Of a stretch of DNA of 64,000 nt, positions 1 to 64,000 are shown piece after piece (positions within the stretch are counted from its first letter, which is position 1; the number at the start of each line of letters is the position of its first letter). The notes under the pieces were generated by a model. The model saw nothing but the letters and a program-made list of their open reading frames with translations, was not told where the DNA came from and made no database searches. The translations under genes and the position numbers were made by a program. The stretch comes from Tumebacillus sp. BK434 (GTDB lineage: Bacteria > Bacillota > Bacilli > Tumebacillales > Tumebacillaceae): positions 281,689-345,688 of the forward strand of contig NZ_SLXS01000003.1 of assembly GCF_004340785.1 (NCBI RefSeq), given 5' to 3'.

Positions 1-850
1 CGACCGTGCCCGAGCCGATCACATCGCCTGGATAGAGCGTCACACCGTCCGAAGCACGGGCGATCAGCTCCGCGAAGGAGAAGTAGATCGTGCCGAAATT
101 GCCGCGCGACAACTCCTGTCCATTCACTTTCGCCGTCATCGTCAGCTGCCAGCGGTCGCCGTCGCGCACGTCCTCCAGCTCGTCGAGCGTCAGCAGGTAC
201 GGGCCCATCGACGTGGCAAAGTCCTTGCCTTTCGCCGGGCCCAGGCCCACCTTCACCTCTTCGCGCTGCACGTCGCGGGCCGACCAGTCGTTGAGCACGG
301 CAAACCCAGCGATGTGCGCCGCCGCCTCTTCCGGCTTGATGTCGCGCCCCGTCTTGCCGATCACGCAGGCGATCTCCAGCTCATAGTCGAGCCATTCGGT
401 ATACGCCGGGCACTCGACGTCCGCATCGGGGCCGACAAACGCGTTGTGGTTGGAGAAATAAAACACCGGAAAGTCGTACCACTCCGGCACCATGTCGAGC
501 CCGCGGCGGCCCCGTGCCGTCTTCACATGCTCTTCAAACGCATAGAAGTCGCGGAACGAGCGCGGACGGGGCAGCGGCGCCAGCAGATGCGCTTCCGAGA
601 GCGGCAGGGCAAAAGGAAGTTCGGCTGCCGGCGTTTCTGCGGTCGCTTCGGCGATGGCGCGCGCCCGGTCCAGCCCGCTGCCTTCCGCTTCCAATATCCC
701 GGCCATCGTGACAGGAAGAGGACGTTGCATCGCACAACGTCCTTGCTCCTGCGCCCAAGACTCGGCGAGCGCGAGGTCGAGCACATGATCGTGCTGCAGA
801 TACCCCGCCCGTTCGCCCAATTCTTTGTGCAGATACGATACGAGTTTCAT
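1..850 (-). CDS. Fumarylacetoacetate hydrolase (FAH) family protein, 3' end cut by window
   Basis: This C-C bond hydrolase probably acts at the end of homogentisate/tyrosine breakdown (fumarylacetoacetate to fumarate and acetoacetate). The frame reads from ATG at 848-850 (protein starts MKLVSYLHKELGERAG) without a stop to the window edge, about 283 residues. The FAH core is visible: DYELEIACVIGKTG carries the paired acidic metal ligands, followed by NDWSARDVQ, then GPAKGKDFATSMGPYL and PGDVIGSGTV. The ATG shares one base with the hppD stop (TAATG), so translation is coupled to hppD. The length and the N-terminal extension before the FAH core resemble the two-domain fumarylacetoacetase-like hydrolases of Bacillales more than the short isomerase type. 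The exact substrate is inferred from the neighbour. Confidence 0.88.
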   Translation of the reverse strand, partial: MKLVSYLHKELGERAGYLQHDHVLDLALAESWAQEQGRCAMQRPLPVTMAGILEAEGSGLDRARAIAEATAETPAAELPFALPLSEAHLLAPLPRPRSFRDFYAFEEHVKTARGRRGLDMVPEWYDFPVFYFSNHNAFVGPDADVECPAYTEWLDYELEIACVIGKTGRDIKPEEAAAHIAGFAVLNDWSARDVQREEVKVGLGPAKGKDFATSMGPYLLTLDELEDVRDGDRWQLTMTAKVNGQELSRGNFGTIYFSFAELIARASDGVTLYPGDVIGSGTV

Positions 851-1956
851 TACAGGGTGCCGCGACGCTCTTGTTCGCGCTCGATCGCTTCGAACAGCGC
901 CTTGAAGTTGCCTTTGCCGAAGCTCTTCGCGCCTTTGCGCTGGATGATCTCAAAGAAGAAGGTCGGGCGGTCCATGATCGGCTTGGTGAAGATCTGGAGC
1001 AGGTAGCCGTCTTCGTCACGGTCGACGAGCAGGTTCAGCTTCTTGATCTCTTCGATCTCCTCGTCGATCTCGCCGACGCGGCTCTTCAGGTCTTCGTAGT
1101 AGGTGTCCGGAACGTTGAGGAACTCGACGCCGTTCTCGCGCAGTTTCGCAACCGTTTCGATGATGTCATGGGTGAGCAGCGCCATGTGCTGTGCGCCCGG
1201 ACCGTTGTAGAAGTCGAGGTACTCTTCGATCTGCGATTTCTTCTTGCCTTGCGCCGGCTCGTTGATCGGGAACTTGATGCGGCCAGTGCCGTTTTGCATC
1301 ACTTTCGACATCAGCGCCGTGTATTCGGTGGAGATGTCGTTGTCGTCGAAGGAGATCAGTTGGGTGAAGCCCAACACCTGCGCATAGTAGTCCATCCATT
1401 CGTTCATCTTGCCTTCTTCCACGTTGCCGACGATGTGGTCGCAGGCGACGAGGCCGGTGTCGTTGACCGGCATCTTGCCGGTGTAGGCTTGGAAGCCCGG
1501 CAGGAAGATGCCTTTGTAGTTGTCGCGCTCGACAAATGTATGCAGGGTCTCGCCATAAGTATAGATCGCCGCCAGTTTGACGGTGCCGTTTTCATCGGAG
1601 ATTTCTTTCGGTTCGAACGCAGATTTCGCGCCGCGCTTGATCGCCTCTTGGTACGCGGCCGCTGCATCGTCGACGCGCATCGCGATGTCTTTGACGCCGT
1701 CGCCGTGCACTTTCACGTGCTCTGCGATCTCGTTGTCCTGCACCAGGGTGCCGGTGAGGACGATGTTGATGTCGCCCGACTGCATCAAATAAGAAACGCG
1801 GTCACGGGAGCCCGTCTCAAGACCTTTGTACGCGACCGGCTTGAAGCCATACGCGCCGGCGAGGTAGTAGGCCGCCTGTTTCGCGTTCCCTACATAAAAC
1901 TCTACAAAATCGACATGACGAAGCGGTAAAAAGTCCATTTGTTCTGCCATTTCCAT
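850..1956 (-). CDS. hppD: 4-hydroxyphenylpyruvate dioxygenase
   Basis: This non-haem Fe(II) enzyme converts 4-hydroxyphenylpyruvate to homogentisate in tyrosine degradation. It is 368 residues, normal for the family. Two vicinal-oxygen-chelate halves are seen. The metal triad is visible as His174 (CDHIVGNVEEGKM), His257 (GPGAQHMAL) and Glu336 (PTFFFEIIQRKG), counted from the first ATG. The C-terminal GKGNFKALFEAIEREQ helix is typical. The AGGGGG ribosome site lies 3 nt before the first ATG but 9 nt before a second ATG at 1948-1950, so the second start (MAEQMDFLP) is the more likely one. It heads an operon with the FAH-family gene. A homogentisate dioxygenase gene would be expected beyond the left edge. 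Confidence 0.96.
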   Translation of the reverse strand: MEMAEQMDFLPLRHVDFVEFYVGNAKQAAYYLAGAYGFKPVAYKGLETGSRDRVSYLMQSGDINIVLTGTLVQDNEIAEHVKVHGDGVKDIAMRVDDAAAAYQEAIKRGAKSAFEPKEISDENGTVKLAAIYTYGETLHTFVERDNYKGIFLPGFQAYTGKMPVNDTGLVACDHIVGNVEEGKMNEWMDYYAQVLGFTQLISFDDNDISTEYTALMSKVMQNGTGRIKFPINEPAQGKKKSQIEEYLDFYNGPGAQHMALLTHDIIETVAKLRENGVEFLNVPDTYYEDLKSRVGEIDEEIEEIKKLNLLVDRDEDGYLLQIFTKPIMDRPTFFFEIIQRKGAKSFGKGNFKALFEAIEREQERRGTL

Positions 1957-2209
1957 ATTCCCCCTACTATAAAAGGTCTCTCGAAAAGTAGACTTCCCTC
2001 ATTGACAGGTTCCCATTTGTCGGGAAACCATTTTCAAAACATTTCATTTTCAGATTACCAATCTCTGCCCTCGTCCCGCAAGAGGATGCGTCACCGCCCA
2101 TGCGCAGTTATGCGTTAAAGTCAAAAAGAAAATGGGCACCAAAACTTGACACGGTTTTGGGAAAAGCGGAAAGCCATACTAAGCCCAGACCCCATTTTGA
2201 AAGGAGTGC
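1957..2209. other. Intergenic region between divergent hppD and DUF1540 gene
   Basis: This gap of about 250 bp holds the promoters of two divergent genes. An imperfect dyad (GGTTCCC, 7 nt, GGGAAACC) near 2006-2028 could be an operator for hppD. I see no RNA gene and no convincing small ORF. Confidence 0.4.
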
Positions 2210-2215
2210 ATGTGG

Positions 2216-2428
2216 ATGCCGGAAGTACGCTGTTCGGTAAGCAACTGTGAATACTGGGCAAAAGGCGGCGCTTGCGTCGCCGATTCCATTCTGGTGGAAA
2301 TCGACGCCCATGCAAATCGCGACTTCTCCACAGAATTTGGCGAAGTCGGCGAAGGTGTGCACAAGGATTACGCGCAAAACAGTGCCGCTACCATGTGCCA
2401 CACTTTCAAACAGAAGAAAAAGCAGTAG
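2216..2428 (+). CDS. DUF1540 domain protein
   Basis: This small cysteine-patterned protein has about 70 residues. The DUF1540 signature is clear: PEVRCSVSNCEYWAKGGACVA, with further residues ADSILVEID, so Cys are spaced C-x4-C-x8-C, and one more Cys sits near the end (ATMCHTF). The family is common in spore formers and has no settled function; a small metal-binding or redox role is only a guess. AGGAG at 2202-2206 is 9 nt before ATG 2216, whereas an ATG at 2210 is too close, so I use 2216. It is monocistronic and followed by a terminator. Confidence 0.8.
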   Translation: MPEVRCSVSNCEYWAKGGACVADSILVEIDAHANRDFSTEFGEVGEGVHKDYAQNSAATMCHTFKQKKKQ

Positions 2429-2444
2429 TCTCACACCGCAAATC

Positions 2445-2472
2445 GGGCAGCCTTTCGGGGCTGCTCTTTTTG
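2445..2472 (+). terminator. Rho-independent terminator after DUF1540 gene
   Basis: GCAGCC/GGCTGC stem around a TTTCGG loop, followed by CTTTTTG. Confidence 0.7.
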
Positions 2473-2550
2473 TCTGCACGCTTTGCAGAACGCGTGGACT
2501 GTGATACAAAGGGAATACTACGGTGAAACAACGGAACGGAGGCACAATTC

Positions 2551-3477
2551 ATGTCAGAACGGAAATGGACCGCCCACAAGGTGACCGCGGAAGAAGCGGG
2601 CCGGACGGTGGAGGAGATCTTGACGGGCACACTCTCCATCTCGCGGCGCATGATCCAGAAGCTGACCCGCACCAAAGGCGTGCAGCTCAATCAAAAGCCG
2701 GCGTTTCTCGGCCGCGTCGTCAAAGAGGGCGACGTGATCCGCGCTGCCATGTCGTTTACAGAGGAAGCCGGGCTGCAGCCGGTCGAGATGCCGCTCGCGA
2801 TCTTATTTGAAGACGAGCATTTGATCGTGCTCAACAAGCCGCCTTTTGTGCTGGTGCATCCGACCGGGCCGGCGCAGACGGAAACGCTGTCGCACGGGCT
2901 GACCTGGCATTTTTTGCAGCAGGGTTTGCAGGCGAAAGTGCGCCCCGTGCACCGCATCGACCGCGACACGTCGGGCGTGCTGGTGGTGGCGAAGACGGCG
3001 TTTGCCCACCAGCACCTCGACCGCCAGCTGCGCGAACGGGAGCTGAAGCGCGAATATCTGGCCTTTGTCGACGGCACTCTCTCCGAAGAGCGCGGCCAGA
3101 TCGACGCGCCGATCGGCAAGCATAAGCAGAACCCGAACCTGCGCGCCGTGCGCCCGAACGCCGGCGAATTCGCTTTGACCCGCTATGAAGTGGTCGAGCG
3201 CTTTGACACGGCGACACTCCTGCAGTTGGAGCTGGAGACGGGGCGCACGCACCAGATCCGCGTCCACATGACCCACCTCGGCCACCCGGTGCTCGGCGAC
3301 CGCCAGTACGGGCGGGTCGGGCTGCACCTGATCAAGCGCCAAGCCCTGCACGCCGTGCGAGTCTCGTTTTCGCATCCCGTAAGCGGCGAGAAGATCGAGC
3401 TGACCGCGCCGCTGGCTGACGACCTGGCAGCGCTGCAGCAGAAGCTGCAGGGAGCAGCGAACGAGGTTCCGAGATGA
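2551..3477 (+). CDS. RluA-family pseudouridine synthase
   Basis: This enzyme isomerises uridine to pseudouridine in rRNA or tRNA in the cytosol. It is 308 residues. An S4-like RNA-binding region occupies roughly residues 10-75 (RTVEEILTGTLSISRRMIQKL), then the RluA catalytic domain. The catalytic loop PVHRIDRDTSGVLVVAK contains the invariant Asp. ETGRTHQIRVHMTHLGHP and the GDRQYG motif follow. It resembles the YjbO/YhcT/YlyB group in Bacillus, but the target uridine cannot be told from sequence. It overlaps the next gene by ATGA. Confidence 0.93.
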   Translation: MSERKWTAHKVTAEEAGRTVEEILTGTLSISRRMIQKLTRTKGVQLNQKPAFLGRVVKEGDVIRAAMSFTEEAGLQPVEMPLAILFEDEHLIVLNKPPFVLVHPTGPAQTETLSHGLTWHFLQQGLQAKVRPVHRIDRDTSGVLVVAKTAFAHQHLDRQLRERELKREYLAFVDGTLSEERGQIDAPIGKHKQNPNLRAVRPNAGEFALTRYEVVERFDTATLLQLELETGRTHQIRVHMTHLGHPVLGDRQYGRVGLHLIKRQALHAVRVSFSHPVSGEKIELTAPLADDLAALQQKLQGAANEVPR

Positions 3478-3704
3478 ACGGAGCGCGTCGGCGCCAACTG
3501 GGCCGGCTGATCACGTTCCTGTCGTTCTTGCTGCTGGTCGTGAGCACGTCGTTTGCCATGCGGATCAAACTCCAGGGCGGCGCGCTCCCCTACTGGCTGA
3601 TGGGGCTGACCGGGTATGCGTGGATCTTCTGCGCCTTTTTGCTGATCAACAACGTGGCGCGCAAGTACTCGCGACGCAAACCGTACCCCAAATCGAATTC
3701 CTAA
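3474..3704 (+). CDS. Small two-TM membrane protein
   Basis: This 76-residue protein has a basic N-terminus (MNGARRRQLGRL), a first hydrophobic helix (about 12-29, ITFLSFLLLVVSTSFAM) and a second (about 38-60, PYWLMGLTGYAWIFCAFLL), then a basic tail. It overlaps the pseudouridine synthase stop by four bases (ATGA), so the two are translationally coupled. I do not recognise the family. Confidence 0.75.
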   Translation: MNGARRRQLGRLITFLSFLLLVVSTSFAMRIKLQGGALPYWLMGLTGYAWIFCAFLLINNVARKYSRRKPYPKSNS

Positions 3705-3707
3705 AGC

Positions 3708-3740
3708 AAAAGCCGCCGAGTCTTGTGCCCGGCGGCTTTT
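3708..3740 (+). terminator. Terminator of rluA-like operon
   Basis: AAAGCCGCCG stem pairs with CGGCGGCTTTT, ending in a T-run. Confidence 0.85.
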
Positions 3741-3777
3741 CATGCGTGTGCAGCTGCAAATGCAGGAAGGGTTGAAA

Positions 3778-3906
3778 TTAGTTGTGGTGGTGCTGCGCTC
3801 CGGTCGCCGGAGCAGCCGCATGGTCACCATGATCGCTCTCGCCGCAGCCGGTAAACGTCAGCGCGCAGGTGAGGATCAGTCCGGAAAGCACGATTCGTTT
3901 GATCAT
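3778..3906 (-). CDS. Tiny His-rich putative lipoprotein (42 aa)
   Basis: ATG at 3904-3906 is preceded by a GGAGGTGG ribosome site at good spacing. The product is MIKRIVLSGLILTCALTFTG, then CGESDHGDHAAAPATGAQHHHN. The N-terminus is a lipoprotein-like signal with the lipobox ending TGC. After the lipidated Cys only about 22 residues remain, six of them His (DHGDH and a terminal HHH). This suggests a metal-binding surface peptide, for example for Zn, Ni or Cu; that is inference. The lipobox -3 residue is Phe, which is not ideal. It has its own ribosome site and lies between a terminator and the citR stop, in the same direction as citR. Confidence 0.62.
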   Translation of the reverse strand: MIKRIVLSGLILTCALTFTGCGESDHGDHAAAPATGAQHHHN

Positions 3907-3932
3907 TGTACTCGCCACCTCCACCCATTATT

Positions 3933-4811
3933 TTAGCACAGATAGCTCGCGAATAGCAGGTTCAGAAAATCCTGCGCGGCGCGGGGCAACTCTTTGTTGC
4001 GCGGTGTGATCACATAGGTAAAAGCGGTGGGCAGGCGCAAGTCGGGGGTGGGCAAGGCGACCAGATTCCCGTTGTCGAGATCATCCTGCACAGCGGAGCG
4101 GGGCAGGAACGACACGCCGAGGCCTTCTTTGATCAGCTTGCGGGTCACGCCGACCTGCGAGACTGACATCGGGCGGATCGGGGCGCGGTTTTCATGGAGC
4201 TGAAAGAGCAGTTCATCCCAATACTCGGGGTGGTTTTTCGTGAGCAGCGGGTGGTCGAGCAAAAGTTCGCGGTAATCGACTCGCTCCGGGTCGACGGTGC
4301 CCGGCGCGACCAGCAGCACCGGGTCTTCATGCAGGATGCGCGATTCGGTGTCCGGATGCGAGGACGCCGTTCGCGACAAGCCGACATGGGAGCGCCCGGC
4401 CGCGATGCCCGGGCCGACCGACGGCGACAGCGTGGTGTAGATGCGGACTTCTACGTTCGGATACATCATCGTATACTGCTTCCAAAGCGGCGGCAGCACG
4501 TGCTCGGCGCAGAGCGGGGACAGCAGCAGATCGAGCCGGTCGTCATAGCCGGCCTTCCAGCGCGCCAAGTCGGACAGCGCCTCGTCATGCGCCTGCAGAA
4601 TCCGGTCGGCATGCAGGCGGAAGCGCTCCCCCGCTGCGGTCAGGCGCACTTTGCGGCCGCTGCGCTCGAACAGCGGATAGCCGACCAGCTCTTCCAACTG
4701 CCGAATATGGACAGAGACGGTAGGCTGCGCGAGGTACAGCCGCTCCGCCGTACGGTGGAAATTCAGCTCCCTGGCCATCATAATAAACGTTCGCAGGAGT
4801 TTGATGTCCAT
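3933..4811 (-). CDS. citR: LysR-family regulator, CitR-like
   Basis: This LysR-type transcription regulator has 292 residues. An N-terminal winged helix-turn-helix (MDIKLLRTFIMMARELNFHR, with AERLYLAQPTVSVHIRQLEE) is followed by a periplasmic-binding-like effector domain. It is divergent to a CitA-type citrate synthase, the same arrangement as citR-citA of Bacillus subtilis, where CitR represses citA. The 110-bp shared promoter region has a GATACT/AGTATC dyad. The assignment rests on family and context together. The effector is unknown. Confidence 0.85.
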   Translation of the reverse strand: MDIKLLRTFIMMARELNFHRTAERLYLAQPTVSVHIRQLEELVGYPLFERSGRKVRLTAAGERFRLHADRILQAHDEALSDLARWKAGYDDRLDLLLSPLCAEHVLPPLWKQYTMMYPNVEVRIYTTLSPSVGPGIAAGRSHVGLSRTASSHPDTESRILHEDPVLLVAPGTVDPERVDYRELLLDHPLLTKNHPEYWDELLFQLHENRAPIRPMSVSQVGVTRKLIKEGLGVSFLPRSAVQDDLDNGNLVALPTPDLRLPTAFTYVITPRNKELPRAAQDFLNLLFASYLC

Positions 4812-4838
4812 CTTGTCGTCTCGTCAACCCCTTAACCG

Positions 4839-4871
4839 ATACTATTTTATAATCGAATACGACAAGTATCT
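4839..4871. promoter_or_regulatory. Possible CitR operator in citR-citA intergenic region
   Basis: GATACT (4839-4844) and AGTATC (4866-4871) form an inverted repeat flanking AT-rich DNA between the divergent genes. LysR sites commonly have this kind of T-N11-A dyad. A citA -10 candidate TATACT follows near 4898. Confidence 0.35.
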
Positions 4872-4935
4872 CTATTTCTCCTTTCGAAAATGTGTCGATA
4901 TACTGAAACTAACTTGATTAACGAAAAGGAGCTGG

Positions 4936-6042
4936 ATGAACATGGAACACAATCTGATCTCGCTCGGACTTGAAAACGTTGTCGTTGCCCAGACCGACCT
5001 GAGCCTTGTCGACGGCGAAAACGGTCTGCTCGTCTACCGCAACCACTGGGCCCGCGATCTTGCCCTCCACCATACATTTGAAGAAGTCGCCCACCTCCTC
5101 TGGTACGGACATCTGCCAAGTGCAGAAGAAGCAAAAGCGCTGCACGACAAGCTGGCTGCCGAGCGCGAACTTCCGGCGTTTGTGAAAGCGGCGCTCGACG
5201 CGATCCCCGCCGACACCGAGATGATGAGCGCGCTGCGGACAGGCATTTCCCTGCTCGGTACGGAAGCGTTTGCAGCCTGGCCGCCGACTTTGGAACAGGT
5301 GATCGCGCTGACGGCGAAAGTGCCGACGATCGTCGCCTACCGCTACGCCCGCCTGCAAGGACACGAGCCGGTCGCGCCGCGCACCGACCTCGGGCACACG
5401 GCGAACTACCTCTATATGCTGAAAGGTCAAGAGCCGCAGCCGGCGCACGTGCGCGCGCTCGACGCCTATCTGATCCTGACACAGGAGCACGGACTGAACG
5501 CTTCGACCTTCGCCGGCCGCGTCGTCGCCTCCACCCGCTCCGATCTGATCTCCTCGGTGACGGCGGCGATCGGCGCACTGAAAGGCCCGCTGCACGGCGG
5601 CGCGCCGTCCGAGGTGACCGAGATGATCGAAGCGATCGGCACCAAGGAAAACGCCGAGCCGTGGCTGCGCGCCAAGCTGGAAGCGGGCGAGCGCTTGATG
5701 GGCTTCGGCCACCGCGTCTACCGCACCTACGACCCGCGCGCCAAAGCCCTGTCGACGATCGCAACGGAGCTGGCCGGCGACGACCCGTGGTTTGCCCTCG
5801 CCGTGCATGTCGAGGAAGTCGGCCTGCGCCTCTTGAAAGAATTCAAGCCGCACCGCCCCTTGAACACCAACGTGGAATTCTACGCGGCTGCCGTGATGCG
5901 CGCGATCGGCCTGCCCGACGAGCTGTTCACCCCGTCGTTTGCGGTCTCCCGCACGGTCGGCTGGTGCGCACACATCCTCGAAGCTGCACAAGGCAAGATC
6001 ATCCGCCCGCAGTCGACCTATACAGGCATCATGCCGGAATAA
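4936..6042 (+). CDS. citA: Citrate synthase, CitA type
   Basis: Condenses acetyl-CoA and oxaloacetate to citrate. It is 368 residues, the short Gram-positive dimeric type. Active-site segments are LHGGAPSEV (His about 221), MGFGHRVYRTYDPRAKAL (His259), and TNVEFYAAAVMRAIG. The last carries Glu where most citrate synthases have the catalytic Asp (NVDFYS); from memory, B. subtilis CitA also reads NVEFYAA, which supports CitA over CitZ. AAGGAG lies 4 nt before ATG 4936 and 10 nt before ATG 4942, so either start is possible. It is divergent to citR and has its own terminator. Confidence 0.93.
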   Translation: MNMEHNLISLGLENVVVAQTDLSLVDGENGLLVYRNHWARDLALHHTFEEVAHLLWYGHLPSAEEAKALHDKLAAERELPAFVKAALDAIPADTEMMSALRTGISLLGTEAFAAWPPTLEQVIALTAKVPTIVAYRYARLQGHEPVAPRTDLGHTANYLYMLKGQEPQPAHVRALDAYLILTQEHGLNASTFAGRVVASTRSDLISSVTAAIGALKGPLHGGAPSEVTEMIEAIGTKENAEPWLRAKLEAGERLMGFGHRVYRTYDPRAKALSTIATELAGDDPWFALAVHVEEVGLRLLKEFKPHRPLNTNVEFYAAAVMRAIGLPDELFTPSFAVSRTVGWCAHILEAAQGKIIRPQSTYTGIMPE

Positions 6043-6045
6043 ACA

Positions 6046-6077
6046 AAAGGAGAGCCTCCTGCGAGGCTCTCCTTGTT
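6046..6077 (+). terminator. citA terminator
   Basis: GGAGAGCCTC pairs with GAGGCTCTCC, followed by TTGTTC. Confidence 0.75.
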
Positions 6078-6095
6078 CGATGTTGCGAGGAGTTG

Positions 6096-7514
6096 CTAGG
6101 ACATCAATGCTTGATCCGCTTCGACGTCGACGATTTTGTACTCCTTCCCCTCCCCGCCGGAGATGATGCGGACGGAGGCAGTGGCGAGAGCAGCGCGTTT
6201 TTGGAACAGGGACTGACCGCGGTGGTACGACTGCACCTTGCGCCACGGGATGACGACCGTTGTGCGGGCGATCAGGCGCCTGCGCATCGTCAGGCAGGCC
6301 TCTCCGGACGACCAGCCTCCATCGCGGTATTGGAGCAGGCCCCAGGCCAGAAAAACCGGCAGAAGCAGCAGCGCAAACAGGCCGTACGGATAGAACAACA
6401 CGGAAGGCACGAGCGCTATGGCCAGCGCGAGCAGGAGCGGACGGACGCCATATCTCCGCTTCGCCCGCTTGGGGAGCGGCCTAAGAGCTGTGCCCAGCTC
6501 GAAGCCGGGCGCGATCTCCGCCAGAAACTCCGTCACGCGCTCCCGCTTCACCAGCGGGTGCAGCACCGTGGTCTGGCCTTGCTTCTTGCCATAGCCTCCG
6601 CCGCTCTCCACGTGCAAAGTGACATAGCCGAACGGCTGGCGCAGCAGGCCTTCGACGATGCGGATGCCCTGCAGGCGGTCGAGCGGCAAGGTCAGTTCAC
6701 GTTTCTCCAGCAGGCCGCGCGAGATCTTCAGCACGTCGCCTTCGCGGGTCAGTGTAAAGCGCGCGTAGGCGAGCATGGTCAGAATGATCGAGCCGACTGC
6801 GGAGAGGATCAGCGTCAGCAGGATGAGGACACCGATCTCAAGCAGATTGGGATTGCCGTTTTGGAACAGGCCCAACCAGGCGACAAACTGCTCGGAGAAG
6901 TTGGTGAGCGGCTCGATCACCGCCGATAGAAAAGGCGCGATCAAGCCGATCGAAGCGGAGGTCAGCGACATGAAGATCAGCTCTTTCATCGTCAGGCGGT
7001 ACTGGATCTGCTCCGGCGCGGGGGCTTCTCCTGCTTCGGCACCAGATGCTGCTTGTGGCTGACGGGCCGCTTTGGCGTCGCTGAGCACTTTTTTCAATGC
7101 TTCCGCCTCTTCCCGCGTGATGCCGGCCAGCGAGATCTCCGGCACTTTGCCTTCGGAGGCCGTTTCGATCTGCAACTGCACCAGGCCGACCAGTTGCAGG
7201 ATCAGGCCCGCTTGGATGTCGATCGACTGGATGCGCTCCAGCGGAATGTAGCGGCGCTGCTTGTTAAAGATGCCTTTCTGCACGCGCAGTTCGCCCGCTT
7301 CGATCGTGTACGAGAAGTTGTACCAGAACAAAAAGCCAAACACCCCCGTCAGCACGAGCAGAGCGAATGCTCCGAAAACGGTGATCAGCGGATGTTCGCG
7401 CACAAGCGAGATGCTCCCGAACAAAAACGGCAGCAGCGCGTTGCGCAGGAAGCTGATCGCGTTCGGGATGATCGCCAAGGGGTGCACGCGGCGCGGATTA
7501 GACATCGTCATCAT
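6096..7514 (-). CDS. PH domain (bPH2/DUF304) membrane protein, YdbT-like
   Basis: This 472-residue membrane protein repeats bacterial PH (DUF304) modules between hydrophobic helices. Signatures include YTIEAGELRVQKGIFNKQRR followed by YIPLERIQSIDIQ; DVLKISRGLLEKRELTLPLDR; and RLIARTTVVIPWRKVQSYHRG. Paired helices precede each module. It pairs with the shorter upstream gene exactly as ydbT pairs with ydbS in Bacillus. The two genes overlap by 17 bp. In B. subtilis this pair has been linked to membrane/antimicrobial stress; the molecular role is not settled. The linker near residues 150-165 is Ala/Glu rich and probably flexible. Confidence 0.85.
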   Translation of the reverse strand: MMTMSNPRRVHPLAIIPNAISFLRNALLPFLFGSISLVREHPLITVFGAFALLVLTGVFGFLFWYNFSYTIEAGELRVQKGIFNKQRRYIPLERIQSIDIQAGLILQLVGLVQLQIETASEGKVPEISLAGITREEAEALKKVLSDAKAARQPQAASGAEAGEAPAPEQIQYRLTMKELIFMSLTSASIGLIAPFLSAVIEPLTNFSEQFVAWLGLFQNGNPNLLEIGVLILLTLILSAVGSIILTMLAYARFTLTREGDVLKISRGLLEKRELTLPLDRLQGIRIVEGLLRQPFGYVTLHVESGGGYGKKQGQTTVLHPLVKRERVTEFLAEIAPGFELGTALRPLPKRAKRRYGVRPLLLALAIALVPSVLFYPYGLFALLLLPVFLAWGLLQYRDGGWSSGEACLTMRRRLIARTTVVIPWRKVQSYHRGQSLFQKRAALATASVRIISGGEGKEYKIVDVEADQALMS

Positions 7515-7983
7515 CCACCACCTTGGCGAATTCGGCGATCCGGTTGCGCAGGTCGTCGGCGACCTGCAGCTGCAAGGCCGGGATCTGATGCTTGCCGGCC
7601 GCCGTGTAGACCGTCACGTTGGCGAGGCTGTAAGCGCGCAACAGCATGCCTTGCGCCGTCTCCACATGCTGGACGCGGTTCATCGGGATCAGGCTGCGGC
7701 GCACGTTGAAAACGCCCGCTTGCAGGTAGACTTCTTCCGCTGTGATCTCATAGCGCAGCGTGCGGTAACGGATGACCGGCACGAGCAGCACTTCGAACAG
7801 GTAGATCAAGACGGCGAGAGTTAGCAGCGACCAGAAGCCCCAGAGGGGCAGCTGCTCCAGTTTTTTGCTCAAGAAAAAATAGGCGAGCGGTACAAGTCCG
7901 TAGAACAGTGACGACAAGGCCGCTTTGATGCGCCAGATGCTGACGGCGTTGGGGTCGACTTTTAGTGCTGGCGGGTTGCGCAT
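7498..7983 (-). CDS. PH domain (bPH2) membrane protein, YdbS-like
   Basis: This 161-residue protein has a short N-terminal segment, two hydrophobic helices (about 28-45 and 52-72), then one PH/DUF304 module with YRTLRYEITAEEVYLQAGVF and RRSLIPMNRVQHVETAQGML. Its 3' end overlaps the YdbT-like gene by 17 bp, so they form a two-gene operon. It ends VVDDDDV, an acidic tail. Confidence 0.83.
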   Translation of the reverse strand: MRNPPALKVDPNAVSIWRIKAALSSLFYGLVPLAYFFLSKKLEQLPLWGFWSLLTLAVLIYLFEVLLVPVIRYRTLRYEITAEEVYLQAGVFNVRRSLIPMNRVQHVETAQGMLLRAYSLANVTVYTAAGKHQIPALQLQVADDLRNRIAEFAKVVDDDDV

Positions 7984-8002
7984 GGCTGCTGCCTCCTAAA
8001 TA

Positions 8003-8041
8003 AAGAGAGTCAACATCTAGTACGGATGTTGACTCTTTTTG
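8003..8041. terminator. Hairpin between ispH 3' end and ydbS-like gene
   Basis: GAGTCAACATC (8007-8017) pairs perfectly with GATGTTGACTC (8025-8035), followed by TTTTTG on the plus strand; the minus side has CTCTTTATTT. It sits just downstream of ispH and upstream of the ydbS-like start. Confidence 0.65.
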
Positions 8042-8058
8042 TTTCATGTTCGCACTAT

Positions 8059-9006
8059 TTATTTCGACTTTTCTTTGTAGCGCGGCAGGATGCGGTCGAC
8101 GGTGATCTTGCGCAGACGCTCCCAGGTCGATTCGTCCTGCGGGTCGTACTGTTCGAGGAAATCGATCACTTCTCTGGTGATCTGTGTCGGTGTCGAAGCG
8201 CCGGACGTGACGGCGACCTTATTCACGCCTTGCAGCCATTCCAGCTGCAGCTCGGAGACGTCGGCGATGCGGTAGGCCTTCGTGTCGGCGATGTCTTCCG
8301 AGACTTGGGCCAGCCGGTTGGAGTTGTTCGAAGCCGGGTCGCCGACGACGATCGTCAGGTCGGCCGCCCCCGCCTGCTCCGCCACCGCCTCTTGGCGAAT
8401 CTGCGTCGCGAGGCAGATCTCATTGTGAATCTCCACGTGCGGGAATCTCTGCAGCACGACGTTCATCAGGTGCTTGGTGTCCCATTGGCTCATCGTGGTC
8501 TGATTGGTGACGAGGATCTTGCCGCTCTTCAGCTGCAGCTTCTCGACGTCCGCAGCTTTTTCCACGAGGTGCACGAGGTCGGGCGCCACGCCCATCGCCC
8601 CTTCCGGTTCCGGGTGGCCTTTTTTGCCGATGTAGATGATCTCATAGCCCAGTGCCGTTTTTTCACGGATCAGGTCGTGCGTCTTCGTCACGTCCGGGCA
8701 GGTAGCATCGACGGTGGTCAAGCCTTTTTCCTGCGCCTTTTGGCGGACTTCCGGCGATACGCCGTGCGCGGTGAAGATCACCGTGCCCTTGTCGATCTTG
8801 TCGAGCAGTTCGAGGCGGTTCTCGCCGTCCAGCGTGATGATACCCTGCTCGGTGAACGCATCGACCACGTGCTGGTTGTGGACGATCTTGCCGAGTATAT
8901 AGACCGGACGCGGCAGATCGAGGTCTTTGGCCGCCTGCTGGGCCAGCACCATCGCATCGACCACCCCGTAACAATAGCCGCGCGGTGAAATTTTGATTAC
9001 TTCCAT
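8059..9006 (-). CDS. ispH: 4-hydroxy-3-methylbut-2-enyl diphosphate reductase
   Basis: Last step of the MEP isoprenoid pathway, making IPP and DMAPP with a [4Fe-4S] cluster. It is 315 residues from ATG 9004-9006, which has GGAGGA 8 nt upstream. Cluster cysteines are visible: Cys12 in [10 protein letters not shown], one in [10 protein letters not shown], and one in [12 protein letters not shown]. The substrate-contact motifs HNQHVV, GHPEPEG and VTSGASTP are present. The open frame extends far upstream, but that part is antisense to the MFS gene. The last residues RYKEKSK are normal. Confidence 0.95.
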
Positions 9007-9195
9007 CGTAGGATTCCTCCTGCCGGGTGCAAGATTGGGTGCACGGTCAGGTGCATAGGTTGAAACCATTTTCAGTATAGCATATTGACAAGGGAGCGTC
9101 TTGGCAGGATAATGAGAAAAATTTGCTGTCGGATCGTGCCGCATGCCCTGTCGCTTGCGGTCGTTTTGTTTGCAGGGGGTAAAGGGGGTAAGGGC

Positions 9196-10467
9196 TTGGC
9201 ACGCAACTTCAAACGGTTTCAGGAGATCCTGAAGAACCGCAATTTTACCGCTTATATCACGAGCTATTATGTCGGCGGATTTGCGAATTTTGTGCAGATG
9301 TTTGCGATCTGGGCACAGGCGCTCCGCTTGTCGGGCCAGGACCCGCTGGCGCTTGGCATCGTGACGATGATGGAGATTCTGCCCGGCATCCTCATCTCGC
9401 CGTGGGCCGGACTGCTCGCCGACCGCATGTCGAAGCGGACGCTTTTGTTCATCTGCTATACATTGCGCGCCGGCACGCTGCTGCTGATGTTTTTCTCGTC
9501 GGAGCTGTGGCATCTCTACCTGCTCGCCGGGCTGCATTCGACGTTTGTCGCCTTTGGCGAACCGCCGCACCGCGCGTTTTTGCCCTTGCTGGTGCGCCCG
9601 GAACAGTATGTGTCGATGAACTCGCTGATCGCCACGATGAACAACATCTGGCAGATCTTCCGCCCGGCGATCGGTGGCTGGGTGGTGTTCACGTTCGGCT
9701 CGCAGACCGCTTTTTTGGTCGGGATGGGCATGTATCTGCTGGCACCGCTGTTGCTGACCTTGGTCAAGGTGCACGACAGCGCCGCGCACCGCACCAGGGA
9801 AGAGCGGGAACGCTCCTCGATGTGGCAGGAGGTGCGGGAAGGCGTCGCCTACATCCGCACGGAGCCGATCCTGGTCTATTTGTTCGTCTTCATGATGCTG
9901 TTTACGCTGTGCATGGGCACGCAAGGGACGCTGACGATGCTGTTCGTCGGTCAGCACCTCGTGCCGGAGGAGCAGGCGAGCGGCGCGGTCGGGCTCTTGT
10001 TCTCCGCGCTTGGCATCGGCGGGCTGGTCGGCGCTTTCCTGACCACGCTGCTCGTCAAGCGGCTGCCCCTGCTCTTGCTCCTGTTCACTTCGCTCGCCTT
10101 TGACGGAGTGATGGTGGTGATCTTTGCGATGTGCGACACGATGACGGTGGCGATCACCTGTTTCGCCTTCTTCGGCATCATCGGCTCGGTCAACCAGATC
10201 GTGCAGGATACGCTGATCCAGACCATCGTGCCAGAACATCTGCGCGGGCGCGTCTACGGGGCGTTCGGCCCGATCACCGGTCCGCTGTCCCTGCTGTCGG
10301 TCGGCGCGGGCACGTCGCTCGCTTCGGTGATCGGCACGCGGGCGGTGTTCATGATCTGCGGCGTGATGGAGATCGGCGCGGTCGGCATCTGCCGCATGCT
10401 GCCGTCTTACAAACAGGTGCGCGAGTCGCTCGCCGAAAAAATTCCACAGTCCACCTTTCAGACGTAA
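9196..10467 (+). CDS. MFS transporter (exporter-type)
   Basis: A major facilitator of about 423 residues with 12 expected membrane helices. The N-terminal half shows [20 protein letters not shown] and the conserved loop [16 protein letters not shown]; the central loop is basic/acidic ([20 protein letters not shown]), then six more helices. It resembles the MFS_3/enterobactin-exporter-like group; the substrate is unknown. I chose the TTG at 9196 because GGGGGTAAGGG sits immediately before it at about 7 nt and the protein then begins with the usual cytosolic [15 protein letters not shown] segment. In-frame starts further upstream exist and would add a short Cys-containing extension. Confidence 0.82.
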
Positions 10468-10498
10468 CGGCCGGGATCTGCATCCCGGCTTTCTTTTG
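10468..10498 (+). terminator. Terminator after MFS gene
   Basis: GCCGGGAT (10470-10477) pairs with ATCCCGGC (10482-10489), then TTTCTTTTG. Confidence 0.8.
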
Positions 10499-10571
10499 TG
10501 GGGTTGTTTTCAGGGAGATGGCACATATGCTTTCACAACAGAGTCTCTGCTTGAGAAAGGAGGCCCGCCTC

Positions 10572-11408
10572 TTGTACATCCCCGAAATCTTAGAGGGGGA
10601 AGCGCGGGGACGGCTGCGCAAGCTGTACCACAACATCAAATACACGCTGCATGTGCCGCTTATCAGCGACGTGTTTCGCGTGCTCGCACACTATCCGTCC
10701 TTCCTGACCTACGCGCTGGAAACGAGCCGCAGCAATCTGCTCTCCCATCATTTCGAGCAACTGTCCGACCAATTGCGCGCCATGCCTCCTCCGGCCCGCC
10801 CCCTGCCGGCCCTGCCGTCGTTTGTCACGCGGCGCGACCTGCGCGGCGCCGCGGCTGTGCTGCCCGTCTTCCACTACAGCAACGCCAAACTGCTGCTCTT
10901 GACCACCGCTTGGTATGAAGCGCTCTCCGAGCGCCCGATCCCCGGCTGGCAACAGGATGAAACGTTCATCCCGCCCGGCATCCCCGCCTCGTTTCCGAAG
11001 ACGGTGCCGCTCCTGCGCATCGAATCGGCACCGCCGGAGATCGCGCGCCTGTTGCGCCTGATCACCGACGCCCACTACGGGTTCGCACCGCCCGGCGACA
11101 TCCGCGCGCTGGCCTTATACCCGACATTCCTCGCCGGGGCTTGGCAAGGCGTGGAATCCTGCCTGCACACCCCCTGGTATCGCGACCAGACCGACCGCCT
11201 GCTCCACACCGCGCAATCGTTAGCCCGCAGCCTCCCCTACCCGCTTCCGCTCGCCCCCGGCCGCCTGCAGCAAGTGCTGAGCGAACGGGAGATCGCCTCC
11301 TGCCTTTCGATCATCGCCATGTACCGCAGCCTCCTCCCCAAGCTCATCCTCGACACCGAACTGATGATGGGCTTGCTGAACCGATCTGCTCAGACCTTTT
11401 GGATCTGA
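10572..11408 (+). CDS. DehI-like (halocarboxylic acid dehalogenase fold) protein
   Basis: 278 residues from a TTG at 10572, placed 8 nt after a strong AAAGGAGG site. It looks like an internal duplication: residues about 10-60 (KYTLHVPLISDVFRVLAHYP, SFLTYALETSR) and about 155-205 (DAHYGFAPPGDIRALALYP, TFLAGAWQGVE) align with each other, including the FR/IR-LA-YP core. This pseudo-dimer pattern and motif match the DehI family, whose founder is a D,L-2-haloacid dehalogenase. Whether this member dehalogenates anything is doubtful; Bacillales homologues are uncharacterised. The assignment is from memory of the family pattern. Confidence 0.62.
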   Translation: MYIPEILEGEARGRLRKLYHNIKYTLHVPLISDVFRVLAHYPSFLTYALETSRSNLLSHHFEQLSDQLRAMPPPARPLPALPSFVTRRDLRGAAAVLPVFHYSNAKLLLLTTAWYEALSERPIPGWQQDETFIPPGIPASFPKTVPLLRIESAPPEIARLLRLITDAHYGFAPPGDIRALALYPTFLAGAWQGVESCLHTPWYRDQTDRLLHTAQSLARSLPYPLPLAPGRLQQVLSEREIASCLSIIAMYRSLLPKLILDTELMMGLLNRSAQTFWI

Positions 11409-11410
11409 AA

Positions 11411-11442
11411 GAAAAAGAGGCGGCCTCGCATCTGCCGCCTCC
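11411..11442 (-). terminator. Terminator of methyltransferase-NUDIX gene
   Basis: On the minus strand GAGGCGGC, loop, GCCGCCTC is followed by TTTTTCTTTC. Confidence 0.75.
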
Positions 11443-11445
11443 TGT

Positions 11446-12810
11446 CTATTGCTTGATCCGCTCCAAAAGCCCGCTTGGCATCAGCAGTTTGTCCCCGCTG
11501 GCAAAATCGGCCAAGGGAACCCAGACCGCTTCATTTTGCGAGTCGCCATCCGTCAGTACAAACACATCCTGCTCATACTGCGTTTCGTCTGCCAGTCGCA
11601 CGCGGTACAGGGCGACGATCTCATGGCCCATGCTTCCTTCCACCCGGAAGATGTTCTCAAGAAAGCCGAGAAATTCCGCAGGTGTTACCTCCACTCCCAG
11701 CTCCTCGCGCAGTTCGCGCACGACCGCCTGCTCCGAATGCTCGCCAAACTCAATCCCTCCGCCCGGCGGACGGTAATAGACGCCTTCCCCGTACATGTGC
11801 TTGCCGACGATCTTTTCCACCAGGATCTTGCCCTGCTGTTCCACAATGCCCAGCGCGACCGGCCGCGGCTGTCGCGGACTTACAGCCTGCTCGACACGCT
11901 TGACGGCAAGCGTCACCCATTCCTCGCCCTGTCTGCGCTCGGCCACCGACCAGCCAAGCGCGGCAAAAGCGTCTGTCACCTGCGCCTCGATCCACTCGAC
12001 GATGCCCGACAGGAGCAGCACGCCCTCCTGTTTCACGATCCGCGTGAGCAGCGGGGCGAGCTCGATCGCTTCTTTGCCGCCGATGTTGACAGCCACCATG
12101 TCGAAACGGTGCTCCGCGTCGGCGAATTCTGTAAAAACATCGCCGATGATGATCGCGATGCCTTCGATACCGTTCAGTTCCATGTGGTAGCCGATGCTGC
12201 TTTCTGCCGACGGGTTGAGGTCGACCGCCACGACCGGATCGGCACCTTTCATCCGTGCCAGCAGGCTCAAGATCCCCGATCCGGCGCCGAGGTCGGCGAC
12301 CGCATCGCCGGGCCGCACCATGTCGTCGATCAGCTCCAGGCAATGCCGGGTCGTCGGATGCAGCCCGGTGCCGAATGCGGCCGACGGCTCGATGAGGATC
12401 GTCGTCTCCTCCGCCACGCGCTCTTCATCCCACGGCGGCCGAATCATCAGGCCGGGCCGGACTTCCAACGCCGTAAACTCGTAGACCGGATCTTCGGTCA
12501 CCGCTTGCGGCACGCTCGCCGTCACCTCATGGGCCAGCGGACCGAGCAGCGCCTCGATCTCGCCGCGCAGCTTCGCGAGCAGTTCATCTGTCGGCTCTTC
12601 CCCGACTTCCTCATAGGCACGGACGGTCGTCCGCTCAGTCTCGACTTCCTGATAGCCGTAGCCGTCCTCCGTCACAAACGTCTCAAACGGCGCATCGATC
12701 CACACGTACTCGATGCCCCGCATCTGCAGTTTCGCGATCGCTTCCTCCGCCCGCTCCGAATCGACGGCAAGCGCGTATTCGACATAGCGCGGTTCCTGTG
12801 CTTCACTCAT
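11446..12810 (-). CDS. PrmA-like methyltransferase fused to NUDIX hydrolase
   Basis: A single 454-residue frame joins two enzymes. Residues about 1-115 resemble the PrmA N-terminal substrate-recruiting domain. Residues about 120-305 are a class I SAM methyltransferase of the ribosomal-protein-L11 (PrmA) type: AAFGTGLHPTTRHCLELI, then DLGAGSGILSLLA (SAM site) and VAVNIGGKEAIEL. In the last motif, PrmA normally has NI-(L/V)-A, so the post-motif differs. Residues about 318-454 are a NUDIX domain with a perfect box: G-x5-E-x7-RELREELGV from GGIEFGEHSEQAVV. The linker is VEQAVSPRQPRPVALG. The start has a GAAAGGAG site. There is no frameshift or internal ribosome site that would suggest two proteins. 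The roles of both halves are inferred; the L11 target is not assured. Confidence 0.88.
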   Translation of the reverse strand: MSEAQEPRYVEYALAVDSERAEEAIAKLQMRGIEYVWIDAPFETFVTEDGYGYQEVETERTTVRAYEEVGEEPTDELLAKLRGEIEALLGPLAHEVTASVPQAVTEDPVYEFTALEVRPGLMIRPPWDEERVAEETTILIEPSAAFGTGLHPTTRHCLELIDDMVRPGDAVADLGAGSGILSLLARMKGADPVVAVDLNPSAESSIGYHMELNGIEGIAIIIGDVFTEFADAEHRFDMVAVNIGGKEAIELAPLLTRIVKQEGVLLLSGIVEWIEAQVTDAFAALGWSVAERRQGEEWVTLAVKRVEQAVSPRQPRPVALGIVEQQGKILVEKIVGKHMYGEGVYYRPPGGGIEFGEHSEQAVVRELREELGVEVTPAEFLGFLENIFRVEGSMGHEIVALYRVRLADETQYEQDVFVLTDGDSQNEAVWVPLADFASGDKLLMPSGLLERIKQ

Positions 12811-13027
12811 TCTGGCTTTCTCCTTTGCGCTTGAAATAGTAGCGGCGGATGCGAGTCGAGCAATCCGCCCTGATAGCCAACCATCCCGTTCACCGCCTCA
12901 CCCTCGAGTATACACGAAAAACTTGTCCGCCAGAAAATGGGACTTTTCTCCCAGAAGGAAATGGGGAAGACGCGGCGTAGGGTTATAACACGACAGATCA
13001 ATCCACCCCTCAAGGAGGCGTTTTAAC

Positions 13028-13726
13028 ATGAACCAACATCATGTGACCCGCGGCGAGCTACATACGAAAGTGATGCAGATCAGCGGCTTATCCTCGAACG
13101 AAGTGGTTGATCGTCCCGATGAGACCGTCTCCCGCATCGAAGCGGCCGTGCTCTTGTCCAGCACCCTGCCGCCGATGAATACCGGCATCGCAGGCGGCCT
13201 GCCCGCTCCGTTCAAAGACATGGCCAGCCTGACCGCCGGCCAGCAGAACGCCGTAGCGCACGTGTACCACCTCGGTATCATGACCGGCAACGACGCCGGC
13301 CTGTTCGAGCCGCACCGCAAGCTGCTGCGCGACGAAGCCGACTGGATTCTGCGCCGCGCCCAAGAGCGCATTCAGGCCCGCAAGCGCCCCGTTCCGTATG
13401 AGATCATCACCGAGCCGGATGTGCTGCCGCAGCTGGTGCTGGATCGGGCGTCCGAAGCGTTGATCGAGCCCGGCGTCACCCTCGTCAACTCCGAAGAGGC
13501 CACCTATGTCGTCATCTCCGGCGGTGAGCGCAACACGGGCGGCTACAGCATCGCGCCGACCAGCGTCGTCCAAGGCAACGGCCAGATCGAGATCCTCGTC
13601 GAACTGCAGCGCCCCGATCCGAACGCGATGATCCTGCAGGCGATCACCTATCCGCAGCTGATCCTGCGCCTGCCGCAAGTCGACCAGCCCGTCGTGCTGC
13701 TCAATCCGGGCGAATTGGCGTCCTGA
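13028..13726 (+). CDS. SLH-like plus PrcB_C domain protein, no signal peptide
   Basis: This 232-residue protein has RBS AAGGAGG at 13013-13019. Residues about 55-110 read like one S-layer-homology repeat (PFKDMASLTAGQQNAVAHV, then YHLGIMTGNDAGLFEPHRKL). Residues about 155-225 match the PrcB C-terminal domain (YVVISGGERNTGGYSIAPTS, then VELQRPDPNAMI and a LRLPQVDQPVVLLN strand). PrcB in Treponema partners a surface protease; Firmicute homologues are usually secreted. Here the N-terminus (MNQHHVTRGELHTKVMQISG) is hydrophilic with no signal peptide, so a cytosolic or spore-associated location is possible. The function is unknown. Confidence 0.72.
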   Translation: MNQHHVTRGELHTKVMQISGLSSNEVVDRPDETVSRIEAAVLLSSTLPPMNTGIAGGLPAPFKDMASLTAGQQNAVAHVYHLGIMTGNDAGLFEPHRKLLRDEADWILRRAQERIQARKRPVPYEIITEPDVLPQLVLDRASEALIEPGVTLVNSEEATYVVISGGERNTGGYSIAPTSVVQGNGQIEILVELQRPDPNAMILQAITYPQLILRLPQVDQPVVLLNPGELAS

Positions 13727-13741
13727 CGCTTCGCATACAAG

Positions 13742-13774
13742 CAGCCAGCTTCGTGAAGAAGCTGGCTTTTTTGT
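13742..13774 (+). terminator. Terminator after SLH/PrcB_C gene
   Basis: AGCCAGCTTC pairs with GAAGCTGGCT, followed by TTTTTTG. Confidence 0.85.
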
Positions 13775-13868
13775 TTCATCTTCCCTGCTGTCCCCAGCGC
13801 CTTTTTGTAACGCCAGTCTCTTCCAGACGACAAATTAAGTACAGAGTTTTCAGTAAGGAGGAACATTC

Positions 13869-14828
13869 ATGCCAAAACGCCGCTGGTTTGCCTTGCTCCC
13901 TCTCCTCTTGACCAGCTCGATGCTCGCAGGCTGTACAGCATCGGACAGCCGGCATGCTGCCGACAAAACAGCGTCCGCACCGGCTCCGCAAACGGCGAAC
14001 GCCGCACCGGTCGACCCGAACACCCTGCCGCTTTGGGAGCGGCCGATCGCCTACATCCCGGAAGGTGCGCAAGACGTCAAGGTGCGCCAAGACATCCCGT
14101 ACAAGCTGGTGGAGCAAAAGGAGCTGCAGTTCGATCTCTACACCCCCGCAAAGCAGCCGGTCGGCAAGCTCCCCGTCGTCATCTTCGTCAACGGAGATGC
14201 CTTACCCGCCGACCGGAAAGGATCGAAAGAGTGGGGGCAATCGACGTCTTGGGCGCGCTCCGTCGCCGCCTCAGGCATGGCGGCCGTCACGTTCAACCAC
14301 CGCTCGACCGACAATTTTAGGCAACTGGCCGCAGCGGGGGCTGACGTGGACGATCTGATCTCCTATGTACGCGAGCGGGCAGGTGAATACGACCTCGATC
14401 CGGAGCGGATCGTGATCTGGTCCTGTTCGTCCGGAGCGCCGCTCGGCTTGCGCAAGGCCCTGCAAGAGCGTCCAAGTTACATAAAAGGTGTCATTGCCTA
14501 CTACCCGCTGCTCGATCTGCGCGACCGCCGCTCTGAGCTGGCGGAAGAAGTGACCGCCGACCTCCTCCGCGACTACTCTCCGATCATGCATCTCGCCCGC
14601 TCCCCGGAGCATTTCCCGCCGATGCTGCTGGTCAAGGCCGGACAGGACACACCTGCCGTCAACACCCCGCTCGACCAATTCTATGCGCAGGCGTTGCAGC
14701 AGCAAGCCCCGATCACCTACCTCGAACACCCGTCCGCCCCCCACAGCTTCGATGTCACCATGCCTGACGACACCACCCGCAGCATCATCCGGCAGACTCT
14801 CGACTTCGCGAAAAAAGCGGCCCGGTAA
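13869..14828 (+). CDS. Alpha/beta hydrolase lipoprotein
   Basis: This 319-residue lipoprotein has a signal MPKRRWFALLPLLLTSSMLA followed by GC (lipobox LAGC), then an Ala/Pro/Thr-rich linker to about residue 55. The hydrolase domain follows: VVIFVNGDALP (oxyanion region), nucleophile elbow VIWSCSSGAPLG (Ser in S-C-S-S-G instead of G-x-S-x-G), an Asp candidate in MLLVKAGQDTPAV, and the His in PSAPHSFDV. It resembles dienelactone-hydrolase/BD-FAE-like esterases; the substrate is unknown. Good RBS AAGGAGGAACATTC. It faces hisS with a shared terminator. Confidence 0.82.
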   Translation: MPKRRWFALLPLLLTSSMLAGCTASDSRHAADKTASAPAPQTANAAPVDPNTLPLWERPIAYIPEGAQDVKVRQDIPYKLVEQKELQFDLYTPAKQPVGKLPVVIFVNGDALPADRKGSKEWGQSTSWARSVAASGMAAVTFNHRSTDNFRQLAAAGADVDDLISYVRERAGEYDLDPERIVIWSCSSGAPLGLRKALQERPSYIKGVIAYYPLLDLRDRRSELAEEVTADLLRDYSPIMHLARSPEHFPPMLLVKAGQDTPAVNTPLDQFYAQALQQQAPITYLEHPSAPHSFDVTMPDDTTRSIIRQTLDFAKKAAR

Positions 14829-14849
14829 CGAACGGGCCGCTTTGTTTTG
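14813..14849. terminator. Bidirectional terminator between hydrolase gene and hisS
   Basis: GCGGCCCG (14817-14824) pairs with CGGGCCGC (14833-14840); a T-run follows on the plus side and an A-run precedes it, giving U-runs on both strands. It overlaps the hydrolase stop region. Confidence 0.8.
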
Positions 14850-14855
14850 AAAATA

Positions 14856-16103
14856 TTATGTTAAGCGATACAACAGCTCCTCCAGCTCCATCGCCTGCTG
14901 CCCGCCGGCAAGCAAGTCTTTCACCAGCAGCTTGCCGGCCGCCACTTCCTCCTCACCGACGATGACCGCCACCTTGGCTCCCAAGCGGTCGGCCCGCTTC
15001 AAGCCGCTCTTCAGCCCTTTGCCGCTGAAGTCCCGCTCCACCGTGAGCCCGGCCCGCCGCAGCGCATCGAGCGCCTTGAGCACGGCAACTTCGGCCGTGT
15101 CGCCAAGCGGGATCGCAAACACATCCACGCGTGGCTCCTCGCTGGCCAGCTTCACCCCCTGCTCCTGCAGCAGGAGCAACGCCCGCTCCAGCCCGGCGCC
15201 GAAGCCTACCGCCGGCAGCTCCATGCCCCCAAGCTCCGCATACAGTCCGTTATACCGCCCGCCGGCCGAAACGGTCGCTCCGGCTGCGGTCATCACTTCG
15301 AACACCGTCCGCGTGTAATAATCGAGTCCCCGCACCAGCCGCGCGTCGACCCGATAGGAGAGCCCCAAGGCATCCAGCCCTTGCACCACCCGGGCAAAAT
15401 GCGTCTGGCACGCCCCGCACAAGCAGTCCTGAATCGAAGGTGCACCCAGCACCGCCGCCTGGCAGCACGACTGCTTGCAATCGAGGATGCGCAGCGGATT
15501 CTTTTCCGAGCGGCGCTGACAGTCCCCGCACATCGCGTCGAGCCGCAGTTCCAGATACTCCAGCAGCTGTTCGCGATACTGCGGACGGCACTCCCGGCAG
15601 CCGACCGAGTTCAAGACCACCGTCAGCCCCTTGGCCCCGATCGCTTCGTAAAACCGCATCGCCAGCATCATCACTTCCACATCGGCCGCCGCGCTGTCAC
15701 TGCCGACCACTTCGACCCCAAACTGGTGATGCTGCCGCAGCCGTCCCGTCCCCGGCCGTTCATAGCGGAACATCGGCGCCAGATAGTACAGCTTGAGCGG
15801 CAGCGGCTCCACATACAGCTTGTTTTCCACCACCGCCCTCGCCACTGCCGACGTCCCTTCCGGGCGCAGCGTCAAACTCCGCCCGCCTTTGTCGAGAAAC
15901 GTGTACATCTCTTTCTCGACGATGTCCGTTCCGTCGCCGACGCCGCGCAGAAACAGCTCCGTGTGCTCAAACAGAGGGGTTCTGATCTCCCGGACATGGA
16001 AATGTCCGCACACCTCCCTTGCCGTTGCCTCAAGACGCTGCCAATCCTGCACTTCCTGCGGCAACAGATCTGCCGTGCCGCGCGGACGATTCACACGTTC
16101 CAT
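14856..16103 (-). CDS. hisS: Histidyl-tRNA synthetase with cysteine-rich insert
   Basis: Charges tRNA-His. It is 415 residues from ATG 16101-16103, with GAGGAGGG 8 nt upstream. Class II motifs are seen: RPRGTADLLPQE, TLRPEGTSAVARAV (motif 2 region), FRYERPGTGRLRQHHQFGVE, and the HisA signature LVRGLDYYTRTVFEV. The C-terminal anticodon-binding domain follows (VDVFAIPLGDTAEVAVLKAL). Residues about 165-240 are unusually rich in Cys: VGCREC, AMCGDCQRR, LDCKQSCCQAAV and DCLCGACQTH, ten Cys in about 75 residues. Expression is controlled by the T-box upstream. Confidence 0.95.
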   Translation of the reverse strand: MERVNRPRGTADLLPQEVQDWQRLEATAREVCGHFHVREIRTPLFEHTELFLRGVGDGTDIVEKEMYTFLDKGGRSLTLRPEGTSAVARAVVENKLYVEPLPLKLYYLAPMFRYERPGTGRLRQHHQFGVEVVGSDSAAADVEVMMLAMRFYEAIGAKGLTVVLNSVGCRECRPQYREQLLEYLELRLDAMCGDCQRRSEKNPLRILDCKQSCCQAAVLGAPSIQDCLCGACQTHFARVVQGLDALGLSYRVDARLVRGLDYYTRTVFEVMTAAGATVSAGGRYNGLYAELGGMELPAVGFGAGLERALLLLQEQGVKLASEEPRVDVFAIPLGDTAEVAVLKALDALRRAGLTVERDFSGKGLKSGLKRADRLGAKVAVIVGEEEVAAGKLLVKDLLAGGQQAMELEELLYRLT

Positions 16104-16139
16104 CTTCAAAACCCTCCTCGAAAAATTTGTCTGAGCAAA

Positions 16140-16450
16140 TAAAAAAAACTCCCATCCCATAACGGGACGAGAGCTTGCTCGCGGTACCACCCATCTTGCC
16201 ATGCACCGCCCAAGACAGCACATGACCACTCATCAGAGGTCAAAACGACTAACCCCTCTTCCGCTGATAACGGTGGAAGTCTCCGGTGACGTCTACCGGG
16301 CTGCCTGAGCAGCCTTTCGGGCCACAGCTCAAAGGTGTGTTTCCAAACGTCCTGACCCTCCGGTTCGCACCACCCACCGGCTCTCTGCGCGATCATAAAC
16401 GCTGTACTCTCCTTCTCACAGCTGTTCAATCATGATGGAAGTAATTTGTC
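16140..16450 (-). promoter_or_regulatory. T-box leader of hisS, specifier codon CAC (His)
   Basis: On the minus strand the leader carries the GAGAAGGAGAGTA motif (near 16405-16417), the AG-bulge/distal-loop sequence, a specifier loop reading GGAAA-CAC-ACC with the His codon CAC at 16337-16339, the T-box core GGGTGGTACCGCG (near 16180-16192), and a terminator (CTCTCGTCCC and GGGATGGGAG, then eight T) ending near 16140. Uncharged tRNA-His should pair with CAC and the T-box and so allow read-through into hisS. Confidence 0.94.
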
Positions 16451-16454
16451 TATT

Positions 16455-16483
16455 ATTGTATGCACCATGTCTTCCTTTGTCAA
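16455..16483 (-). promoter_or_regulatory. Sigma-A promoter of hisS T-box transcript
   Basis: TTGACA (16478-16483), 17 nt, TACAAT (16455-16460). Confidence 0.85.
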
Positions 16484-16488
16484 CCGAC

Positions 16489-16516
16489 TTGCCTTCACTT
16501 GGATGCCTGTTACAAT
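16489..16516 (+). promoter_or_regulatory. Sigma-A promoter of cyclophilin gene
   Basis: TTGCCT (16489-16494), 16 nt, TACAAT (16511-16516), about 40 bp before the start codon. Its -35 lies only 5 bp from the hisS -35, so the two promoters are back to back. Confidence 0.65.
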
Positions 16517-16556
16517 AGAGTCAGAAGATGCCCTAAAGGAACTGGAGGAGCAAGTG

Positions 16557-17237
16557 ATGAACAAACGGACCTTATTCACCACCGTGCTGGCCACCGCGCT
16601 GGTCACAACGCTGTTGTCCGGCTGCGGCACGGATGAAAACACGCAGAAGAACAACAACAACAAGCAGCAGAACAACACCGGTACGGTTGACACCTCGAAG
16701 AAGCAGAAGCAATACGCCAGCAAGCCGGAAATGAAGATCGACAAAGCAAAAGAATACACCGCCACGATCAAAACGAACAAAGGCGATATCAAAATCAAGC
16801 TGCTCGACGACGCAGCACCGGTCACCGTCAACAACTTCGTTTTCCTCGCCCAGGACAAATACTATGACGGGGTCACCTTCCACCGTGTGATCAAAGACTT
16901 CATGATCCAGACCGGCGACCCGACCGGTACCGGAGCCGGCGGTCCGGGCTACCGATTCGAAGACGAACTGCCCCCGGCGAAGCAATACACCAAAGGCATT
17001 GTCGCCATGGCCAACGCCGGCCCCGATACCAATGGCAGCCAGTTCTTCATCGGCAGCGGCCCGCAAGTGGACGGACTGAATCGCATGCCGAACTACACCG
17101 TTTTTGGCGAAGTGGTCGAAGGTCTCGACATCGTCGACAAGATCGCATCTGTGCCGGTCGGCCAGAGCCCGAGTGGCGAGATGAGCAAACCGCAGGAAGA
17201 CGTGCACATCGAAACGGTCACCATCGAAGAAAAGTAA
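16557..17237 (+). CDS. Lipoprotein peptidyl-prolyl isomerase, cyclophilin type
   Basis: 226 residues. Signal MNKRTLFTTVLATALVTTLL followed by SGCG gives a lipobox (LLSGC), then an Asn/Gln/Lys-rich linker (NTQKNNNNKQQNNTG). The cyclophilin domain spans about 65-225: TVNNFVFLAQDKYYDGVTFH, RVIKDFMIQTGDPTG, GIVAMANAGPDTNGSQFFI. The active-site Arg (FHRVI) is present. It likely folds secreted proteins at the outer face of the membrane. GGAGGAG ribosome site; ATG 16557 chosen, with a GTG one codon earlier as an alternative. Confidence 0.94.
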   Translation: MNKRTLFTTVLATALVTTLLSGCGTDENTQKNNNNKQQNNTGTVDTSKKQKQYASKPEMKIDKAKEYTATIKTNKGDIKIKLLDDAAPVTVNNFVFLAQDKYYDGVTFHRVIKDFMIQTGDPTGTGAGGPGYRFEDELPPAKQYTKGIVAMANAGPDTNGSQFFIGSGPQVDGLNRMPNYTVFGEVVEGLDIVDKIASVPVGQSPSGEMSKPQEDVHIETVTIEEK

Positions 17238-17255
17238 CTCGGACACCAACCGACA

Positions 17256-17292
17256 AAACGGCTCTCCCGCCCGGGAGAGCCGTTGCTGTTTC
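17256..17292 (+). terminator. Terminator after cyclophilin gene
   Basis: ACGGCTCTCCC pairs with GGGAGAGCCGT, then TGCTGTTTC (weak T-run). Confidence 0.65.
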
Positions 17293-17426
17293 GACAGCGA
17301 CCTCCTTTGCCGTCGATTTCCCGGGAAATTGTCGAACGAAATCGGCACACCGTCGCTGCGGCCGCACCATATGCTGATCACATGAGGATGAGCAAATGAG
17401 GTTGCGCAATTGAAAGGAGCTGGAAC

Positions 17427-17873
17427 ATGGGCCGCGCCTATCGCAGATGGAAACGCCGACGCCAAGAGCAACGCAAGTTATTGCCGGAAGTTCCCTCCTA
17501 TTTCCTGGTGCCTCCGCCCCTGCCGCCAGGATTTGGCATCGTCGGCGAACAGTATTTTGAAGAGACGGTGCTGATCACCGGGCAGATCTTTTTCGATGAC
17601 CCGTTCTATAACGTCATAAGCCCGCCGCCGTTCGGTCCCTCCGATCCGGCCTTTCCGCAATGGGTCGTCGTCATGCAGCGGGCGGAGGAGCGCTATCTCG
17701 CCTGCCCGGAAGGACGCGAGACGCAGGAATGCGCACTGGCCCGCGAAGCGTACTTCGAAGCGGCGCGCCAATACGCCTATGTCCTCGATAGGGAATACGG
17801 CTTCAACCGCTTGCAGCCCGGCCAGTCGCCCTATGATCCGAAGCCGGCAACGGCACAAAAAAATCGTACCTGA
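17427..17873 (+). CDS. Hypothetical protein next to gerP-like genes
   Basis: 148 residues, with an AAAGGAG site 7-8 nt before the ATG. A very basic N-terminus (MGRAYRRWKRRRQEQRKLL) is followed by a Pro/aromatic segment (VPPPLPPGFGIVGEQYFEET), a stretch with SPPPFGPSDPAFPQW, and a helical part with two Cys (LACPEGRETQECALAREAY). No family is recognised. Its position beside the gerP-like cluster and its composition hint at a spore-coat or inner-coat protein; that is inference. The stop codon lies inside the following terminator. Confidence 0.72.
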   Translation: MGRAYRRWKRRRQEQRKLLPEVPSYFLVPPPLPPGFGIVGEQYFEETVLITGQIFFDDPFYNVISPPPFGPSDPAFPQWVVVMQRAEERYLACPEGRETQECALAREAYFEAARQYAYVLDREYGFNRLQPGQSPYDPKPATAQKNRT

Positions 17874-17894
17874 CCTGCACAGGTACGATTTTTC
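17856..17894. terminator. Bidirectional terminator
   Basis: ATCGTACCTG and CAGGTACGAT form a near-perfect stem with A/T runs on both sides. It serves the gene at 17427 and the convergent GerPB-like gene. Confidence 0.88.
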
Positions 17895-17902
17895 ATGCTG
17901 CG

Positions 17903-18169
17903 CTATGCTTCTCCTTGCAGAGGCACCGGCGGTCTTTTCGGTCGCTGCTTCTCAGGTGACACCGGCAGCCCTTCCGCGTTCAGCATCGGCTCAATCTCCT
18001 GATGGATCTTATCCTCGACCGTCTGATCGGCCTGCTGCTGTGTGATTTGCTCTGTGATCTGTTCCGAACGGGCCTTGATGGCGCCGCTGGTGCCGATCTG
18101 CACGATGGAAGAGTTCGACATGCCGGTGACAGTTAAGGATCCGATCCTGATCGTTTGATTGACGCGCAT
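17903..18169 (-). CDS. GerPB-like spore germination protein
   Basis: 88 residues. The first half MRVNQTIRIGSLTVTGMSNS followed by SIVQIGTSGAIKARS matches GerPB (NQTI...SNSS-x-QIG-x-G-x-I-x-A-x-S). GerP proteins sit in the spore coat and help germinants reach their receptors. The C-terminal half (ITEQITQQQADQTVEDKIHQ, ending in a Pro/basic tail) is longer than in typical GerPB. It is downstream of the GerPA/F-like gene on the same strand. Confidence 0.78.
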   Translation of the reverse strand: MRVNQTIRIGSLTVTGMSNSSIVQIGTSGAIKARSEQITEQITQQQADQTVEDKIHQEIEPMLNAEGLPVSPEKQRPKRPPVPLQGEA

Positions 18170-18183
18170 CGTTTCACCTCCCG

Positions 18184-18405
18184 TTAGAAAGCGCTGATCA
18201 CGTTTTCATCCAGCACGTCGTTATCGTTGGTGTTCGTCGAAGAGATTACGTTATACGTTTGCGGGAAGTCCCCCGTATTAAACGATCCGGAACCGGCATA
18301 CGTTTTGGCTGTCGTTTTCGGAGAGATGAGACCTACATCCCCGATGCTCAATACTCCGCCAGAAGAGATGTTGATCACTTTTAGATTGCCGAGAATCGCA
18401 GGCAC
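18184..18405 (-). CDS. GerPA/GerPF-like spore germination protein
   Basis: 73 residues from a GTG (18403-18405) with a GAAGGTGG site. The sequence PAILGNLKVINISSGGVLSI then GDVGLISPKTTAKTYAGSG and ISSTNTNDNDVLDENVI follows the GerPA/PF template (P-x-I-x-G...GD...SPK...K-x-Y-x-G-x-G...N-x-D-x-D-V-x-D). It is transcribed away from its paralogue at 18547; the promoter region between them carries a dyad. Confidence 0.82.
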   Translation of the reverse strand: MPAILGNLKVINISSGGVLSIGDVGLISPKTTAKTYAGSGSFNTGDFPQTYNVISSTNTNDNDVLDENVISAF

Positions 18406-18443
18406 GACGCCACCACCTTCGCTGCCAGAATCTTTTCTCTAGG

Positions 18444-18471
18444 CAGTCTATGCATGTCAAATGACATGGGT
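18444..18471 (-). promoter_or_regulatory. Candidate sigma-K promoter for gerPA/F-like and gerPB-like genes
   Basis: AC at the -35 position (18470-18471), 17 nt, then CATAGACTG (18444-18452) against the sigma-K -10 pattern CATAnnnTA (one mismatch). Late mother-cell expression is known for gerP of Bacillus. Confidence 0.45.
18453..18468. repeat. Dyad CATGTCA-AA-TGACATG in gerP divergent promoter region
   Basis: Two perfect 7-bp arms separated by 2 bp. The dyad fills the spacer of the leftward promoter and lies about 14 bp left of the -35 of the rightward promoter. It could bind a regulator of both units. Confidence 0.7.
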
Positions 18472-18481
18472 GAACGCCCGC

Positions 18482-18509
18482 ACCGATTCCTCCCGTTCGA
18501 CATACGATA
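18482..18509 (+). promoter_or_regulatory. Candidate sigma-K promoter for rightward gerP-like operon
   Basis: AC (18482-18483), 17 nt, CATACGATA (18501-18509), which matches the sigma-K -10 pattern CATAnnnTA exactly. Confidence 0.55.
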
Positions 18510-18546
18510 TTTGCATAGACTTGTAACAAACAAAGGAGCGAGTGCC

Positions 18547-18768
18547 ATGCCATCCGTGGTCGGCGGACCGATCAAAATTATCAGCGTCTCAGGCGGCACC
18601 GTCATCTTTGGCGATTCCGGTTTTATCGCTCCGAAAGAAGCGGCGAAAAGCTACAGCGGTGCCGGCGGCGGCTTGACCGGTGACTTCTCCGTCTCGATCA
18701 ACGGGATCAGCAACACCACGACGATCGATCCTGACGTTGTTGACGGCAGCACCAATTCCGGAGTGTAG
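18547..18768 (+). CDS. GerPF/GerPA-like spore germination protein
   Basis: 73 residues, with an AAAGGAG site before ATG. PSVVGGPIKIISVSGGTVIF then GDSGFIAPKEAAKSYSGAGG and NTTTIDPDVVDG follow the GerPA/PF template, and it is clearly a paralogue of the divergent 18184-18405 gene. It is the first gene of a three-gene unit with the GerPE-like and GerPD-like genes. Confidence 0.83.
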   Translation: MPSVVGGPIKIISVSGGTVIFGDSGFIAPKEAAKSYSGAGGGLTGDFSVSINGISNTTTIDPDVVDGSTNSGV

Positions 18769-18772
18769 CCCA

Positions 18773-19075
18773 ATGTTTACGCGTACACGCGCCAAACAAA
18801 CGATCGTGCAGGAGATGCTCGTGCTCGCCGTCGCCAACTCCGGCGTCGTGCAGATCGGTGACGTCTGGCAAGGGATCGATCCTTTCTCCTATGGGGAAGC
18901 GTATGCCGGTTATCGTGGAGCTCCGGGCTTTCTTGAGCAAGGGCGGTTCGAAGAGCCGATTGATACTCGGCTGCATTTCGCCGACCAAGTGGACGAAGAA
19001 GTCCGCGATTCCAACATGTGGGGCGGCATACAAGAGACGTTCCGTCCTAACACAAGAGGTGTGAGTCCAAGATGA
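18773..19075 (+). CDS. GerPE-like spore germination protein
   Basis: 100 residues. The N-terminus MFTRTRAKQTIVQEMLVLAV then ANSGVVQIGDVWQGIDPFSY matches GerPE (MF-x-RTS...S-V-x-QIGDS...P-x-S-x-A). The start lies 4 nt after the previous stop, and its 3' end overlaps the GerPD-like start by ATGA, so the three are translated as a unit. Confidence 0.78.
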   Translation: MFTRTRAKQTIVQEMLVLAVANSGVVQIGDVWQGIDPFSYGEAYAGYRGAPGFLEQGRFEEPIDTRLHFADQVDEEVRDSNMWGGIQETFRPNTRGVSPR

Positions 19076-19275
19076 AAAAAGTCAAACTTAACGTTGTCAA
19101 CAACGGCGATCTGCAAGTGGGGATGTTCAAGATCAACTCGATCACCGCCTCGGCAGTCGTGCTGCTTGGCGACACCGAAATCGTCTCGCCGAGATCCGTT
19201 CTGATTTCCCGCGGTGTGCGGCCGATCTCGGCGATCGTTCCGGCGACCACAGGCCCTGTCGGAGCGATTCGCTAA
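19072..19275 (+). CDS. GerPD-like spore germination protein
   Basis: 67 residues. LNVVNNGDLQVGMFKINSIT and ASAVVLLGDTEIVSPRS follow the GerPD pattern (N-V-x-N-x-L-x-VG-x-I-x-I-x-x-x-S-S-S-x-x-x-IGD). It is the last gene of the rightward operon, then a terminator. No GerPC-like coiled-coil gene is visible nearby. Confidence 0.75.
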   Translation: MKKVKLNVVNNGDLQVGMFKINSITASAVVLLGDTEIVSPRSVLISRGVRPISAIVPATTGPVGAIR

Positions 19276-19276
19276 T

Positions 19277-19308
19277 AAAAAGAGACCCTCTGCGCAGAGG
19301 GTCTCTTT
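19277..19308. terminator. Bidirectional terminator between gerPD-like gene and etfA
   Basis: AAAAGAGACCCTCTG pairs with CAGAGGGTCTCTTTT around a 2-nt centre, a nearly perfect palindrome with U-runs on both strands. Confidence 0.88.
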
Positions 19309-19318
19309 TGGTCTGATC

Positions 19319-20305
19319 TTACTCAGCCAGCACTTTCTTCAGCTCTTCGGTCAGGATCGGCACGATGTCGAACAGGTCGCCGACGATGCCGTAGTCTGCC
19401 ACTTTGAAGATCGGTGCTTCCGGGTCTTTGTTGATCGCCACGATCACTTTGGAGTTGGACATGCCCGCCAAGTGCTGGATCGCACCGGAGATGCCGACTG
19501 CAAAGTACAGGTCCGGGGTAACCACTTTGCCGGTCTGGCCGATCTGCAGCGCGTAGTCGCAGTAGTCAGCGTCGCAAGCGCCGCGGGATGCGCCGACAGC
19601 TGCGCCGAGGACTTCTGCCAGCTCATACAGCGGCTTGAAGCCTTCTTGCGATTTTACGCCGCGACCGCCGGAAACGATGATTTTCGCCTCGGACAGGTCG
19701 ACGCCGCCGGTCGACTTTTTCACCACTTCTTTGATGAAGGTGCGCAGGGAGCCAGCCGGGAGTTCCGCCCAGGTCTTTTCCACTTTCTCAGCGGAGCGGG
19801 AAGCGTCCGCTTCGTCTGCAGTCAGGTTGTTCGGTCGGACCGTTGCAAAGACGATATCGCCTGCGACGGTGTTTTTGGTGAACGCTTTGCCCGCATAGAT
19901 CGGACGGGTGAAGACGAGGTTGCCGCCGTCTTCGGTCACGTCGATGATGTCGGACACCTGGCCGGCAGCAAAGCGTGCAGCCAGCTTCGGCGCGAGATCG
20001 CGGCCGATCGCAGAGTGCGACATGAACACGAGGTTCGGGTTCACTTCTTTGATCATCGCTTCGAGAACTGCCGCGTACGCATCCGGCACGTAGTTCTCGA
20101 ATTGCGCATCGTCAGCGACCAGCACTTTGTCAGCGCCGTAGTGCGCCAGCGCGTCGGTGTTGACGTTCGCGCCGTTGTTGCTGATGATGGAAGCGACGAC
20201 GGTGCCGCCGTTCGCCAGCCGCTTGGCAGCGGACAGCATTTCAAAAGTCACGTTGCGGACCGCGCCGTTGCGCAGGTCTGCCAGTACGAGAATGGTTCTG
20301 CTCAT
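19319..20305 (-). CDS. etfA: Electron transfer flavoprotein alpha subunit
   Basis: 328 residues. With EtfB it carries electrons from acyl-CoA dehydrogenases to the quinone pool. The FAD-binding C-terminal domain is visible: [42 protein letters not shown] (read as two adjoining parts) and [16 protein letters not shown], then [22 protein letters not shown]. It is the third gene of a fadR-etfB-etfA order as in Bacillus. Confidence 0.96.
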
Positions 20306-20347
20306 GTGTAGTGCTCCTCTCTGTCTTTCGAGTTCAAGATCCCTAAT

Positions 20348-21112
20348 TTACAGGACTTTCGCTTCGGTGCGCAGCAAGCCGACCAGTTCTTTGACGCGCG
20401 ATTCGTTGTCGCCTTCCAGAATGCGGCCGCCAGATTTTGCTGCCGGCAGGAACGTTTCCAGAACGGTGGATTTCTTCGCGATATCGCCTGCCACGTTCAG
20501 GTCGCCTGCGCCCGGGTTCGCGAGCGGCTTCTTGTTCGCTTTGCGAATCCCGATCAGAGACGGGTAGCGCGGGTCGTTGAGGCCTTGCTGGGCGGTGACG
20601 AGGATCGGCAAGGTGCCGCCGACGATCTCAAGGTCGCCTTCCGCGTCGCGGTGTGCCACGACATCGGTGCCATTGAGCTCGAGCTTGGTGATCGTGCTGA
20701 CGTGCGGGATGTTGAGCAGCTCGGCCAGACGGATCGCCACTTGGCCGGAACCGTCGTCAACCGCCTGGTTGCCGCAGAGGATGATGTCATAGGACTTGTC
20801 TTTCAGGTACGCAGCCAACACGTTGGATGCTGTATATTCGTCGCCAAAGAGGGACTCGTCGGTGATGTGAACCGCTTCATCTGCGCCCATCGCCAGCGCC
20901 GTGCGCAGCGCTTCCTGTGCGCGCTCCGGACCGATGGTGATGACGGTCACGGAACCGCCGTTTGCGTCACGCAGCTTGATCGCTTCTTCGACCGCGTACT
21001 CATCGTACGGGTTCATGACGAAGCGGACGCCGTCTTCTTTGACTTGGCCGTTTTCGACAACGATCTTTTCCTCAGTATCAAACGTTTGTTTGAGGCACAC
21101 GAAAATATTCAT
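20348..21112 (-). CDS. etfB: Electron transfer flavoprotein beta subunit
   Basis: 254 residues, partner of EtfA; it holds AMP. N-terminus MNIFVCLKQTFDTEEKI, then RFVMNPYDEYAVEEAIKL, ILCGNQAVDDGSGQVAIRLA and the QQGLNDPRYPSLIGIRKA signature. RBS GAAAGGAG. 42 bp separate it from etfA. Confidence 0.96.
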   Translation of the reverse strand: MNIFVCLKQTFDTEEKIVVENGQVKEDGVRFVMNPYDEYAVEEAIKLRDANGGSVTVITIGPERAQEALRTALAMGADEAVHITDESLFGDEYTASNVLAAYLKDKSYDIILCGNQAVDDGSGQVAIRLAELLNIPHVSTITKLELNGTDVVAHRDAEGDLEIVGGTLPILVTAQQGLNDPRYPSLIGIRKANKKPLANPGAGDLNVAGDIAKKSTVLETFLPAAKSGGRILEGDNESRVKELVGLLRTEAKVL

Positions 21113-21157
21113 CGGTGTGAACTCCTTTCAGACTTGAAATCCAAGTGATATGCATTG

Positions 21158-21757
21158 CTATGCGCGAAGTCCGCCGACCATCACATCGTATACCGGCTGA
21201 ACCTGTGACTCCAGACTGTACTTCGCCCCGGTGAGAATCCACGCGGTCACAGTCTCGTCCATCGTCCCAAAAATCATGCGGCGGGCAATTCTCTTATCCA
21301 TACTTTCCCGAAAGACGCCGGATTCGATGCCCTTTAAAATCACTTCATCGATGATCTGGTAATACGGGCGGATGATGTCGCCGATCTGCTTGCGCATTTC
21401 CGCGTTGGACTGGCGCAAATGAACTTGTGTAAACATTGCCAAATCAGGATTGACACCAAAGATCCCGAAATAGATCGTGATCAACCCTTTGAGCGATTCG
21501 GCCGCATCCCCATCTCCGAGCTGCAGCTCGTCGTGGATCCGGTCGACAATCGTGCCGATCGTCTCGCGGAGAATCGAGATGAGAATGTCTTCTTTGTTCT
21601 TGAAATACAGATACACAGTACCATCTGCGACCCCCGCCTCCCTCGCAATCTTAGAGATTGGCGCATTGTGATAGCCGGCTTGGCCGATCACTTTGACGGC
21701 GGCATTGAGGATCGCCTCGTACTTTTCATTGTTCTTCTTCTGTGCGATCGTCCTCAC
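21158..21757 (-). CDS. fadR: TetR-family regulator, FadR of fatty-acid degradation
   Basis: About 200 residues; acyl-CoA-responsive repressor of beta-oxidation genes. The HTH (ISKIAREAGVADGTVYLYFK, then NKEDILISIL) and the segment QVHLRQSNAEMRKQIGDIIR, then FGTMDETVTAW are very close to Bacillus FadR. An in-frame ATG at 21781 would lie inside the FadR operator and almost at the predicted transcription start, so the true start is downstream. I place it at the GTG 21755-21757, but GAGGTGAGG also overlaps this codon and would better fit a start at ATC 21746-21748. The start is unresolved. Confidence 0.88.
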   Translation of the reverse strand: MRTIAQKKNNEKYEAILNAAVKVIGQAGYHNAPISKIAREAGVADGTVYLYFKNKEDILISILRETIGTIVDRIHDELQLGDGDAAESLKGLITIYFGIFGVNPDLAMFTQVHLRQSNAEMRKQIGDIIRPYYQIIDEVILKGIESGVFRESMDKRIARRMIFGTMDETVTAWILTGAKYSLESQVQPVYDVMVGGLRA

Positions 21758-21762
21758 CTCAA

Positions 21763-21780
21763 TGAATGAGTGTCCATTCA
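21763..21780. promoter_or_regulatory. FadR box (autoregulation)
   Basis: TGAATGAGTGTCCATTCA fits the Bacillus FadR consensus TGAATGAnTAnTCATTCA at both arms. It covers the predicted +1 of the fadR promoter and so should repress fadR-etfBA. Confidence 0.8.
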
Positions 21781-21784
21781 TTTC

Positions 21785-21812
21785 ATACTACTATATTAGA
21801 ATAGCCAGTCAA
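21785..21812 (-). promoter_or_regulatory. fadR-etfBA promoter
   Basis: TTGACT (21807-21812), 16 nt, TAGTAT (21785-21790) on the minus strand. The predicted start, about 21778, falls inside the FadR box. Confidence 0.6.
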
Positions 21813-21825
21813 ATCCGTCAACCAA

Positions 21826-22116
21826 AAAAGCGGCCTCCCACATCGGGAGGCCGCTCTGTACACAAAGTTGCAAAATGTACCCCGCATGTGCCGTCGAGCC
21901 CCATGTTTCAGAACCTGCTCTCGCAGGTGGGTGACCCGTCCAGAGTGATCTGACTTCCCAATCGTCTTTTGCAAGAGGTGGGCCTGCCATACACCAAAGA
22001 GTTCTGTCTCCCAAGAAACACTCAAGGTTCAAAACAGTTGGACCCTAACGAACACTGCAGGAATATGTAGTTGCTGTCGTCGTCGCTTTGCGTTACCAGT
22101 ATGGCACCGAAGCGAT
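21826..22116 (-). ncRNA. Structured noncoding RNA, 6S RNA-like
   Basis: A gene-free stretch of about 490 bp carries a promoter, a structured transcript of about 290 nt and a strong terminator on the minus strand (GCGGCCTCCC, 5 nt, GGGAGGCCGC, then six T, 21826-21853). By eye the RNA folds as an interrupted rod of about 190 nt: UUGAG/CUCGA, UGUUUC/GAAACA, AGAAC/GUUCU, an internal bubble, then GCAGG/CCUGC and CCC/GGG, with an alternative ACCUGC-GAGA-GCAGGU hairpin on the 3' side of the bubble. This rod, central bubble and 3' bubble hairpin are 6S RNA features. No conserved ORF is seen. 6S is my best guess; the family is not proven. Confidence 0.5.
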
Positions 22117-22122
22117 GTCTTT

Positions 22123-22151
22123 ATCCTACAGGATTCCCCGCGCGTTCTCAA
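22123..22151 (-). promoter_or_regulatory. Promoter of the 6S-like RNA
   Basis: TTGAGA (22146-22151), 17 nt, TAGGAT (22123-22128); predicted start about 22116. Confidence 0.6.
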
Positions 22152-22250
22152 CTTCCGACTTCGAACAAACGCCCGTAAAAGAACGAGAATGGCGTGTTGC
22201 GAACGAACTGAGATTGTGAGAGTTGATCATCCTGCCGCTCGCATCACTTG

Positions 22251-22964
22251 CTAAAATCGGCGGGAAAGCAATGGCATCAGGTCGGGCGGAATGATCTCGA
22301 TCGAGTTGAGATAGGAGCTGAGGTAGAGAAGCAGAAACGAAAGCGTATCTTCCCCTGCCGCCACAGTGCTCAGCGTGCTGTCTGCGAGCGGAAAATAGCG
22401 CACTTCGCCCGTCGCTGGCGTCTGATAGACGACCAGCCCGACATCGAGCACATAGACGGCGCTGACCCGCTCGGGCAGCGGCCAGGCTTCCTGCTCGGCG
22501 GCGAGCGTCTGGGCGATCTCCGCCAAGCTCAGTTCACTCGTGCGCGCGACGATCACGCCCAGCGTGTAGGGATGGGTGCTGATCAGCTCCAAGCCGCCGG
22601 TGAAGCCTTTTTTCGTCAGCTTCTGCAGCCTGCGCACCGCGCGCAATTGCCGAGCCTCTTCGACGAGCAGCCCGGCGGTCAGCGCGTCGAGCGTCTGGAT
22701 CGCCGCTCCGGCCGTCTCCGCCGGGATCATCCGCAGTTTCCCCGCCTTCAGCTGCGGCGTGTGCAGGCGGTCGTAGAGCACCACATCGCTCTCCTCCGCC
22801 GCCCCGTCCAGCGCAAAGATCTGCCCCTGCTCCGCTCCGAATCGTTCCGGCAGCCTTTCCTGCAAAAAAGCGGCCAACTGCTCCCGAAACGGAGCACTTC
22901 CGGCAAAATTCACACTTTGTTCACTTTTTATCCCTTCATAAACTAAGGCCCACAAGTCCTGCAT
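22251..22964 (-). CDS. DUF6602-like hypothetical protein
   Basis: 237 residues from ATG 22962-22964 (MQDLWALVYEGIKSEQSVNF), which follows a GGGAGCGAGG site. The pattern FREQLAAFLQERLPERFGAE then QGQIFALDGAAEESDVVLYD is like the DUF6602/nuclease-like fold in which a conserved S-x-Q/E-x-D-x-V-x-YD stretch resembles a degraded restriction-endonuclease core. The function is unknown. The C-terminal half (YVLDVGLVVYQTPATGEVRY and LLLYLSSYLNSIEIIPPD) also fits that family. It is monocistronic and divergent to the antiporter. Confidence 0.6.
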   Translation of the reverse strand: MQDLWALVYEGIKSEQSVNFAGSAPFREQLAAFLQERLPERFGAEQGQIFALDGAAEESDVVLYDRLHTPQLKAGKLRMIPAETAGAAIQTLDALTAGLLVEEARQLRAVRRLQKLTKKGFTGGLELISTHPYTLGVIVARTSELSLAEIAQTLAAEQEAWPLPERVSAVYVLDVGLVVYQTPATGEVRYFPLADSTLSTVAAGEDTLSFLLLYLSSYLNSIEIIPPDLMPLLSRRF

Positions 22965-23078
22965 GTCATCCTCGCTCCCTTGTCGCAATGTCTTTTCCCC
23001 AGTATCGCAGACATGATATTCTTTTGCCAAATTCGTGGCACCCTATAGTTGCTCTTCCGGTGCTGAAAGGAGATGCCC

Positions 23079-24212
23079 ATGCTCATTTTTGAACTCATGA
23101 TCATCTTGGTCTCCACCAAGCTCGCCGGTGACCTGGCCGCCCGGCTCGGTCAGCCGTCTGTGCTCGGCAAGCTGCTGATCGGTCTGATCCTCGGCCCTTC
23201 CGTGCTGGGCTTGATTGAACATACGGACTTCCTGAGCGAGATCTCGCAGATCGGCGTCATCCTGTTGATGTTCATCGCCGGGCTGGAAACGGACCTCCAA
23301 GAATTCAAACGCTCCGGCAAAGCGGGCGCGCTGGTCGGTCTCGGCGGCATCGTCGTGCCGCTTGGACTGGGCTGGCTCTCCGGCCTGCTGATCGGTCTGG
23401 ATACGCTGGAAGCGATCTTCTTAGGCTTGCTGCTCTCCGCGACTTCCGTCTCGATCACCGTGCAGTCGCTGCGCGAGATGGGACGATTGAACACGCGGGA
23501 AGGCAACACGCTGATGAGCGCCGCCGTCATCGATGATGTCGTGGTCGTGATCCTGCTCGCCTTTCTGCTCGGCTTCGCGGGCGGCGATGTCAACCTGCCG
23601 CTCTTGATCGGCAAAAAGGCCGCCTTCTTCCTGATCGCCATCCTCGTCGGCTGGAAAGCGGTGCCCTGGCTGCTGCAAAAGTTTGTGCCGCTGCGCGTCA
23701 CCGAAGCGGTCGTGACGATGGCGCTAGCTTTGTGCTTCCTCTTCGCCTGGTTTGCCGAACTGACCGGCGTCGCCGCGATCATCGGCGCCTACATCGCCGG
23801 CGTGGCGATCGCACAGACCCGGCAGAAAGAAGAGGTGATGCACAAGACGGAGACGATCGCCTACTCGATCTTCGTTCCCGTCTTCTTCACCTCGATCGGC
23901 GTGATGACCGATCTCCAAGCCATTGGCAGCAGCTGGTGGCTGGTCGCCGTGCTCAGCGTGGTCGCCGTGCTCAGCAAATGGATCGGCTCCGGCTTCGGTG
24001 CCAAGCTGGCCGGCTTCTCCACGCAAAGCTCGCTCGCCGTCGGCGCCGGGATGATCTCGCGCGGCGAAGTCGCCTTGATCATCGCCGCGATCGGCATGGA
24101 AGCCGGACTGCTCGACCGTTCGCTGTTCGCCGTGCTCGTCGTCGTGGTGCTGGTGACGACGGTGCTCACTCCGCCGCTGTTGAAACTGACCTTTCCGAAA
24201 CGCGAGGCATAG
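23079..24212 (+). CDS. CPA2-type cation:proton antiporter
   Basis: 377 residues with about 12 helices, lacking the C-terminal TrkA-N domain. Na+/H+ exchanger motifs: GLILGPSVLGLI, FIAGLETDLQEFKRSGKAG, and VIDDVVVVILLAFLLGFAGG with the paired Asp of the transport site, then ISRGEVALIIAAIGMEAGLL. It likely exchanges Na+ or K+ for H+. AAAGGAG sits 6 nt before ATG 23079; the ATG at 23073 abuts it, so 23079 is preferred. Confidence 0.9.
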   Translation: MLIFELMIILVSTKLAGDLAARLGQPSVLGKLLIGLILGPSVLGLIEHTDFLSEISQIGVILLMFIAGLETDLQEFKRSGKAGALVGLGGIVVPLGLGWLSGLLIGLDTLEAIFLGLLLSATSVSITVQSLREMGRLNTREGNTLMSAAVIDDVVVVILLAFLLGFAGGDVNLPLLIGKKAAFFLIAILVGWKAVPWLLQKFVPLRVTEAVVTMALALCFLFAWFAELTGVAAIIGAYIAGVAIAQTRQKEEVMHKTETIAYSIFVPVFFTSIGVMTDLQAIGSSWWLVAVLSVVAVLSKWIGSGFGAKLAGFSTQSSLAVGAGMISRGEVALIIAAIGMEAGLLDRSLFAVLVVVVLVTTVLTPPLLKLTFPKREA

Positions 24213-24240
24213 AAAAAGGCTCCCCGAGGGGAGCCTTTTC
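24213..24240. terminator. Bidirectional terminator between antiporter and chemoreceptor genes
   Basis: AAGGCTCCCC pairs with GGGGAGCCTT, with A- and T-runs on either side. Confidence 0.85.
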
Positions 24241-24260
24241 TTACTATAGACTACATCAGA

Positions 24261-25961
24261 CTACAGCTTGAACGTGGAAACCGAATCCTGCAGCTCGCTG
24301 GCCATCTTGGCGAGCATGTTGGAGGCCGCATTGATCTCTTCCATCGAAGCGGTCTGCTCCTGCACCGTCGCCGCGACCTGCTGCGTGTTGCCGGCCGCCT
24401 GGTCGGAGAAGGAGGCGATCGTGTCGATCGCACGGATCAGCTCCTGCGTGCCGGCGCTGACCTGCTCCACCGCTGCGACCGTATCGGCCGCCTGTTTCGC
24501 CAGCGCATCGACCGCCGAGTGGATGCCTTTGAACGAATCGCCGGTCAGGTGGATCATGCGAATGCCTTCATCGAACGACTTGGTGCCTTCGTTCATCGAA
24601 ACGATCGCCACGCCCGCATCGGTCTGCACTTCCCCGATCAGCGCGCGGATGTGGTCGGCTGCCGATGCGGACTGCTCGGCCAGTTTGCGGACCTCGTCGG
24701 CGACGACCGCAAAGCCTTTGCCCTGCTCGCCGGCGCGGGATGCTTCGATCGCTGCGTTCAGCGCCAGCAGGTTGGTCTGGCCGGCGATGCTGGTGATCAA
24801 AGCGACGATCTGCCCGATCTCGTCCGTCTTTTGGCCCAGCTTGTTCAGAACTTGTGCCGTGCTGTGGATCTTCTCGGTGCTCATCTCCATCTGCTTGATC
24901 GTCTTGTCGACCACTTCGTGCCCGTCTTTCGCACGCTCGGTGGCGGTGCGCGTCGAATCGGTCACCGTCGCGATGCCTGTGACGATCTGGTCGATGTTGA
25001 TCTTCATGTCGGTCACGATCGTCGTCGTGTCGGTCACACCTTGCAACTGCTTGTCCGCACCCGTGGACACTTCCTGCACCGATGCTGCGATCTGCTCCGC
25101 TGCGCGGGCCGTCTGATCGGCGCCTGCCATCAGCTGTTCGGAAGTCGCCGCCACCTGCGTCGAATTCATCGAGACCTGCTGCAGGATGTGGCGCAGGTTT
25201 TGCACCATCGTATCAAAGTCACGACCGAGATCGCCGATCTCATCGCGGGATTTCAAGTTCAGCGCGTCCAGCGTCAAGTCGCCGGCCGCCATCTTCTTCA
25301 CCTGTGCTGCCAGACGATAGACCGGCGTGGTGATCATGCCGGAGACGATCAGCACGATGATGATCGTGAGCACGATCGCGCCGAGCGACAGCCCGAGCAC
25401 AAGGTTTTTCGCTTTGGTGTTCACCGACAACGCATCTTTGGTGGCAGCCGCCCCAAGGTCTTGGTTGATCTGCTTCAGTTGATTCAACTTATCGGTCGAT
25501 TTGTCATAGGCGATCAGCGCCGCTTCGTCAGCCGATGCAAACGCTTCCGCGTCGCGCTCTTCCGCCGCTTTCAGCAAGAGCGGAATCTGCTTTTCAAATG
25601 CTGCATACTCTTTGGCAAAGCTGTCATACAGCGCCTGTTCTTCTTCTGTGTCGGACAGTTCTTTAAACTTCGGCAGCATCTCTGCCACCGCTTTTTGTTC
25701 TGCGTTGATCTGCTTGATGACCAGCTGCGCCGCATCCGGCGACTGCGCCATCCGCATGCGCGTCATCAGGCGCTGCAAGTTGGTGACTTTCTCGTTGATC
25801 TCACCGGCCAGCACCACGCTCGGCATCACATGCGCGTCCAAGTCCGTGGCTTGCTGCTCCATGTTGTTCATCTGCACCACTGCGACTGCTCCAGTTGCGA
25901 TCAATAACAACAAGACGAGAAAAAAGCTTACAAATAACTTCATACGTACTGAAAACTTCAT
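24261..25961 (-). CDS. Methyl-accepting chemotaxis protein
   Basis: 566 residues. The N-terminal helix ([20 protein letters not shown]), a four-helix-type ligand domain (about 35-190), second helix ([20 protein letters not shown]), HAMP ([18 protein letters not shown]) and a cytoplasmic signalling rod with the hairpin tip [20 protein letters not shown], then [20 protein letters not shown]. The ligand domain has no Cache/PAS motif that I recognise. The ribosome site is GGGGGG before ATG 25959-25961. It is followed by a paralogue at 26146-27840. Confidence 0.95.
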
Positions 25962-26108
25962 GTAATTCGCCCCCCCATTGCCAACATTTTTTAATATCGT
26001 CATGAATCGACACGTTTTCGACATATCTGATTCTTATAATAAATGATAACCCGTGATTTTGAAAGCGATTTTTTACTAGATCTTGTTTTCCATAAATATT
26101 AAGCCATA

Positions 26109-26142
26109 AACAAAGGCCTCCGGAGGGAGACCTTTTGTTTAT
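26109..26142 (-). terminator. Terminator of second chemoreceptor gene
   Basis: AAAGGTCTCCCTCC and GGAGGCCTTTG form an imperfect hairpin with TTTATG after it on the minus strand. Confidence 0.6.
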
Positions 26143-26145
26143 AAT

Positions 26146-27840
26146 TTACAATTTGAACCTGCTGACACCGTCTTGCAATTCGCCGGCCATCTTCGAAAGC
26201 AGGCTTGCGGCAGAAGCGATTTCCTCCATCGAAGCGTTTTGTTCTTCCACAGATGCGGCGACTTGCTGGGTGTTGGCGGCCGCCTGTTCGGAGACGGCGG
26301 CGATCCCTTCCATCGCACTGACCATCATCTGGGCGCCGGCGCTGACTTGCTGCACCGCTGACGCCACTTCCTGCGCCTGGTCGGACAATGTCGACACGGA
26401 AGTGAGGATCTCTTGGAATACAGCGCCGGTCTCGTCGATCAGGCGCACGCCGTCCTCCACCACCCGGGTGCCTTCCTCCATCGAAACGATGGCGCGCCCC
26501 GTGTCGTGCTGCACTTCGTTGATCAGACGGCGGATATGATCGGCCGCTTCGCCCGACTGCTCGGCCAGCTTGCGCACCTCATCGGCGACGACCGCAAATC
26601 CCTTGCCGTGCTCGCCCGCCCTTGCAGCTTCGATCGCCGCGTTCAAGGCCAGCAGGTTGGTCTGACCGGCGATCGAGGTGATCAGAGCGACGATCACGCC
26701 GATCTCCTCCGACTTTTTGCCGAGCTCGTTGATCACCGCCGAAGTCGAGTGGACCCGCTCGCCGATCTGCTGCATCTGGGCGACGGTGCGGTCGACCACG
26801 TTCTGTCCGTCGTTCGCTTTGCCGGTCGCATGCAGCGAAGCATCGGTCACCCCTTGGATGGAGCCTGCGATCTGGCCGACGCTGTTCGAAATGTCGGTGA
26901 TGACCTGCGTGGAATCGTGAACGCCCTGCAACTGCTTTTCCGCCCCGAGCGAGACGTCTTGCACCGAGGCGGAGATCTGCTCCGCCACCTGCGTGGTCAG
27001 GTCCGCACTGGCCGTCAACTGTTCGGACGTCGCGGCGACCTGCTCCGCGTTCGTCGCCACTTGGCTTAAGATCGTGCGCAGGTTGGCAGACATCTGGTTG
27101 ATGTTGCTGGCGAGGTCGCCCACCTCATCCTTGTTCTTGATCTGCAGCGCTTCTCCGGTCAGATCGCCCGCCGCCACGCACTGCACTTTGGCCGCCAGCT
27201 TCTGCACCGGCTTGGAGATGCCGTTCGACACCCACCGCGCCACCAGCGTGCTGATCACCACGGCGATCACCGTCATGATGATCATGAGCGGGATCGAAGC
27301 TGCGGTGATCCGTTCGGCCTCCGATGCCGCTTGGCCGGCACCGGTCGAGTTATATTCCACCAGCTGATCCATCAATTCGGCCGCTTTGACAAAATCCTTT
27401 TGCGCGACCGAATTGTTCGCGGTCCACTCCGGAAGCGGCATCTTCAGGTCGAGCAGTCCCAGGATGTGTCGGTCATAGCTGGCCCACGCCGTCCCAAACT
27501 CGTTGTACAGCCGCTGTTCCTGCTCACTGGTGATCAGAGGTTCATATGTTTTTCGCGTCTCCATGAAACCGGTGATCGTTTCGTTGAGCTTGGTCTTCAG
27601 ACGATTCTGCTCGGCCGGCTCCGGCTCCAGTCGAAGTCGCAGCACGAGACGGTTGATCTCAGTCACTTGTGCCCTCAGGTCGGACATCACGACGATGCTC
27701 GGCACCCAGTCTTTATGCATGGTGACGACTTTGCTGTCCACCTCGCTCATCCGTTGCACAGAAATGAAACCCGTCGCCATCATCAATAACATGACAATCG
27801 TAAAAGACAAAGATAATTTCATGCGAATCGTGAACCGCAT
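26146..27840 (-). CDS. Methyl-accepting chemotaxis protein (paralogue)
   Basis: 564 residues from ATG 27838-27840 (AAAGGGG upstream). Same layout as the gene at 24261: helix ([20 protein letters not shown]), ligand domain with [20 protein letters not shown], second helix ([20 protein letters not shown]), HAMP, and signalling rod with the identical tip [20 protein letters not shown]. The signalling parts are very similar while the sensing domains differ, as expected after duplication with change of ligand. No chemotaxis operon is nearby. Confidence 0.95.
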
Positions 27841-28003
27841 CCTGGCACCCCTTTTGACAATCTTCGCCATTAATTGACAAGATTGAAAGTTAATTCGGGT
27901 TCACGATCGAAATATCCTGCCTGTTAAGAGTAGAAAATTTTCACACTCAGAACATTGACAATCTGCCGTTCTTCATGAGGCGTTACCCGTGACCAGCCTG
28001 GCA

Positions 28004-29416
28004 CTAGCCGATCGACCCCTTCATTTCGAAGTTGATCAGGCGGTTCATCTCCACGGCATACTCCATCGGCAGTTCACGGGTGAACGGCTCGATAAACCCC
28101 ATCACGATCATCGTTGTCGCCTGCTCCTCGGTCAGTCCCCGGCTCATCAGGTAAAACAGCTGATCCGCGGAGACTTTGGACACGCTCGCTTCATGTTCCA
28201 GCGTCACATCGTCGGTGCGCAGCTTGTTGTGCGGGATCGTGTCGGAGCTCGACTCCTTGTCGAAGATCAGCGTGTCGCATTTGATGTTCGCTTTCGACCC
28301 GCTCGCTTTCGGTCCAAATTCGCATCTGCCGCGGTAAGTGGTCTTGCCGCCCTGCTTGGAGATCGATTTGGAGACCACCGTCGACGTGCAGTCCGGGGCG
28401 AGATGGACGACTTTCGCCCCCGCGTCCTGATGCTGCCCTTGTCCGGCGACGGCGATGGAGAGGATCGTGCCTTTGGCGCGCGGGCCGAGCATGTAGACGG
28501 CCGGGTATTTCATCGTCAGCTTCGACCCGATGTTGCCGTCCACCCATTCCATCGTCGCGTCAGCATGGGCGACGGCGCGCTTGGTGACGAGGTTATAGAT
28601 GTTCGGCGCCCAGTTCTGGATCGTCGTGTAGCGGCAGCGGGCGCGGTCTTGAACGATGATCTCGACAACGGCCGCATGCAGCGAGTCGGTCGAATAGATC
28701 GGCGCGGTGCAGCCCTCTACATAATGCACGAAACTGTCATCTTCTGCGATGATCAGCGTGCGTTCGAACTGGCCCATGTGTTCCGAGTTGATCCGAAAAT
28801 ACGCCTGCAGCGGCACGTCGCAGCGCACTCCCTGCGGCACGTAGACGAACGATCCGCCCGACCAGACCGCCGAGTTCAAAGCGGCGAATTTGTTGTCGGA
28901 CGGCGGGATGACCGAGCCGAAAAACTTCTTGAAAAGCTCCGGATGTTCGCGCAGTGCCGTGTCGGTGTCGGTGAACAGCACGCCCTGGCTGACCAGCTCC
29001 TGCTGGATCGAGTGGTAGACGACCTCCGACTCGTACTGGGCGGAGACCCCGGCGAGAAACTCCCGTTCCGCCTTGGGGATGCCGAGCTTTTCAAACGTGT
29101 CTTTGATCTCTTCCGGCACCTCTTCCCACGTCTTGCCTTTGCGCTCAGATGGCTTTACATAATAAGTGATCTCGTCAAATTTCAGCCCGGACAGATCGCC
29201 GCCCCAGTCCGGCATGGGCATCTGTTCAAACAGCTCCAACGAGCGCAGGCGAAAGTCGGTCATCCAGCCCGGCTCATTTTTCATGCTGGAGATCTCCTCC
29301 ACAGTCTTGCGGGAGAGCCCTTTGCCGAAGCGGACGAGCGAGACATGCTGATCGGCAAAACCGTACTGGTAACCGGGTAGATCGGGCAGCCGTTTTTCCT
29401 GTTTCTCCTCACTCAT
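28004..29416 (-). CDS. sufB: Fe-S cluster assembly scaffold SufB
   Basis: 470 residues from ATG 29414-29416. SufB with SufC and SufD assembles [Fe-S] clusters. Signatures: [60 protein letters not shown] (conserved Cys), [40 protein letters not shown], and [20 protein letters not shown]. It is the last gene of the suf operon and overlaps sufU by 8 bp. Confidence 0.97.
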
Positions 29417-29843
29417 GCGGATGTCCCTCCCCTTCCTCAATCGCTTGCAGCAAGGCGTTCCAAGCCAAGGTCGCGCATTTCACCCGGGCGGGAAAGCGGG
29501 CGACTCCGGCCAACGCTTCGAGGTCGCCAAGGCGCGCAGTATCGGCAGGAATGCCTTGCACAAGCTTGCGAAATTCTTCGTCGAGCAGCAGCACGGCGAC
29601 GAGTGGCTGCCCTTGCACCGCTTCGGTCAGCAACGAGGCGGACGCGATGGAGATTGAGCAGCCGGTGCCTTGAAACGATGCGGACTGCACGTTGCCGTCC
29701 CGGACGGCGAGAAACAAGGTCACGTCATCGCCGCAGGTCGGGTTTTTCAATTTGACGCGGATCGCGCCATCCTGAGCGCGAAAGTTGCGCGGGTGCTGAG
29801 CATGGTCGAGGATCACTTGGCGGTACAGCTCGGCGAGGTTCAT
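29409..29843 (-). CDS. sufU: SufU sulfur-transfer protein
   Basis: 144 residues from ATG 29841-29843. Zn-dependent sulfurtransferase partner of SufS in Gram-positive bacteria. The three ligand/acceptor Cys are visible: NPTCGDDV (about 40), [18 protein letters not shown] (about 65) and [13 protein letters not shown] (about 127), and the Asp of CGDD. ATGA overlap with sufS. Confidence 0.96.
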
Positions 29844-31039
29844 TTGCCCAACCACCCTTTCGCTTCGCGCAGCGCGGCGGTCAGCGCATCGACATCTGCG
29901 CGGGTGTTGTAAATGCCAAAGCTCGCCCGGACGGTCGCAGCCGCGCCGAGCCATCTCATCAGCGGCTGCGCGCAGTGATGCCCGGCGCGGACGGCGATGC
30001 CTGCCGCATCGAGCACGGTGGCCACGTCGTGCGGATGCGCTCCGTCGAGGTTGAACGCCGCCACCCCGCCCCGTTTTTGCGGGCCGTAGAGCGTGATGCC
30101 GTCGAGTGCGGACAGCTGATCGCAAGCGTAGGCGGCGAGAGATTCGATCTGGCGCTTGATGTTGTCGCGCCCGATCACTTCCAGATAGTCGATGGCGGCA
30201 GCCAGCCCGGCCGCTTCGGCGATCGGCGGCGTGCCCGCTTCCAGTTTCCACGGCGCGTCTTTCCAAGAGGCGTCGAACAGTTCCACTTCGTCGATCATCT
30301 CCCCGCCGTACTGCACCGGTTCGGTGTCGGCGAGCAGCCCGCTTTTTCCATAGAGCACGCCGATGCCCGTCGGGCCGTACAGCTTGTGTCCGGAGAAAGC
30401 GAGAAAGTCGCAGTCGAGCTGCTGCACGTCGAGCGGATGATGCGCGGCCGACTGGGCGGCGTCGACGATGAGCACCGCGCCTTGGCGGTGCGCGAGGGCG
30501 GCGAGTTCTTGGAGCGGGTGGATCGTGCCGAGGACGTTGGAGATGTGGGCGATGGCGATGGCGCGGGTGCGCGGGGTGATGCAGCCCGCCGCTTTGGCCA
30601 AGTCGAGCGTGCCGTCCGCTTCCAGCGGGAAAAAGCGGAGCCGGGCGCCGGCCGCTTTCGCTGCCATCTGCCAGGGGATCAGGTTGCTGTGGTGCTCGGC
30701 GACGGTGGTGAGAATCTCGTCGCCCGGCTGCAAGCGGGGCCGCAGCCAGCCTGCCGCGACGAGGTTGAGCGCCTCGGTCGTGCCGCGCGTAAAGACGATC
30801 TCCCGCGGGGAAGAGGCGTTCAGGAACCGGGCCGCTTTTTCCCGCGCCCCTTCGTAGAGATCGGTGGCCGTGGCGGCGAGCGCGTAGACGCCGCGGTGGA
30901 CGTTGGCGTTTTGCGAGGTGTAGTAGCGGTGCATGGCGTCGAGCACCTGCTGCGGCTTTTGCGTGGTGGCCGCGCTGTCGAGGTAGATCAGCGGCTTGCC
31001 ATTCATCAGTTGCTGCAGGAGCGGAAAGTCGCGCTTCAT
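29840..31039 (-). CDS. sufS: Cysteine desulfurase SufS
   Basis: 399 residues, PLP enzyme taking sulfur from cysteine. YLDSAATTQKPQQVLDAM, then FTRGTTEALNLVA, DAAQSAAHHPLDVQQLDCDF, the PLP-Lys loop FLAFSGHKLYGPTGIGVLYG, and the active Cys in VRAGHHCAQPLMRWLG. Group II desulfurase, matched with SufU. ATGA overlaps with sufD and sufU. Confidence 0.97.
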   Translation of the reverse strand: MKRDFPLLQQLMNGKPLIYLDSAATTQKPQQVLDAMHRYYTSQNANVHRGVYALAATATDLYEGAREKAARFLNASSPREIVFTRGTTEALNLVAAGWLRPRLQPGDEILTTVAEHHSNLIPWQMAAKAAGARLRFFPLEADGTLDLAKAAGCITPRTRAIAIAHISNVLGTIHPLQELAALAHRQGAVLIVDAAQSAAHHPLDVQQLDCDFLAFSGHKLYGPTGIGVLYGKSGLLADTEPVQYGGEMIDEVELFDASWKDAPWKLEAGTPPIAEAAGLAAAIDYLEVIGRDNIKRQIESLAAYACDQLSALDGITLYGPQKRGGVAAFNLDGAHPHDVATVLDAAGIAVRAGHHCAQPLMRWLGAAATVRASFGIYNTRADVDALTAALREAKGWLGK

Positions 31040-32294
31040 GGGGCCACCTTCCTCTCCACCCAGAGCTCGAGCAGCTCGCTCATGTCCGGGGCGAGCGGCG
31101 ACAAAAAGCCGGTCAGGAGCAGCCGCTTCGCCTCGCGTTCCGACAAGCCCCGCGACATCAGGTAAAACAGCGGCTCAGCGGGCAGTTTGCCGACCGAGAC
31201 GGCGTGATCGCAGCGGACATCCTCTTCGTCGATCAGCAGCATCGGCAACGCCTCGGCGCGGGCGGACGGTTCGAGCAGGATCATCCGCGCTTCCTGGATC
31301 GCGTTGGTGCCGACCGCGCCTTGTTCGATCTGGGAGATCACGCGGGTGCCGCTGTGCGCTTGACCGGTGACGACGGCGCGCTCGCGGATGATGCTCGCGG
31401 TGTGCGGAGCGATGTGATGGGCGGTGAGTGTGAGATCGAGGCGCTGGGATGCGTGGCTGAGCGCGACGACGTCGAGCTGCGTCGAGGCGCCTGCGCCGCT
31501 CAGCAAGCTTTTGATGTCGGCGCTGTGCTCCCCTTGTGAGCCTTCGACCAGCAGCCACTCCACTCGCGCGTCGCGTTCGACGCGGGCGCGGGCGAAGGTG
31601 CGGCGCGTCATGGCGGCATCGTGCTCGCCGATCGAGGCAAGGCGCACCCGGGCGCCTGCTTTGGCAAACACTTCGGTGATGCTGACCGAAAAGGCGGCTT
31701 CTTCAAGCTGTGACACGTCGCCGGTGAGCAAGGTGACGTCGCTGTTTTCTTCGGCGACGACCAGCACGCGCGGGTGCAGGGTGCCGCCCGCTTTGGTGCG
31801 GTTCCACCACGCTTGGAGCGGGACTTTCAGGCGGATGTTTTTCGGCACGTAGAGAAACAGGCCCGCGTTCCACACGGCGGTCTGCCAAGCGGCCCACTTG
31901 TGCTCGGACGGCGGGATCAGCGTGGCCAGATAAGGGCGCACCAGCTGCGGGTAGACGCGGATCGCCAGCGAGAGGTCGACCAGCAGCACGCCCGCTTTGG
32001 CGAGCTTGGCTTCGAGGTGGTGGACGACGATTCGTCCGTTGGCGTAGCACAGGCGGTTGCGCCCGTTTTTCAGGAACAGGGTCTCCGGCTCGGACAGGTC
32101 GGGGCAGGGCGCGGGCGCTTTGTCCGCGTGGAAAAAGCCGGCGGGTCTGCCTGGCGCCGCTTGGCGTTTCGGGGCCGGGTCGGGCAGTCCGGCATACTGG
32201 TTGAGCGCGGCGAGGCGCAGGTCGCGCATCCAGTCCGGTTCGAGCTTTTTGGCGTGCAGTTGCAGCACGCGCTGTTGTTCTGCCGATTCGGCGG

Positions 32295-32298
<4 letters not shown>
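31036..32298 (-). CDS. sufD: Fe-S cluster assembly protein SufD
   Basis: 420 residues, partner of SufB in the SufBC2D complex. N-terminal helical part about 1-100, then the right-handed beta-helix (EHKWAAWQTAVWNAGLFLYV, NIRLKVPLQAWWNRTKAGGT, HRVLVVAEENSDV-like strand), and the C-terminal [40 protein letters not shown]. It is rather divergent in the middle, which is usual for SufD. Overlaps both neighbours by ATGA. Confidence 0.93.
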
Positions 32299-33059
<761 letters not shown>

Positions 33060-33147
33060 CGTTCATCCCCTCCTTCAGGTGAATCCTGACCACAGAAGTC
33101 AACTTTCTATGATCAGCATATGTACCGCGCCTGAGGGTGCTACAGAA

Positions 33148-33184
33148 AATAAAAAACCCTCAGAGAGCAAGTCTCTGAGGGGGA
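33148..33184 (-). terminator. Terminator after the 155-aa hypothetical gene
   Basis: CCCTCAGAGA (33158-33167) pairs with TCTCTGAGGG (33172-33181), then TTTTTTATTTTC on the minus strand. Confidence 0.88.
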
Positions 33185-33190
33185 ACAAGA

Positions 33191-33658
33191 TTACGATTGT
33201 ATGGTGACTCTAAAAACCAAATTCGAGAAATCCACATCACCATATCCATTGCTGCAATGCAAGATTGTCTCGCAGTTACTGATTTGTTCGATGACAATTC
33301 CTGCATTGTTGACCCATGCGTTTGGCTCATTTTCGCCCGGATAACACCACACATTCCAGATCCGTAAGATACCGTCTTGTTTTTTGGGGTAACAAACAAA
33401 TGGTATTTCATTAGGAGCAAAATTCGTCCAAAAAATGGGCCGCTTCGCTTTTCCTTCTGAAAATTCCACTTCCCCTTTTCTTGAATCAACTGAGACCTCG
33501 ATTCCTTGTTCAAGCTCCGAATTGGCGCTTATCAACTCAAGTGTTACTTGTTGCCCCTTGGAGACCGATGCTGTAAACCCCATGGAAACCAATTTGCCTT
33601 CATGCTCGAATGGTTTGCCTTGCGTCTCGATGAACATCTCTGATAATGCTTTGGACAT
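33191..33658 (-). CDS. Hypothetical protein, AT-rich gene
   Basis: 155 residues, with no signal peptide. The composition is beta-rich and acidic (SKALSEMFIETQGKPFEHEG, KLVSMGFTASVSKGQQVTLE), with a Trp/Cys-containing stretch (RIWNVWCYPGENEPNAWVNN) and NCETILHCSNGYGDVDFSN near the end. No known family. Base composition is visibly more AT-rich than its neighbours, and codons such as AAA, ATT and GAA dominate, so recent transfer is possible. It has its own terminator. Confidence 0.68.
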   Translation of the reverse strand: MSKALSEMFIETQGKPFEHEGKLVSMGFTASVSKGQQVTLELISANSELEQGIEVSVDSRKGEVEFSEGKAKRPIFWTNFAPNEIPFVCYPKKQDGILRIWNVWCYPGENEPNAWVNNAGIVIEQISNCETILHCSNGYGDVDFSNLVFRVTIQS

Positions 33659-33737
33659 ACACTAGGTCACTCCATATACAGGTTCATTCATTCGTCATTA
33701 TTTCCACCGATTGCTCAGGAGCCGGCGCAAACACAGC

Positions 33738-33772
33738 AAGAAAACCCGGCGCGCCGCACGCCGGGTTTTCTG
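33738..33772. terminator. Bidirectional terminator
   Basis: AGAAAACCCGGCG pairs with CGCCGGGTTTTCT. It lies after the small secreted protein gene (minus strand). Confidence 0.8.
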
Positions 33773-33803
33773 CTTCTCCCGCTCCTCTGTTTTTGCTTGG
33801 GTT

Positions 33804-33983
33804 TTACTGGATGACTTCGCCGTGCCATTCCAATTCGGTTGTTGCCTGCCCTGCTTCCGTTTGTACCGCCAGATTCGTACCGATGGTCTGCTTGGGCTCG
33901 GTTTCCTTGGCCACGACAAAATCTCCGGTGGCAAGGCCAAGCAGCATGGCGATGAGGAACAAGATCACTCCGGGCCTTCTCAT
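33804..33983 (-). CDS. Small exported protein (59 aa)
   Basis: ATG at 33981-33983 has AGAGGTG upstream. The product begins MRRPGVILFLIAMLLGLATG and continues DFVVAKETEPKQTIGTNLAV, so an N-terminal signal or anchor helix of about 16 residues is followed by a short polar, Thr/Glu-rich tail. There is no lipobox Cys. An upstream in-frame ATG (34028) would add 15 residues without a good ribosome site. The function is unknown. Confidence 0.5.
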   Translation of the reverse strand: MRRPGVILFLIAMLLGLATGDFVVAKETEPKQTIGTNLAVQTEAGQATTELEWHGEVIQ

Positions 33984-34072
33984 CTCTGCGACACCTCTGT
34001 TTTTCCGATTCTCAAAATGTGTATTCATGTATCAAGACGCGTAGAAGCTGCAGAGGGTTTCTCGATTCATGA

Positions 34073-34104
34073 AAAAAGGACATGCCAGGCATGCCCTTTT
34101 TCTC
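34073..34104 (-). terminator. Terminator of alarmone synthetase gene
   Basis: AAGGGCATGCC pairs with GGCATGTCCTT, then TTTT on the minus strand. Confidence 0.8.
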
Positions 34105-34894
34105 ACGATCCGTCGTGGAGCTGATTGAGTTTTTCTTTGATCTCTTCGGCGAGCAACTGCAGTTTACCGATGTCTTCGCTCTGCATTTCGTGAAAGCGCT
34201 GGTGGAATTCGGATGCCATCTCGACGTGGCCGGAGACGATCAGCTTCTCGAGGTTGCGCAGGATGTCTTCCACGGTGTTGGACTTGGTCTCGAACAGGAT
34301 CTGCGCTTCGAGGATCTCTTCGCGGATCACCGACATCTCGTTGTCGAGATGAAAGGACGCCTCGGCTGCGGCGACGAGGCGCTGGCGGACATTATCCGGG
34401 ATGTTGCCGCGGTATTTGTAGTTCAGGGAATGCTCGATCGTCGCCCAGAAGTTCATCGCCAAGGTGCGGATCTGGATCTCGGCGAGCAGCTCCAGTTCCC
34501 CTTCGGCCGTCTGCACGGGGTAGCTGACGATGAAATGGTAGGAGCGGTACCCGCTCGGCTTGCGGTTGGTCACGTAGTCGCGCTCTTCGACGACGACCAT
34601 GTCTTTGCGGTTGCGCAGGTGCTCGGCGACGCGGTGCATATCTTCGACGAACTGGCACATGATGCGCAGACCTGCGATGTCCGGGACTTTTTCGACCTCT
34701 TCGAGCGGGATGTTGAGGAACTTCGCCTTCTCGATGATGCTGGACACTTTTTTGACGCGTCCGGTCACAAATTCGATCGGTGTATACTCTTCTTTGCGCT
34801 TCAGTTCGGAGCGCAAGGAGCGCAGTTTGACTTTGAGTTCTTCGACTGCCTGTTCATAGGGACTCAAAAACGTAACCCAATCACGTCCGTACAC
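34103..34894 (-). CDS. Small alarmone synthetase (RelQ/SasB type)
   Basis: 263 residues from GTG 34892-34894 with AAGGGGG 8 nt upstream (an in-frame GTG at 34910-34912 abuts weaker sequence). Makes (p)ppGpp from ATP and GDP/GTP without a hydrolase domain. Motifs: FVTGRVKKVSSIIEKAKF, DIAGLRIMCQFVEDMHRVAE, RDYVTNRKPSGYRSYHFIVS, and AEIQIRTLAMNFWATIEHSL, then NYKYRG. The coiled C-terminal tail (VIREEILEAQILFETKSNTV) is typical of the tetrameric SasB/YjbM group. Monocistronic. Confidence 0.93.
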   Translation of the reverse strand: MYGRDWVTFLSPYEQAVEELKVKLRSLRSELKRKEEYTPIEFVTGRVKKVSSIIEKAKFLNIPLEEVEKVPDIAGLRIMCQFVEDMHRVAEHLRNRKDMVVVEERDYVTNRKPSGYRSYHFIVSYPVQTAEGELELLAEIQIRTLAMNFWATIEHSLNYKYRGNIPDNVRQRLVAAAEASFHLDNEMSVIREEILEAQILFETKSNTVEDILRNLEKLIVSGHVEMASEFHQRFHEMQSEDIGKLQLLAEEIKEKLNQLHDGS

Positions 34895-34984
34895 TCGGGA
34901 CGCCCCCTTCACTTGCGACGTTTCAAAGCTAAGTTATGTGGAACCATCCTCGTTTCATGCAGAGAAATGATAGACAAGATTCGA

Positions 34985-35281
34985 CTAGAAGCGCTCCTGG
35001 CCGTATTCTTTGATGAAGGACGGGGTATGTACGCGGGCATACTGGATGCGACCTTCTTCGCCCGTCTGCCAATGCAGGGTCACCGGGGTCCACACACCGC
35101 GGTCTTTGAAGACGGCGACAGTCTGGTGGTAGCCTTTTTTGGATGAGTTCGGGTTGAGGATGTCCGCCTCCAGCAGGCGCGCGCCGAGGATGTCAGCATT
35201 TTCGGCGGTGAGGACCGTTTCGTTTGGCATGTATTCGATCAAAATGGACTGAATGGCGGTGAGATATTCCGGGTAGTTCAT
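34985..35281 (-). CDS. Hypothetical protein (98 aa)
   Basis: ATG 35279-35281 follows a perfect AAGGAGG at 8-10 nt. MNYPEYLTAIQSILIEYMPN, then ETVLTAENADILGARLLEAD and NPNSSKKGYHQTVAVFKDRG. No signal, TM or known motif. It seems to be a compact soluble alpha/beta protein. It lies divergent to the aminopeptidase gene. Confidence 0.7.
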   Translation of the reverse strand: MNYPEYLTAIQSILIEYMPNETVLTAENADILGARLLEADILNPNSSKKGYHQTVAVFKDRGVWTPVTLHWQTGEEGRIQYARVHTPSFIKEYGQERF

Positions 35282-35420
35282 GTGGTGAAGCCTCCTTCGG
35301 GTCAAGCTTTTCTACAAGAGATGATAGCACATTTGGAGTCCATTTTCGATGCAGGATTTCCCGGTTGCGCCTTGAAGTGATACCTATACCAAATCCTACG
35401 TAAAGAAAGAAGGCGTTCTG

Positions 35421-36530
35421 ATGCTCGATCCGAGAATGACGAAGCTGGCCGAGACGTTGGTGAATTTCTCGACGAATGTTCAGCCGGGCGAAAATGTGCA
35501 TATCGACGTGACGGAAATCGATATGGCATTGGTGAAGGAGATCGTGAAGGCGGTACATAAGGCCGGAGGCAACCCGTTTGTGACGGTGCGCCATAATGAG
35601 GTGCAGCGCCAGTTGCTGATGAACGCGACGGAGGAACAGCTGCGCGTGTGGGGCGAAAGCGAAGCGGCTCATTTGGAGAAGATGGACTGCTGGATCGGGA
35701 TTCGCGGCGGGAATAACATTTCGCAGCTGTCCGATGTGCCGGCGGAGAAGATGGACATGTACAACAAGGTCTATCGCAGCCAGACCGGGCCGAAGATCAT
35801 GGCCTCCCGCTGGGTGACGCTGCGCTATCCGACCGATGCGTTTGCGCAGTCGGCAAATATGAGCACCGAAGCGTTTGAGGAGTTTTATTTTAATGTCTGC
35901 ACGCTGGACTATGCGAAGATGTCGAAGGCGATGGACGCGCTGAAGGAACTGATGGATCGGACGGACAAGGTGCGCCTGGTCGGGCCGGGGACCGATCTGT
36001 CGTTCTCGATGCAGGGCATTCCGTCGGTGAAGTGCGACGGGCATGTGAACATTCCGGACGGTGAGGTGTATTCGGCGCCGGTGCGCGATTCGGTGAATGG
36101 CGTGATTTCGTTTAATGCGGCGACGAATTATCAGGGCTTTACGTTTGAGAATGTGCGCTTTGTGTTCAAGGATGGCAAGATTGTGGAAGCGACTTCGAAT
36201 GATAATGAGCGCATCAATAAGATTTTGGATTCGGATGAAGGCGCGCGTTATATCGGGGAGTTTTCGATTGCGTTCAACCCGTTTATCAAGCATCCGATGC
36301 TGGACACGCTGTTTGATGAGAAGATCGACGGGTCGTTCCATTTTACGCCGGGGCAGTGTTATGACAATGCGTTCAATGGCAATAAGTCGGTGATTCACTG
36401 GGATATCGTGAACATCCAGCGTCCTGAGTATGGCGGCGGGGAGATCTGGTTTGACGATGTGCTGATTCGGAAGGACGGACGGTTTGTGGTGGCCGAGTTG
36501 GAGGCTTTGAATCCGGAGAATTTGGTTTAG
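35421..36530 (+). CDS. M29-family aminopeptidase
   Basis: 369 residues. Metallo-aminopeptidase of the thermophilic family (AmpS/PepS). N-terminal half contains MTKLAETLVNFSTNVQPGEN. The C-terminal metal-site residues are in the family motifs DGHVNIPDGEVYSAPVRDSV (first Glu), GEFSIAFNPFIKHPMLDTLF (second Glu), TPGQCYDNAFNGNKSVIHWD (Tyr and His) and IWFDDVLIRKDG. Releases N-terminal residues from peptides in the cytosol. Ribosome site AAAGAAGGCG is poor. Monocistronic. Confidence 0.92.
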   Translation: MLDPRMTKLAETLVNFSTNVQPGENVHIDVTEIDMALVKEIVKAVHKAGGNPFVTVRHNEVQRQLLMNATEEQLRVWGESEAAHLEKMDCWIGIRGGNNISQLSDVPAEKMDMYNKVYRSQTGPKIMASRWVTLRYPTDAFAQSANMSTEAFEEFYFNVCTLDYAKMSKAMDALKELMDRTDKVRLVGPGTDLSFSMQGIPSVKCDGHVNIPDGEVYSAPVRDSVNGVISFNAATNYQGFTFENVRFVFKDGKIVEATSNDNERINKILDSDEGARYIGEFSIAFNPFIKHPMLDTLFDEKIDGSFHFTPGQCYDNAFNGNKSVIHWDIVNIQRPEYGGGEIWFDDVLIRKDGRFVVAELEALNPENLV

Positions 36531-36543
36531 AGATTAGAAGGTA

Positions 36544-36572
36544 GGGCCCCTCCTGTGGAGGGGCTTTTTTTG
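36544..36572 (+). terminator. Aminopeptidase gene terminator
   Basis: GCCCCTCC, 3 nt, GGAGGGGC, then seven T. Confidence 0.88.
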
Positions 36573-36621
36573 TTGGCGGCCGGCGGGGCTGGGTGGTCGG
36601 GTCCGGGCGGGAGTTGGCTGC

Positions 36622-39600
36622 TCAGTTGTGTTTTTCTGTTGGCTCCTGTTGGAGGCTGGTTTTGCCTTTGCAGAGGAGGAGGTAACCGCAGTAGCGGCAG
36701 GGGCTCTCGTTGGGTGCTTGGGCGTAGTCCGCTTCGCGGTCATGGAGGGCGATGTGGTCCATGGCGGTGCGGACGGTGGTCTCGAGGTGATGCAGGTCGG
36801 CTGCGCCGACCGGCACAGGCGACTCTGCGCCCAGTGCTGTGAAGTACAGGACGGAACGCTCGACCGGCCAGCCGAGGAGTTTTTGCACGACCAGGGTGTA
36901 GAGCTGCAGCTGCGGCGTGTAGTGCCCGGTCGTTTTGGCGAGCGATTTTTGGGTGATGCGGTTGGTTTTGTAGTCGATGACGACGGCCGCGCCGTTTTGC
37001 TTGCGGATCACTTTGTCCAAGACGCCGGTCACTTCGTGCGGGCCGAAGGTGAGCCGGAACATCAGCTCGCTTCGGGTCTCCGCTGCGCTCTGTACTTCTT
37101 GGAACAGCGGGCTGCGCAGGTAGGCATTGACGTCAGCCTGCAAGGCCGGCAGATGCGGTTCGGCTTCCGGGCCGATGAGGCTCCACTCAGCGAGGGCCCG
37201 GCGAATGAGCGGTTCGGCTTCGGCCGGGTCTTCCAGCCACTCGAATACCCGGTGTACCAGCGAACCGCGCTCGGTCGCCGCCAGTTGCGTGCGTTCGCGC
37301 TCGTCGGGCGCGATGATTTCTTCCGGTTCGCTGTGCTCGTGTTTTAACTCTGGAAGTTTGAGTCCGTAGCGGTAGAAGTACTGTCGCGGGCAGGACAGAT
37401 AGGTCAACAGCGCTGAGACGGACAGCAAGATCCCTTGCGAAGCATCCGGCTGCAAGGGTTGCGTCAACGGAAACGCATGGTGCAGCGGCGCGTGTTGTTC
37501 GGTACCTGCTTCCAACACCCCTGCCGCTGCGACTTCCCGCATGGCGGCCGTTGCTTCTCGAAGCGATTCTGCCGCACTGGTGCCAGCGACCGCGGGCGGT
37601 TCCACGCCACGCTCTGCACTTCCGCCTGCGTGAATGGCTGCCGACTCGCCATCCGGCAGGATCTCGGACGACCACTTCACCTCCGGCCATGCGGACTGAA
37701 TGGCTCCGGCCATCCGGGACAGCTCGCCGTCGGCGATGACGGTGATGAGCCAGTCGAACCAGCGGCTGTTTTCCATCGTCATCGCTTTTTTCGGCGCTTC
37801 CCGGGTGCCGACGAGGAGCAGGTAATCGCGCGCCCGCGTCATCGCGACGTAGAGCTTGCGGCGCTCTTCTTCGACCGCTTTGCTGCGTTCGAGCGCTTTG
37901 AGCCGGGGCGCATATCCCATGTCGTTCCACGCTTCATGCTCGGTGAAGGTCGGCACCAGTCCGCAGTCCGGGTCATAGCGGAACTTGCCGTCGCTGCGCA
38001 GGTTGAATTCGCGCGCCAGATCGGGCAGGATCACCACCGGGAACTCCAAGCCTTTCGATTTGTGCAGCGTCATGATCTTGACGACATCGCTTTGCTCAGA
38101 CTCGACCTGCGCATCCGCTTCATCGACGCTCTCGTCGACCATCAGTTTCAGGTATTGCAAAAACGGCAGCACCCCGGCGCGCTCCGGCGTCTGTTCGCAG
38201 GCGAGCTCCAGCAGTTTGCGCACGTTGCCGACTTTTTGGTTGCCGCCGAAGGTCAGCAGCAGCGCCTGCTCATAGCCGGTCTGCTCGAGCATCCGCGTCA
38301 GCAGGTCACCGGCCGGCAGGAACGCTTTTTCCGCCCGCCACATGGCCAGCAAGCGCTCCGCACGCAGCAGTTTCTCCTGATCGTCGCCGGCCAGCCGGTG
38401 CCAATTTGCGGAGTCGAAAAATTGCCCCTGCTGCAACCCGGCTTTGCCCAGCCAGTACAACGCTTCATCAGACACGCCGAACAGCGGTGAGCGCAGCGCC
38501 CCGATCAGCGCGGTCACGTCGCGCGGGTCGACGACAGCCTGCAAGAGCAGGACGAGATCCCAGACTTCCTGGCGGCGGAAGAAATGCCTCGAACCGATGA
38601 TGTAGTAGGGAATCCTAAGCTCCTGCAGGGCGTATTCGTAGTACGACAGATGCGTCATCGCAGAAAAGAGCAACGTGACATCGCGGTACTGCACCGGGCG
38701 CAGTTCGCCGCCGTCTTGGACGAGCGCTTCCTGTCCGACCATCGCTTGGATGCGGCGGGCGATCGCTTGCGCTTCTTTCAGCTTGCTTTGCGCCGCATCT
38801 TCGGCGGCGGCGAGGTGCAGGATCTCCACCATCTCCCGGTCATGCGCGGGCGGGCGCGTCGCGACCATCGCTTCATAGTCGGCAGCACCGCTCGGCCCGC
38901 CCTCCTGCGGCGGCATCAGGCGCTGGAACAGCCGGTTGACGAAGCGGATCACCGGCTCCTGCGTCCGGAAGTTGTGCGACAGCGCCACATGTTCGCCGCC
39001 GCGCGCGCGGATCTGCTCCTGTGTGGCGAGAAACACTTCCACATCTGCGCCCCGAAAGCGGTAGATCGACTGCTTGGCATCGCCGACGACAAACAGTTTC
39101 AGCTCAGGGTTGTGCGCGGTCAACGCGTCGAGCAGCCCTTTTTGCACCGGGTTGGTGTCTTGGAACTCGTCGACCATCAGGAAGCGGTAACGCTCCGCCA
39201 ATGCTTGGCCGACGCCCGGATGGTGCAGCAACTGCACGGCCCGGTTTTGCAGATCGGTAAAATCGAGCCCGCGCGCTTGCTTCTTGCGCGCAGTATACGC
39301 AGTATGCACCTGCTCCAGCACCGCACAGGCGTCCTGCACGATGGCTCCCAGTCCGTCCGGCACCAGTTGTCCCATGATGCGCCCGATGATCGCTTTCAGC
39401 TCGTTGACATCCGCTTTCAGCTCTTTGATCAGCACACCCCAGCCGTTGACAAGATCGGACAAAAGCTCGGCGATCTCCGCCTGGTAGCCCAGCCCGGCCG
39501 CTTGCCACGCAGACAATTTTTCCAGAAGCGCGGGGTAGGCTGCCTGCAGGTCTGCGCCGCGTTTGGCTGAGCCTTTGGAGGTGTCTTTTGAGGAGAGGTC

Positions 39601-40320
39601 GACGGTAGCAAGGCGCGCCAAACAAGCGGTCAGGAGCTGCACCTCATCGTCGAGACCGTCCGACAGCTCGTCCAGCTTGGCGAGCGACTGCGCGGACATC
39701 CCGCGAAAGTCTTCAGTCTGCTCGCGAACGCTTTGGTAAAAGCGGCTCAGGTGCTCAACCAGCGGCTCGTAGCCGTATTCGGACACCAGCCGGATCACGG
39801 CGCCGTCTGCAAGCGCCAGCCCGGCATCCAGCACGTCGCGCAGAGCATCGTCCAGCGCCATGCGGGCTTCGCTTTCTTCCAGCACGCGAAACTGCGGGTC
39901 GACGCCCGCTTCCATCGGGTACTGGCGCAACAGGTCGGAGCAGAAGCCGTGGATCGTCGTGATCGCCGCCCGCTCCACCTCTTCTTTGAGCTGGCCGATT
40001 CGGCGCTGCTGCTCCGGCTCCTCGCGCTGCCAGCGGTTGAGGCGCTCGCGGATGCGCGCTTTCATCTCCGCCGCCGCTTCTTGGGTGAAGGTGATCGCCA
40101 CGATCTGATGCGGGCGGGCCGGAGTGCCCGGTTCGCGGCCGCGATCTTCCGCTTCCAGCTCCAGCGGCGGTGGAACGAGCGGTCGCCCGGCGAGCATCGC
40201 CGTGTAGCGTTCGGTCAGCACCCACGTCTTGCCCGCACCCGCACCGGCCGAGACGGACAGGTGTTTTTCCACTTCGCGGATCGCTTGCCACTGTTGTCTT
40301 GTCGGACGCGGATCACTCAT
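36622..40320 (-). CDS. addA: AddA helicase-nuclease
   Basis: 1232 residues. SF1A helicase plus RecB-type nuclease; with AddB it resects double-strand breaks until Chi. Walker A VSAGAGAGKTWVLTERY (about 19-35), motif Ia HQIVAITFTQEAAAEMKARI, Walker B LMVDEFQDTNPVQKGLL, motif III VVGDAKQSIYRFRGADVEVF, motifs V/VI VKIMTLHKSKGLEFPVVILP and KLYVAMTRARDYLLLVG. The C-terminal nuclease has HRVFEWLED, EVTGVLDKVIRKQNG and VVIDYKTNR. It overlaps addB by 8 bp. Confidence 0.96.
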   Translation of the reverse strand: MSDPRPTRQQWQAIREVEKHLSVSAGAGAGKTWVLTERYTAMLAGRPLVPPPLELEAEDRGREPGTPARPHQIVAITFTQEAAAEMKARIRERLNRWQREEPEQQRRIGQLKEEVERAAITTIHGFCSDLLRQYPMEAGVDPQFRVLEESEARMALDDALRDVLDAGLALADGAVIRLVSEYGYEPLVEHLSRFYQSVREQTEDFRGMSAQSLAKLDELSDGLDDEVQLLTACLARLATVDLSSKDTSKGSAKRGADLQAAYPALLEKLSAWQAAGLGYQAEIAELLSDLVNGWGVLIKELKADVNELKAIIGRIMGQLVPDGLGAIVQDACAVLEQVHTAYTARKKQARGLDFTDLQNRAVQLLHHPGVGQALAERYRFLMVDEFQDTNPVQKGLLDALTAHNPELKLFVVGDAKQSIYRFRGADVEVFLATQEQIRARGGEHVALSHNFRTQEPVIRFVNRLFQRLMPPQEGGPSGAADYEAMVATRPPAHDREMVEILHLAAAEDAAQSKLKEAQAIARRIQAMVGQEALVQDGGELRPVQYRDVTLLFSAMTHLSYYEYALQELRIPYYIIGSRHFFRRQEVWDLVLLLQAVVDPRDVTALIGALRSPLFGVSDEALYWLGKAGLQQGQFFDSANWHRLAGDDQEKLLRAERLLAMWRAEKAFLPAGDLLTRMLEQTGYEQALLLTFGGNQKVGNVRKLLELACEQTPERAGVLPFLQYLKLMVDESVDEADAQVESEQSDVVKIMTLHKSKGLEFPVVILPDLAREFNLRSDGKFRYDPDCGLVPTFTEHEAWNDMGYAPRLKALERSKAVEEERRKLYVAMTRARDYLLLVGTREAPKKAMTMENSRWFDWLITVIADGELSRMAGAIQSAWPEVKWSSEILPDGESAAIHAGGSAERGVEPPAVAGTSAAESLREATAAMREVAAAGVLEAGTEQHAPLHHAFPLTQPLQPDASQGILLSVSALLTYLSCPRQYFYRYGLKLPELKHEHSEPEEIIAPDERERTQLAATERGSLVHRVFEWLEDPAEAEPLIRRALAEWSLIGPEAEPHLPALQADVNAYLRSPLFQEVQSAAETRSELMFRLTFGPHEVTGVLDKVIRKQNGAAVVIDYKTNRITQKSLAKTTGHYTPQLQLYTLVVQKLLGWPVERSVLYFTALGAESPVPVGAADLHHLETTVRTAMDHIALHDREADYAQAPNESPCRYCGYLLLCKGKTSLQQEPTEKHN

Positions 40321-43300
40321 CGCCCGTCACCCCTTCCCCTGAAACTGCTTCGCGTGATGCGCCTGCTGCGCGGCTCAAAGCCCGCAAGCGGTCGTAGCGG
40401 CAGATCTTTCGGTAGTCGCAGTGCTCGCACACCGCATCATCCCCCGGCAGCACCGCAAACACGCCGTCCGCCATCTGCTCCCGATAGCGTTCCAGCGTGC
40501 GCTCGGCGTGTGCCAGCAGGTCTTGCCAAGCGGCCTCGTCGAGCTTGGTCTTCTTCCGCCCCATGCCGAGGCCGTCCAGGAATTCCGCTTTGACCAGCGC
40601 GCTTGTCGTCCGGTCCGCTTTTTCGATCGAAACGTAGACCGCACCGACAGCCGTGCCGTCCGGGAACAGGACCTGTTCGACCGCTTTCACATAAACGGGC
40701 AGCAGAAAATCAAGCCCTTGCTCGATCGCTTTGGGCATCGGTTTGGTGTTTTTCGTCTTGTAATCGACCACCAGAAACGTGCCATCCTCGGTGGCATCGA
40801 TCCGGTCGATCTGCCCGCGGAACTTCAGCTTGCCGACGGTGATCGGCTCGGCATGCGACTTCGGGTCCTGCCCATGCTTGGCCTGCATGCCAAACGTCCA
40901 TTCCAGATATTTCGGCACCAGCGGGAGCCCCATGCTCTGCCACGCTTTGGCTTCAACTTCATACCAGTCTGTCACCCGGCGCAGCAGCCGCTCTTTTTCC
41001 AGCTCCTGCCGCACGCCGGTCTGCGTGTTGCGGGCCGCTTGCGCCTTTTGCCATTCCGCCTCAAAGATTCCCGGCAGCTGTCCGCGCAGCAGATCCACCA
41101 GCTCCGGCGTCATCCGATCCGCTTTCGTCACCTGCCGATACAGCCGGTCCAGCACGCGATTGTACAGATTCCCTTTTTCCAGCGAAGACAGCTCTTCCGC
41201 TTCCGTCTGCTCGCGGTCGAGCAGCAGAACGTGCGACAGGTAGAACTTGTAGCCGCATTCGCCATAGCGGTTGAACTGCGACACGCTGTACACCGCCTCT
41301 TCGGAAAAAAGCTGCCCCAGCGCCGCCCGAATGCCCGAGTCGCCGAGCACCCCGTCATAGCGGGAACTGCCCGTGTGTTCTGCCCGCTCCCGTTCGCTCA
41401 GCGCCTGCTCGATCACCTGCAGCCAAAAGCCGTGCTCGACCAGATCGGGAGACTGTGCAGCCATCAGTTGCGCCGCCGTCCAGTCTCTGGCTTCACGGCG
41501 ATTGGACACGTCCCCGGCCGCAGCAGGAAACAGAGCCGAGCCGCCCAGATAAGCATCGGGCTCCAGCTCCGCCTGCACGCTCGGGCAGAGTTCCAGCAGC
41601 TCATCCAAAAAGCGTGACACCAGCTTCTGCTTCGACCCGCCGACATACGACAGCCAGACGCCTTCCCGGGCGGTGTGCAGGCCCATCAGGAAAAACAGCT
41701 TCTGCTGCTCGGCCTGCACGTGCGGCGAAAACGCTGGCACCTGCCGGGCGATCTCCACGCGCAGCTCTTCTTGCAGCAGCCACGGCGCTTTCGTCGGCGA
41801 CGGCCAGACCCCTTCGTTCAAGCCGACAAAAAACACATGCGCAAACGACAGCCCGCGGGCCACCGACGGGTTCAGCACCTGCACCCCGCCCCGCTTGCCG
41901 CGCTCGACCACGATCTCTTCGCCTTGCAGATGCCGCTTCAGAACCTGCACGAACTCGGCCCGTGTATAGCAGCCATCCTGAGCCGCACTCGCCTGCCGTT
42001 CCCCCGGTTCCGACGCCGCGCGCCTGCCATCAGCTCCCAGCACCGCATCCAGCCGCTCCAAAGCGCGCAGCACCGACTCGATCTTCTCCCGCGCCTGCAA
42101 GTCGCGCTGCAGATGCTCCGTCTCATACCCGGCATGCTCCCGATAGCGCAGCACCAACCGGCGCTCCAGCTCCGCACCCGGCAGCACCGCACGCAGTGCA
42201 GCGGCATGATGCGACCCGGCCGCAGCCGCCGGGATCACGTTCACTTTCTCCGCCAGCCACTCGATCCACGCCCGAACAGCCTGCAAATCATCAGCTGCTG
42301 GCAAGCCCCGCGCTTCCTGCGCCGCGATCTCCGCCGTCAAGCGGGCTCGCCAGCGATCCAAGCCTTTCACCACGCCGAGCTGTTTCGCCACTGTCTGCAA
42401 AACGGCAGGCGACATCGTATGCTCCCCGAGCAGCCACTCCGCAGCCGCCAGCTGCAGCAGCGCGTCGCGATGCCACTCCGCATCCTCCAGCCCGTACAGT
42501 GTGAGCAGGTCCCGCACCCACGGCACCTGATCGGCCGGCAGCGTGAGCGAGACCCGCAGCGGGATGCCTTCACGCTGCAGCACCCGGTGTCCGACACTGC
42601 CGCCGGACAGCTCCCGGTTGCACAAGACGGCGATCTCCCCCAGCGGCACGCCGCTGTGATGAAGCTCTTTCACCCGCTTCGCCACCCACAGCCATTCTTT
42701 CTCTTCGGTGCGGGCTGCAAACGCCTTCACCGAAGGGGCTGACAGCACCGGCGACGGGTGCGGGGCAAACAGCCGGGCCTGCACAGCCAGCAAATCACTT
42801 TGCACGCCTTCGCCTTCCGCCGCCCCAGTTTCGAACCTCGCCTGCAGCGCATACCGCGCGGCCAGCTCTGCGATCGTCCGCTCCATCATCGCGGCCAGAC
42901 TCTCCAGCCAGGCCCAGCGCTGCGCCTGATAGGGCACATACATCTGCACGTTCGGGATCGCAAACAGCGGCTCCAGCACTTTCATTTGATGCGGCAGGAA
43001 GTCGGTATACGAATCCACAAACAGCATCTCCACGCCCGGAAACACCGCCTCCAGTCCCTGTTCCTGCAGAATGCGGGCGGCTTCCAGATACGACTCCTCC
43101 GTATCCAGCAGCATCGTCTCTCCCGTATGCAGTTCCCGCTGATACGCAGCGTAGACGTCGGCCAGCACTGCCATCTTTTCCTCATGCATCGTGCCACGGG
43201 CGATCGCTCCCAGCTGATCCGGCCCAACACCTGAGCGCCGCAGTTCGGCGATGTGTTCGCGAAAAGCTGCCACCACGCCCGGCGAGTGAGCCCATTCGGC

Positions 43301-43633
43301 CAGCGGGGCCCCGTTCCACACCCGGTCGATCCCGCGCAGCACGTTCGCGACCAGCCGTTCCGCGCCCAGCGCATCGAGCCGCACATACGATTTGCCGCCA
43401 GCCTTCAGCACCCGCTCCACCACTTCAAACAGGGTGAGCACCTGCTCGCCGACCATCCCGCCAAGCCCGTCCAGCGCCAGTTCGCGCACCACAGCACCCA
43501 GGCCCCGCGTCGGCACCAAATACAGCCAAGACGCCCCGCGCCCCGCCGCCATCTCCGCCCGCACCGCACCGGCCCACGCCTTCCGATGCCCGCTGTGCAT
43601 AGCTCCTGCCACAATCTCCCGTACAGCTGTCAA
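40313..43633 (-). CDS. addB: AddB nuclease/Chi-recognition subunit
   Basis: 1106 residues. The inactive helicase-like part (about 1-750) has LYLVPTRGLGAVVRELAL, EMLFVDSYTDFLPHQMKVLE, WLWVAKRVKELHHSGVPLGE and FVQVLKRHLQGEEIVVERGK. The nuclease domain shows KFRGQIDRIDATEDGTFLVV, then DYKTKNTKP. The four Fe-S cysteines fit YGECGYKFYLSHVL (first) and VCEHCDYRKICRYD (three). Where AddB usually carries Walker A (GRSGSGKT) this protein reads IVAGAMHSGHRKAWAG, which is not a P-loop. It heads the addBA operon. Confidence 0.94.
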   Translation of the reverse strand: MTAVREIVAGAMHSGHRKAWAGAVRAEMAAGRGASWLYLVPTRGLGAVVRELALDGLGGMVGEQVLTLFEVVERVLKAGGKSYVRLDALGAERLVANVLRGIDRVWNGAPLAEWAHSPGVVAAFREHIAELRRSGVGPDQLGAIARGTMHEEKMAVLADVYAAYQRELHTGETMLLDTEESYLEAARILQEQGLEAVFPGVEMLFVDSYTDFLPHQMKVLEPLFAIPNVQMYVPYQAQRWAWLESLAAMMERTIAELAARYALQARFETGAAEGEGVQSDLLAVQARLFAPHPSPVLSAPSVKAFAARTEEKEWLWVAKRVKELHHSGVPLGEIAVLCNRELSGGSVGHRVLQREGIPLRVSLTLPADQVPWVRDLLTLYGLEDAEWHRDALLQLAAAEWLLGEHTMSPAVLQTVAKQLGVVKGLDRWRARLTAEIAAQEARGLPAADDLQAVRAWIEWLAEKVNVIPAAAAGSHHAAALRAVLPGAELERRLVLRYREHAGYETEHLQRDLQAREKIESVLRALERLDAVLGADGRRAASEPGERQASAAQDGCYTRAEFVQVLKRHLQGEEIVVERGKRGGVQVLNPSVARGLSFAHVFFVGLNEGVWPSPTKAPWLLQEELRVEIARQVPAFSPHVQAEQQKLFFLMGLHTAREGVWLSYVGGSKQKLVSRFLDELLELCPSVQAELEPDAYLGGSALFPAAAGDVSNRREARDWTAAQLMAAQSPDLVEHGFWLQVIEQALSERERAEHTGSSRYDGVLGDSGIRAALGQLFSEEAVYSVSQFNRYGECGYKFYLSHVLLLDREQTEAEELSSLEKGNLYNRVLDRLYRQVTKADRMTPELVDLLRGQLPGIFEAEWQKAQAARNTQTGVRQELEKERLLRRVTDWYEVEAKAWQSMGLPLVPKYLEWTFGMQAKHGQDPKSHAEPITVGKLKFRGQIDRIDATEDGTFLVVDYKTKNTKPMPKAIEQGLDFLLPVYVKAVEQVLFPDGTAVGAVYVSIEKADRTTSALVKAEFLDGLGMGRKKTKLDEAAWQDLLAHAERTLERYREQMADGVFAVLPGDDAVCEHCDYRKICRYDRLRALSRAAGASREAVSGEGVTGDE

Positions 43634-43697
43634 TTCCCGTTCCCTCCTTACTCCTTCCCCAGACTTCGCTCTCTCCCCGGCAAAACCCTGTTGGCAA

Positions 43698-43728
43698 ATA
43701 AAAGAGAGGCTCCCAGAGCCCCTCCCGC
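43698..43728 (-). terminator. Cupredoxin gene terminator
   Basis: GAGGGGCTC, 3 nt, GAGCCTCTC, then TTTTATTTG on the minus strand. Confidence 0.7.
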
Positions 43729-43737
43729 AAAGCCAAG

Positions 43738-44181
43738 CTATTCCACTCGCAAATACCCCACCATCGGCCCGTTGGCTTCGATCGTCGCATGCGTCAGACA
43801 GACCACACGGTACGTGCCTTCCTGTTCCGGGGTAAAGGTGACGCTGGATACTTTTCCTTTTTCCACGTTGCCTTTCACGCCCAGCCCCTCGATGACGAAC
43901 GGGTGCGCCTTGCCTTTGAGCCCGTAAAAATGCAAGGTGACCGGCTTCCCTTTCTCCACCGTCAGAAATCCGGGGTCCCAGCGGTAGGCCTCAATCTCCT
44001 TGCCGTCTGCCAGTTTGGTCTTGATCTCGTTGGTCACGATCCAAAACTCCTGCTTTTGCTGCACGCCGGTGTCGGTCACATGCGACGAATCAAGATACGG
44101 CTGCGTCTCCGCCGCCACCACATCAGCCTGCCCGGTCAACAGCGCGGCCAGCATCGCAGCGCCGATCATCATTTTCTTCAT
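43738..44181 (-). CDS. Exported cupredoxin-like copper protein
   Basis: 147 residues. Signal peptide MKKMMIGAAMLAALLTGQAD with VVAAE following. The cupredoxin fold ends with GKAHPFVIEGLGVKGNVEKG, and VVCLTHATIEANGPMVGYLR. His (AHPF), Cys, His and Met form a type 1 copper set (H...C-x2-H...M). It probably carries electrons or handles copper outside the membrane. Monocistronic, GAGGG ribosome site. Confidence 0.82.
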   Translation of the reverse strand: MKKMMIGAAMLAALLTGQADVVAAETQPYLDSSHVTDTGVQQKQEFWIVTNEIKTKLADGKEIEAYRWDPGFLTVEKGKPVTLHFYGLKGKAHPFVIEGLGVKGNVEKGKVSSVTFTPEQEGTYRVVCLTHATIEANGPMVGYLRVE

Positions 44182-44260
44182 CCAACGCCCTCCTCATCAA
44201 AACTGTCTGCTCCTACTATCCCACCACGCTCCCTCTCCAATTCCAAAAAATCCCCGCAAA

Positions 44261-44294
44261 ACAAAAAAGACAGCTCCCACAGGAACTGTCTTCA
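44261..44294 (-). terminator. Terminator of sigma-factor operon
   Basis: AAGACAGTTCC and GGAGCTGTCTT form the stem, then TTTTTG on the minus strand. Confidence 0.75.
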
Positions 44295-44308
44295 TGCATC
44301 CATCCCAC

Positions 44309-45772
44309 TTACTTCGGCACGACCACTTCGTACGGATCGCCGAGCAGTTTGCCGTCACCGTCAAACACTTTCACCAAAAACGCCTTCCCGGCGTACTGCT
44401 TCAGCATGCTGTACGGCATGGACACCACTTGCACGCGGTCTTTCTCATGCTTCAGGCGCACCTGCAGCTCCGACCCCTTCATGGAAAAACTGTCGAGGCT
44501 GCCGTTAAACACATACAGCCCGGACTCTTTCTTCAGGTCCACTTTCTGGTCGGTCGAAATCACGTCGACCGTATCCAAAAACTCCGGCGTCCGGTCCGGG
44601 TAGGAGAAGACCAGCCCTTCGACCGGCAACTCCACATTTTGCACGTCAAACTTCACTTTGACGACCTGCCCGAGACTGTGGTCGGGCGTCACGCGGCGGC
44701 TTTTCAGATCGACGAGGTAATACCCGTCACCGGCCAGCACCCGGAGCTTCTCATTGGGCAGCGCATGCACCGCCTGCATCTCCTGTACGCCCAACACCCG
44801 CAGCGTCGAAGTCAACCAGCCCGAATCGCGCACATTCCCGGAATTTGCATCATAGAACAGCACCTGATGATCCTCCGTGCCTTCCGGTGTGAAGTTCACC
44901 GCCAAGAGGTTGCTGTCCGTCCACAAGATTTGCCCCGCCGTCCCTTTCGGCAACACGGCGAGCTGCTGCGGCTTCATGCCCACCGCCGCCTTGTAGATCA
45001 CCGGTGCCGGCAGCGGGTCGACAAACACCAGCTGCGAAGTAAACGAAGGATCGGCAGCAAACAGCGTCCACTGCCCTTCCTCCGACCAGTCCGATTTTTT
45101 CAAAAACGTCTCGGCTTTTCCGCGCTGCGTCCGCGTGATCTCCACGCCGTCCGATCCGTCATACGCCACTTCGCCTTTGCGCTGAATGTTCGCGATCATC
45201 CAGCGGCCTTCCACTTCGCGCACCGTCACTTCATACGCTTCGCTGGACGCCTTCTCCACCGGAGAGCCCCACGACACGCGCACACTGTACTCGATCTTGT
45301 CATTGCCTTTTGACGCATTGTAGATCGTGAACCCGGTCATGTGCGGGTTCGACAGGTTCGGCGTGACCACCGGGCGTTCATGCTTCATGCCGACCGTCAG
45401 AAAATCTTTCGCGTCCTCCGTTCGCCGCTGCAAGAGCAGGTCGAAGTACGTGCTGACCACATCATACGGCGCCAGGCTCTGCAGGCTATGGTTGGATGTG
45501 GGCTGGGAGAGCGTCTGCCAGTCCGGCACCTTGATCAGACCGTCGTCGCGAAACGGTGCGGTGATGAGCAATCCGCACCAGACCGCCACCGCGATCGTCA
45601 GTGCAGCCCCTCCCCGCCGAAACCAGCGCGAGCGCTGTTCGACCCGGGTTCTCCGGTCATATTCCTGCAGAACGTTCTGCTTAAATTTCATCGCATCGGC
45701 CGGCTTGTCATGCTCCTCCGGCTGCAAGACTTTCAGTTCCTTTTTTAAGTGATCCCACTGTCGTTCCGTCAT
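44309..45772 (-). CDS. Membrane-anchored partner of ECF sigma factor (probable anti-sigma/sensor)
   Basis: 487 residues. Cytosolic N-terminal part (about 1-50, MTERQWDHLKKELKVLQPEE, basic near RRTRVEQRSRWFRR), one membrane helix (GGAALTIAVAVWCGLLITAP), then a large extracellular domain of about 415 residues with beta-propeller-like strands (LAVLPKGTAGQILWTDSNLL and KLRVLAGDGYYLVDLKSRRV). It overlaps the sigma gene by ATGA. The layout fits an anti-sigma factor with a sensor ectodomain, but the N-terminal region shows no clear ZAS (HxxxCxxC) motif, so the role is inferred from context. Confidence 0.72.
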   Translation of the reverse strand: MTERQWDHLKKELKVLQPEEHDKPADAMKFKQNVLQEYDRRTRVEQRSRWFRRGGAALTIAVAVWCGLLITAPFRDDGLIKVPDWQTLSQPTSNHSLQSLAPYDVVSTYFDLLLQRRTEDAKDFLTVGMKHERPVVTPNLSNPHMTGFTIYNASKGNDKIEYSVRVSWGSPVEKASSEAYEVTVREVEGRWMIANIQRKGEVAYDGSDGVEITRTQRGKAETFLKKSDWSEEGQWTLFAADPSFTSQLVFVDPLPAPVIYKAAVGMKPQQLAVLPKGTAGQILWTDSNLLAVNFTPEGTEDHQVLFYDANSGNVRDSGWLTSTLRVLGVQEMQAVHALPNEKLRVLAGDGYYLVDLKSRRVTPDHSLGQVVKVKFDVQNVELPVEGLVFSYPDRTPEFLDTVDVISTDQKVDLKKESGLYVFNGSLDSFSMKGSELQVRLKHEKDRVQVVSMPYSMLKQYAGKAFLVKVFDGDGKLLGDPYEVVVPK

Positions 45773-46320
45773 CGCATGCTCACCCCTTCCTCTGCTGCTT
45801 TTCGTGCCATCTGTTCAAACAGCGGGTCACCGCCAAGCATCTCCTGCAGTTTCTTGAGCGCCCGGTGCAGCTTGGTGCGCGTCTTCGCCGACGTCCAGCC
45901 AAATATCGCGGCGGTCTCCTCGGTCGAAAACTCATGGATCATCCGCAGCACCACCACATCCCGGTCATCCTTCTTGAGCTTCAGCAAAGCTTCGCGCAAG
46001 GCGTCTTCTTTGGCGCTCCGCTCCGCCCGCTCATATAAAGACAACTCATCGCTGGCGATATCGTGCACTTCAGTGAGTGAGAACAAATTCTTAAGCCGCT
46101 TTGTCCGATACCAGTCAGCAACCGCCCGACGGGCGATCGCCAAGATCCAAGTCTTCGGAGCGGCCAGGCCTTGGAAGCGGTCGGCTCCGACCAGAACGCG
46201 GACGAACACCTCCTGCGCGATGTCCTCGACGTCCTGCCGAGCGCGCACTTGGTATCCGATATATGCAAAAACGTCCCGGTGGTAGAGACGGTACCATTCA
46301 TCAAAGTCGTGTTCCACCAT
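45769..46320 (-). CDS. ECF-type RNA polymerase sigma factor
   Basis: 183 residues from ATG 46318-46320 (MVEHDFDEWYRLYHRDVFAY), with AGAGGGGAAG upstream. Region 2: IGYQVRARQDVEDIAQEVFV, then RVLVGADRFQGLAAPKTWIL and AIARRAVADWYR. Region 4: LLKLKKDDRDVVVLRMIHEF, STEETAAIFGWTSAKTRTKL. An upstream ATG/GTG is possible but has a poor site. It probably directs its own operon. The trigger is unknown. Confidence 0.92.
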   Translation of the reverse strand: MVEHDFDEWYRLYHRDVFAYIGYQVRARQDVEDIAQEVFVRVLVGADRFQGLAAPKTWILAIARRAVADWYRTKRLKNLFSLTEVHDIASDELSLYERAERSAKEDALREALLKLKKDDRDVVVLRMIHEFSTEETAAIFGWTSAKTRTKLHRALKKLQEMLGGDPLFEQMARKAAEEGVSMR

Positions 46321-46444
46321 CGAGCCTTCCCCTCTTCCCCCATTGAATTTCATTCTCATCTACAAATATAGTCGGGGGCGTCACATTTTTTGTTACATCT
46401 TCTGCGCGAAAATTAATCCAATTTGAGAAATTTTATTTTTCTGA

Positions 46445-46477
46445 TAAACAAAAAGACTGCCTGGCTAACAGGCAGTC
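46445..46477 (-). terminator. ytqB (mnmM) terminator
   Basis: GACTGCCTG, 4 nt loop, CAGGCAGTC, then TTTTTG on the minus strand, at the stop codon of the upstream gene. Confidence 0.85.
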
Positions 46478-47053
46478 CTATCGGCGCTTCTCCAGCGCGA
46501 CCAGCACGGGCGGGTCGTTGCGCTGGTTGAGGAAGCGGTAGAGCAGCACGTGCGCCCGCTCCAGTTCCACCTCTTCCGCCCAGCGCAGCACCGCTTGCGT
46601 CTCCGCTTTGCCCTGCTCGTGGCCTGCATAGAGCATGACGGTCATCACGCCGTCTGGCGCGAGCAGTTCCAGTCCAGCGTCCAGCGCAGCCAATGTCGAT
46701 TCCGCCTCCGTCACCACCGCCGGATCACCGCCCGGGAGATAGCCCAAGTTGAAGGTCACCGCCCGGACGCGCCCGTGCCAGTCTGCGGGCACAGCGTTTT
46801 GCATCGCCGCATGGCTCACAAGCATCAGCTCCACCCGCTCCGCCACGCCAGCTTCCGCCAGCCGGGCCCGCGCTTTCTCCAACGCGGCTTCCTGCACGTC
46901 AAAACCGATCACCCGACCACTTTCACCGGCGCGCTCCGCCAAAAACAGCGTATCGCTGCCTTTGCCGACCGTAGCGTCGATGGCGAGGCCGCCCGGCTGC
47001 AACGCCTCCGCGACGAGCTCCCGCACTTGCCGAAGCATCGGACGTATGATCAT
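46478..47053 (-). CDS. mnmM: tRNA methyltransferase MnmM (YtqB)
   Basis: 191 residues, class I SAM methyltransferase. Motif I AIDATVGKGSDTLFLAERAG, motif IV TFNLGYLPGGDPAVVT, and VMLYAGHEQGKAETQAVLRW. YtqB of Bacillus (MnmM) methylates nm5s2U to mnm5s2U at the wobble uridine of some tRNAs; earlier annotation was rRNA methylase. Downstream of the YtqA-like gene on the same strand, a conserved pairing. Confidence 0.88.
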   Translation of the reverse strand: MIIRPMLRQVRELVAEALQPGGLAIDATVGKGSDTLFLAERAGESGRVIGFDVQEAALEKARARLAEAGVAERVELMLVSHAAMQNAVPADWHGRVRAVTFNLGYLPGGDPAVVTEAESTLAALDAGLELLAPDGVMTVMLYAGHEQGKAETQAVLRWAEEVELERAHVLLYRFLNQRNDPPVLVALEKRR

Positions 47054-47098
47054 CTGCCGACCTCCATCTGCCGTGCGGTTCCAGCCATCGCGCTTGCG

Positions 47099-48055
47099 TT
47101 ACGCTTGCGGGACATAGTACTTGCCTTGCCACGAATCCCGTTTTTTCAGCTCCGCGTCGATCCCGTTCAGCACCGACCATTTGTCGAGGGACCAGAGCGG
47201 GCCGATCAGAGTATCGGGCGGGCCGTCACCGGTCAGGCGGTGGATGACCATGTCGGGCGGCAAGATCTCCAGCATGTCACAGACCAGCTTGATGTAGCGG
47301 TCCGGATCGAGGAACTCGACCAGCCCTTCCTCGTACTGTTTCACCATCGGCGTATACTTCAGCAGATGCAGCAGGTGGATCTTGATCCCCTGCACGCCCA
47401 TCTGCGCCACTGCGCGGGCCGACTCCATCATCATCTCATCCGTCTCGCCGGGCAGCCCCAGGATGATGTGCGAGCAGACTTTGATGTCCTGTTTGCGCAA
47501 ACGCTCCACCGCATCCAGATACACGCCGTAATCGTGCGCCCGGTTGATCAGCTCCGCCGTCTGCTCATGAATCGTCTGCAAGCCGAGCTCCAGCCACAAA
47601 AACGTCCGCTTGTTCAGCTCGCCCAAGTACTCGACCACATCGTCCGGCAGACAGTCCGGCCGCGTCGCCACCGACAGCCCGACCACGTCCTCCTGTTCGA
47701 GGATCGTCTCATAATACTCCCGAAGCGTCTCCACCGGAGCGTACGTATTCGTATACGCCTGGAAATAGCCGAGGTATTTTGCTTTCGGCCACTTGCGGTG
47801 CATCTTTTCCTTTACATCATGAAACTGTGTGACCAGATCGTCCTTGCGGTTGCCGGCAAAATCGCCCGACCCCCGCGCCGAGCAGAACGTGCAGCCGCCC
47901 GTCGTCACCGCCCCGTCGCGGTTCGGACAGGTAAAACCGGCGTCGAGCGGCACCTTGAACACCTTTTCGCCAAACACCGAACGCAAGTGATAATTCCACG
48001 TATGATATCGCTTATCGCCCCAGAGGAGCGGTTCCTGCTTTGTCAGTTGAGTCAT
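47099..48055 (-). CDS. YtqA-like radical SAM protein (TIGR01212 family)
   Basis: 318 residues from ATG 48053-48055 with AAAGGAGTC upstream. Radical SAM cysteines are in FTCPNRDGAVTTGGCTFCSA (C-x10+-C-x2-C variant of this family). Further features are FQAYTNTYAPVETLREYYET, SVATRPDCLPDDVVEYLGEL, LWLELGLQTIHEQTAELINR and HIILGLPGETDEMMMESARA. Its neighbour MnmM modifies tRNA wobble uridine, so YtqA probably acts in the same pathway before it. Confidence 0.9.
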   Translation of the reverse strand: MTQLTKQEPLLWGDKRYHTWNYHLRSVFGEKVFKVPLDAGFTCPNRDGAVTTGGCTFCSARGSGDFAGNRKDDLVTQFHDVKEKMHRKWPKAKYLGYFQAYTNTYAPVETLREYYETILEQEDVVGLSVATRPDCLPDDVVEYLGELNKRTFLWLELGLQTIHEQTAELINRAHDYGVYLDAVERLRKQDIKVCSHIILGLPGETDEMMMESARAVAQMGVQGIKIHLLHLLKYTPMVKQYEEGLVEFLDPDRYIKLVCDMLEILPPDMVIHRLTGDGPPDTLIGPLWSLDKWSVLNGIDAELKKRDSWQGKYYVPQA

Positions 48056-48261
48056 CTTCAGACTCCTTTCTGCAAAAATCCACAGCATTCCACGCCTATT
48101 GTAACATTCTTCTCCGCTCCCGAAAAATCCGCTGTTTCCCGGCCCATTTCTCGGTACGATACTGCCCGTTAGGACATATGATACAACAGATTAGCGGGTC
48201 ATAATGCAAGTCTGGGAAAAACGCACCAAGAAAAGCAGCAGGCCTTACACGTTGGCGAGTA

Positions 48262-48302
48262 AAAACGCCCCTCACCGAGTCTCCGGTGAAGGGCGTTTTT
48301 CG
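48262..48302. terminator. Terminator after flavin oxidoreductase gene
   Basis: AAAAACGCCC-x-TCACCG pairs with CGGTGA-x-GGGCGTTTTT; bidirectional form. Confidence 0.85.
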
Positions 48303-48324
48303 TTTGCATCCCTGTTCGGTTCCT

Positions 48325-49647
48325 TTAGACTGCCCAGCTCATCAGACGAAAGACGCCGGCGTCTTTGCGCAGGATGCGCTCCCCGACTTCGTAGCCGGAC
48401 GAGAACGACAGCTCCGACAGCTGGCCGACGCCTTGCACCCAGTCGCCGGCAAAATACGCATTCGAGCAGGCGTGGAACTGCACCGGCATCAGCTGCTGGT
48501 CGTCCTCCACCTTGATCTCCTGCGCCGCCGCCCGCTCCGTATAGCGCTTCGCCGCCAGCTGTTCCCGCCAGCCCGGCAAATGCTTGTCGAACAGTCGCTC
48601 GATCGCTTCCTTGCGCATCGCCGCATGTTCGCGGTCGCCGACCTCTTCGCTCTTCAGATACGCGACCGCCTGGATCAACTGGCCGCCCTCCGGCGTGCAC
48701 GGCGTGTAGGCGGAGATGTCGGTCATGAACACGCGGGCGTTTTTATCATAAATGTAGGTGTAGGGGGTGTCGATCCGCTTGGTCAACCCGATGTCATAGA
48801 CCAGCACGTTGTTCGGTTTGTGCAGCAGATACGGCGCGATCGAGTTCTCTAAGAGCGTGCCTTCGAAGATCTTGCCGAGCTCCTTCGGCGGCACGGCGAA
48901 CACGAACTCATCGCCTTCGATCACCCCGTCCGGCGTCTCGACGCCCGCCACGCGGCCCGCCTCAAACAGCACGCGCTCAATCTTCGCCTTGGTGATCACC
49001 TTCGAGCCGTTCTCGACGATCACGCGCTCCAGCTCCGACACGAGCGAACCCCAGCCCCCGGCGATGTAGGAGACCGCTTTCGAGGTGCGGAACAGGCGCT
49101 GGTAGTAGTTGAAGAACACCGTCGACGGAATGCGCTCCGGCTCTTGGGTGAAGAAATTGCTCGACGCCAGGGTCAGCATCAGGTCCTGCACCTGCTGATG
49201 CTTGCCCGAGCGCTTCAGCCATTCGCCGATCGACACGCCTTCCTCGCCGCGTTCCAGCAGGCAGACCGTCTTCACCACTTCGATGGCAAATTTCGCCTTG
49301 GTCGTCCCGTTCAGCAAGACCTTCGTCTTGTACAAGCCTTCCAGAGTCGCCGGCATCTCGGTCATCTCATCGCCGAGGTCATAGCGCGCTTTCTTCGGGT
49401 CAAAATCGACCCAGCCGATGTTCAGCTGCAGTTCCTTTTGCAGCTTGCGAATGTAGGACGAGTCCCGGCTGTAGATCGCATGCGCGCCAAAGTTGAAATC
49501 AAAGCCCTTCAGCGGAATCGTCACCGCGCGCCCGCCAAGCTTCGGCGCTTTCTCCAGCAGCGTCACATCCTGCCCCGCCTTCGCCAGCCTCGCCGCCACG
49601 CTCAAACCTGCCAAACCGCCGCCCACCACTACCGTCCGCTTTTTCAT
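48325..49647 (-). CDS. FAD-dependent oxidoreductase (phytoene-desaturase/amine-oxidase superfamily)
   Basis: 440 residues from ATG 49645-49647, 8 nt after GAGGGGG. Dinucleotide fold MKKRTVVVGGGLAGLSVAAR (GxGxxG), then EKAPKLGGRAVTIPLKGF. SYIAGGWGSLVSELERVIVE and ERVLFEAGRVAGVETPDGVI follow the crtI-like/NAD(P)-binding pattern. The C-terminus CSNAYFAGDWVQGVGQLSEL contains the FAD-binding GDW motif. The substrate is unknown; it is alone, not in a carotenoid cluster. Confidence 0.85.
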   Translation of the reverse strand: MKKRTVVVGGGLAGLSVAARLAKAGQDVTLLEKAPKLGGRAVTIPLKGFDFNFGAHAIYSRDSSYIRKLQKELQLNIGWVDFDPKKARYDLGDEMTEMPATLEGLYKTKVLLNGTTKAKFAIEVVKTVCLLERGEEGVSIGEWLKRSGKHQQVQDLMLTLASSNFFTQEPERIPSTVFFNYYQRLFRTSKAVSYIAGGWGSLVSELERVIVENGSKVITKAKIERVLFEAGRVAGVETPDGVIEGDEFVFAVPPKELGKIFEGTLLENSIAPYLLHKPNNVLVYDIGLTKRIDTPYTYIYDKNARVFMTDISAYTPCTPEGGQLIQAVAYLKSEEVGDREHAAMRKEAIERLFDKHLPGWREQLAAKRYTERAAAQEIKVEDDQQLMPVQFHACSNAYFAGDWVQGVGQLSELSFSSGYEVGERILRKDAGVFRLMSWAV

Positions 49648-49894
49648 AATCAAATCCCCCTCTAAGTAGAGACCTAAACTATTTATATATCCATACTTTT
49701 AATGAACTCAGTCTAAAATTTACCTAGTACAATTATATTACAGGTCTACGCAAGAGGTGTCCAGCCCCAGAAATATTTTATATTCTTTACATTTTCAAGG
49801 AGGATGTGGCTTGCCTCTTTATAATCTGTTCGTCATTCCTAAATTTGGATGTGTTTACATCGATGAGCACTAACACAACTACTTACGAAGGAGT
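49648..49894. other. AT-rich intergenic region between divergent genes
   Basis: About 250 bp of clearly AT-rich DNA between the oxidoreductase and the lipoprotein gene. It must hold both promoters; TATAAT near 49819 is a -10 candidate for the rightward gene without a good -35. No small gene is seen. Confidence 0.4.
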
Positions 49895-50407
49895 GTGGTT
49901 TCAATCAAGCGATTGTTGGTGAGCATCATGATCACATGTCTGGCAATTACCGCCGGCGGATGCAGCGAAGACGAATCACTCACGGGTCAATCCTTTGCTC
50001 CAGCTGCACAACCGGCCAAAGAGTATGTCCTCGAAAAAGCTCTGCTTTCCACGGTCGATGACGTGAGTCATACTCCTCCTGGCCCCGTCGTAACGCAGCT
50101 CACGGGAACGGACGAACAGGGCAGAGACAAGATCGTCTGGCTTCGCGGTGACAAGAGCGGGAAGATCGATGTCGTTGGCTCAGTTCTGCTGAAAGATGGA
50201 ATCAGCCAAGAACAGGTTCTCGCACTGCTTCAAGAGAAAGGGCACGATCGGCACAGCGTCGATCAGATCTTCGTTGCCCCTCTTGATAACAGCGGAAAGC
50301 AAATCGTCTGGCGAGTCACCCTTCATGGTCCCGACCAGCACTCCTTTGTGTTTGACTTTAAAACGGGTGAACTGCTTCTCGAAAATGATCAAAAGATGCC
50401 TTCATGA
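49895..50407 (+). CDS. Lipoprotein, unknown function
   Basis: About 167-170 residues. Signal KRLLVSIMITCLAITAGGC with lipobox TAGGC (imperfect), then SEDESLTGQSFAPAAQPAKE and a PepSY-like end (DGISQEQVLALLQEKGHDRH, then VWRVTLHGPDQHSFVFDFKT). AAGGAG at 49888-49893 leaves only 1 nt to the in-frame GTG 49895; ATC 49904 is at 10 nt and would give (M)KRLLVS. The start is not certain. No clear homologue family; the C-terminal strand-rich part resembles DUF5590/PepSY lipoproteins. Confidence 0.7.
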   Translation: MVSIKRLLVSIMITCLAITAGGCSEDESLTGQSFAPAAQPAKEYVLEKALLSTVDDVSHTPPGPVVTQLTGTDEQGRDKIVWLRGDKSGKIDVVGSVLLKDGISQEQVLALLQEKGHDRHSVDQIFVAPLDNSGKQIVWRVTLHGPDQHSFVFDFKTGELLLENDQKMPS

Positions 50408-50495
50408 TCAGCTAAGGCTGCCCGGAATCTCGGCAGTCTTTTTTTCGTTGGTGTAAAATAGAACCAAACAAAAGAATTCATAAGGGGGAGAACCG

Positions 50496-51089
50496 ATGTC
50501 CAGCCGCAGAGAGCGCAAAAAACAAGAGACGCGCAACAAAATTTTCACCAGCGCCATGAAACTGTTTCAAGAAGGCGGCTACGATGCCACGACGATCGAC
50601 ATGATCGCCGAGCACGCCGATGTGGCGCGCGGCACCGTCTTTTTGCATTTTCCTTCTAAAGAAGCGATCTTAGCCCACTGGGGGCAGGACAGCTTGGAGG
50701 AGATCACCGAGCGCCGCGAGGAGTGGGACCTGCCGGAGCTGTCGGCCGAAGAAAAGGTGATGCGCCTGTTCAAGATCGCGCTCACCGCCAACCAGGAGAG
50801 CTTCGACCTCGTCAAGATCTGGGTCAAGTCAACGCTGGCCAACCCCACCGCGATGATCCACGAGCGGCAGAGCCCGGTCGCACTGCGCAACCTGATGTCA
50901 GACATTCTGGAAACGGAGCAGGAGGAAGGGCGCCTCAAGCAGAACATCGACCCGATCATCGCCGGTGACATGCTGGAGAACATCTACCTGCACGCGATGC
51001 AGGACTGGGTGTTGTCGGAAGGCAACTGGCCGGTCGAAGAGATCTTGACGACGAAGATCCACTACCTGTTCAACGGGCTCAATCAATAA
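50496..51089 (+). CDS. TetR-family transcriptional regulator
   Basis: 197 residues with a GGGGGAG ribosome site. N-terminal HTH: ETRNKIFTSAMKLFQEGGYD, ATTIDMIAEHADVARGTVFL, HFPSKEAILAHWG. The ligand-binding domain is divergent (EEKVMRLFKIALTANQESFD). It ends shortly before sodA, but sodA has its own promoter and is not obviously its target. The ligand is unknown. Confidence 0.9.
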   Translation: MSSRRERKKQETRNKIFTSAMKLFQEGGYDATTIDMIAEHADVARGTVFLHFPSKEAILAHWGQDSLEEITERREEWDLPELSAEEKVMRLFKIALTANQESFDLVKIWVKSTLANPTAMIHERQSPVALRNLMSDILETEQEEGRLKQNIDPIIAGDMLENIYLHAMQDWVLSEGNWPVEEILTTKIHYLFNGLNQ

Positions 51090-51163
51090 AATAGCCCGTG
51101 ATGTATGAACCGCCTGCGGAGCGAGTATCCTAGTCTGGGGAAAGTAAGGCAGGTCACCAAATT

Positions 51164-51192
51164 TTGTCTTGGCTTTCCGACCTAATTAAGAT
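51164..51192 (+). promoter_or_regulatory. sodA promoter
   Basis: TTGTCT (51164-51169), 17 nt, TAAGAT (51187-51192). Confidence 0.65.
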
Positions 51193-51241
51193 AAGATATA
51201 TGTATGTATAAAAACTCTTTCTACATAGGAGGTAATACCAA

Positions 51242-51850
51242 ATGGCATACCAACTGCCGGCACTTCCGTACGCGAACGACGCTCTCGAACCGCATTTTGA
51301 CGCACTGACCATGGAGATCCACCATGACCGTCACCATGCGACTTACGTAAACAACGTAAACGCAGCTCTCGAAGGACACGACGACCTGGCTTCCAAGTCG
51401 ATCGAAGAGCTGATCTCCAACCTGGATGCAGTTCCGGAAAACATCCGCACCGCAGTCCGCAACAACGGCGGCGGCCATGCGAACCACTCCCTGTTCTGGG
51501 AAATCCTTTCCCCGAACGGCGGCGGCGCTCCGACCGGCGCAATCGCAGACGCGATCACCGAAGTGTTCGGTTCCTACGACAACTTCAAAGCGGAGTTCAC
51601 CAAAGCTGCGACCACCCGTTTCGGCTCCGGCTGGGCTTGGCTGATCGTTGACGGCGGCAAAGTGGCAATCACCACTTCCGAATACCAAGACAGCCCGCTG
51701 ATGCAAGGCAAGACTCCGGTCCTCGGCCTCGACGTTTGGGAGCACGCGTACTACCTGAAGTTCCAAAACAAGCGCCCGGACTACATCGCAGCGTTCTTCA
51801 ACCTGATCAACTGGGATGAAGTCAACAAGCGCTTCGCAGCCGCGAAGTAA
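51242..51850 (+). CDS. sodA: Superoxide dismutase (Mn/Fe)
   Basis: 202 residues. Metal ligands: His in [20 protein letters not shown] (first two), then Asp and His in [35 protein letters not shown] is the family signature. AGGAGG 8-9 nt before ATG. Removes superoxide in the cytosol. Codon use is that of a highly expressed gene (AAC, CTG, GAA dominate). Confidence 0.97.
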
Positions 51851-51861
51851 GAGCAGCGCCA

Positions 51862-51898
51862 GCAAAAACGCCTCTCCGCAATGGAGAGGCGTTTTTTT
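51862..51898. terminator. sodA terminator (bidirectional)
   Basis: AACGCCTCTCC, 5 nt, GGAGAGGCGTT, then six T; A-run on the other side serves the convergent gene. Confidence 0.88.
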
Positions 51899-51903
51899 GA
51901 TCT

Positions 51904-52704
51904 TCATTTCATCAATCCTGCCTTGACGACCTGCAGCAGCTCCTCCTGCTTCGCCGGATGACAGCCGATGATGTACGGCTCCTCCTGCATCCCTGCAAAC
52001 TCCTCACCGTCAAAATCGATCACCAGGCCGCCGGCCTCTTTCAGCAGCAGCAGTCCGGCGTACAGGTCATCGCCTTCGGAGTTGTACAGCACCACGCCGT
52101 CGAGCTCGCCGCGGGCCATCAGGCACCAGACGAGAGTCGGTGCCCAGACGCGCAGCACGCGCTTGGCGACTGCGTCGAGGTGGTGTTTCAACCGCATCGC
52201 CCGGGGGTCTTTTTGCACGGCATGGCCTTGAATCCAGCCCACGGTCAGCCTGTTCCCCTGCTTCGGCTCCTTGATGCGCAGCGGCTGCCCGTTGCAGGTC
52301 GCGCCTTGACCGCGCTCGGCGATGTACAGCTTGTCCAGCACCGAGTCATAGATCACGCCCAGCACCGCTTCCTTGCGGTAAAAGAACGTGATCGCCACCG
52401 CATACACCGGCAGTCCGATCGCGTAGTTGTTCGTCCCGTCCAGCGGATCGACCAGCCACAAAAAGTCGCCTTCCACGCCCGACCAGCCCGTCTCTTCGCT
52501 GCGAATCCCATGATCGGGAAACGCCGCGCGGATCTTCTCCAGAATCACCGCCTCGGCCAGCCCGTCCACCTCGGTGACGAGATCGCCGTGCTCATCTTTC
52601 TCCTCCACCAGAAACGCTCCGTCAAACCGCTCCTTCGCCAGCTTCCCGGCCGCCACAGCCGCCTCCGCCGCCACTTCTTTCGCCCGCTGCACAATCGCTT
52701 GCAT
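51904..52704 (-). CDS. Inositol monophosphatase family protein
   Basis: 266 residues from ATG 52702-52704 after AAGGAGGTCG. Mg-dependent phosphatase motifs: IRSEETGWSGVEGDF (Glu-Glu), LVDPLDGTNNYAIGLPVYAV (DPLDGT), and the C-terminal EGDDLYAGLLLLKEAGGLVI, where the usual W-D motif reads Gly-Asp. It may hydrolyse inositol-1-phosphate, or NADP/3'-phosphoadenosine-like substrates; sequence alone does not say which. Confidence 0.92.
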   Translation of the reverse strand: MQAIVQRAKEVAAEAAVAAGKLAKERFDGAFLVEEKDEHGDLVTEVDGLAEAVILEKIRAAFPDHGIRSEETGWSGVEGDFLWLVDPLDGTNNYAIGLPVYAVAITFFYRKEAVLGVIYDSVLDKLYIAERGQGATCNGQPLRIKEPKQGNRLTVGWIQGHAVQKDPRAMRLKHHLDAVAKRVLRVWAPTLVWCLMARGELDGVVLYNSEGDDLYAGLLLLKEAGGLVIDFDGEEFAGMQEEPYIIGCHPAKQEELLQVVKAGLMK

Positions 52705-52849
52705 CGCGCTCGACCTCCTTTTCGTTTCCATATTTTAACCGAAAACTTCACCCCTCGTCCATGCGGCTCATCACATAAACTTTCATATTCCCGATTAAAT
52801 AATCACCCAAAAACTTTTATAAAATCAAAAGAGGTTTCCTGTAGCTTTA

Positions 52850-52856
52850 TGTCGAA
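52850..52856 (+). promoter_or_regulatory. Spo0A-box-like site before first kinase
   Basis: TGTCGAA, 60 bp before the kinase gene, in the context TTATGTCGAAATTTG, with a partial inverted copy (CGACA) 8 nt later. Confidence 0.4.
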
Positions 52857-52910
52857 ATTTGACGACAAAGATTCACATGTCTGCAAGTACACTGACGATG
52901 CCGTCCTGGG

Positions 52911-54209
52911 GTGAGAGAAGTGAACGAAGTGAAAGATCTCATGCTCAATATGCTCATCATCCTCCTGCCGATCTTTGTCTACCAGACTTTCTGGATCGAC
53001 AAAGCGAGCCTGCCGATGGTTTCTTCCCGCAACCGCTCCGCCATCTCTCTGCTGGCCGCCATTGCGGCTCTTTGCTGTATGATGTTTCCCGTGCACCCGT
53101 ACCCTGGCTACGTCTTGGACCTGCGGCTCGTCCCGCTGTTGATCGGCATCCTCTACGGCGGCTTCCGCGCCGCGCTGATGATCATCGCCGGCGTCTATCT
53201 GTACAGTTGGCATCTCGGCGTGCCCGGCTTCCTCGTCATGGCCATGACCTATCCGCCGGCGATCATCACCGCCTTCCTGCTCGCCGCCCGCTTCCGCCTC
53301 TGGGAGCGCCGCCGCAAGCTCACCACCGCTTCCTTGCTCGCCTTCCTGGCCGCGCTGCTCGTCAACACGGTGGTGCTGCTGTTCTTAGATGAACCGCTGC
53401 TGACCAATCCGCATCTGCCCGTCTTTGCCGCATATGTCGTGCTGCACGGCTTCACGATGTGGATCTCCGTCTACCTGATCGAAAACATGCGGGAAAAAGC
53501 CGCCTTGCGCTTCGAGATCCAGCAGGCGGAAAAGATGCGCATCATGGGCCAGCTCGCCGCCTCGATCGCCCACGAAGTGCGCAATCCGATGACCGTCGTG
53601 CGCGGCTTCCTGCAACTGCTCCAATCGGACCAGATCCCGTCCGACAAGCGCCAGATGTTCCTCAAGCTCGGCATCGACGAACTCGACCGCTCCGAGTCGA
53701 TCATCTCCAACTACCTGGCCTTTGCCCGCCCGCAAGTCTCGCGCATCGAAGCGGTCGACGCCGCGGAGCGGGTCGAACACGCCGCCGGGATCATCTCGTC
53801 ATACGCCACCTTGCGCAACGTCGAGATCAACACCCGCACCACCCCCGGCCTGTTCATCGAAGCCGATCCCGAGCATCTCTCACAAGTGCTGATGAACTTG
53901 ATCAAAAACGGCATCGAAGCGATGCAGCATGGCGGCGTGCTCACGATCATCGCTGTGCCGGATGATGCAGAGAACGCCCGGATCGAAGTCGCTGACACCG
54001 GCGTCGGCATGACGCCCGACGAGACGTCACGCCTTGGCAACCCGTTTTTCTCGACCAAACAAGACGGGACCGGGCTTGGCATCATGGTCACCTACCAGAT
54101 CATCCAGAGCATGAACGGCAAGATCGAGGTCGAAAGCGCAAAAGGCGCCGGGACGCGATTTATCATCACGCTCCCCCGTAAATCTGACTTACTAGCAGGC
54201 AGGAAATAG
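52911..54209 (+). CDS. Membrane sensor histidine kinase, KinB-like 5TM type
   Basis: About 430 residues. Helices fill residues about 10-190, including SAISLLAAIAALCCMMFPVH, YPGYVLDLRLVPLLIGILYG and FLVMAMTYPPAIITAFLLAA. DHp domain: AASIAHEVRNPMTVVRGFLQ with the phospho-His, then ELDRSESIISNYLAFARPQV. HATPase_c: LSQVLMNLIKNGIEAMQHGG (N box), ADTGVGMTPDE (G1) and GTGLGIMVTYQIIQSMNGKI (G2). GTG starts at 52911 or 52920; GGGGTGAG lies before 52920. It is an orphan kinase without response regulator, as sporulation kinases are. It resembles KinB/LytS-type 5TM. Confidence 0.93.
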   Translation: MREVNEVKDLMLNMLIILLPIFVYQTFWIDKASLPMVSSRNRSAISLLAAIAALCCMMFPVHPYPGYVLDLRLVPLLIGILYGGFRAALMIIAGVYLYSWHLGVPGFLVMAMTYPPAIITAFLLAARFRLWERRRKLTTASLLAFLAALLVNTVVLLFLDEPLLTNPHLPVFAAYVVLHGFTMWISVYLIENMREKAALRFEIQQAEKMRIMGQLAASIAHEVRNPMTVVRGFLQLLQSDQIPSDKRQMFLKLGIDELDRSESIISNYLAFARPQVSRIEAVDAAERVEHAAGIISSYATLRNVEINTRTTPGLFIEADPEHLSQVLMNLIKNGIEAMQHGGVLTIIAVPDDAENARIEVADTGVGMTPDETSRLGNPFFSTKQDGTGLGIMVTYQIIQSMNGKIEVESAKGAGTRFIITLPRKSDLLAGRK

Positions 54210-54215
54210 ACTTAC

Positions 54216-54224
54216 TTTGTCGAA
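54216..54224 (+). promoter_or_regulatory. Spo0A-box-like site before second kinase
   Basis: TTTGTCGAA matches the Spo0A consensus exactly, 34 bp before the second kinase's TTG start and after the first kinase's stop. A similar TGTCGAA precedes the first kinase. Confidence 0.5.
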
Positions 54225-54257
54225 ACAATTCGTTCATTCCGAGTGAGGTGAACTACG

Positions 54258-55544
54258 TTGGCCGGCATACAAGAAGTCTTGCTCAACCTGCTTTTTATTT
54301 TGCTGCCGATCTTTATTTACCAGAACTTCTGGGTCGATAAGATGGGCACCGCCATGCCGCAGCGCAACGGCATCGCCATCGGCTCGCTGTCCATTGCATC
54401 CCTTCTGCTTTGCATGACGTTCCCAGTTTCGGTCATCCCCGGCTTCGTGCTCGACTTGCGGCTCGTGCCGATGCTGATCGGCATCTTATACGGCGGCTGG
54501 CGCGTGGCCGTCTGCATCGCCATCGCCCTGTTCGGCTATCGCGTCCTGATCGGGCAGCTCGGGATTGGCTTTCTCTTGATGTCGATCTCCTTCCCGGTCG
54601 TGATGGCGATGGCCGTTCTGCTCGCCAAGCGCTATTTGAAAATTGGGCGCCGTCAGAAGCTGATCTTCGCGAATCTGCTCCTGCTCCTCTTGTTGATTCC
54701 GACCAACCTGATCATCATGTACAGCTCGCAGGCCACGCCGTGGGCGAGTCCCTACCTGCCGTTTCTGGCCTTCTTCACGCTGATCAACCTGCTCGCCGTC
54801 TGGCTGGCCGTCTACCTGATCGAAAACATCCGCGAGAAGGCGCACTTGCGCGTCGAAGTGCTGCGCAATGAGAAGCTGTACGTCTTAGGCGAGCTCGCCG
54901 CAGCGATCGCCCATGAGATCCGCAATCCGATGACCGTCGTGCGCGGCTTTCTGCAGCTCTTGCAGCAGCAGAGCGTCCCGCCTGACAAGCAGCTAATGTA
55001 TTTGGAGCTGAGCATCGCCGAGCTCGACCGCTCCGAGTCGATCATCTCCAACTACCTCGCCTATGCCAAGCCGCAGATCGACAAGCACGAAGGCATCGAC
55101 GTCAGCGAGCGCGTCCGCTCAGTGACCGGCGTCATCAGTTCCTACGCCACGCTGCGCAGCGTCACCGTCGAGAGCCGGATCGAGGACGGCCTGCAGATCA
55201 CCGGCAACCCGGAGCAGTTCTCGCAAGTGCTGATGAACCTGTTCAAAAACGGCATCGAAGCGATGCCCCAAGGCGGCACGCTGCAGGTCCGCGCCTACAT
55301 GCGGGCGCGCCAGATCTGCCTCGACATCATCGACAACGGTGTCGGCATGACCGCAGCCGAACTGGCCCGCCTCGGCAATCCCTACTACTCGACGAAAGAG
55401 AATGGCACGGGACTGGGCCTGATGGTCACCTACCAGATCATCCACTCGATGTACGGACATGTGCAAGTGACAAGCGAAAAGGGCAAAGGCACGCAGTTCA
55501 CGCTGACCTTTCCCCAACTCGAAACAAACGCTCTTCCCGAGTGA
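54258..55544 (+). CDS. Membrane sensor histidine kinase, paralogue of preceding gene
   Basis: 428 residues; the start is TTG 54258 after GAGGTG. Aligned with its upstream neighbour it has the same topology (PGFVLDLRLVPMLIGILYGG) and the same catalytic parts: AAAIAHEIRNPMTVVRGFLQ, ELDRSESIISNYLAYAKPQI, FSQVLMNLFKNGIEAMPQGG, IIDNGVGMTAAE and GTGLGLMVTYQIIHSMYGHV. Tandem duplication is evident. The sensing loops differ, so they may respond to different signals and feed one phosphorelay. Confidence 0.93.
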   Translation: MAGIQEVLLNLLFILLPIFIYQNFWVDKMGTAMPQRNGIAIGSLSIASLLLCMTFPVSVIPGFVLDLRLVPMLIGILYGGWRVAVCIAIALFGYRVLIGQLGIGFLLMSISFPVVMAMAVLLAKRYLKIGRRQKLIFANLLLLLLLIPTNLIIMYSSQATPWASPYLPFLAFFTLINLLAVWLAVYLIENIREKAHLRVEVLRNEKLYVLGELAAAIAHEIRNPMTVVRGFLQLLQQQSVPPDKQLMYLELSIAELDRSESIISNYLAYAKPQIDKHEGIDVSERVRSVTGVISSYATLRSVTVESRIEDGLQITGNPEQFSQVLMNLFKNGIEAMPQGGTLQVRAYMRARQICLDIIDNGVGMTAAELARLGNPYYSTKENGTGLGLMVTYQIIHSMYGHVQVTSEKGKGTQFTLTFPQLETNALPE

Positions 55545-55566
55545 GAATCGGGAAGAGCGTTTTTAA
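55528..55566. terminator. Bidirectional terminator between kinase and ecfT genes
   Basis: ACGCTCTTCCCGA pairs with TCGGGAAGAGCGT, then TTTTA. Confidence 0.88.
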
Positions 55567-55576
55567 TGTCTGCAGG

Positions 55577-56323
55577 TTACAGCAATAACAGCACGGCCAG
55601 ATTGGCCGCCAGCAGCAGCGCCAGATACAGCCCGTCGCGGCGTCCGACCGTCAGCTGATGATAAAACGTGCGGTTCAGCGTGCCGTCGAAGCCGCGCGCT
55701 TCCAGCGCCACCGCGACGCGCTCCGCCTTGCGGATGCCTTGGGCGAGCAGCGGGATCGTGTAGCGCATCACGCCTTGAATCTTGCCGCGCAGCCCGGGCA
55801 CGCGCGCCACGCCGCGCACGCGGTGCGCCGCTTTGATCTGCGCGTACTCCTCCTTGAACAAAGGCAGGAAGCGGAACCCGGCCAGCAGCGCATAGGCGAA
55901 CTTTGGCGAGACTTTCAACTGCTGCATCAGGCTCATGATCAGCTTCGTCACGTCGGTCGTCGCCGTGAACAAGAAGCCGTAGCAGACGAACGCCATCATC
56001 CGCAGGCCGATGTTCAAGCCGTTGTACAAGCCTTCTTCGGTGATGCGAATCCACGCCCACTCCCACCAGACCGTCTCGCCTTTGCCGTACGCGGCGAGCA
56101 CCCAGGTCGTGGTCAGGAACAAGAGCAGGAAGGGCGACACGCGGACCAGAAACGTTTTCAGCGAGATCTTGGCCAGCGTCAGTGTGATGAGCACCGGGAT
56201 CGCCAGCAGGTACAAGGTGGTCAGCGGGTCGCGCGAGAAGACGAGCAGGATCATGCACACGAGGTGCAGCAGCAGTTTCACCGACGGGTTGACCTGCCCG
56301 ACAAAGCTGTTCGTCTCATGCAT
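55577..56323 (-). CDS. ECF transporter T component (YkoC-like)
   Basis: 248 residues from ATG 56321-56323 (8 nt after GAGGAGGG). Five helices; FLVRVSPFLLLFLTTTWVLA, and the coupling-helix motifs ALLAGFRFLPLFKEEYAQIK, AHRVRGVARV and RKAERVAVALEARGFDG (two A-R-G-type motifs). It anchors the S component to the ATPase. Third gene of the thiamine-type ECF operon. Confidence 0.9.
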   Translation of the reverse strand: MHETNSFVGQVNPSVKLLLHLVCMILLVFSRDPLTTLYLLAIPVLITLTLAKISLKTFLVRVSPFLLLFLTTTWVLAAYGKGETVWWEWAWIRITEEGLYNGLNIGLRMMAFVCYGFLFTATTDVTKLIMSLMQQLKVSPKFAYALLAGFRFLPLFKEEYAQIKAAHRVRGVARVPGLRGKIQGVMRYTIPLLAQGIRKAERVAVALEARGFDGTLNRTFYHQLTVGRRDGLYLALLLAANLAVLLLL

Positions 56324-57914
56324 AGACACTTCCCTCCTCGAAAGCGGCTTTGCGGCGCTGATACTCGTAGGCGAGCGGCTCGATCAGCGCGGCGCGGGCG
56401 AGCAGTTGGGGCTGTGCAAACAGCTCCTGCGGCGTCCCGTCAAACAGCAGACCGCGCTCGGCGAACACCAGCACGCGCGAGGCCGTTTCGGCGACCAGTT
56501 CCACGTCGTGCGTCGCCATCATCACCGTCGTGCCCGCTGCGTTGCGCTCACGGATGCGGTCGACCAGTTCCCGCGTCGTGGCGGCGTCCTGGCCAAACGT
56601 CGGCTCGTCGAGCAGCAGCAGCTCCTGATTCTTGAGCAGCATCCCGGCCACGCTCAAGCGGCGCTTCTGCCCTTGGGACAGCGTAAACGGGTTCTTCGCA
56701 GCCAGCGCTTCCAGATGGAAATCGGCCAACAGCTGCGTCGCTTCCCGCTCCACCTGCTCCTGCGGCCAGCGGGCCAGCTTCCCGCCAAACGCGACTTCCT
56801 CATAGACGGTGTCGGCGATAAACTGGTGCTCCGGATTCTGAAAGACGAATCCCACCGTGTCATACAGCGCTTCCGGCTTGTACTTCCCGAGTTCCTTGCC
56901 CTTCAGCAGCACCTGCCCGCCGCTCACCGGCAGCAGTCCGCCCACCGCTTTCAAAAACGTGCTCTTCCCGGCCCCGTTCGGCCCCATCACGGCGATCCAC
57001 TCGCCGGGCTGCACGCTGACATTGACGTCTGACCAAACGTCCGCTCCGCCCCGGTAGCTCATCCGCAGGTCGCGGACTTCGAGGAGCGGTTCCGTTTTAT
57101 CCATCTGCTGTGGAACAGGAGGGGACGCCTGCAGCCGCTGTGCCAGCTGATGTGCCGGGTCGCGCAGCAGCTCTTCCCACGTCACCGGCCACATGCGCGG
57201 CGTCCAGATGCCGTAGTCGCGGATCGCCTGCGCATGGTCGCGCAGCACGTCCTCCGGCCGGCCCTCCCCTTGCAGGGAGCCGTCCGGCGCAAAGAGCAGC
57301 ACCCGATCGATCCACTCCATGACGCTTTCCAGCTTGTGTTCGATGACGACGAGTGTCTTCTCACCGCGCAGACGGGCGATGTCCTGCAGCACGAGCCGGG
57401 TGTTCTCCGGGTCGAGCTGCGCGGTCGGCTCGTCGAAGAACAGCACCTCCGGCTCCAGCGCGAGCAGGCAGGCCAGCGCCAAGCGCTGCTTCAAGCCGCC
57501 CGACAGCTCGGAGATCGGTTTCTGCAAAGGCAGGTCGAGCCGCACCTCCCGCATCAGCCGCTCGATCTCGCTTCTCATCTGCGCGGGTGGAACTTGGCGG
57601 TTTTCCAGCGAGAAGGCGATCTCGTCTTCCACCGTCAGCATGCAAAACTGCGCATCCGGGTCCTGAAACATCACCCCGACGCGGTCCGGGCGGTACACGT
57701 CCCCTTTCATCCACGCTTCGATCGAACGCGGAATGATGCCCGACAGCACCTGCGCCAGCGTGCTTTTGCCGCTGCCGCTCGGGCCGAGCAGCAGCACCGC
57801 TTCCTTCTTTGCAATGCTCACAGTCATCTCTTTCAATACGGGGGTCTCACGGTCAAAAAATTGCACAGACACCCTTTCACAGCCGAGAAAGGGTGTCTTT
57901 TTCACATCATTCAT
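56316..57914 (-). CDS. ECF transporter ATPase with two fused ABC domains (YkoD-like)
   Basis: 532 residues. Domain 1 has Walker A LLGPSGSGKSTLAQVLSG, signature ISELSGGLKQRLALACLL, Walker B EVLFFDEPTAQLDPENTRLV. Domain 2 has Walker A VMGPNGAGKSTFLKAVGG, signature FTLSQGQKRRLSVAGMLL, Walker B ELLLLDEPTFGQDAATTREL, and a C-terminal loop. In both domains the H-loop is present (VIEHKLES and MATHDVELV). Powers vitamin import. The first codons lie right after the ykoE-like stop and contain a perfect inverted repeat (57868-57897). Confidence 0.94.
   Translation of the reverse strand: MNDVKKTPFLGCERVSVQFFDRETPVLKEMTVSIAKKEAVLLLGPSGSGKSTLAQVLSGIIPRSIEAWMKGDVYRPDRVGVMFQDPDAQFCMLTVEDEIAFSLENRQVPPAQMRSEIERLMREVRLDLPLQKPISELSGGLKQRLALACLLALEPEVLFFDEPTAQLDPENTRLVLQDIARLRGEKTLVVIEHKLESVMEWIDRVLLFAPDGSLQGEGRPEDVLRDHAQAIRDYGIWTPRMWPVTWEELLRDPAHQLAQRLQASPPVPQQMDKTEPLLEVRDLRMSYRGGADVWSDVNVSVQPGEWIAVMGPNGAGKSTFLKAVGGLLPVSGGQVLLKGKELGKYKPEALYDTVGFVFQNPEHQFIADTVYEEVAFGGKLARWPQEQVEREATQLLADFHLEALAAKNPFTLSQGQKRRLSVAGMLLKNQELLLLDEPTFGQDAATTRELVDRIRERNAAGTTVMMATHDVELVAETASRVLVFAERGLLFDGTPQELFAQPQLLARAALIEPLAYEYQRRKAAFEEGSVYA
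57868..57897. repeat. Perfect 10-bp inverted repeat at start of ecfA gene
   Basis: GACACCCTTT (57868-57877), 10-nt loop, AAAGGGTGTC (57888-57897), followed on the plus strand by TTTTTC. It falls in codons about 6-15 of the fused ATPase gene. On the plus strand it is shaped like a terminator. Confidence 0.7.
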
Positions 57915-58496
57915 TTAAAAGGGCTTCTCCATCTTCTTGCGAATGATGGCATAGTTGTTCAAGGCCCCCGTTTTGGCCAGTGCATCCACGATGATCTTCG
58001 CCAGCAGACCGCCCAGGATCGCGCCGGAGACGGTGCGGATGATGATCTTCATCAGCATCGGTGCGGTCGACAGCTCGGCCAGACCGCCGGTCAGCGCATC
58101 ATAGCCCAAGCTCGCCAGCGCCGCTGCTGCTGCACCAATCATTAGCGTGCTGACATGGAAGTTGCGGTAGCGGAACAGGGCAAAGACCAGCTCGGTCGCC
58201 GCGCCTTGCGCCACGCCGTAGAGCAGGGTGGACAGCCCGTACGGCCCGCCCATGATAAACTCGCCAGACGCCGCCGCCACTTCGGCGATGAACGCCACGC
58301 CCGGCTTCTGCACGATGTACGCAGCGAGCACACCGGCGATGAACCACGTGCCGTATACGATCTCGCCGAGACCCGGATAGATCCCGTCCATCACGCCGTA
58401 GAGCGGCGCCCATGCGATGTAGATGAACCCGCACAGCACCGCCAGAATGACAGTAATCATGATTTCTCTGAAATTGACGACATAACTATTCTTCAT
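57915..58496 (-). CDS. ECF S component, YkoE family (thiamine or HMP uptake)
   Basis: 193 residues from ATG 58494-58496 with GAGGAGG 10 nt upstream. Six helices, with MITVILAVLCGFIYIAWAPL, GLGEIVYGTWFIAGVLAAYI, AAASGEFIMGGPYGLSTLLY and GVAQGAATELVFALFRYRNF. The ykoE-ykoD-ykoC order with a TPP riboswitch strongly supports uptake of thiamine or its pyrimidine precursor. Confidence 0.92.
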   Translation of the reverse strand: MKNSYVVNFREIMITVILAVLCGFIYIAWAPLYGVMDGIYPGLGEIVYGTWFIAGVLAAYIVQKPGVAFIAEVAAASGEFIMGGPYGLSTLLYGVAQGAATELVFALFRYRNFHVSTLMIGAAAAALASLGYDALTGGLAELSTAPMLMKIIIRTVSGAILGGLLAKIIVDALAKTGALNNYAIIRKKMEKPF

Positions 58497-58591
58497 GTCC
58501 CATTTTCCTCCTCGAATAACCGCCGGCCGCATAAAAAAATCTTCTCCCGAAATCCGGCAGAAGATGTATACACAAGACAAAGATGTCTGAT

Positions 58592-58692
58592 GCCGTCACT
58601 TCCTCACGCCGGTATTACCCAGGATCGAGTGAAAGGGTTAGCACGGATCATGCTTCTCAGCCAAAGTTGGCACCCCTAGCAACTGCGCGCTA
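58592..58692 (-). promoter_or_regulatory. TPP (THI-box) riboswitch
   Basis: On the minus strand the aptamer core is read as CTAGGGGTGCC, GGCTGAGAAGC (near 58648-58662), ACCCTTTCACTCGATCCTGG (near 58620-58640), GTAATACCGGCGT-x-GGAAGT. Thiamine diphosphate binding should shut off the ECF operon that follows. Confidence 0.95.
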
Positions 58693-58715
58693 TTCTGTTT
58701 TGACTTTCCTCACCC

Positions 58716-58745
58716 ATTGTAGACTCAGGACAATCCGTTTGTAAA
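58716..58745 (-). promoter_or_regulatory. Promoter of TPP riboswitch transcript
   Basis: TTTACA (58740-58745), 18 nt, TACAAT (58716-58721). Confidence 0.6.
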
Positions 58746-58775
58746 GGACATTCTGTCACGCCCCGCTACAACTTG

Positions 58776-59723
58776 CTACATCGTAAGCACCGCCCCGTCC
58801 ACCCGCTTGATCCCCCGCACGTTCCCGAGGTCCTCGGCGAGCTTCAAGCAGGCAAGATCCTTCTGCTTCGCCTCCACCATCACGTCGACCCGCTCCAGCC
58901 CCAGCGCCTTGCACCCTTTTAAAAACGCGAGCAGCCGCTCCGGGTCGATATAGTCGCTGTGCGCACGAAAGTCATGCTCATCCTTCGGCGACGACACATG
59001 CATCTTGAACGGCTGCCCTTTCCACGTCGCTGCGATGCGCGGCAAGAGCTCCAGCGGGGGCTGTGTGCCGGGGTTGCACCAGTCGTGGTGGATGTCGAGC
59101 ATCATCGGCTGCCCGAGCGTCTCGCAGGCTGTGAGCGTCTCTTCCGCCGTGTAGGTCTTGTCGTCATTTTCAAACGTCAGCCGGTTGCGCACCCGCGCAG
59201 GCACTTTGGCAAAATTGTCGTAGAGCCGCTGCATGGCGCGCTCCTTGTCCCCGTAGACGCCGCCGATGTGGATGTTCACTTTGTTCGTTTCGTCCAGGCC
59301 CATCCCGTCGAGCAGCGCCGTGTGATAGTCGAGGTCGACCAAGGCGGCCGCCACGACGTTGTCAGCGCCGTTGAGCAACGTGAACTGGTTGGGGTGCATC
59401 GTGACGCGGATGTCCTCCTGCCGGGCGAACGCGCCGAGGCGTTTCAACTCCTCAGCGTACACTTCGCGCACGTCGATCCCGACCTCGGGATGGGTCGCCA
59501 GCGGCACGAGCGACGAACTCATCCGGTACAGCCGGATGCCGTGCGCGGCGTTGAAATACAAGATGCGCTGCGTCGCCTGCAGATTCTTGCGCCCGACTTC
59601 GATGGCGCGGGCGATCGCTTCCTCGCGCGGGTGCTGCTGGAACCGTTTGTAGGTAAACGTCGAGCTCGGCGTGTTCTGATAGATCGCCAGCGCGATCGAA
59701 ACATAGCCGATTCTCACCTGCAT
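58776..59723 (-). CDS. uvsE: UV damage endonuclease
   Basis: 315 residues from ATG 59721-59723 (AGGTGG 5 nt upstream; the ATG at 59724-59726 is too close). TIM-barrel nuclease of alternative excision repair. QVRIGYVSIALAIYQNTPSS, RVTMHPNQFTLLNGADNVVA, VNIHIGGVYGDKERAMQRLY, LTFENDDKTYTAEETLTACE, MMLDIHHDWCNPGTQPPLEL and DEHDFRAHSDYI carry the metal-binding His/Glu/Asp. Ends VDVMVEAKQKDLACLKLAED. Confidence 0.95.
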   Translation of the reverse strand: MQVRIGYVSIALAIYQNTPSSTFTYKRFQQHPREEAIARAIEVGRKNLQATQRILYFNAAHGIRLYRMSSSLVPLATHPEVGIDVREVYAEELKRLGAFARQEDIRVTMHPNQFTLLNGADNVVAAALVDLDYHTALLDGMGLDETNKVNIHIGGVYGDKERAMQRLYDNFAKVPARVRNRLTFENDDKTYTAEETLTACETLGQPMMLDIHHDWCNPGTQPPLELLPRIAATWKGQPFKMHVSSPKDEHDFRAHSDYIDPERLLAFLKGCKALGLERVDVMVEAKQKDLACLKLAEDLGNVRGIKRVDGAVLTM

Positions 59724-59741
59724 CATGACCACCTCACAGGC

Positions 59742-60005
59742 TTAGTCTGCTCGTGTTTGCCGTTTTTCCTCCAAATAGCGCCGCAGCCAGTGTTCGGCGA
59801 TCTTCGAGACGAACGCCTCTTCCCCGTCCACGTGCAGCACCGGGATCTTGTCCCAGTATTTTGTATAGATCTCCTCATCGGTCGTAATATCAAACTCCGC
59901 CACCTCGAGCGGATAGGTCTGCCCTACCCGCGCCAAGATCGGCTTCACTTTGTCGCACAGCGTACATCCGTCTTTTGTGAACAGCGTCAGTTGAAAAGGC
60001 TTCAT
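59742..60005 (-). CDS. Glutaredoxin-like protein (DUF836 family)
   Basis: 87 residues from ATG 60003-60005 (GAGGAG upstream). Thioredoxin fold with LTLFTKDGCTLCDKVKPILA (Cys-x2-Cys), then EVAEFDITTDEEIYTKYWDK and IPVLHVDGEEAFVSKIAEHW (cis-Pro). Thiol-disulfide role probable; partner unknown. It lies 16 bp upstream of uvsE on the same strand. Confidence 0.88.
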   Translation of the reverse strand: MKPFQLTLFTKDGCTLCDKVKPILARVGQTYPLEVAEFDITTDEEIYTKYWDKIPVLHVDGEEAFVSKIAEHWLRRYLEEKRQTRAD

Positions 60006-60094
60006 GCAAGTCAGACTCCTCCCCACAATCTCAGGAATACTTTACCACACAAAAGCACACGCTACCAAGACAACGCTTCGGAAAGGACGTACGC

Positions 60095-60394
60095 ATGAAC
60101 ATCCTGCTCATCGCCGCGACCATACTCATCCCGCTGCTGCTGTTTTTCCTGCGCGAGCGCAGTTATGCCTGGCTCTTCGACCTGCTCGGTGCGCTGGCCG
60201 TGCTGCTGTTTCTGATCACCTCGGGGCTCGCGGTGCTGGAGATCAAGCGGATGAACACAGAGTTCACCACGCACATCCACGAGATCTTCAACAACTTGCT
60301 CTTCCTCGCTTCCTCCGGCTACCTTGGCGTCTACGCCTTGTACCGCCTGCTGCTGACAACGGCACGGGCACGAAAAAACGGGCCTTCCCGCTGA
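60095..60394 (+). CDS. Small membrane protein (99 aa)
   Basis: ATG 60095, GGAAAGGAC upstream. Three hydrophobic helices: MNILLIAATILIPLLLFFLR, WLFDLLGALAVLLFLITSGL, and FNNLLFLASSGYLGVYALYR, then a basic tail. No known family; homologous short proteins are common in Bacillales. It overlaps with no other gene. Confidence 0.72.
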   Translation: MNILLIAATILIPLLLFFLRERSYAWLFDLLGALAVLLFLITSGLAVLEIKRMNTEFTTHIHEIFNNLLFLASSGYLGVYALYRLLLTTARARKNGPSR

Positions 60395-60413
60395 TCGGGA
60401 CTGCCCGTTTTCT
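60369..60413. terminator. Bidirectional terminator between small membrane protein and MFS gene
   Basis: AAAACGGGC-x-CCCG and CGGG-x-GCCCGTTTT form the stem, with A/T-runs on both strands. Confidence 0.82.
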
Positions 60414-61638
60414 ATGCCTCTGCCTGCCCGGACTGCCTGGACTGCCCGGTCGACACGTTCGTTTTGCGCAGCCGCTTCAGCGACAACAGCAGTGTGGCGC
60501 CTGCCGTCAGCAGCCCTCCGTACACGAAGATCTCGCGCACCGAAAAATAGGCCTCGACCACGCCGGCCAGCGCCATCGAGCCGACTGTGCCCGCCATGAA
60601 AACCGTGTTGTAAAAGCCGAGCACGCGCCCGATGTATGGCTGCTCCGCTTCGGTCTGGATCAGCGTCGCCGACGCGATCATCGCCATCACCGAGAACATC
60701 CCTGTCCCGACCAGCACCAGCCATTCCGTATAAAACGACTCGGTCGTCCCGAGCAAGGCGATCAGCAGCGCATCGACCAGAATCCCGAAGCGCACGATCA
60801 GCAGCAGGTCAACTTTTTTCACTTGTGTCAGCGTGACCGCACCGAGCGCCAGCCCCAGTCCGATCCCCGCTTCCAGCCAGCCGAACTGCGTGTCGGTCAC
60901 GCCGATGATGTCTTTGGAAAAGACGACGAGCAGCACGTTGAACATTCCGGAGACGATCATCGCCGTAAACATCACCGCCGTCGCGTTCAACACGCGCGGG
61001 AGTTTCCACATATAGTGTGCACCAGCGGAGAACTCCGCCCAAAATTGCTTCTTCTTGGCGCCCGCCCCCCGCGCAGTCGCACTCTTCGCCGCCACCGCCA
61101 GCAGCGACAGCGTCGTCGCCGAAAACAAAAACGTCAGCGCATCGACCACAAATGCGGCCGTATACGACCAAAAGCCGATCACCATCCCGGCCAGAATCGG
61201 GCCTGCGATCGCCATCACCTGCATCGAGGTCTGAATCTTGGCGTTATACCCGAGCAGCTCTTGCTTCGGAAACAGCTGCGCGATCAGCGCGCTCTGCGAA
61301 CTGGAGGACGCGAAGCCGACCACCGCCACCACAAAGGTCAGCGTATAAATCCAATACACATGCGGCAAAAACGGAATCGACAGCACGACGCCAGCCCGGA
61401 TCAGCTCACATACGATCGCCAGCCGGCGCTTGTCCAGCCGGTCGATCCAGACGCCCAAAAACGGGCCGAGCAACAGCATGGGCAAGTACGAAGCGACCAT
61501 CACCTGGCCCACGCTGAGCGCCGAGCCGGTCTTCGCATAGATCATCAGAGCAAGCGCCAAAAAATGAAACGTATCGCCCAGCTTGGAAACTGAGCGGCCG
61601 GTCAACATCAGCCAGAAGTTGCGTTGCAATCCAGTCAT
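60412..61638 (-). CDS. MFS transporter
   Basis: 408 residues with 12 helices (MTGLQRNFWLMLTGRSVSKL, then GDTFHFLALALMIYAKTGSA). Motif A region: GPFLGVWIDRLDKRRLAIVC. The central loop has a basic patch (SATARGAGAKKKQFWAEFSA). It belongs to the MFS_1/enterobactin-exporter-like group (as does the gene at 9196). The substrate is unknown. A good promoter is seen upstream (61681-61709). Confidence 0.9.
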   Translation of the reverse strand: MTGLQRNFWLMLTGRSVSKLGDTFHFLALALMIYAKTGSALSVGQVMVASYLPMLLLGPFLGVWIDRLDKRRLAIVCELIRAGVVLSIPFLPHVYWIYTLTFVVAVVGFASSSSQSALIAQLFPKQELLGYNAKIQTSMQVMAIAGPILAGMVIGFWSYTAAFVVDALTFLFSATTLSLLAVAAKSATARGAGAKKKQFWAEFSAGAHYMWKLPRVLNATAVMFTAMIVSGMFNVLLVVFSKDIIGVTDTQFGWLEAGIGLGLALGAVTLTQVKKVDLLLIVRFGILVDALLIALLGTTESFYTEWLVLVGTGMFSVMAMIASATLIQTEAEQPYIGRVLGFYNTVFMAGTVGSMALAGVVEAYFSVREIFVYGGLLTAGATLLLSLKRLRKTNVSTGQSRQSGQAEA

Positions 61639-61680
61639 CTCTAAATGCCCCTAGTGCAAAATTTACTGCGTTCTTATAGT

Positions 61681-61709
61681 AGTATGTAAGACTGTAACAG
61701 CTCTGTCAA
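61681..61709 (-). promoter_or_regulatory. Promoter of MFS transporter gene
   Basis: TTGACA (61704-61709), 17 nt, CATACT (61681-61686) on the minus strand. Confidence 0.65.
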
Positions 61710-61729
61710 CAAAATTTCCTCGACAAATG

Positions 61730-61759
61730 TTGCACAAAGCTGGGAGTTCGTAATATTAT
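61730..61759 (+). promoter_or_regulatory. Promoter of feoA leader transcript
   Basis: TTGCAC (61730-61735), 18 nt, TATTAT (61754-61759); predicted start about 61766. Confidence 0.5.
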
Positions 61760-61765
61760 TTAGAG

Positions 61766-61867
61766 AAGAGAAAAAAGTTTCCCACAACCAACTTTGTTGA
61801 GCCCGTCTAACTAGAGCTGTCACCAACGGCAGCTCTTGGCAATAAGATGACAGTGCCATCTTTTTTT
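61766..61867 (+). promoter_or_regulatory. Attenuator-like leader of feoAB
   Basis: About 100 nt of leader end in a terminator: AAGATG (61844-61849), 7-nt loop, CATCTT (61857-61862), then five more T. An earlier stem is GAGCTG (61814-61819) with CAGCTC (61830-61835). CTGTCA (61817-61822), inside that stem, is complementary to TGACAG (61848-61853) inside the terminator, so stem 1 and the terminator compete with a third helix. This is the layout of a riboswitch or protein-controlled attenuator. AAAAGTTTCCC occurs before (61773-61783) and after (61874-61884) the terminator. Confidence 0.5.
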
Positions 61868-61946
61868 AGGCGCAAAAGTTTCCCTCGTGCAAAAGAGTTG
61901 GTTCCAGATAACTATACAGGAGATGAACGGATGGGAGGTTTTGTTC

Positions 61947-62180
61947 ATGGAGATCATTCCATTGCCTGAGCTTCAGATCGGCGAACGGGCGCGAGTGGTG
62001 TCTTTGAACGCGGCAGGCCCGCAGCGGCGCCGCATGCTCGACCTCGGATTGGTTCCGCAGGCGGTCATCGAAGCCCTGCGCAAGAGCCCGGCCGGAGACC
62101 CGGTCGCCTATCGCATCCGCGGCGCGGTGATCGCGCTGCGCCGGGAAGAAGCGTCGCTCGTGATGGTCACGCGCATCTAA
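61947..62180 (+). CDS. feoA: FeoA, ferrous iron transport accessory protein
   Basis: 77 residues from ATG 61947 after GGGAGG. SH3-like cytosolic protein. MEIIPLPELQIGERARVVSL, NAAGPQRRRMLDLGLVPQAV, and VAYRIRGAVIALRREEASLV match the FeoA pattern (G-x-x-R-RM-DLG-x-x-PG, with VPQ where PG is usual). It precedes the feoB halves by 31 bp. Confidence 0.93.
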   Translation: MEIIPLPELQIGERARVVSLNAAGPQRRRMLDLGLVPQAVIEALRKSPAGDPVAYRIRGAVIALRREEASLVMVTRI

Positions 62181-62211
62181 TTTCGCATGTTGTGCAAAGG
62201 AGGGGATAAAT

Positions 62212-63003
62212 ATGTCGCAAACTTCATGTTGTCAAGGAACTCATGCCGCTTGTACGGAGCGGTTCGAGATCGAGCTGCAGAGTCCCGATGACCTCGTCAT
62301 CGCGCTGGCCGGCAACCCCAACACAGGCAAGAGCACCGTATTTAACGCTTTGACCGGGATGAATCAGCACACCGGCAACTGGGCCGGCAAGACGGTCGGC
62401 AGCGCGATCGGCCGCTTCCGCCATCGGGAGCACAGCTTCACGCTGGTCGATCTGCCGGGCACCTACTCTCTTTTGTCCCAATCGGCAGACGAACAAGTCG
62501 CCCGTGACTTCATTTGCTTCGGCAACCCGCACGCAACGCTCGTAGTGACCGATGCGACCAATCTGGAGCGCAACTTGAACCTCGCGCTGCAAGTGATGGA
62601 GGTGACCGATCGTGTCGTGGTCGCGGTCAACCTGATGGACGAAGCGAAGCGCAAAGGCATCACCATCGACCTCGCCGGCCTGCAGGAGCAGCTCGGCGTC
62701 CCGGTGATCCCGCTGTCGGCCCGCAAAGGCGAAGGCTTGCCGGAACTGAAAGACATGCTGCTGAAAGTCGCTCTGGGCGAGGTGCAGCCCGCCCCGAAAC
62801 TGCTCCCTTATTCGGAAGAAGTGGAACGGGCGGTGGCCGACTTGCTCCCGCAGGTCGAACCGCTGGTCGGCGGCGTGCTCCGCCCGCGCTGGGTGGCGCT
62901 CCGCCTGCTCGACGGCGATGAATCGGTGCTGGCCGCGCTTGAACAATACACGCTGGAGCCTCCGCGCCAGATCCGCTCCGGCGAGGTGGTGATACCGCAA
63001 TGA
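62212..63003 (+). CDS. feoB: FeoB GTPase half (split FeoB, N-terminal domain)
   Basis: 263 residues. G domain of the ferrous iron transporter: G1 ALAGNPNTGKSTVFNALTGM, switch I NQHTGNWAGKTVG, G3 VDLPGTYSLLSQSADE, G4 VVAVNLMDEAKRKG, and G5 VIPLSARKGEGLPEL. The N-terminus has CCQGTHAAC, three Cys in a short tail. The gene stops with TGA at 63001-63003 right after the helical spacer, before any membrane helix. The remainder is encoded by the overlapping next frame. Confidence 0.92.
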   Translation: MSQTSCCQGTHAACTERFEIELQSPDDLVIALAGNPNTGKSTVFNALTGMNQHTGNWAGKTVGSAIGRFRHREHSFTLVDLPGTYSLLSQSADEQVARDFICFGNPHATLVVTDATNLERNLNLALQVMEVTDRVVVAVNLMDEAKRKGITIDLAGLQEQLGVPVIPLSARKGEGLPELKDMLLKVALGEVQPAPKLLPYSEEVERAVADLLPQVEPLVGGVLRPRWVALRLLDGDESVLAALEQYTLEPPRQIRSGEVVIPQ

Positions 63004-64000
63004 ACCAAGGACAATTCCAGCAGTTAAAAAATCTGATGCAAAACGTCCAGCAAGCGGACACCTCCGCTTTGCGCGACCAGATGGTCAGCGACATCTACGC
63101 CCGGACGGAAGCGATCGTCTCGCAGACGGTGACGCTGCCGGAGAACAAGACCCAGCTCGATTTTGACCGTCGGCTCGACAACGTGTTGACGTCGCGCTGG
63201 CTCGGCTATCCGATCATGCTGCTGATGCTCGGCACCGTGTTTTACGTGACGATCGCCGGAGCGAACGTCCCGTCCGGACTGTTGGCCGACTTCTTTTTCT
63301 GGATCGAGGGCTATCTGACCGCTGTGTTCACGTGGCTCGGCACCCCGGCTTGGGTGCATGGCGTGCTGATCGAAGGCCTGTACCGCGGCACCGCCTGGGT
63401 GGTGTCGGTGATGCTGCCGCCGATGGCGATCTTCTTCCCGGTGTTCGCGATCCTCGAGGACTTTGGCTATCTGCCACGGGTGGCGTTTAACCTCGACCGC
63501 TTTTTCAAAAAGGCGGGGGCACACGGCAAGCAGGCGTTGACGATGAGCATGGGCTTTGGCTGCAACGCGGCCGGGGTCACCGCCTGCCGGATCATCGAGT
63601 CGCCCCGCGAGCGGATCATCGCGATCATCACGAACAACTTCGTGCCGTGCAACGGGCGCTTTCCGACGCTGATCACCTTGGCCACCCTGTTCATGGGCGG
63701 CGCGGTCGGGCTGGCGTACGGCAGTCTGGTCGCGACAGGCGTGGTGGTCGGGCTGGTGTTGATCGGCATCTCGGCGACCTTGTCGGTGTCGTGGCTGCTG
63801 TCCAAGACGCTCTTGCGCGGCATCCCGTCCAATTTCACCTTGGAGCTGCCGCCGTACCGCAAACCGCAGTTCGGCCGCCTGATGATCCGCTCGGTGTACG
63901 ACCGCACGATCTTCGTGCTGAAGCGTGCGGTCATCGTCGCCGCCCCGGCCGGGGTGGCGACGTGGATCCTCGCCAACATATTCGTGGGCGATCTGAGCAT
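63000..64000 (+). CDS. feoB: FeoB membrane half (split FeoB), 3' end cut by window
   Basis: ATG at 63000-63002 overlaps the GTPase half's TGA (ATGA). The frame stays open to the window edge, about 333 residues. It starts with a hydrophilic helix (MNQGQFQQLKNLMQNVQQAD, LRDQMVSDIYARTEAIVS), i.e. the usual FeoB linker, then the first helices (TSRWLGYPIMLLMLGTVFYV), the Gate/nucleoside-recognition domain (MLPPMAIFFPVFAILEDFGY, LPRVAFNLDRFFKKAGAHGK) and the pore Cys motif GFGCNAAGVTACRIIESPRE, FVPCNGRFPTLITL. FeoB pore Cys are thus present. The rest lies beyond the window. Confidence 0.9.
   Translation, partial: MNQGQFQQLKNLMQNVQQADTSALRDQMVSDIYARTEAIVSQTVTLPENKTQLDFDRRLDNVLTSRWLGYPIMLLMLGTVFYVTIAGANVPSGLLADFFFWIEGYLTAVFTWLGTPAWVHGVLIEGLYRGTAWVVSVMLPPMAIFFPVFAILEDFGYLPRVAFNLDRFFKKAGAHGKQALTMSMGFGCNAAGVTACRIIESPRERIIAIITNNFVPCNGRFPTLITLATLFMGGAVGLAYGSLVATGVVVGLVLIGISATLSVSWLLSKTLLRGIPSNFTLELPPYRKPQFGRLMIRSVYDRTIFVLKRAVIVAAPAGVATWILANIFVGDLS

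Follow-up and report, generated by a model that had tools for sequence, protein, structure and literature searches.

A probable recent fusion of a NIGG-type PrmA-like methyltransferase and a Nudix domain in Tumebacillus

We found that the window, by which we mean the whole 64,000-nucleotide stretch of Tumebacillus sp. BK434 DNA that was analysed, encodes a methyltransferase resembling PrmA, the L11 methyltransferase, joined in one frame to a Nudix domain. We consider it probable (about 0.7) that this gene arose recently when two overlapping genes fused, one for a methyltransferase that we call NIGG-type after the motif starting at its catalytic Asn (most likely a protein lysine methyltransferase), and one for a Nudix pyrophosphohydrolase. 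The fusion is probably real, local and young, and we infer both its direction of change and the activity of the two halves. The family of NIGG-type paralogues to which the first half belongs is the more interesting part of the finding.

The fused gene is a single frame of 454 residues on the minus strand (11446-12810) with no stop inside. The PrmA profile PF06325 covers residues 9-305 nearly end to end (145.5 bits, cut-off 22; profile positions 2-295 of 296), the NUDIX profile PF00293 covers residues 319-436 (50.4 bits, cut-off 21.1), and the 13 residues between the two matches form the linker. The Nudix box, for which we take the pattern to be G-x5-E-x7-REUxEExGU, reads intact in the letters of residues 351-373, and its invariant columns were seen in the alignment; the second half thus combines the PF00293 match with the complete box of the Nudix superfamily and is a predicted Nudix pyrophosphohydrolase domain. 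The frame, the Pfam matches and the box together bear out the earlier note, which had described an uninterrupted 454-residue frame with two complete domains. The features of the gene are as follows.

11446..12810, minus strand: fused gene, PrmA-like methyltransferase plus Nudix, 454 aa (frame and Pfam)
12820..12825, minus strand: ribosome binding site AAGGAG of the fused gene (best anti-Shine-Dalgarno pairing, -8.9 kcal/mol)
11896..12786, minus strand: PrmA-type methyltransferase with N-terminal domain, residues 9-305 (PF06325, 145.5 bits; model, Z 28.7)
12364..12378, minus strand: AFGTG motif, residues 145-149 (present in 56/56 aligned PrmA and paralogue rows)
12076..12087, minus strand: NIGG motif, residues 242-245 (Asn242 aligned with the Asn of PrmA NILA)
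11878..11886, minus strand: joint GCTGTAAGT (comparison with the T. lacus gene pair)
11503..11856, minus strand: Nudix domain, residues 319-436 (PF00293, 50.4 bits; model; Z 17.4 to 2pqv)
11692..11760, minus strand: complete Nudix box, residues 351-373 (sequence and invariant columns)
11415..11443, minus strand: terminator hairpin 3' of the fused gene (-18.1 kcal/mol, z -2.75)

The consensus terminator scan did not return the hairpin at 11415..11443, whose 9-base loop is one above the limit of that scan; a comparable hairpin (-21.3 kcal/mol, z -4.19) stands directly 3' of the T. avium methyltransferase gene, which has no Nudix part. The promoter scan found no promoter. A DehI-type gene (PF10778, 40 bits; 10551-11408, plus strand) converges on the fused gene, T. 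avium and T. lacus too have DehI-like frames adjoining the methyltransferase, and a histidyl-tRNA synthetase-type gene lies nearby (14856-16229, minus strand).

Predicted structures agree with this division into two domains. The blocks of the methyltransferase are mostly above 90 pLDDT in the full-length model, which as a whole is weaker (mean pLDDT 76.6, pTM 0.54), its Nudix half being poor because the alignment had methyltransferase rows only. Two further alignments were rejected for modelling, one because it misplaced the Nudix rows and the other because its conserved columns indicated the same. Modelled alone, the Nudix domain reached a mean pLDDT of 92.3 and superposed on 2pqv, a MutT/nudix family protein of Streptococcus pneumoniae, with Z 17.4 and rmsd 1.9 over 130 residues. 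The model of residues 9-305 matched PrmA, including the PrmA-L11 complex entries, with Z 28.7 and an rmsd of 6.8 over 249 residues, a high value that probably reflects two mobile domains; the next-best methyltransferases reached Z of about 20.

The origin of the joint can be read against T. lacus (locus L062, by coordinates the same place as G005), where the methyltransferase is followed by a separate Nudix gene, the two overlapping at GTGA, with a strong ribosome site (-9.4 kcal/mol) before the GTG. At the joint GCTGTAAGT of the fused gene, the methyltransferase frame is one base off the T. lacus arrangement and continues into the Nudix frame. In place of the GTG with which the T. lacus Nudix gene starts there is a GTA, and a TAA in the neighbouring frame stands where T. 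lacus has its stop (TGA). The T. lacus ribosome site is missing as well, the best anti-Shine-Dalgarno pairing before the joint being only -2.2 kcal/mol, and the absence of an internal ribosome site, which had been noted from the letters at the outset, is thereby confirmed. In a 23-row tree without outgroups, where T. lacus has a long branch, the Nudix half of the window and that of T. lacus are sisters (95/97); in an earlier tree with distant outgroups they stood side by side, unsupported (0.525) and not as sisters. Between these two Nudix halves dN/dS is 0.23, which points to purifying selection, at a dS of 1.9, near saturation. Third-position G+C is 0.70 in the Nudix half (window 11449-11886) vs. 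0.79 in the methyltransferase half, and T. lacus follows the same trend (0.78 for Nudix and 0.83 for the methyltransferase).

We reasoned that the ancestor would have carried the Nudix gene directly behind the methyltransferase gene, with a GTGA overlap as in T. lacus, that a one-base frame change would have taken away the methyltransferase stop, and that the Nudix start codon and ribosome site would have decayed afterwards. The outcome would be that both enzymes are made as one chain. The diverged N-terminal domain of the NIGG methyltransferase would aim it at its target. The fusion is known from one draft assembly (4.65 Mb in 32 contigs), and a sequence or assembly error could in principle have joined two genes overlapping as in T. 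lacus by one spurious base. We regard this as quite improbable. It would fit the single extra base upstream of the joint that makes the whole difference from the two-gene form, the neighbouring-frame TAA at the position that TGA has in T. lacus, and the lack of any other fusion among the 31 NIGG loci. It would also fit an overlapping ATG that lies about 12 codons upstream in another frame and could start the Nudix gene. However, a separate Nudix gene would be without its start at the T. lacus site, where GTA stands for GTG and the ribosome site is absent (-2.2 vs. -9.4 kcal/mol), and yet its domain is intact and constrained.

A fusion it may be, but a conserved one is ruled out: it occurs in 1/7 genomes of the window's family and nowhere else among the 31 NIGG loci, and the halves are separate overlapping genes in T. 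lacus, so the idea of the fusion as a conserved unit was given up. The earlier note had also set the finding of separate halves in close relatives against a genuine fusion; that they are separate in T. lacus weakens the case for a functionally required fusion. This is no ground for calling the fusion an artefact, as the second T. lacus gene has a start codon and a ribosome site that are both missing here. A scan of genome contigs returned two loci, those of T. avium and T. lacus, and of 21 plasmid records with a match none had a single place covering 80% of the query (among the matches listed, 5 of 21). Our literature search found nothing on a methyltransferase-Nudix fusion or on NIGG paralogues, and the one match to prmA, L11 and nudix was, as far as the accessible part of the text goes, a Streptococcus annotation paper.

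The Nudix partner is itself rare beside NIGG genes. Close relatives occur in 2/7 family genomes, the window's own and T. lacus (E <=1e-17), and the gene is dispensable, as the other five lack one. Within about 1.5 kb on each side, a recognisable relative of the fused Nudix was seen at 2/31 NIGG loci (again the window and T. lacus) and at none of the remaining 29, and methylation therefore needs no adjacent Nudix. The earlier note had supposed that the Nudix half may clear a nucleotide-linked product or an inhibitor, or may couple methylation to a nucleotide signal. T. avium, whose methyltransferase is 89% identical, has no Nudix at that place. What stands there, directly behind the methyltransferase, is a HIT-like gene recognised by eye (L061:4970-5356, minus strand); HIT proteins act on nucleotide phosphates too. 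In the simplest history an ancestral pair was lost about three times and fused once, and transfer between Tumebacillus lineages is possible.

These absences bear on the reading, which we think somewhat unlikely, that the Nudix half is a passive leftover heading for loss, an accidental fusion that is tolerated and has no shared role. Nudix is missing from 5/7 family genomes, T. avium does without it and has a comparable terminator right behind its methyltransferase, and one base sufficed for the fusion. Against it stand the complete box, the purifying selection and the confidently predicted fold. Fusion of this domain at the C-terminus also recurs, as two other genomes of the class have it behind a metallo-beta-lactamase domain. 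These two proteins, of family f7, have 430 and 424 residues (L107:1474-2763, minus strand; L109:679-1950, plus strand) and carry the same Nudix subfamily as their C-terminal domain behind a different N-terminal enzyme, so this Nudix domain has also been joined to another enzyme.

The subfamily has YRP-GG-IE at the start of the box, which sets the fused half apart from 2pqv, the nearest solved chain, with which it shares the Nudix fold and box. Its relatives are scattered: at E <=1e-17 they turn up in 22/398 genomes of the class, counting the window's own and T. lacus, and a phylum-wide Nudix search at E <=1e-22 gave 3/398 (the window's own among them). PF00293 matches 19 places in the genome of the window. 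Against TIGR00586, the MutT equivalog for 8-oxo-dGTP diphosphatase, the fused half scores 38 bits, below the cut-off of 97.9.

We turn to the methyltransferase half, for which the genome's own PrmA is the natural comparison. A whole-genome search found a second PrmA copy at C6, scoring 327.5 bits where the window copy scores 146.9; its frame has a DnaJ-like frame before it and an RsmE-like one after it (both named by reading their sequences). The earlier note had proposed that a separate prmA by dnaJ would make the window copy a paralogue, and this is what we found. The TIGR00406 equivalog, with a cut-off of 183.15, gives 132.8 for the window copy and 277.4 for the canonical one, and one copy above plus one below that cut-off were present in 33/33 genomes. 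These 33 were drawn from 42 genomes with a best match of E <=1e-35, the other nine being G292 and eight more. G292 had been a candidate for the NIGG paralogue on account of its strong match and was rejected, since by eye it carries a canonical prmA (NILA) beside DnaK- and DnaJ-like frames. Within the window's genome the catalytic domain of the paralogue is 34% identical to PrmA and the N-terminal domain 17%. For the 7/7 paralogues tried, the window's included, the best NCBIfam models were L11 methyltransferases, all of them below their cut-offs.

The window copy shares with PrmA (PF06325, TIGR00406; 2nxn, 3cjr) the fold over residues 9-305, AFGTG, the SAM motifs and the catalytic Asn. It differs in forming its own clade, in having NIGG and not NILA, in scoring below the equivalog cut-off, in lying away from dnaJ and in coexisting with a true PrmA; as a PrmA orthologue it was accordingly rejected on the cut-off, the neighbourhood, the canonical copy and the clade.

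In the alignment of 31 paralogues and 25 canonical rows, which covers 31 of the 33 genomes (G136 and G152 were left out), the motif starting at the catalytic Asn is NIGG in 30/31 paralogues and NIGA in one, vs. NIGG in 0/25 canonical rows, where it is NILA in 19, NILR in three, NIIA in two and NLVS in one. The window copy has NIGG and thus departs from the NI(L/I)A-type post-II motif of PrmA; its longer form, VNIGGKEAIEL, reads as the earlier note gave it. SGIVEW marks 24/31 paralogues (one or two letters differ in the remaining seven), and xEW(V/I/L)T is a further mark of the paralogues. The 31 NIGG and 25 canonical rows are separated by a single split (support 100/100; 100% of 200 bootstrap trees), with the window copy on the non-canonical side; the tree program warns of long branches meeting, which makes the split safer than any placement inside the tree. 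At least four families within the class carry the NIGG paralogue.

What the half methylates can be approached through the same residues. Asn242 is invariant in 27 aligned rows, and a SAM fold together with a post-II Asn or Asp at the target lysine is what characterises seven-beta-strand protein lysine methyltransferases; in PrmA, Asn-191 contacts the target Lys-39 of L11, according to the available part of PMC10238732. The NIGG half is most likely a SAM-dependent protein lysine methyltransferase, lysine being the presumed acceptor, and may direct PrmA chemistry at another protein. Its target is probably other than L11, in line with what had been suspected from the motif, as NIGG marks a true subfamily. 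We hold it to be unlikely that the half is instead another enzyme for L11, sharing the target of PrmA as a backup or under particular conditions. The PrmA fold, with the N-terminal domain included (Z 28.7 against a PrmA-L11 complex entry), the full-length PF06325 match and the shared catalytic Asn and AFGTG are all consistent with such an enzyme. Against it, a canonical PrmA coexists in 33/33 genomes, the paralogue has its own motifs (NIGG, SGIVEW and EW-T), its N-terminal domain is 17% identical to the genome's own PrmA, and its score lies under the prmA equivalog cut-off.

The surroundings of the gene in other families suggest where a target might be sought. In family f26 the NIGG gene is followed by genes for a thiolase, a LytR-type protein, an acyl-CoA ligase, a TetR/YsiA-type (FadR-type) regulator, an enoyl-CoA hydratase, EtfB and EtfA (names from Pfam in G116; three other f26 genomes were read as frames with homologous genes), neighbours that suggest a fatty-acid oxidation setting. 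At the f16 loci L089 and L095 the paralogue adjoins a UbiA-type gene, and at L089 also CtaA-type and SCO1 genes; this setting looks respiratory, the Pfam neighbours having pointed to cytochrome oxidase assembly. The f26 neighbours led us to the electron transfer flavoprotein (ETF), because METTL20 and its alpha-proteobacterial homologues methylate ETF-beta, which lowers electron transfer (PMC9006661 and PMC10238732, in the parts available). The relevant genes of the window, identified by the comparison with f26 and by Pfam and, for the two ETF genes, by the ETF search, are as follows.

19319..20305, minus strand: etfA (ETF alpha), near the fused gene, candidate link
20348..21112, minus strand: etfB (ETF beta), near the fused gene, candidate substrate
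21158..21781, minus strand: TetR-type regulator with a YsiA-like C-terminus, of the FadR type

The nearest ETF gene lies 6.3-10.0 kb from the NIGG gene in 6/7 genomes of the window's family (f1) and in 15/15 of f26, hence in 21/22 together, f1 and f26 being families of different orders; in the f1 exception, G006, ETF is on another contig than the NIGG gene. In f16, ETF is more than 240 kb away in 5/8 genomes and on another contig in 3/8, where the distance is not measurable, and in f31 it is more than 240 kb away in 3/3. Overall, 21/33 genomes have an ETF gene no more than 10 kb from the NIGG gene, vs. 0/33 for canonical prmA even within 11 kb (18 share a contig with ETF and 15 do not). Distances were taken from the upper part of the ETF table; by eye, its weaker rows lay close to no copy that had been scored as unlinked. 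The first 26 kb of the window were compared with nine stretches of f26, taken from five genomes. With shadow frames opposite the common genes set aside, the only common genes were the methyltransferase, etfA, etfB and the regulator. The comparison is one-sided, since only the ETF side of the f26 stretches had been lengthened. The gene order differs, the methyltransferase standing before etfBA in f26 and behind it in the window, and no neighbour was conserved across all four NIGG families in the stretches compared.

On this gene neighbourhood, ETF or another fatty-acid oxidation protein is a candidate target. The stronger proposal, that NIGG proteins are lysine methyltransferases of ETF-beta (or ETF-associated ones) and hence a PrmA-derived functional counterpart of METTL20/ETF-beta-KMT, we put forward tentatively and think fairly unlikely. 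It draws on the contrast between 21/33 and 0/33, on the four common genes, on the f26 order running from the methyltransferase through the fatty-acid genes to EtfB and EtfA, on the activity of METTL20 and its bacterial homologues on ETF-beta (PMC9006661, PMC10238732, both in part), and on the presence of ETF in 33/33 NIGG genomes. However, ETF is much wider than the NIGG gene (it is also encoded in 10/14 control genomes), the link was not seen in f16 (0/8, three not measurable) or f31 (0/3), and the f26 stretches were extended only on the side where ETF lies. In the window, moreover, unrelated genes on both strands separate ETF from the methyltransferase, and throughout the family the genes in between show no relation to it. 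The prmA-ETF distance is about 170-310 kb in every family where it is measurable, so the large-scale order is partly conserved, and inherited closeness of the NIGG gene and ETF is therefore a real alternative. With METTL20/ETF-beta-KMT and the alpha-proteobacterial homologues the NIGG protein would share the idea of a seven-beta-strand SAM lysine methyltransferase, its ETF target being suggested by neighbourhood; it differs from METTL20 in its N-terminal domain and motifs, which are of the PrmA kind. Our search found no paper tying an L11 methyltransferase to an etfB operon, or PrmA to ETF in Firmicutes.

A bolder extension, to which we give very little credence, is that bacteria would have evolved an ETF methyltransferase a second time, independently and from PrmA, in the form of the NIGG family. 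If this were true, methylation of ETF would tune the flow of electrons from fatty-acid oxidation, the Nudix domain joined to it in this organism would act on a cofactor which that pathway uses (FAD, CoA or some ADP-containing compound), and the fused protein would be a two-headed regulator of ETF.

The reading that we prefer, a recent fusion of an overlapping NIGG-type methyltransferase gene and Nudix gene, would make this locus a clean example of an overlapping gene pair turning into one protein, with the unfused form persisting in T. lacus. Beyond this locus, at least four families carry a second PrmA-like gene with its own clade and motif, which L11-methyltransferase models match best and yet below their cut-offs, and the link to etfBA offers a direct and cheap test of what the NIGG enzyme may target.
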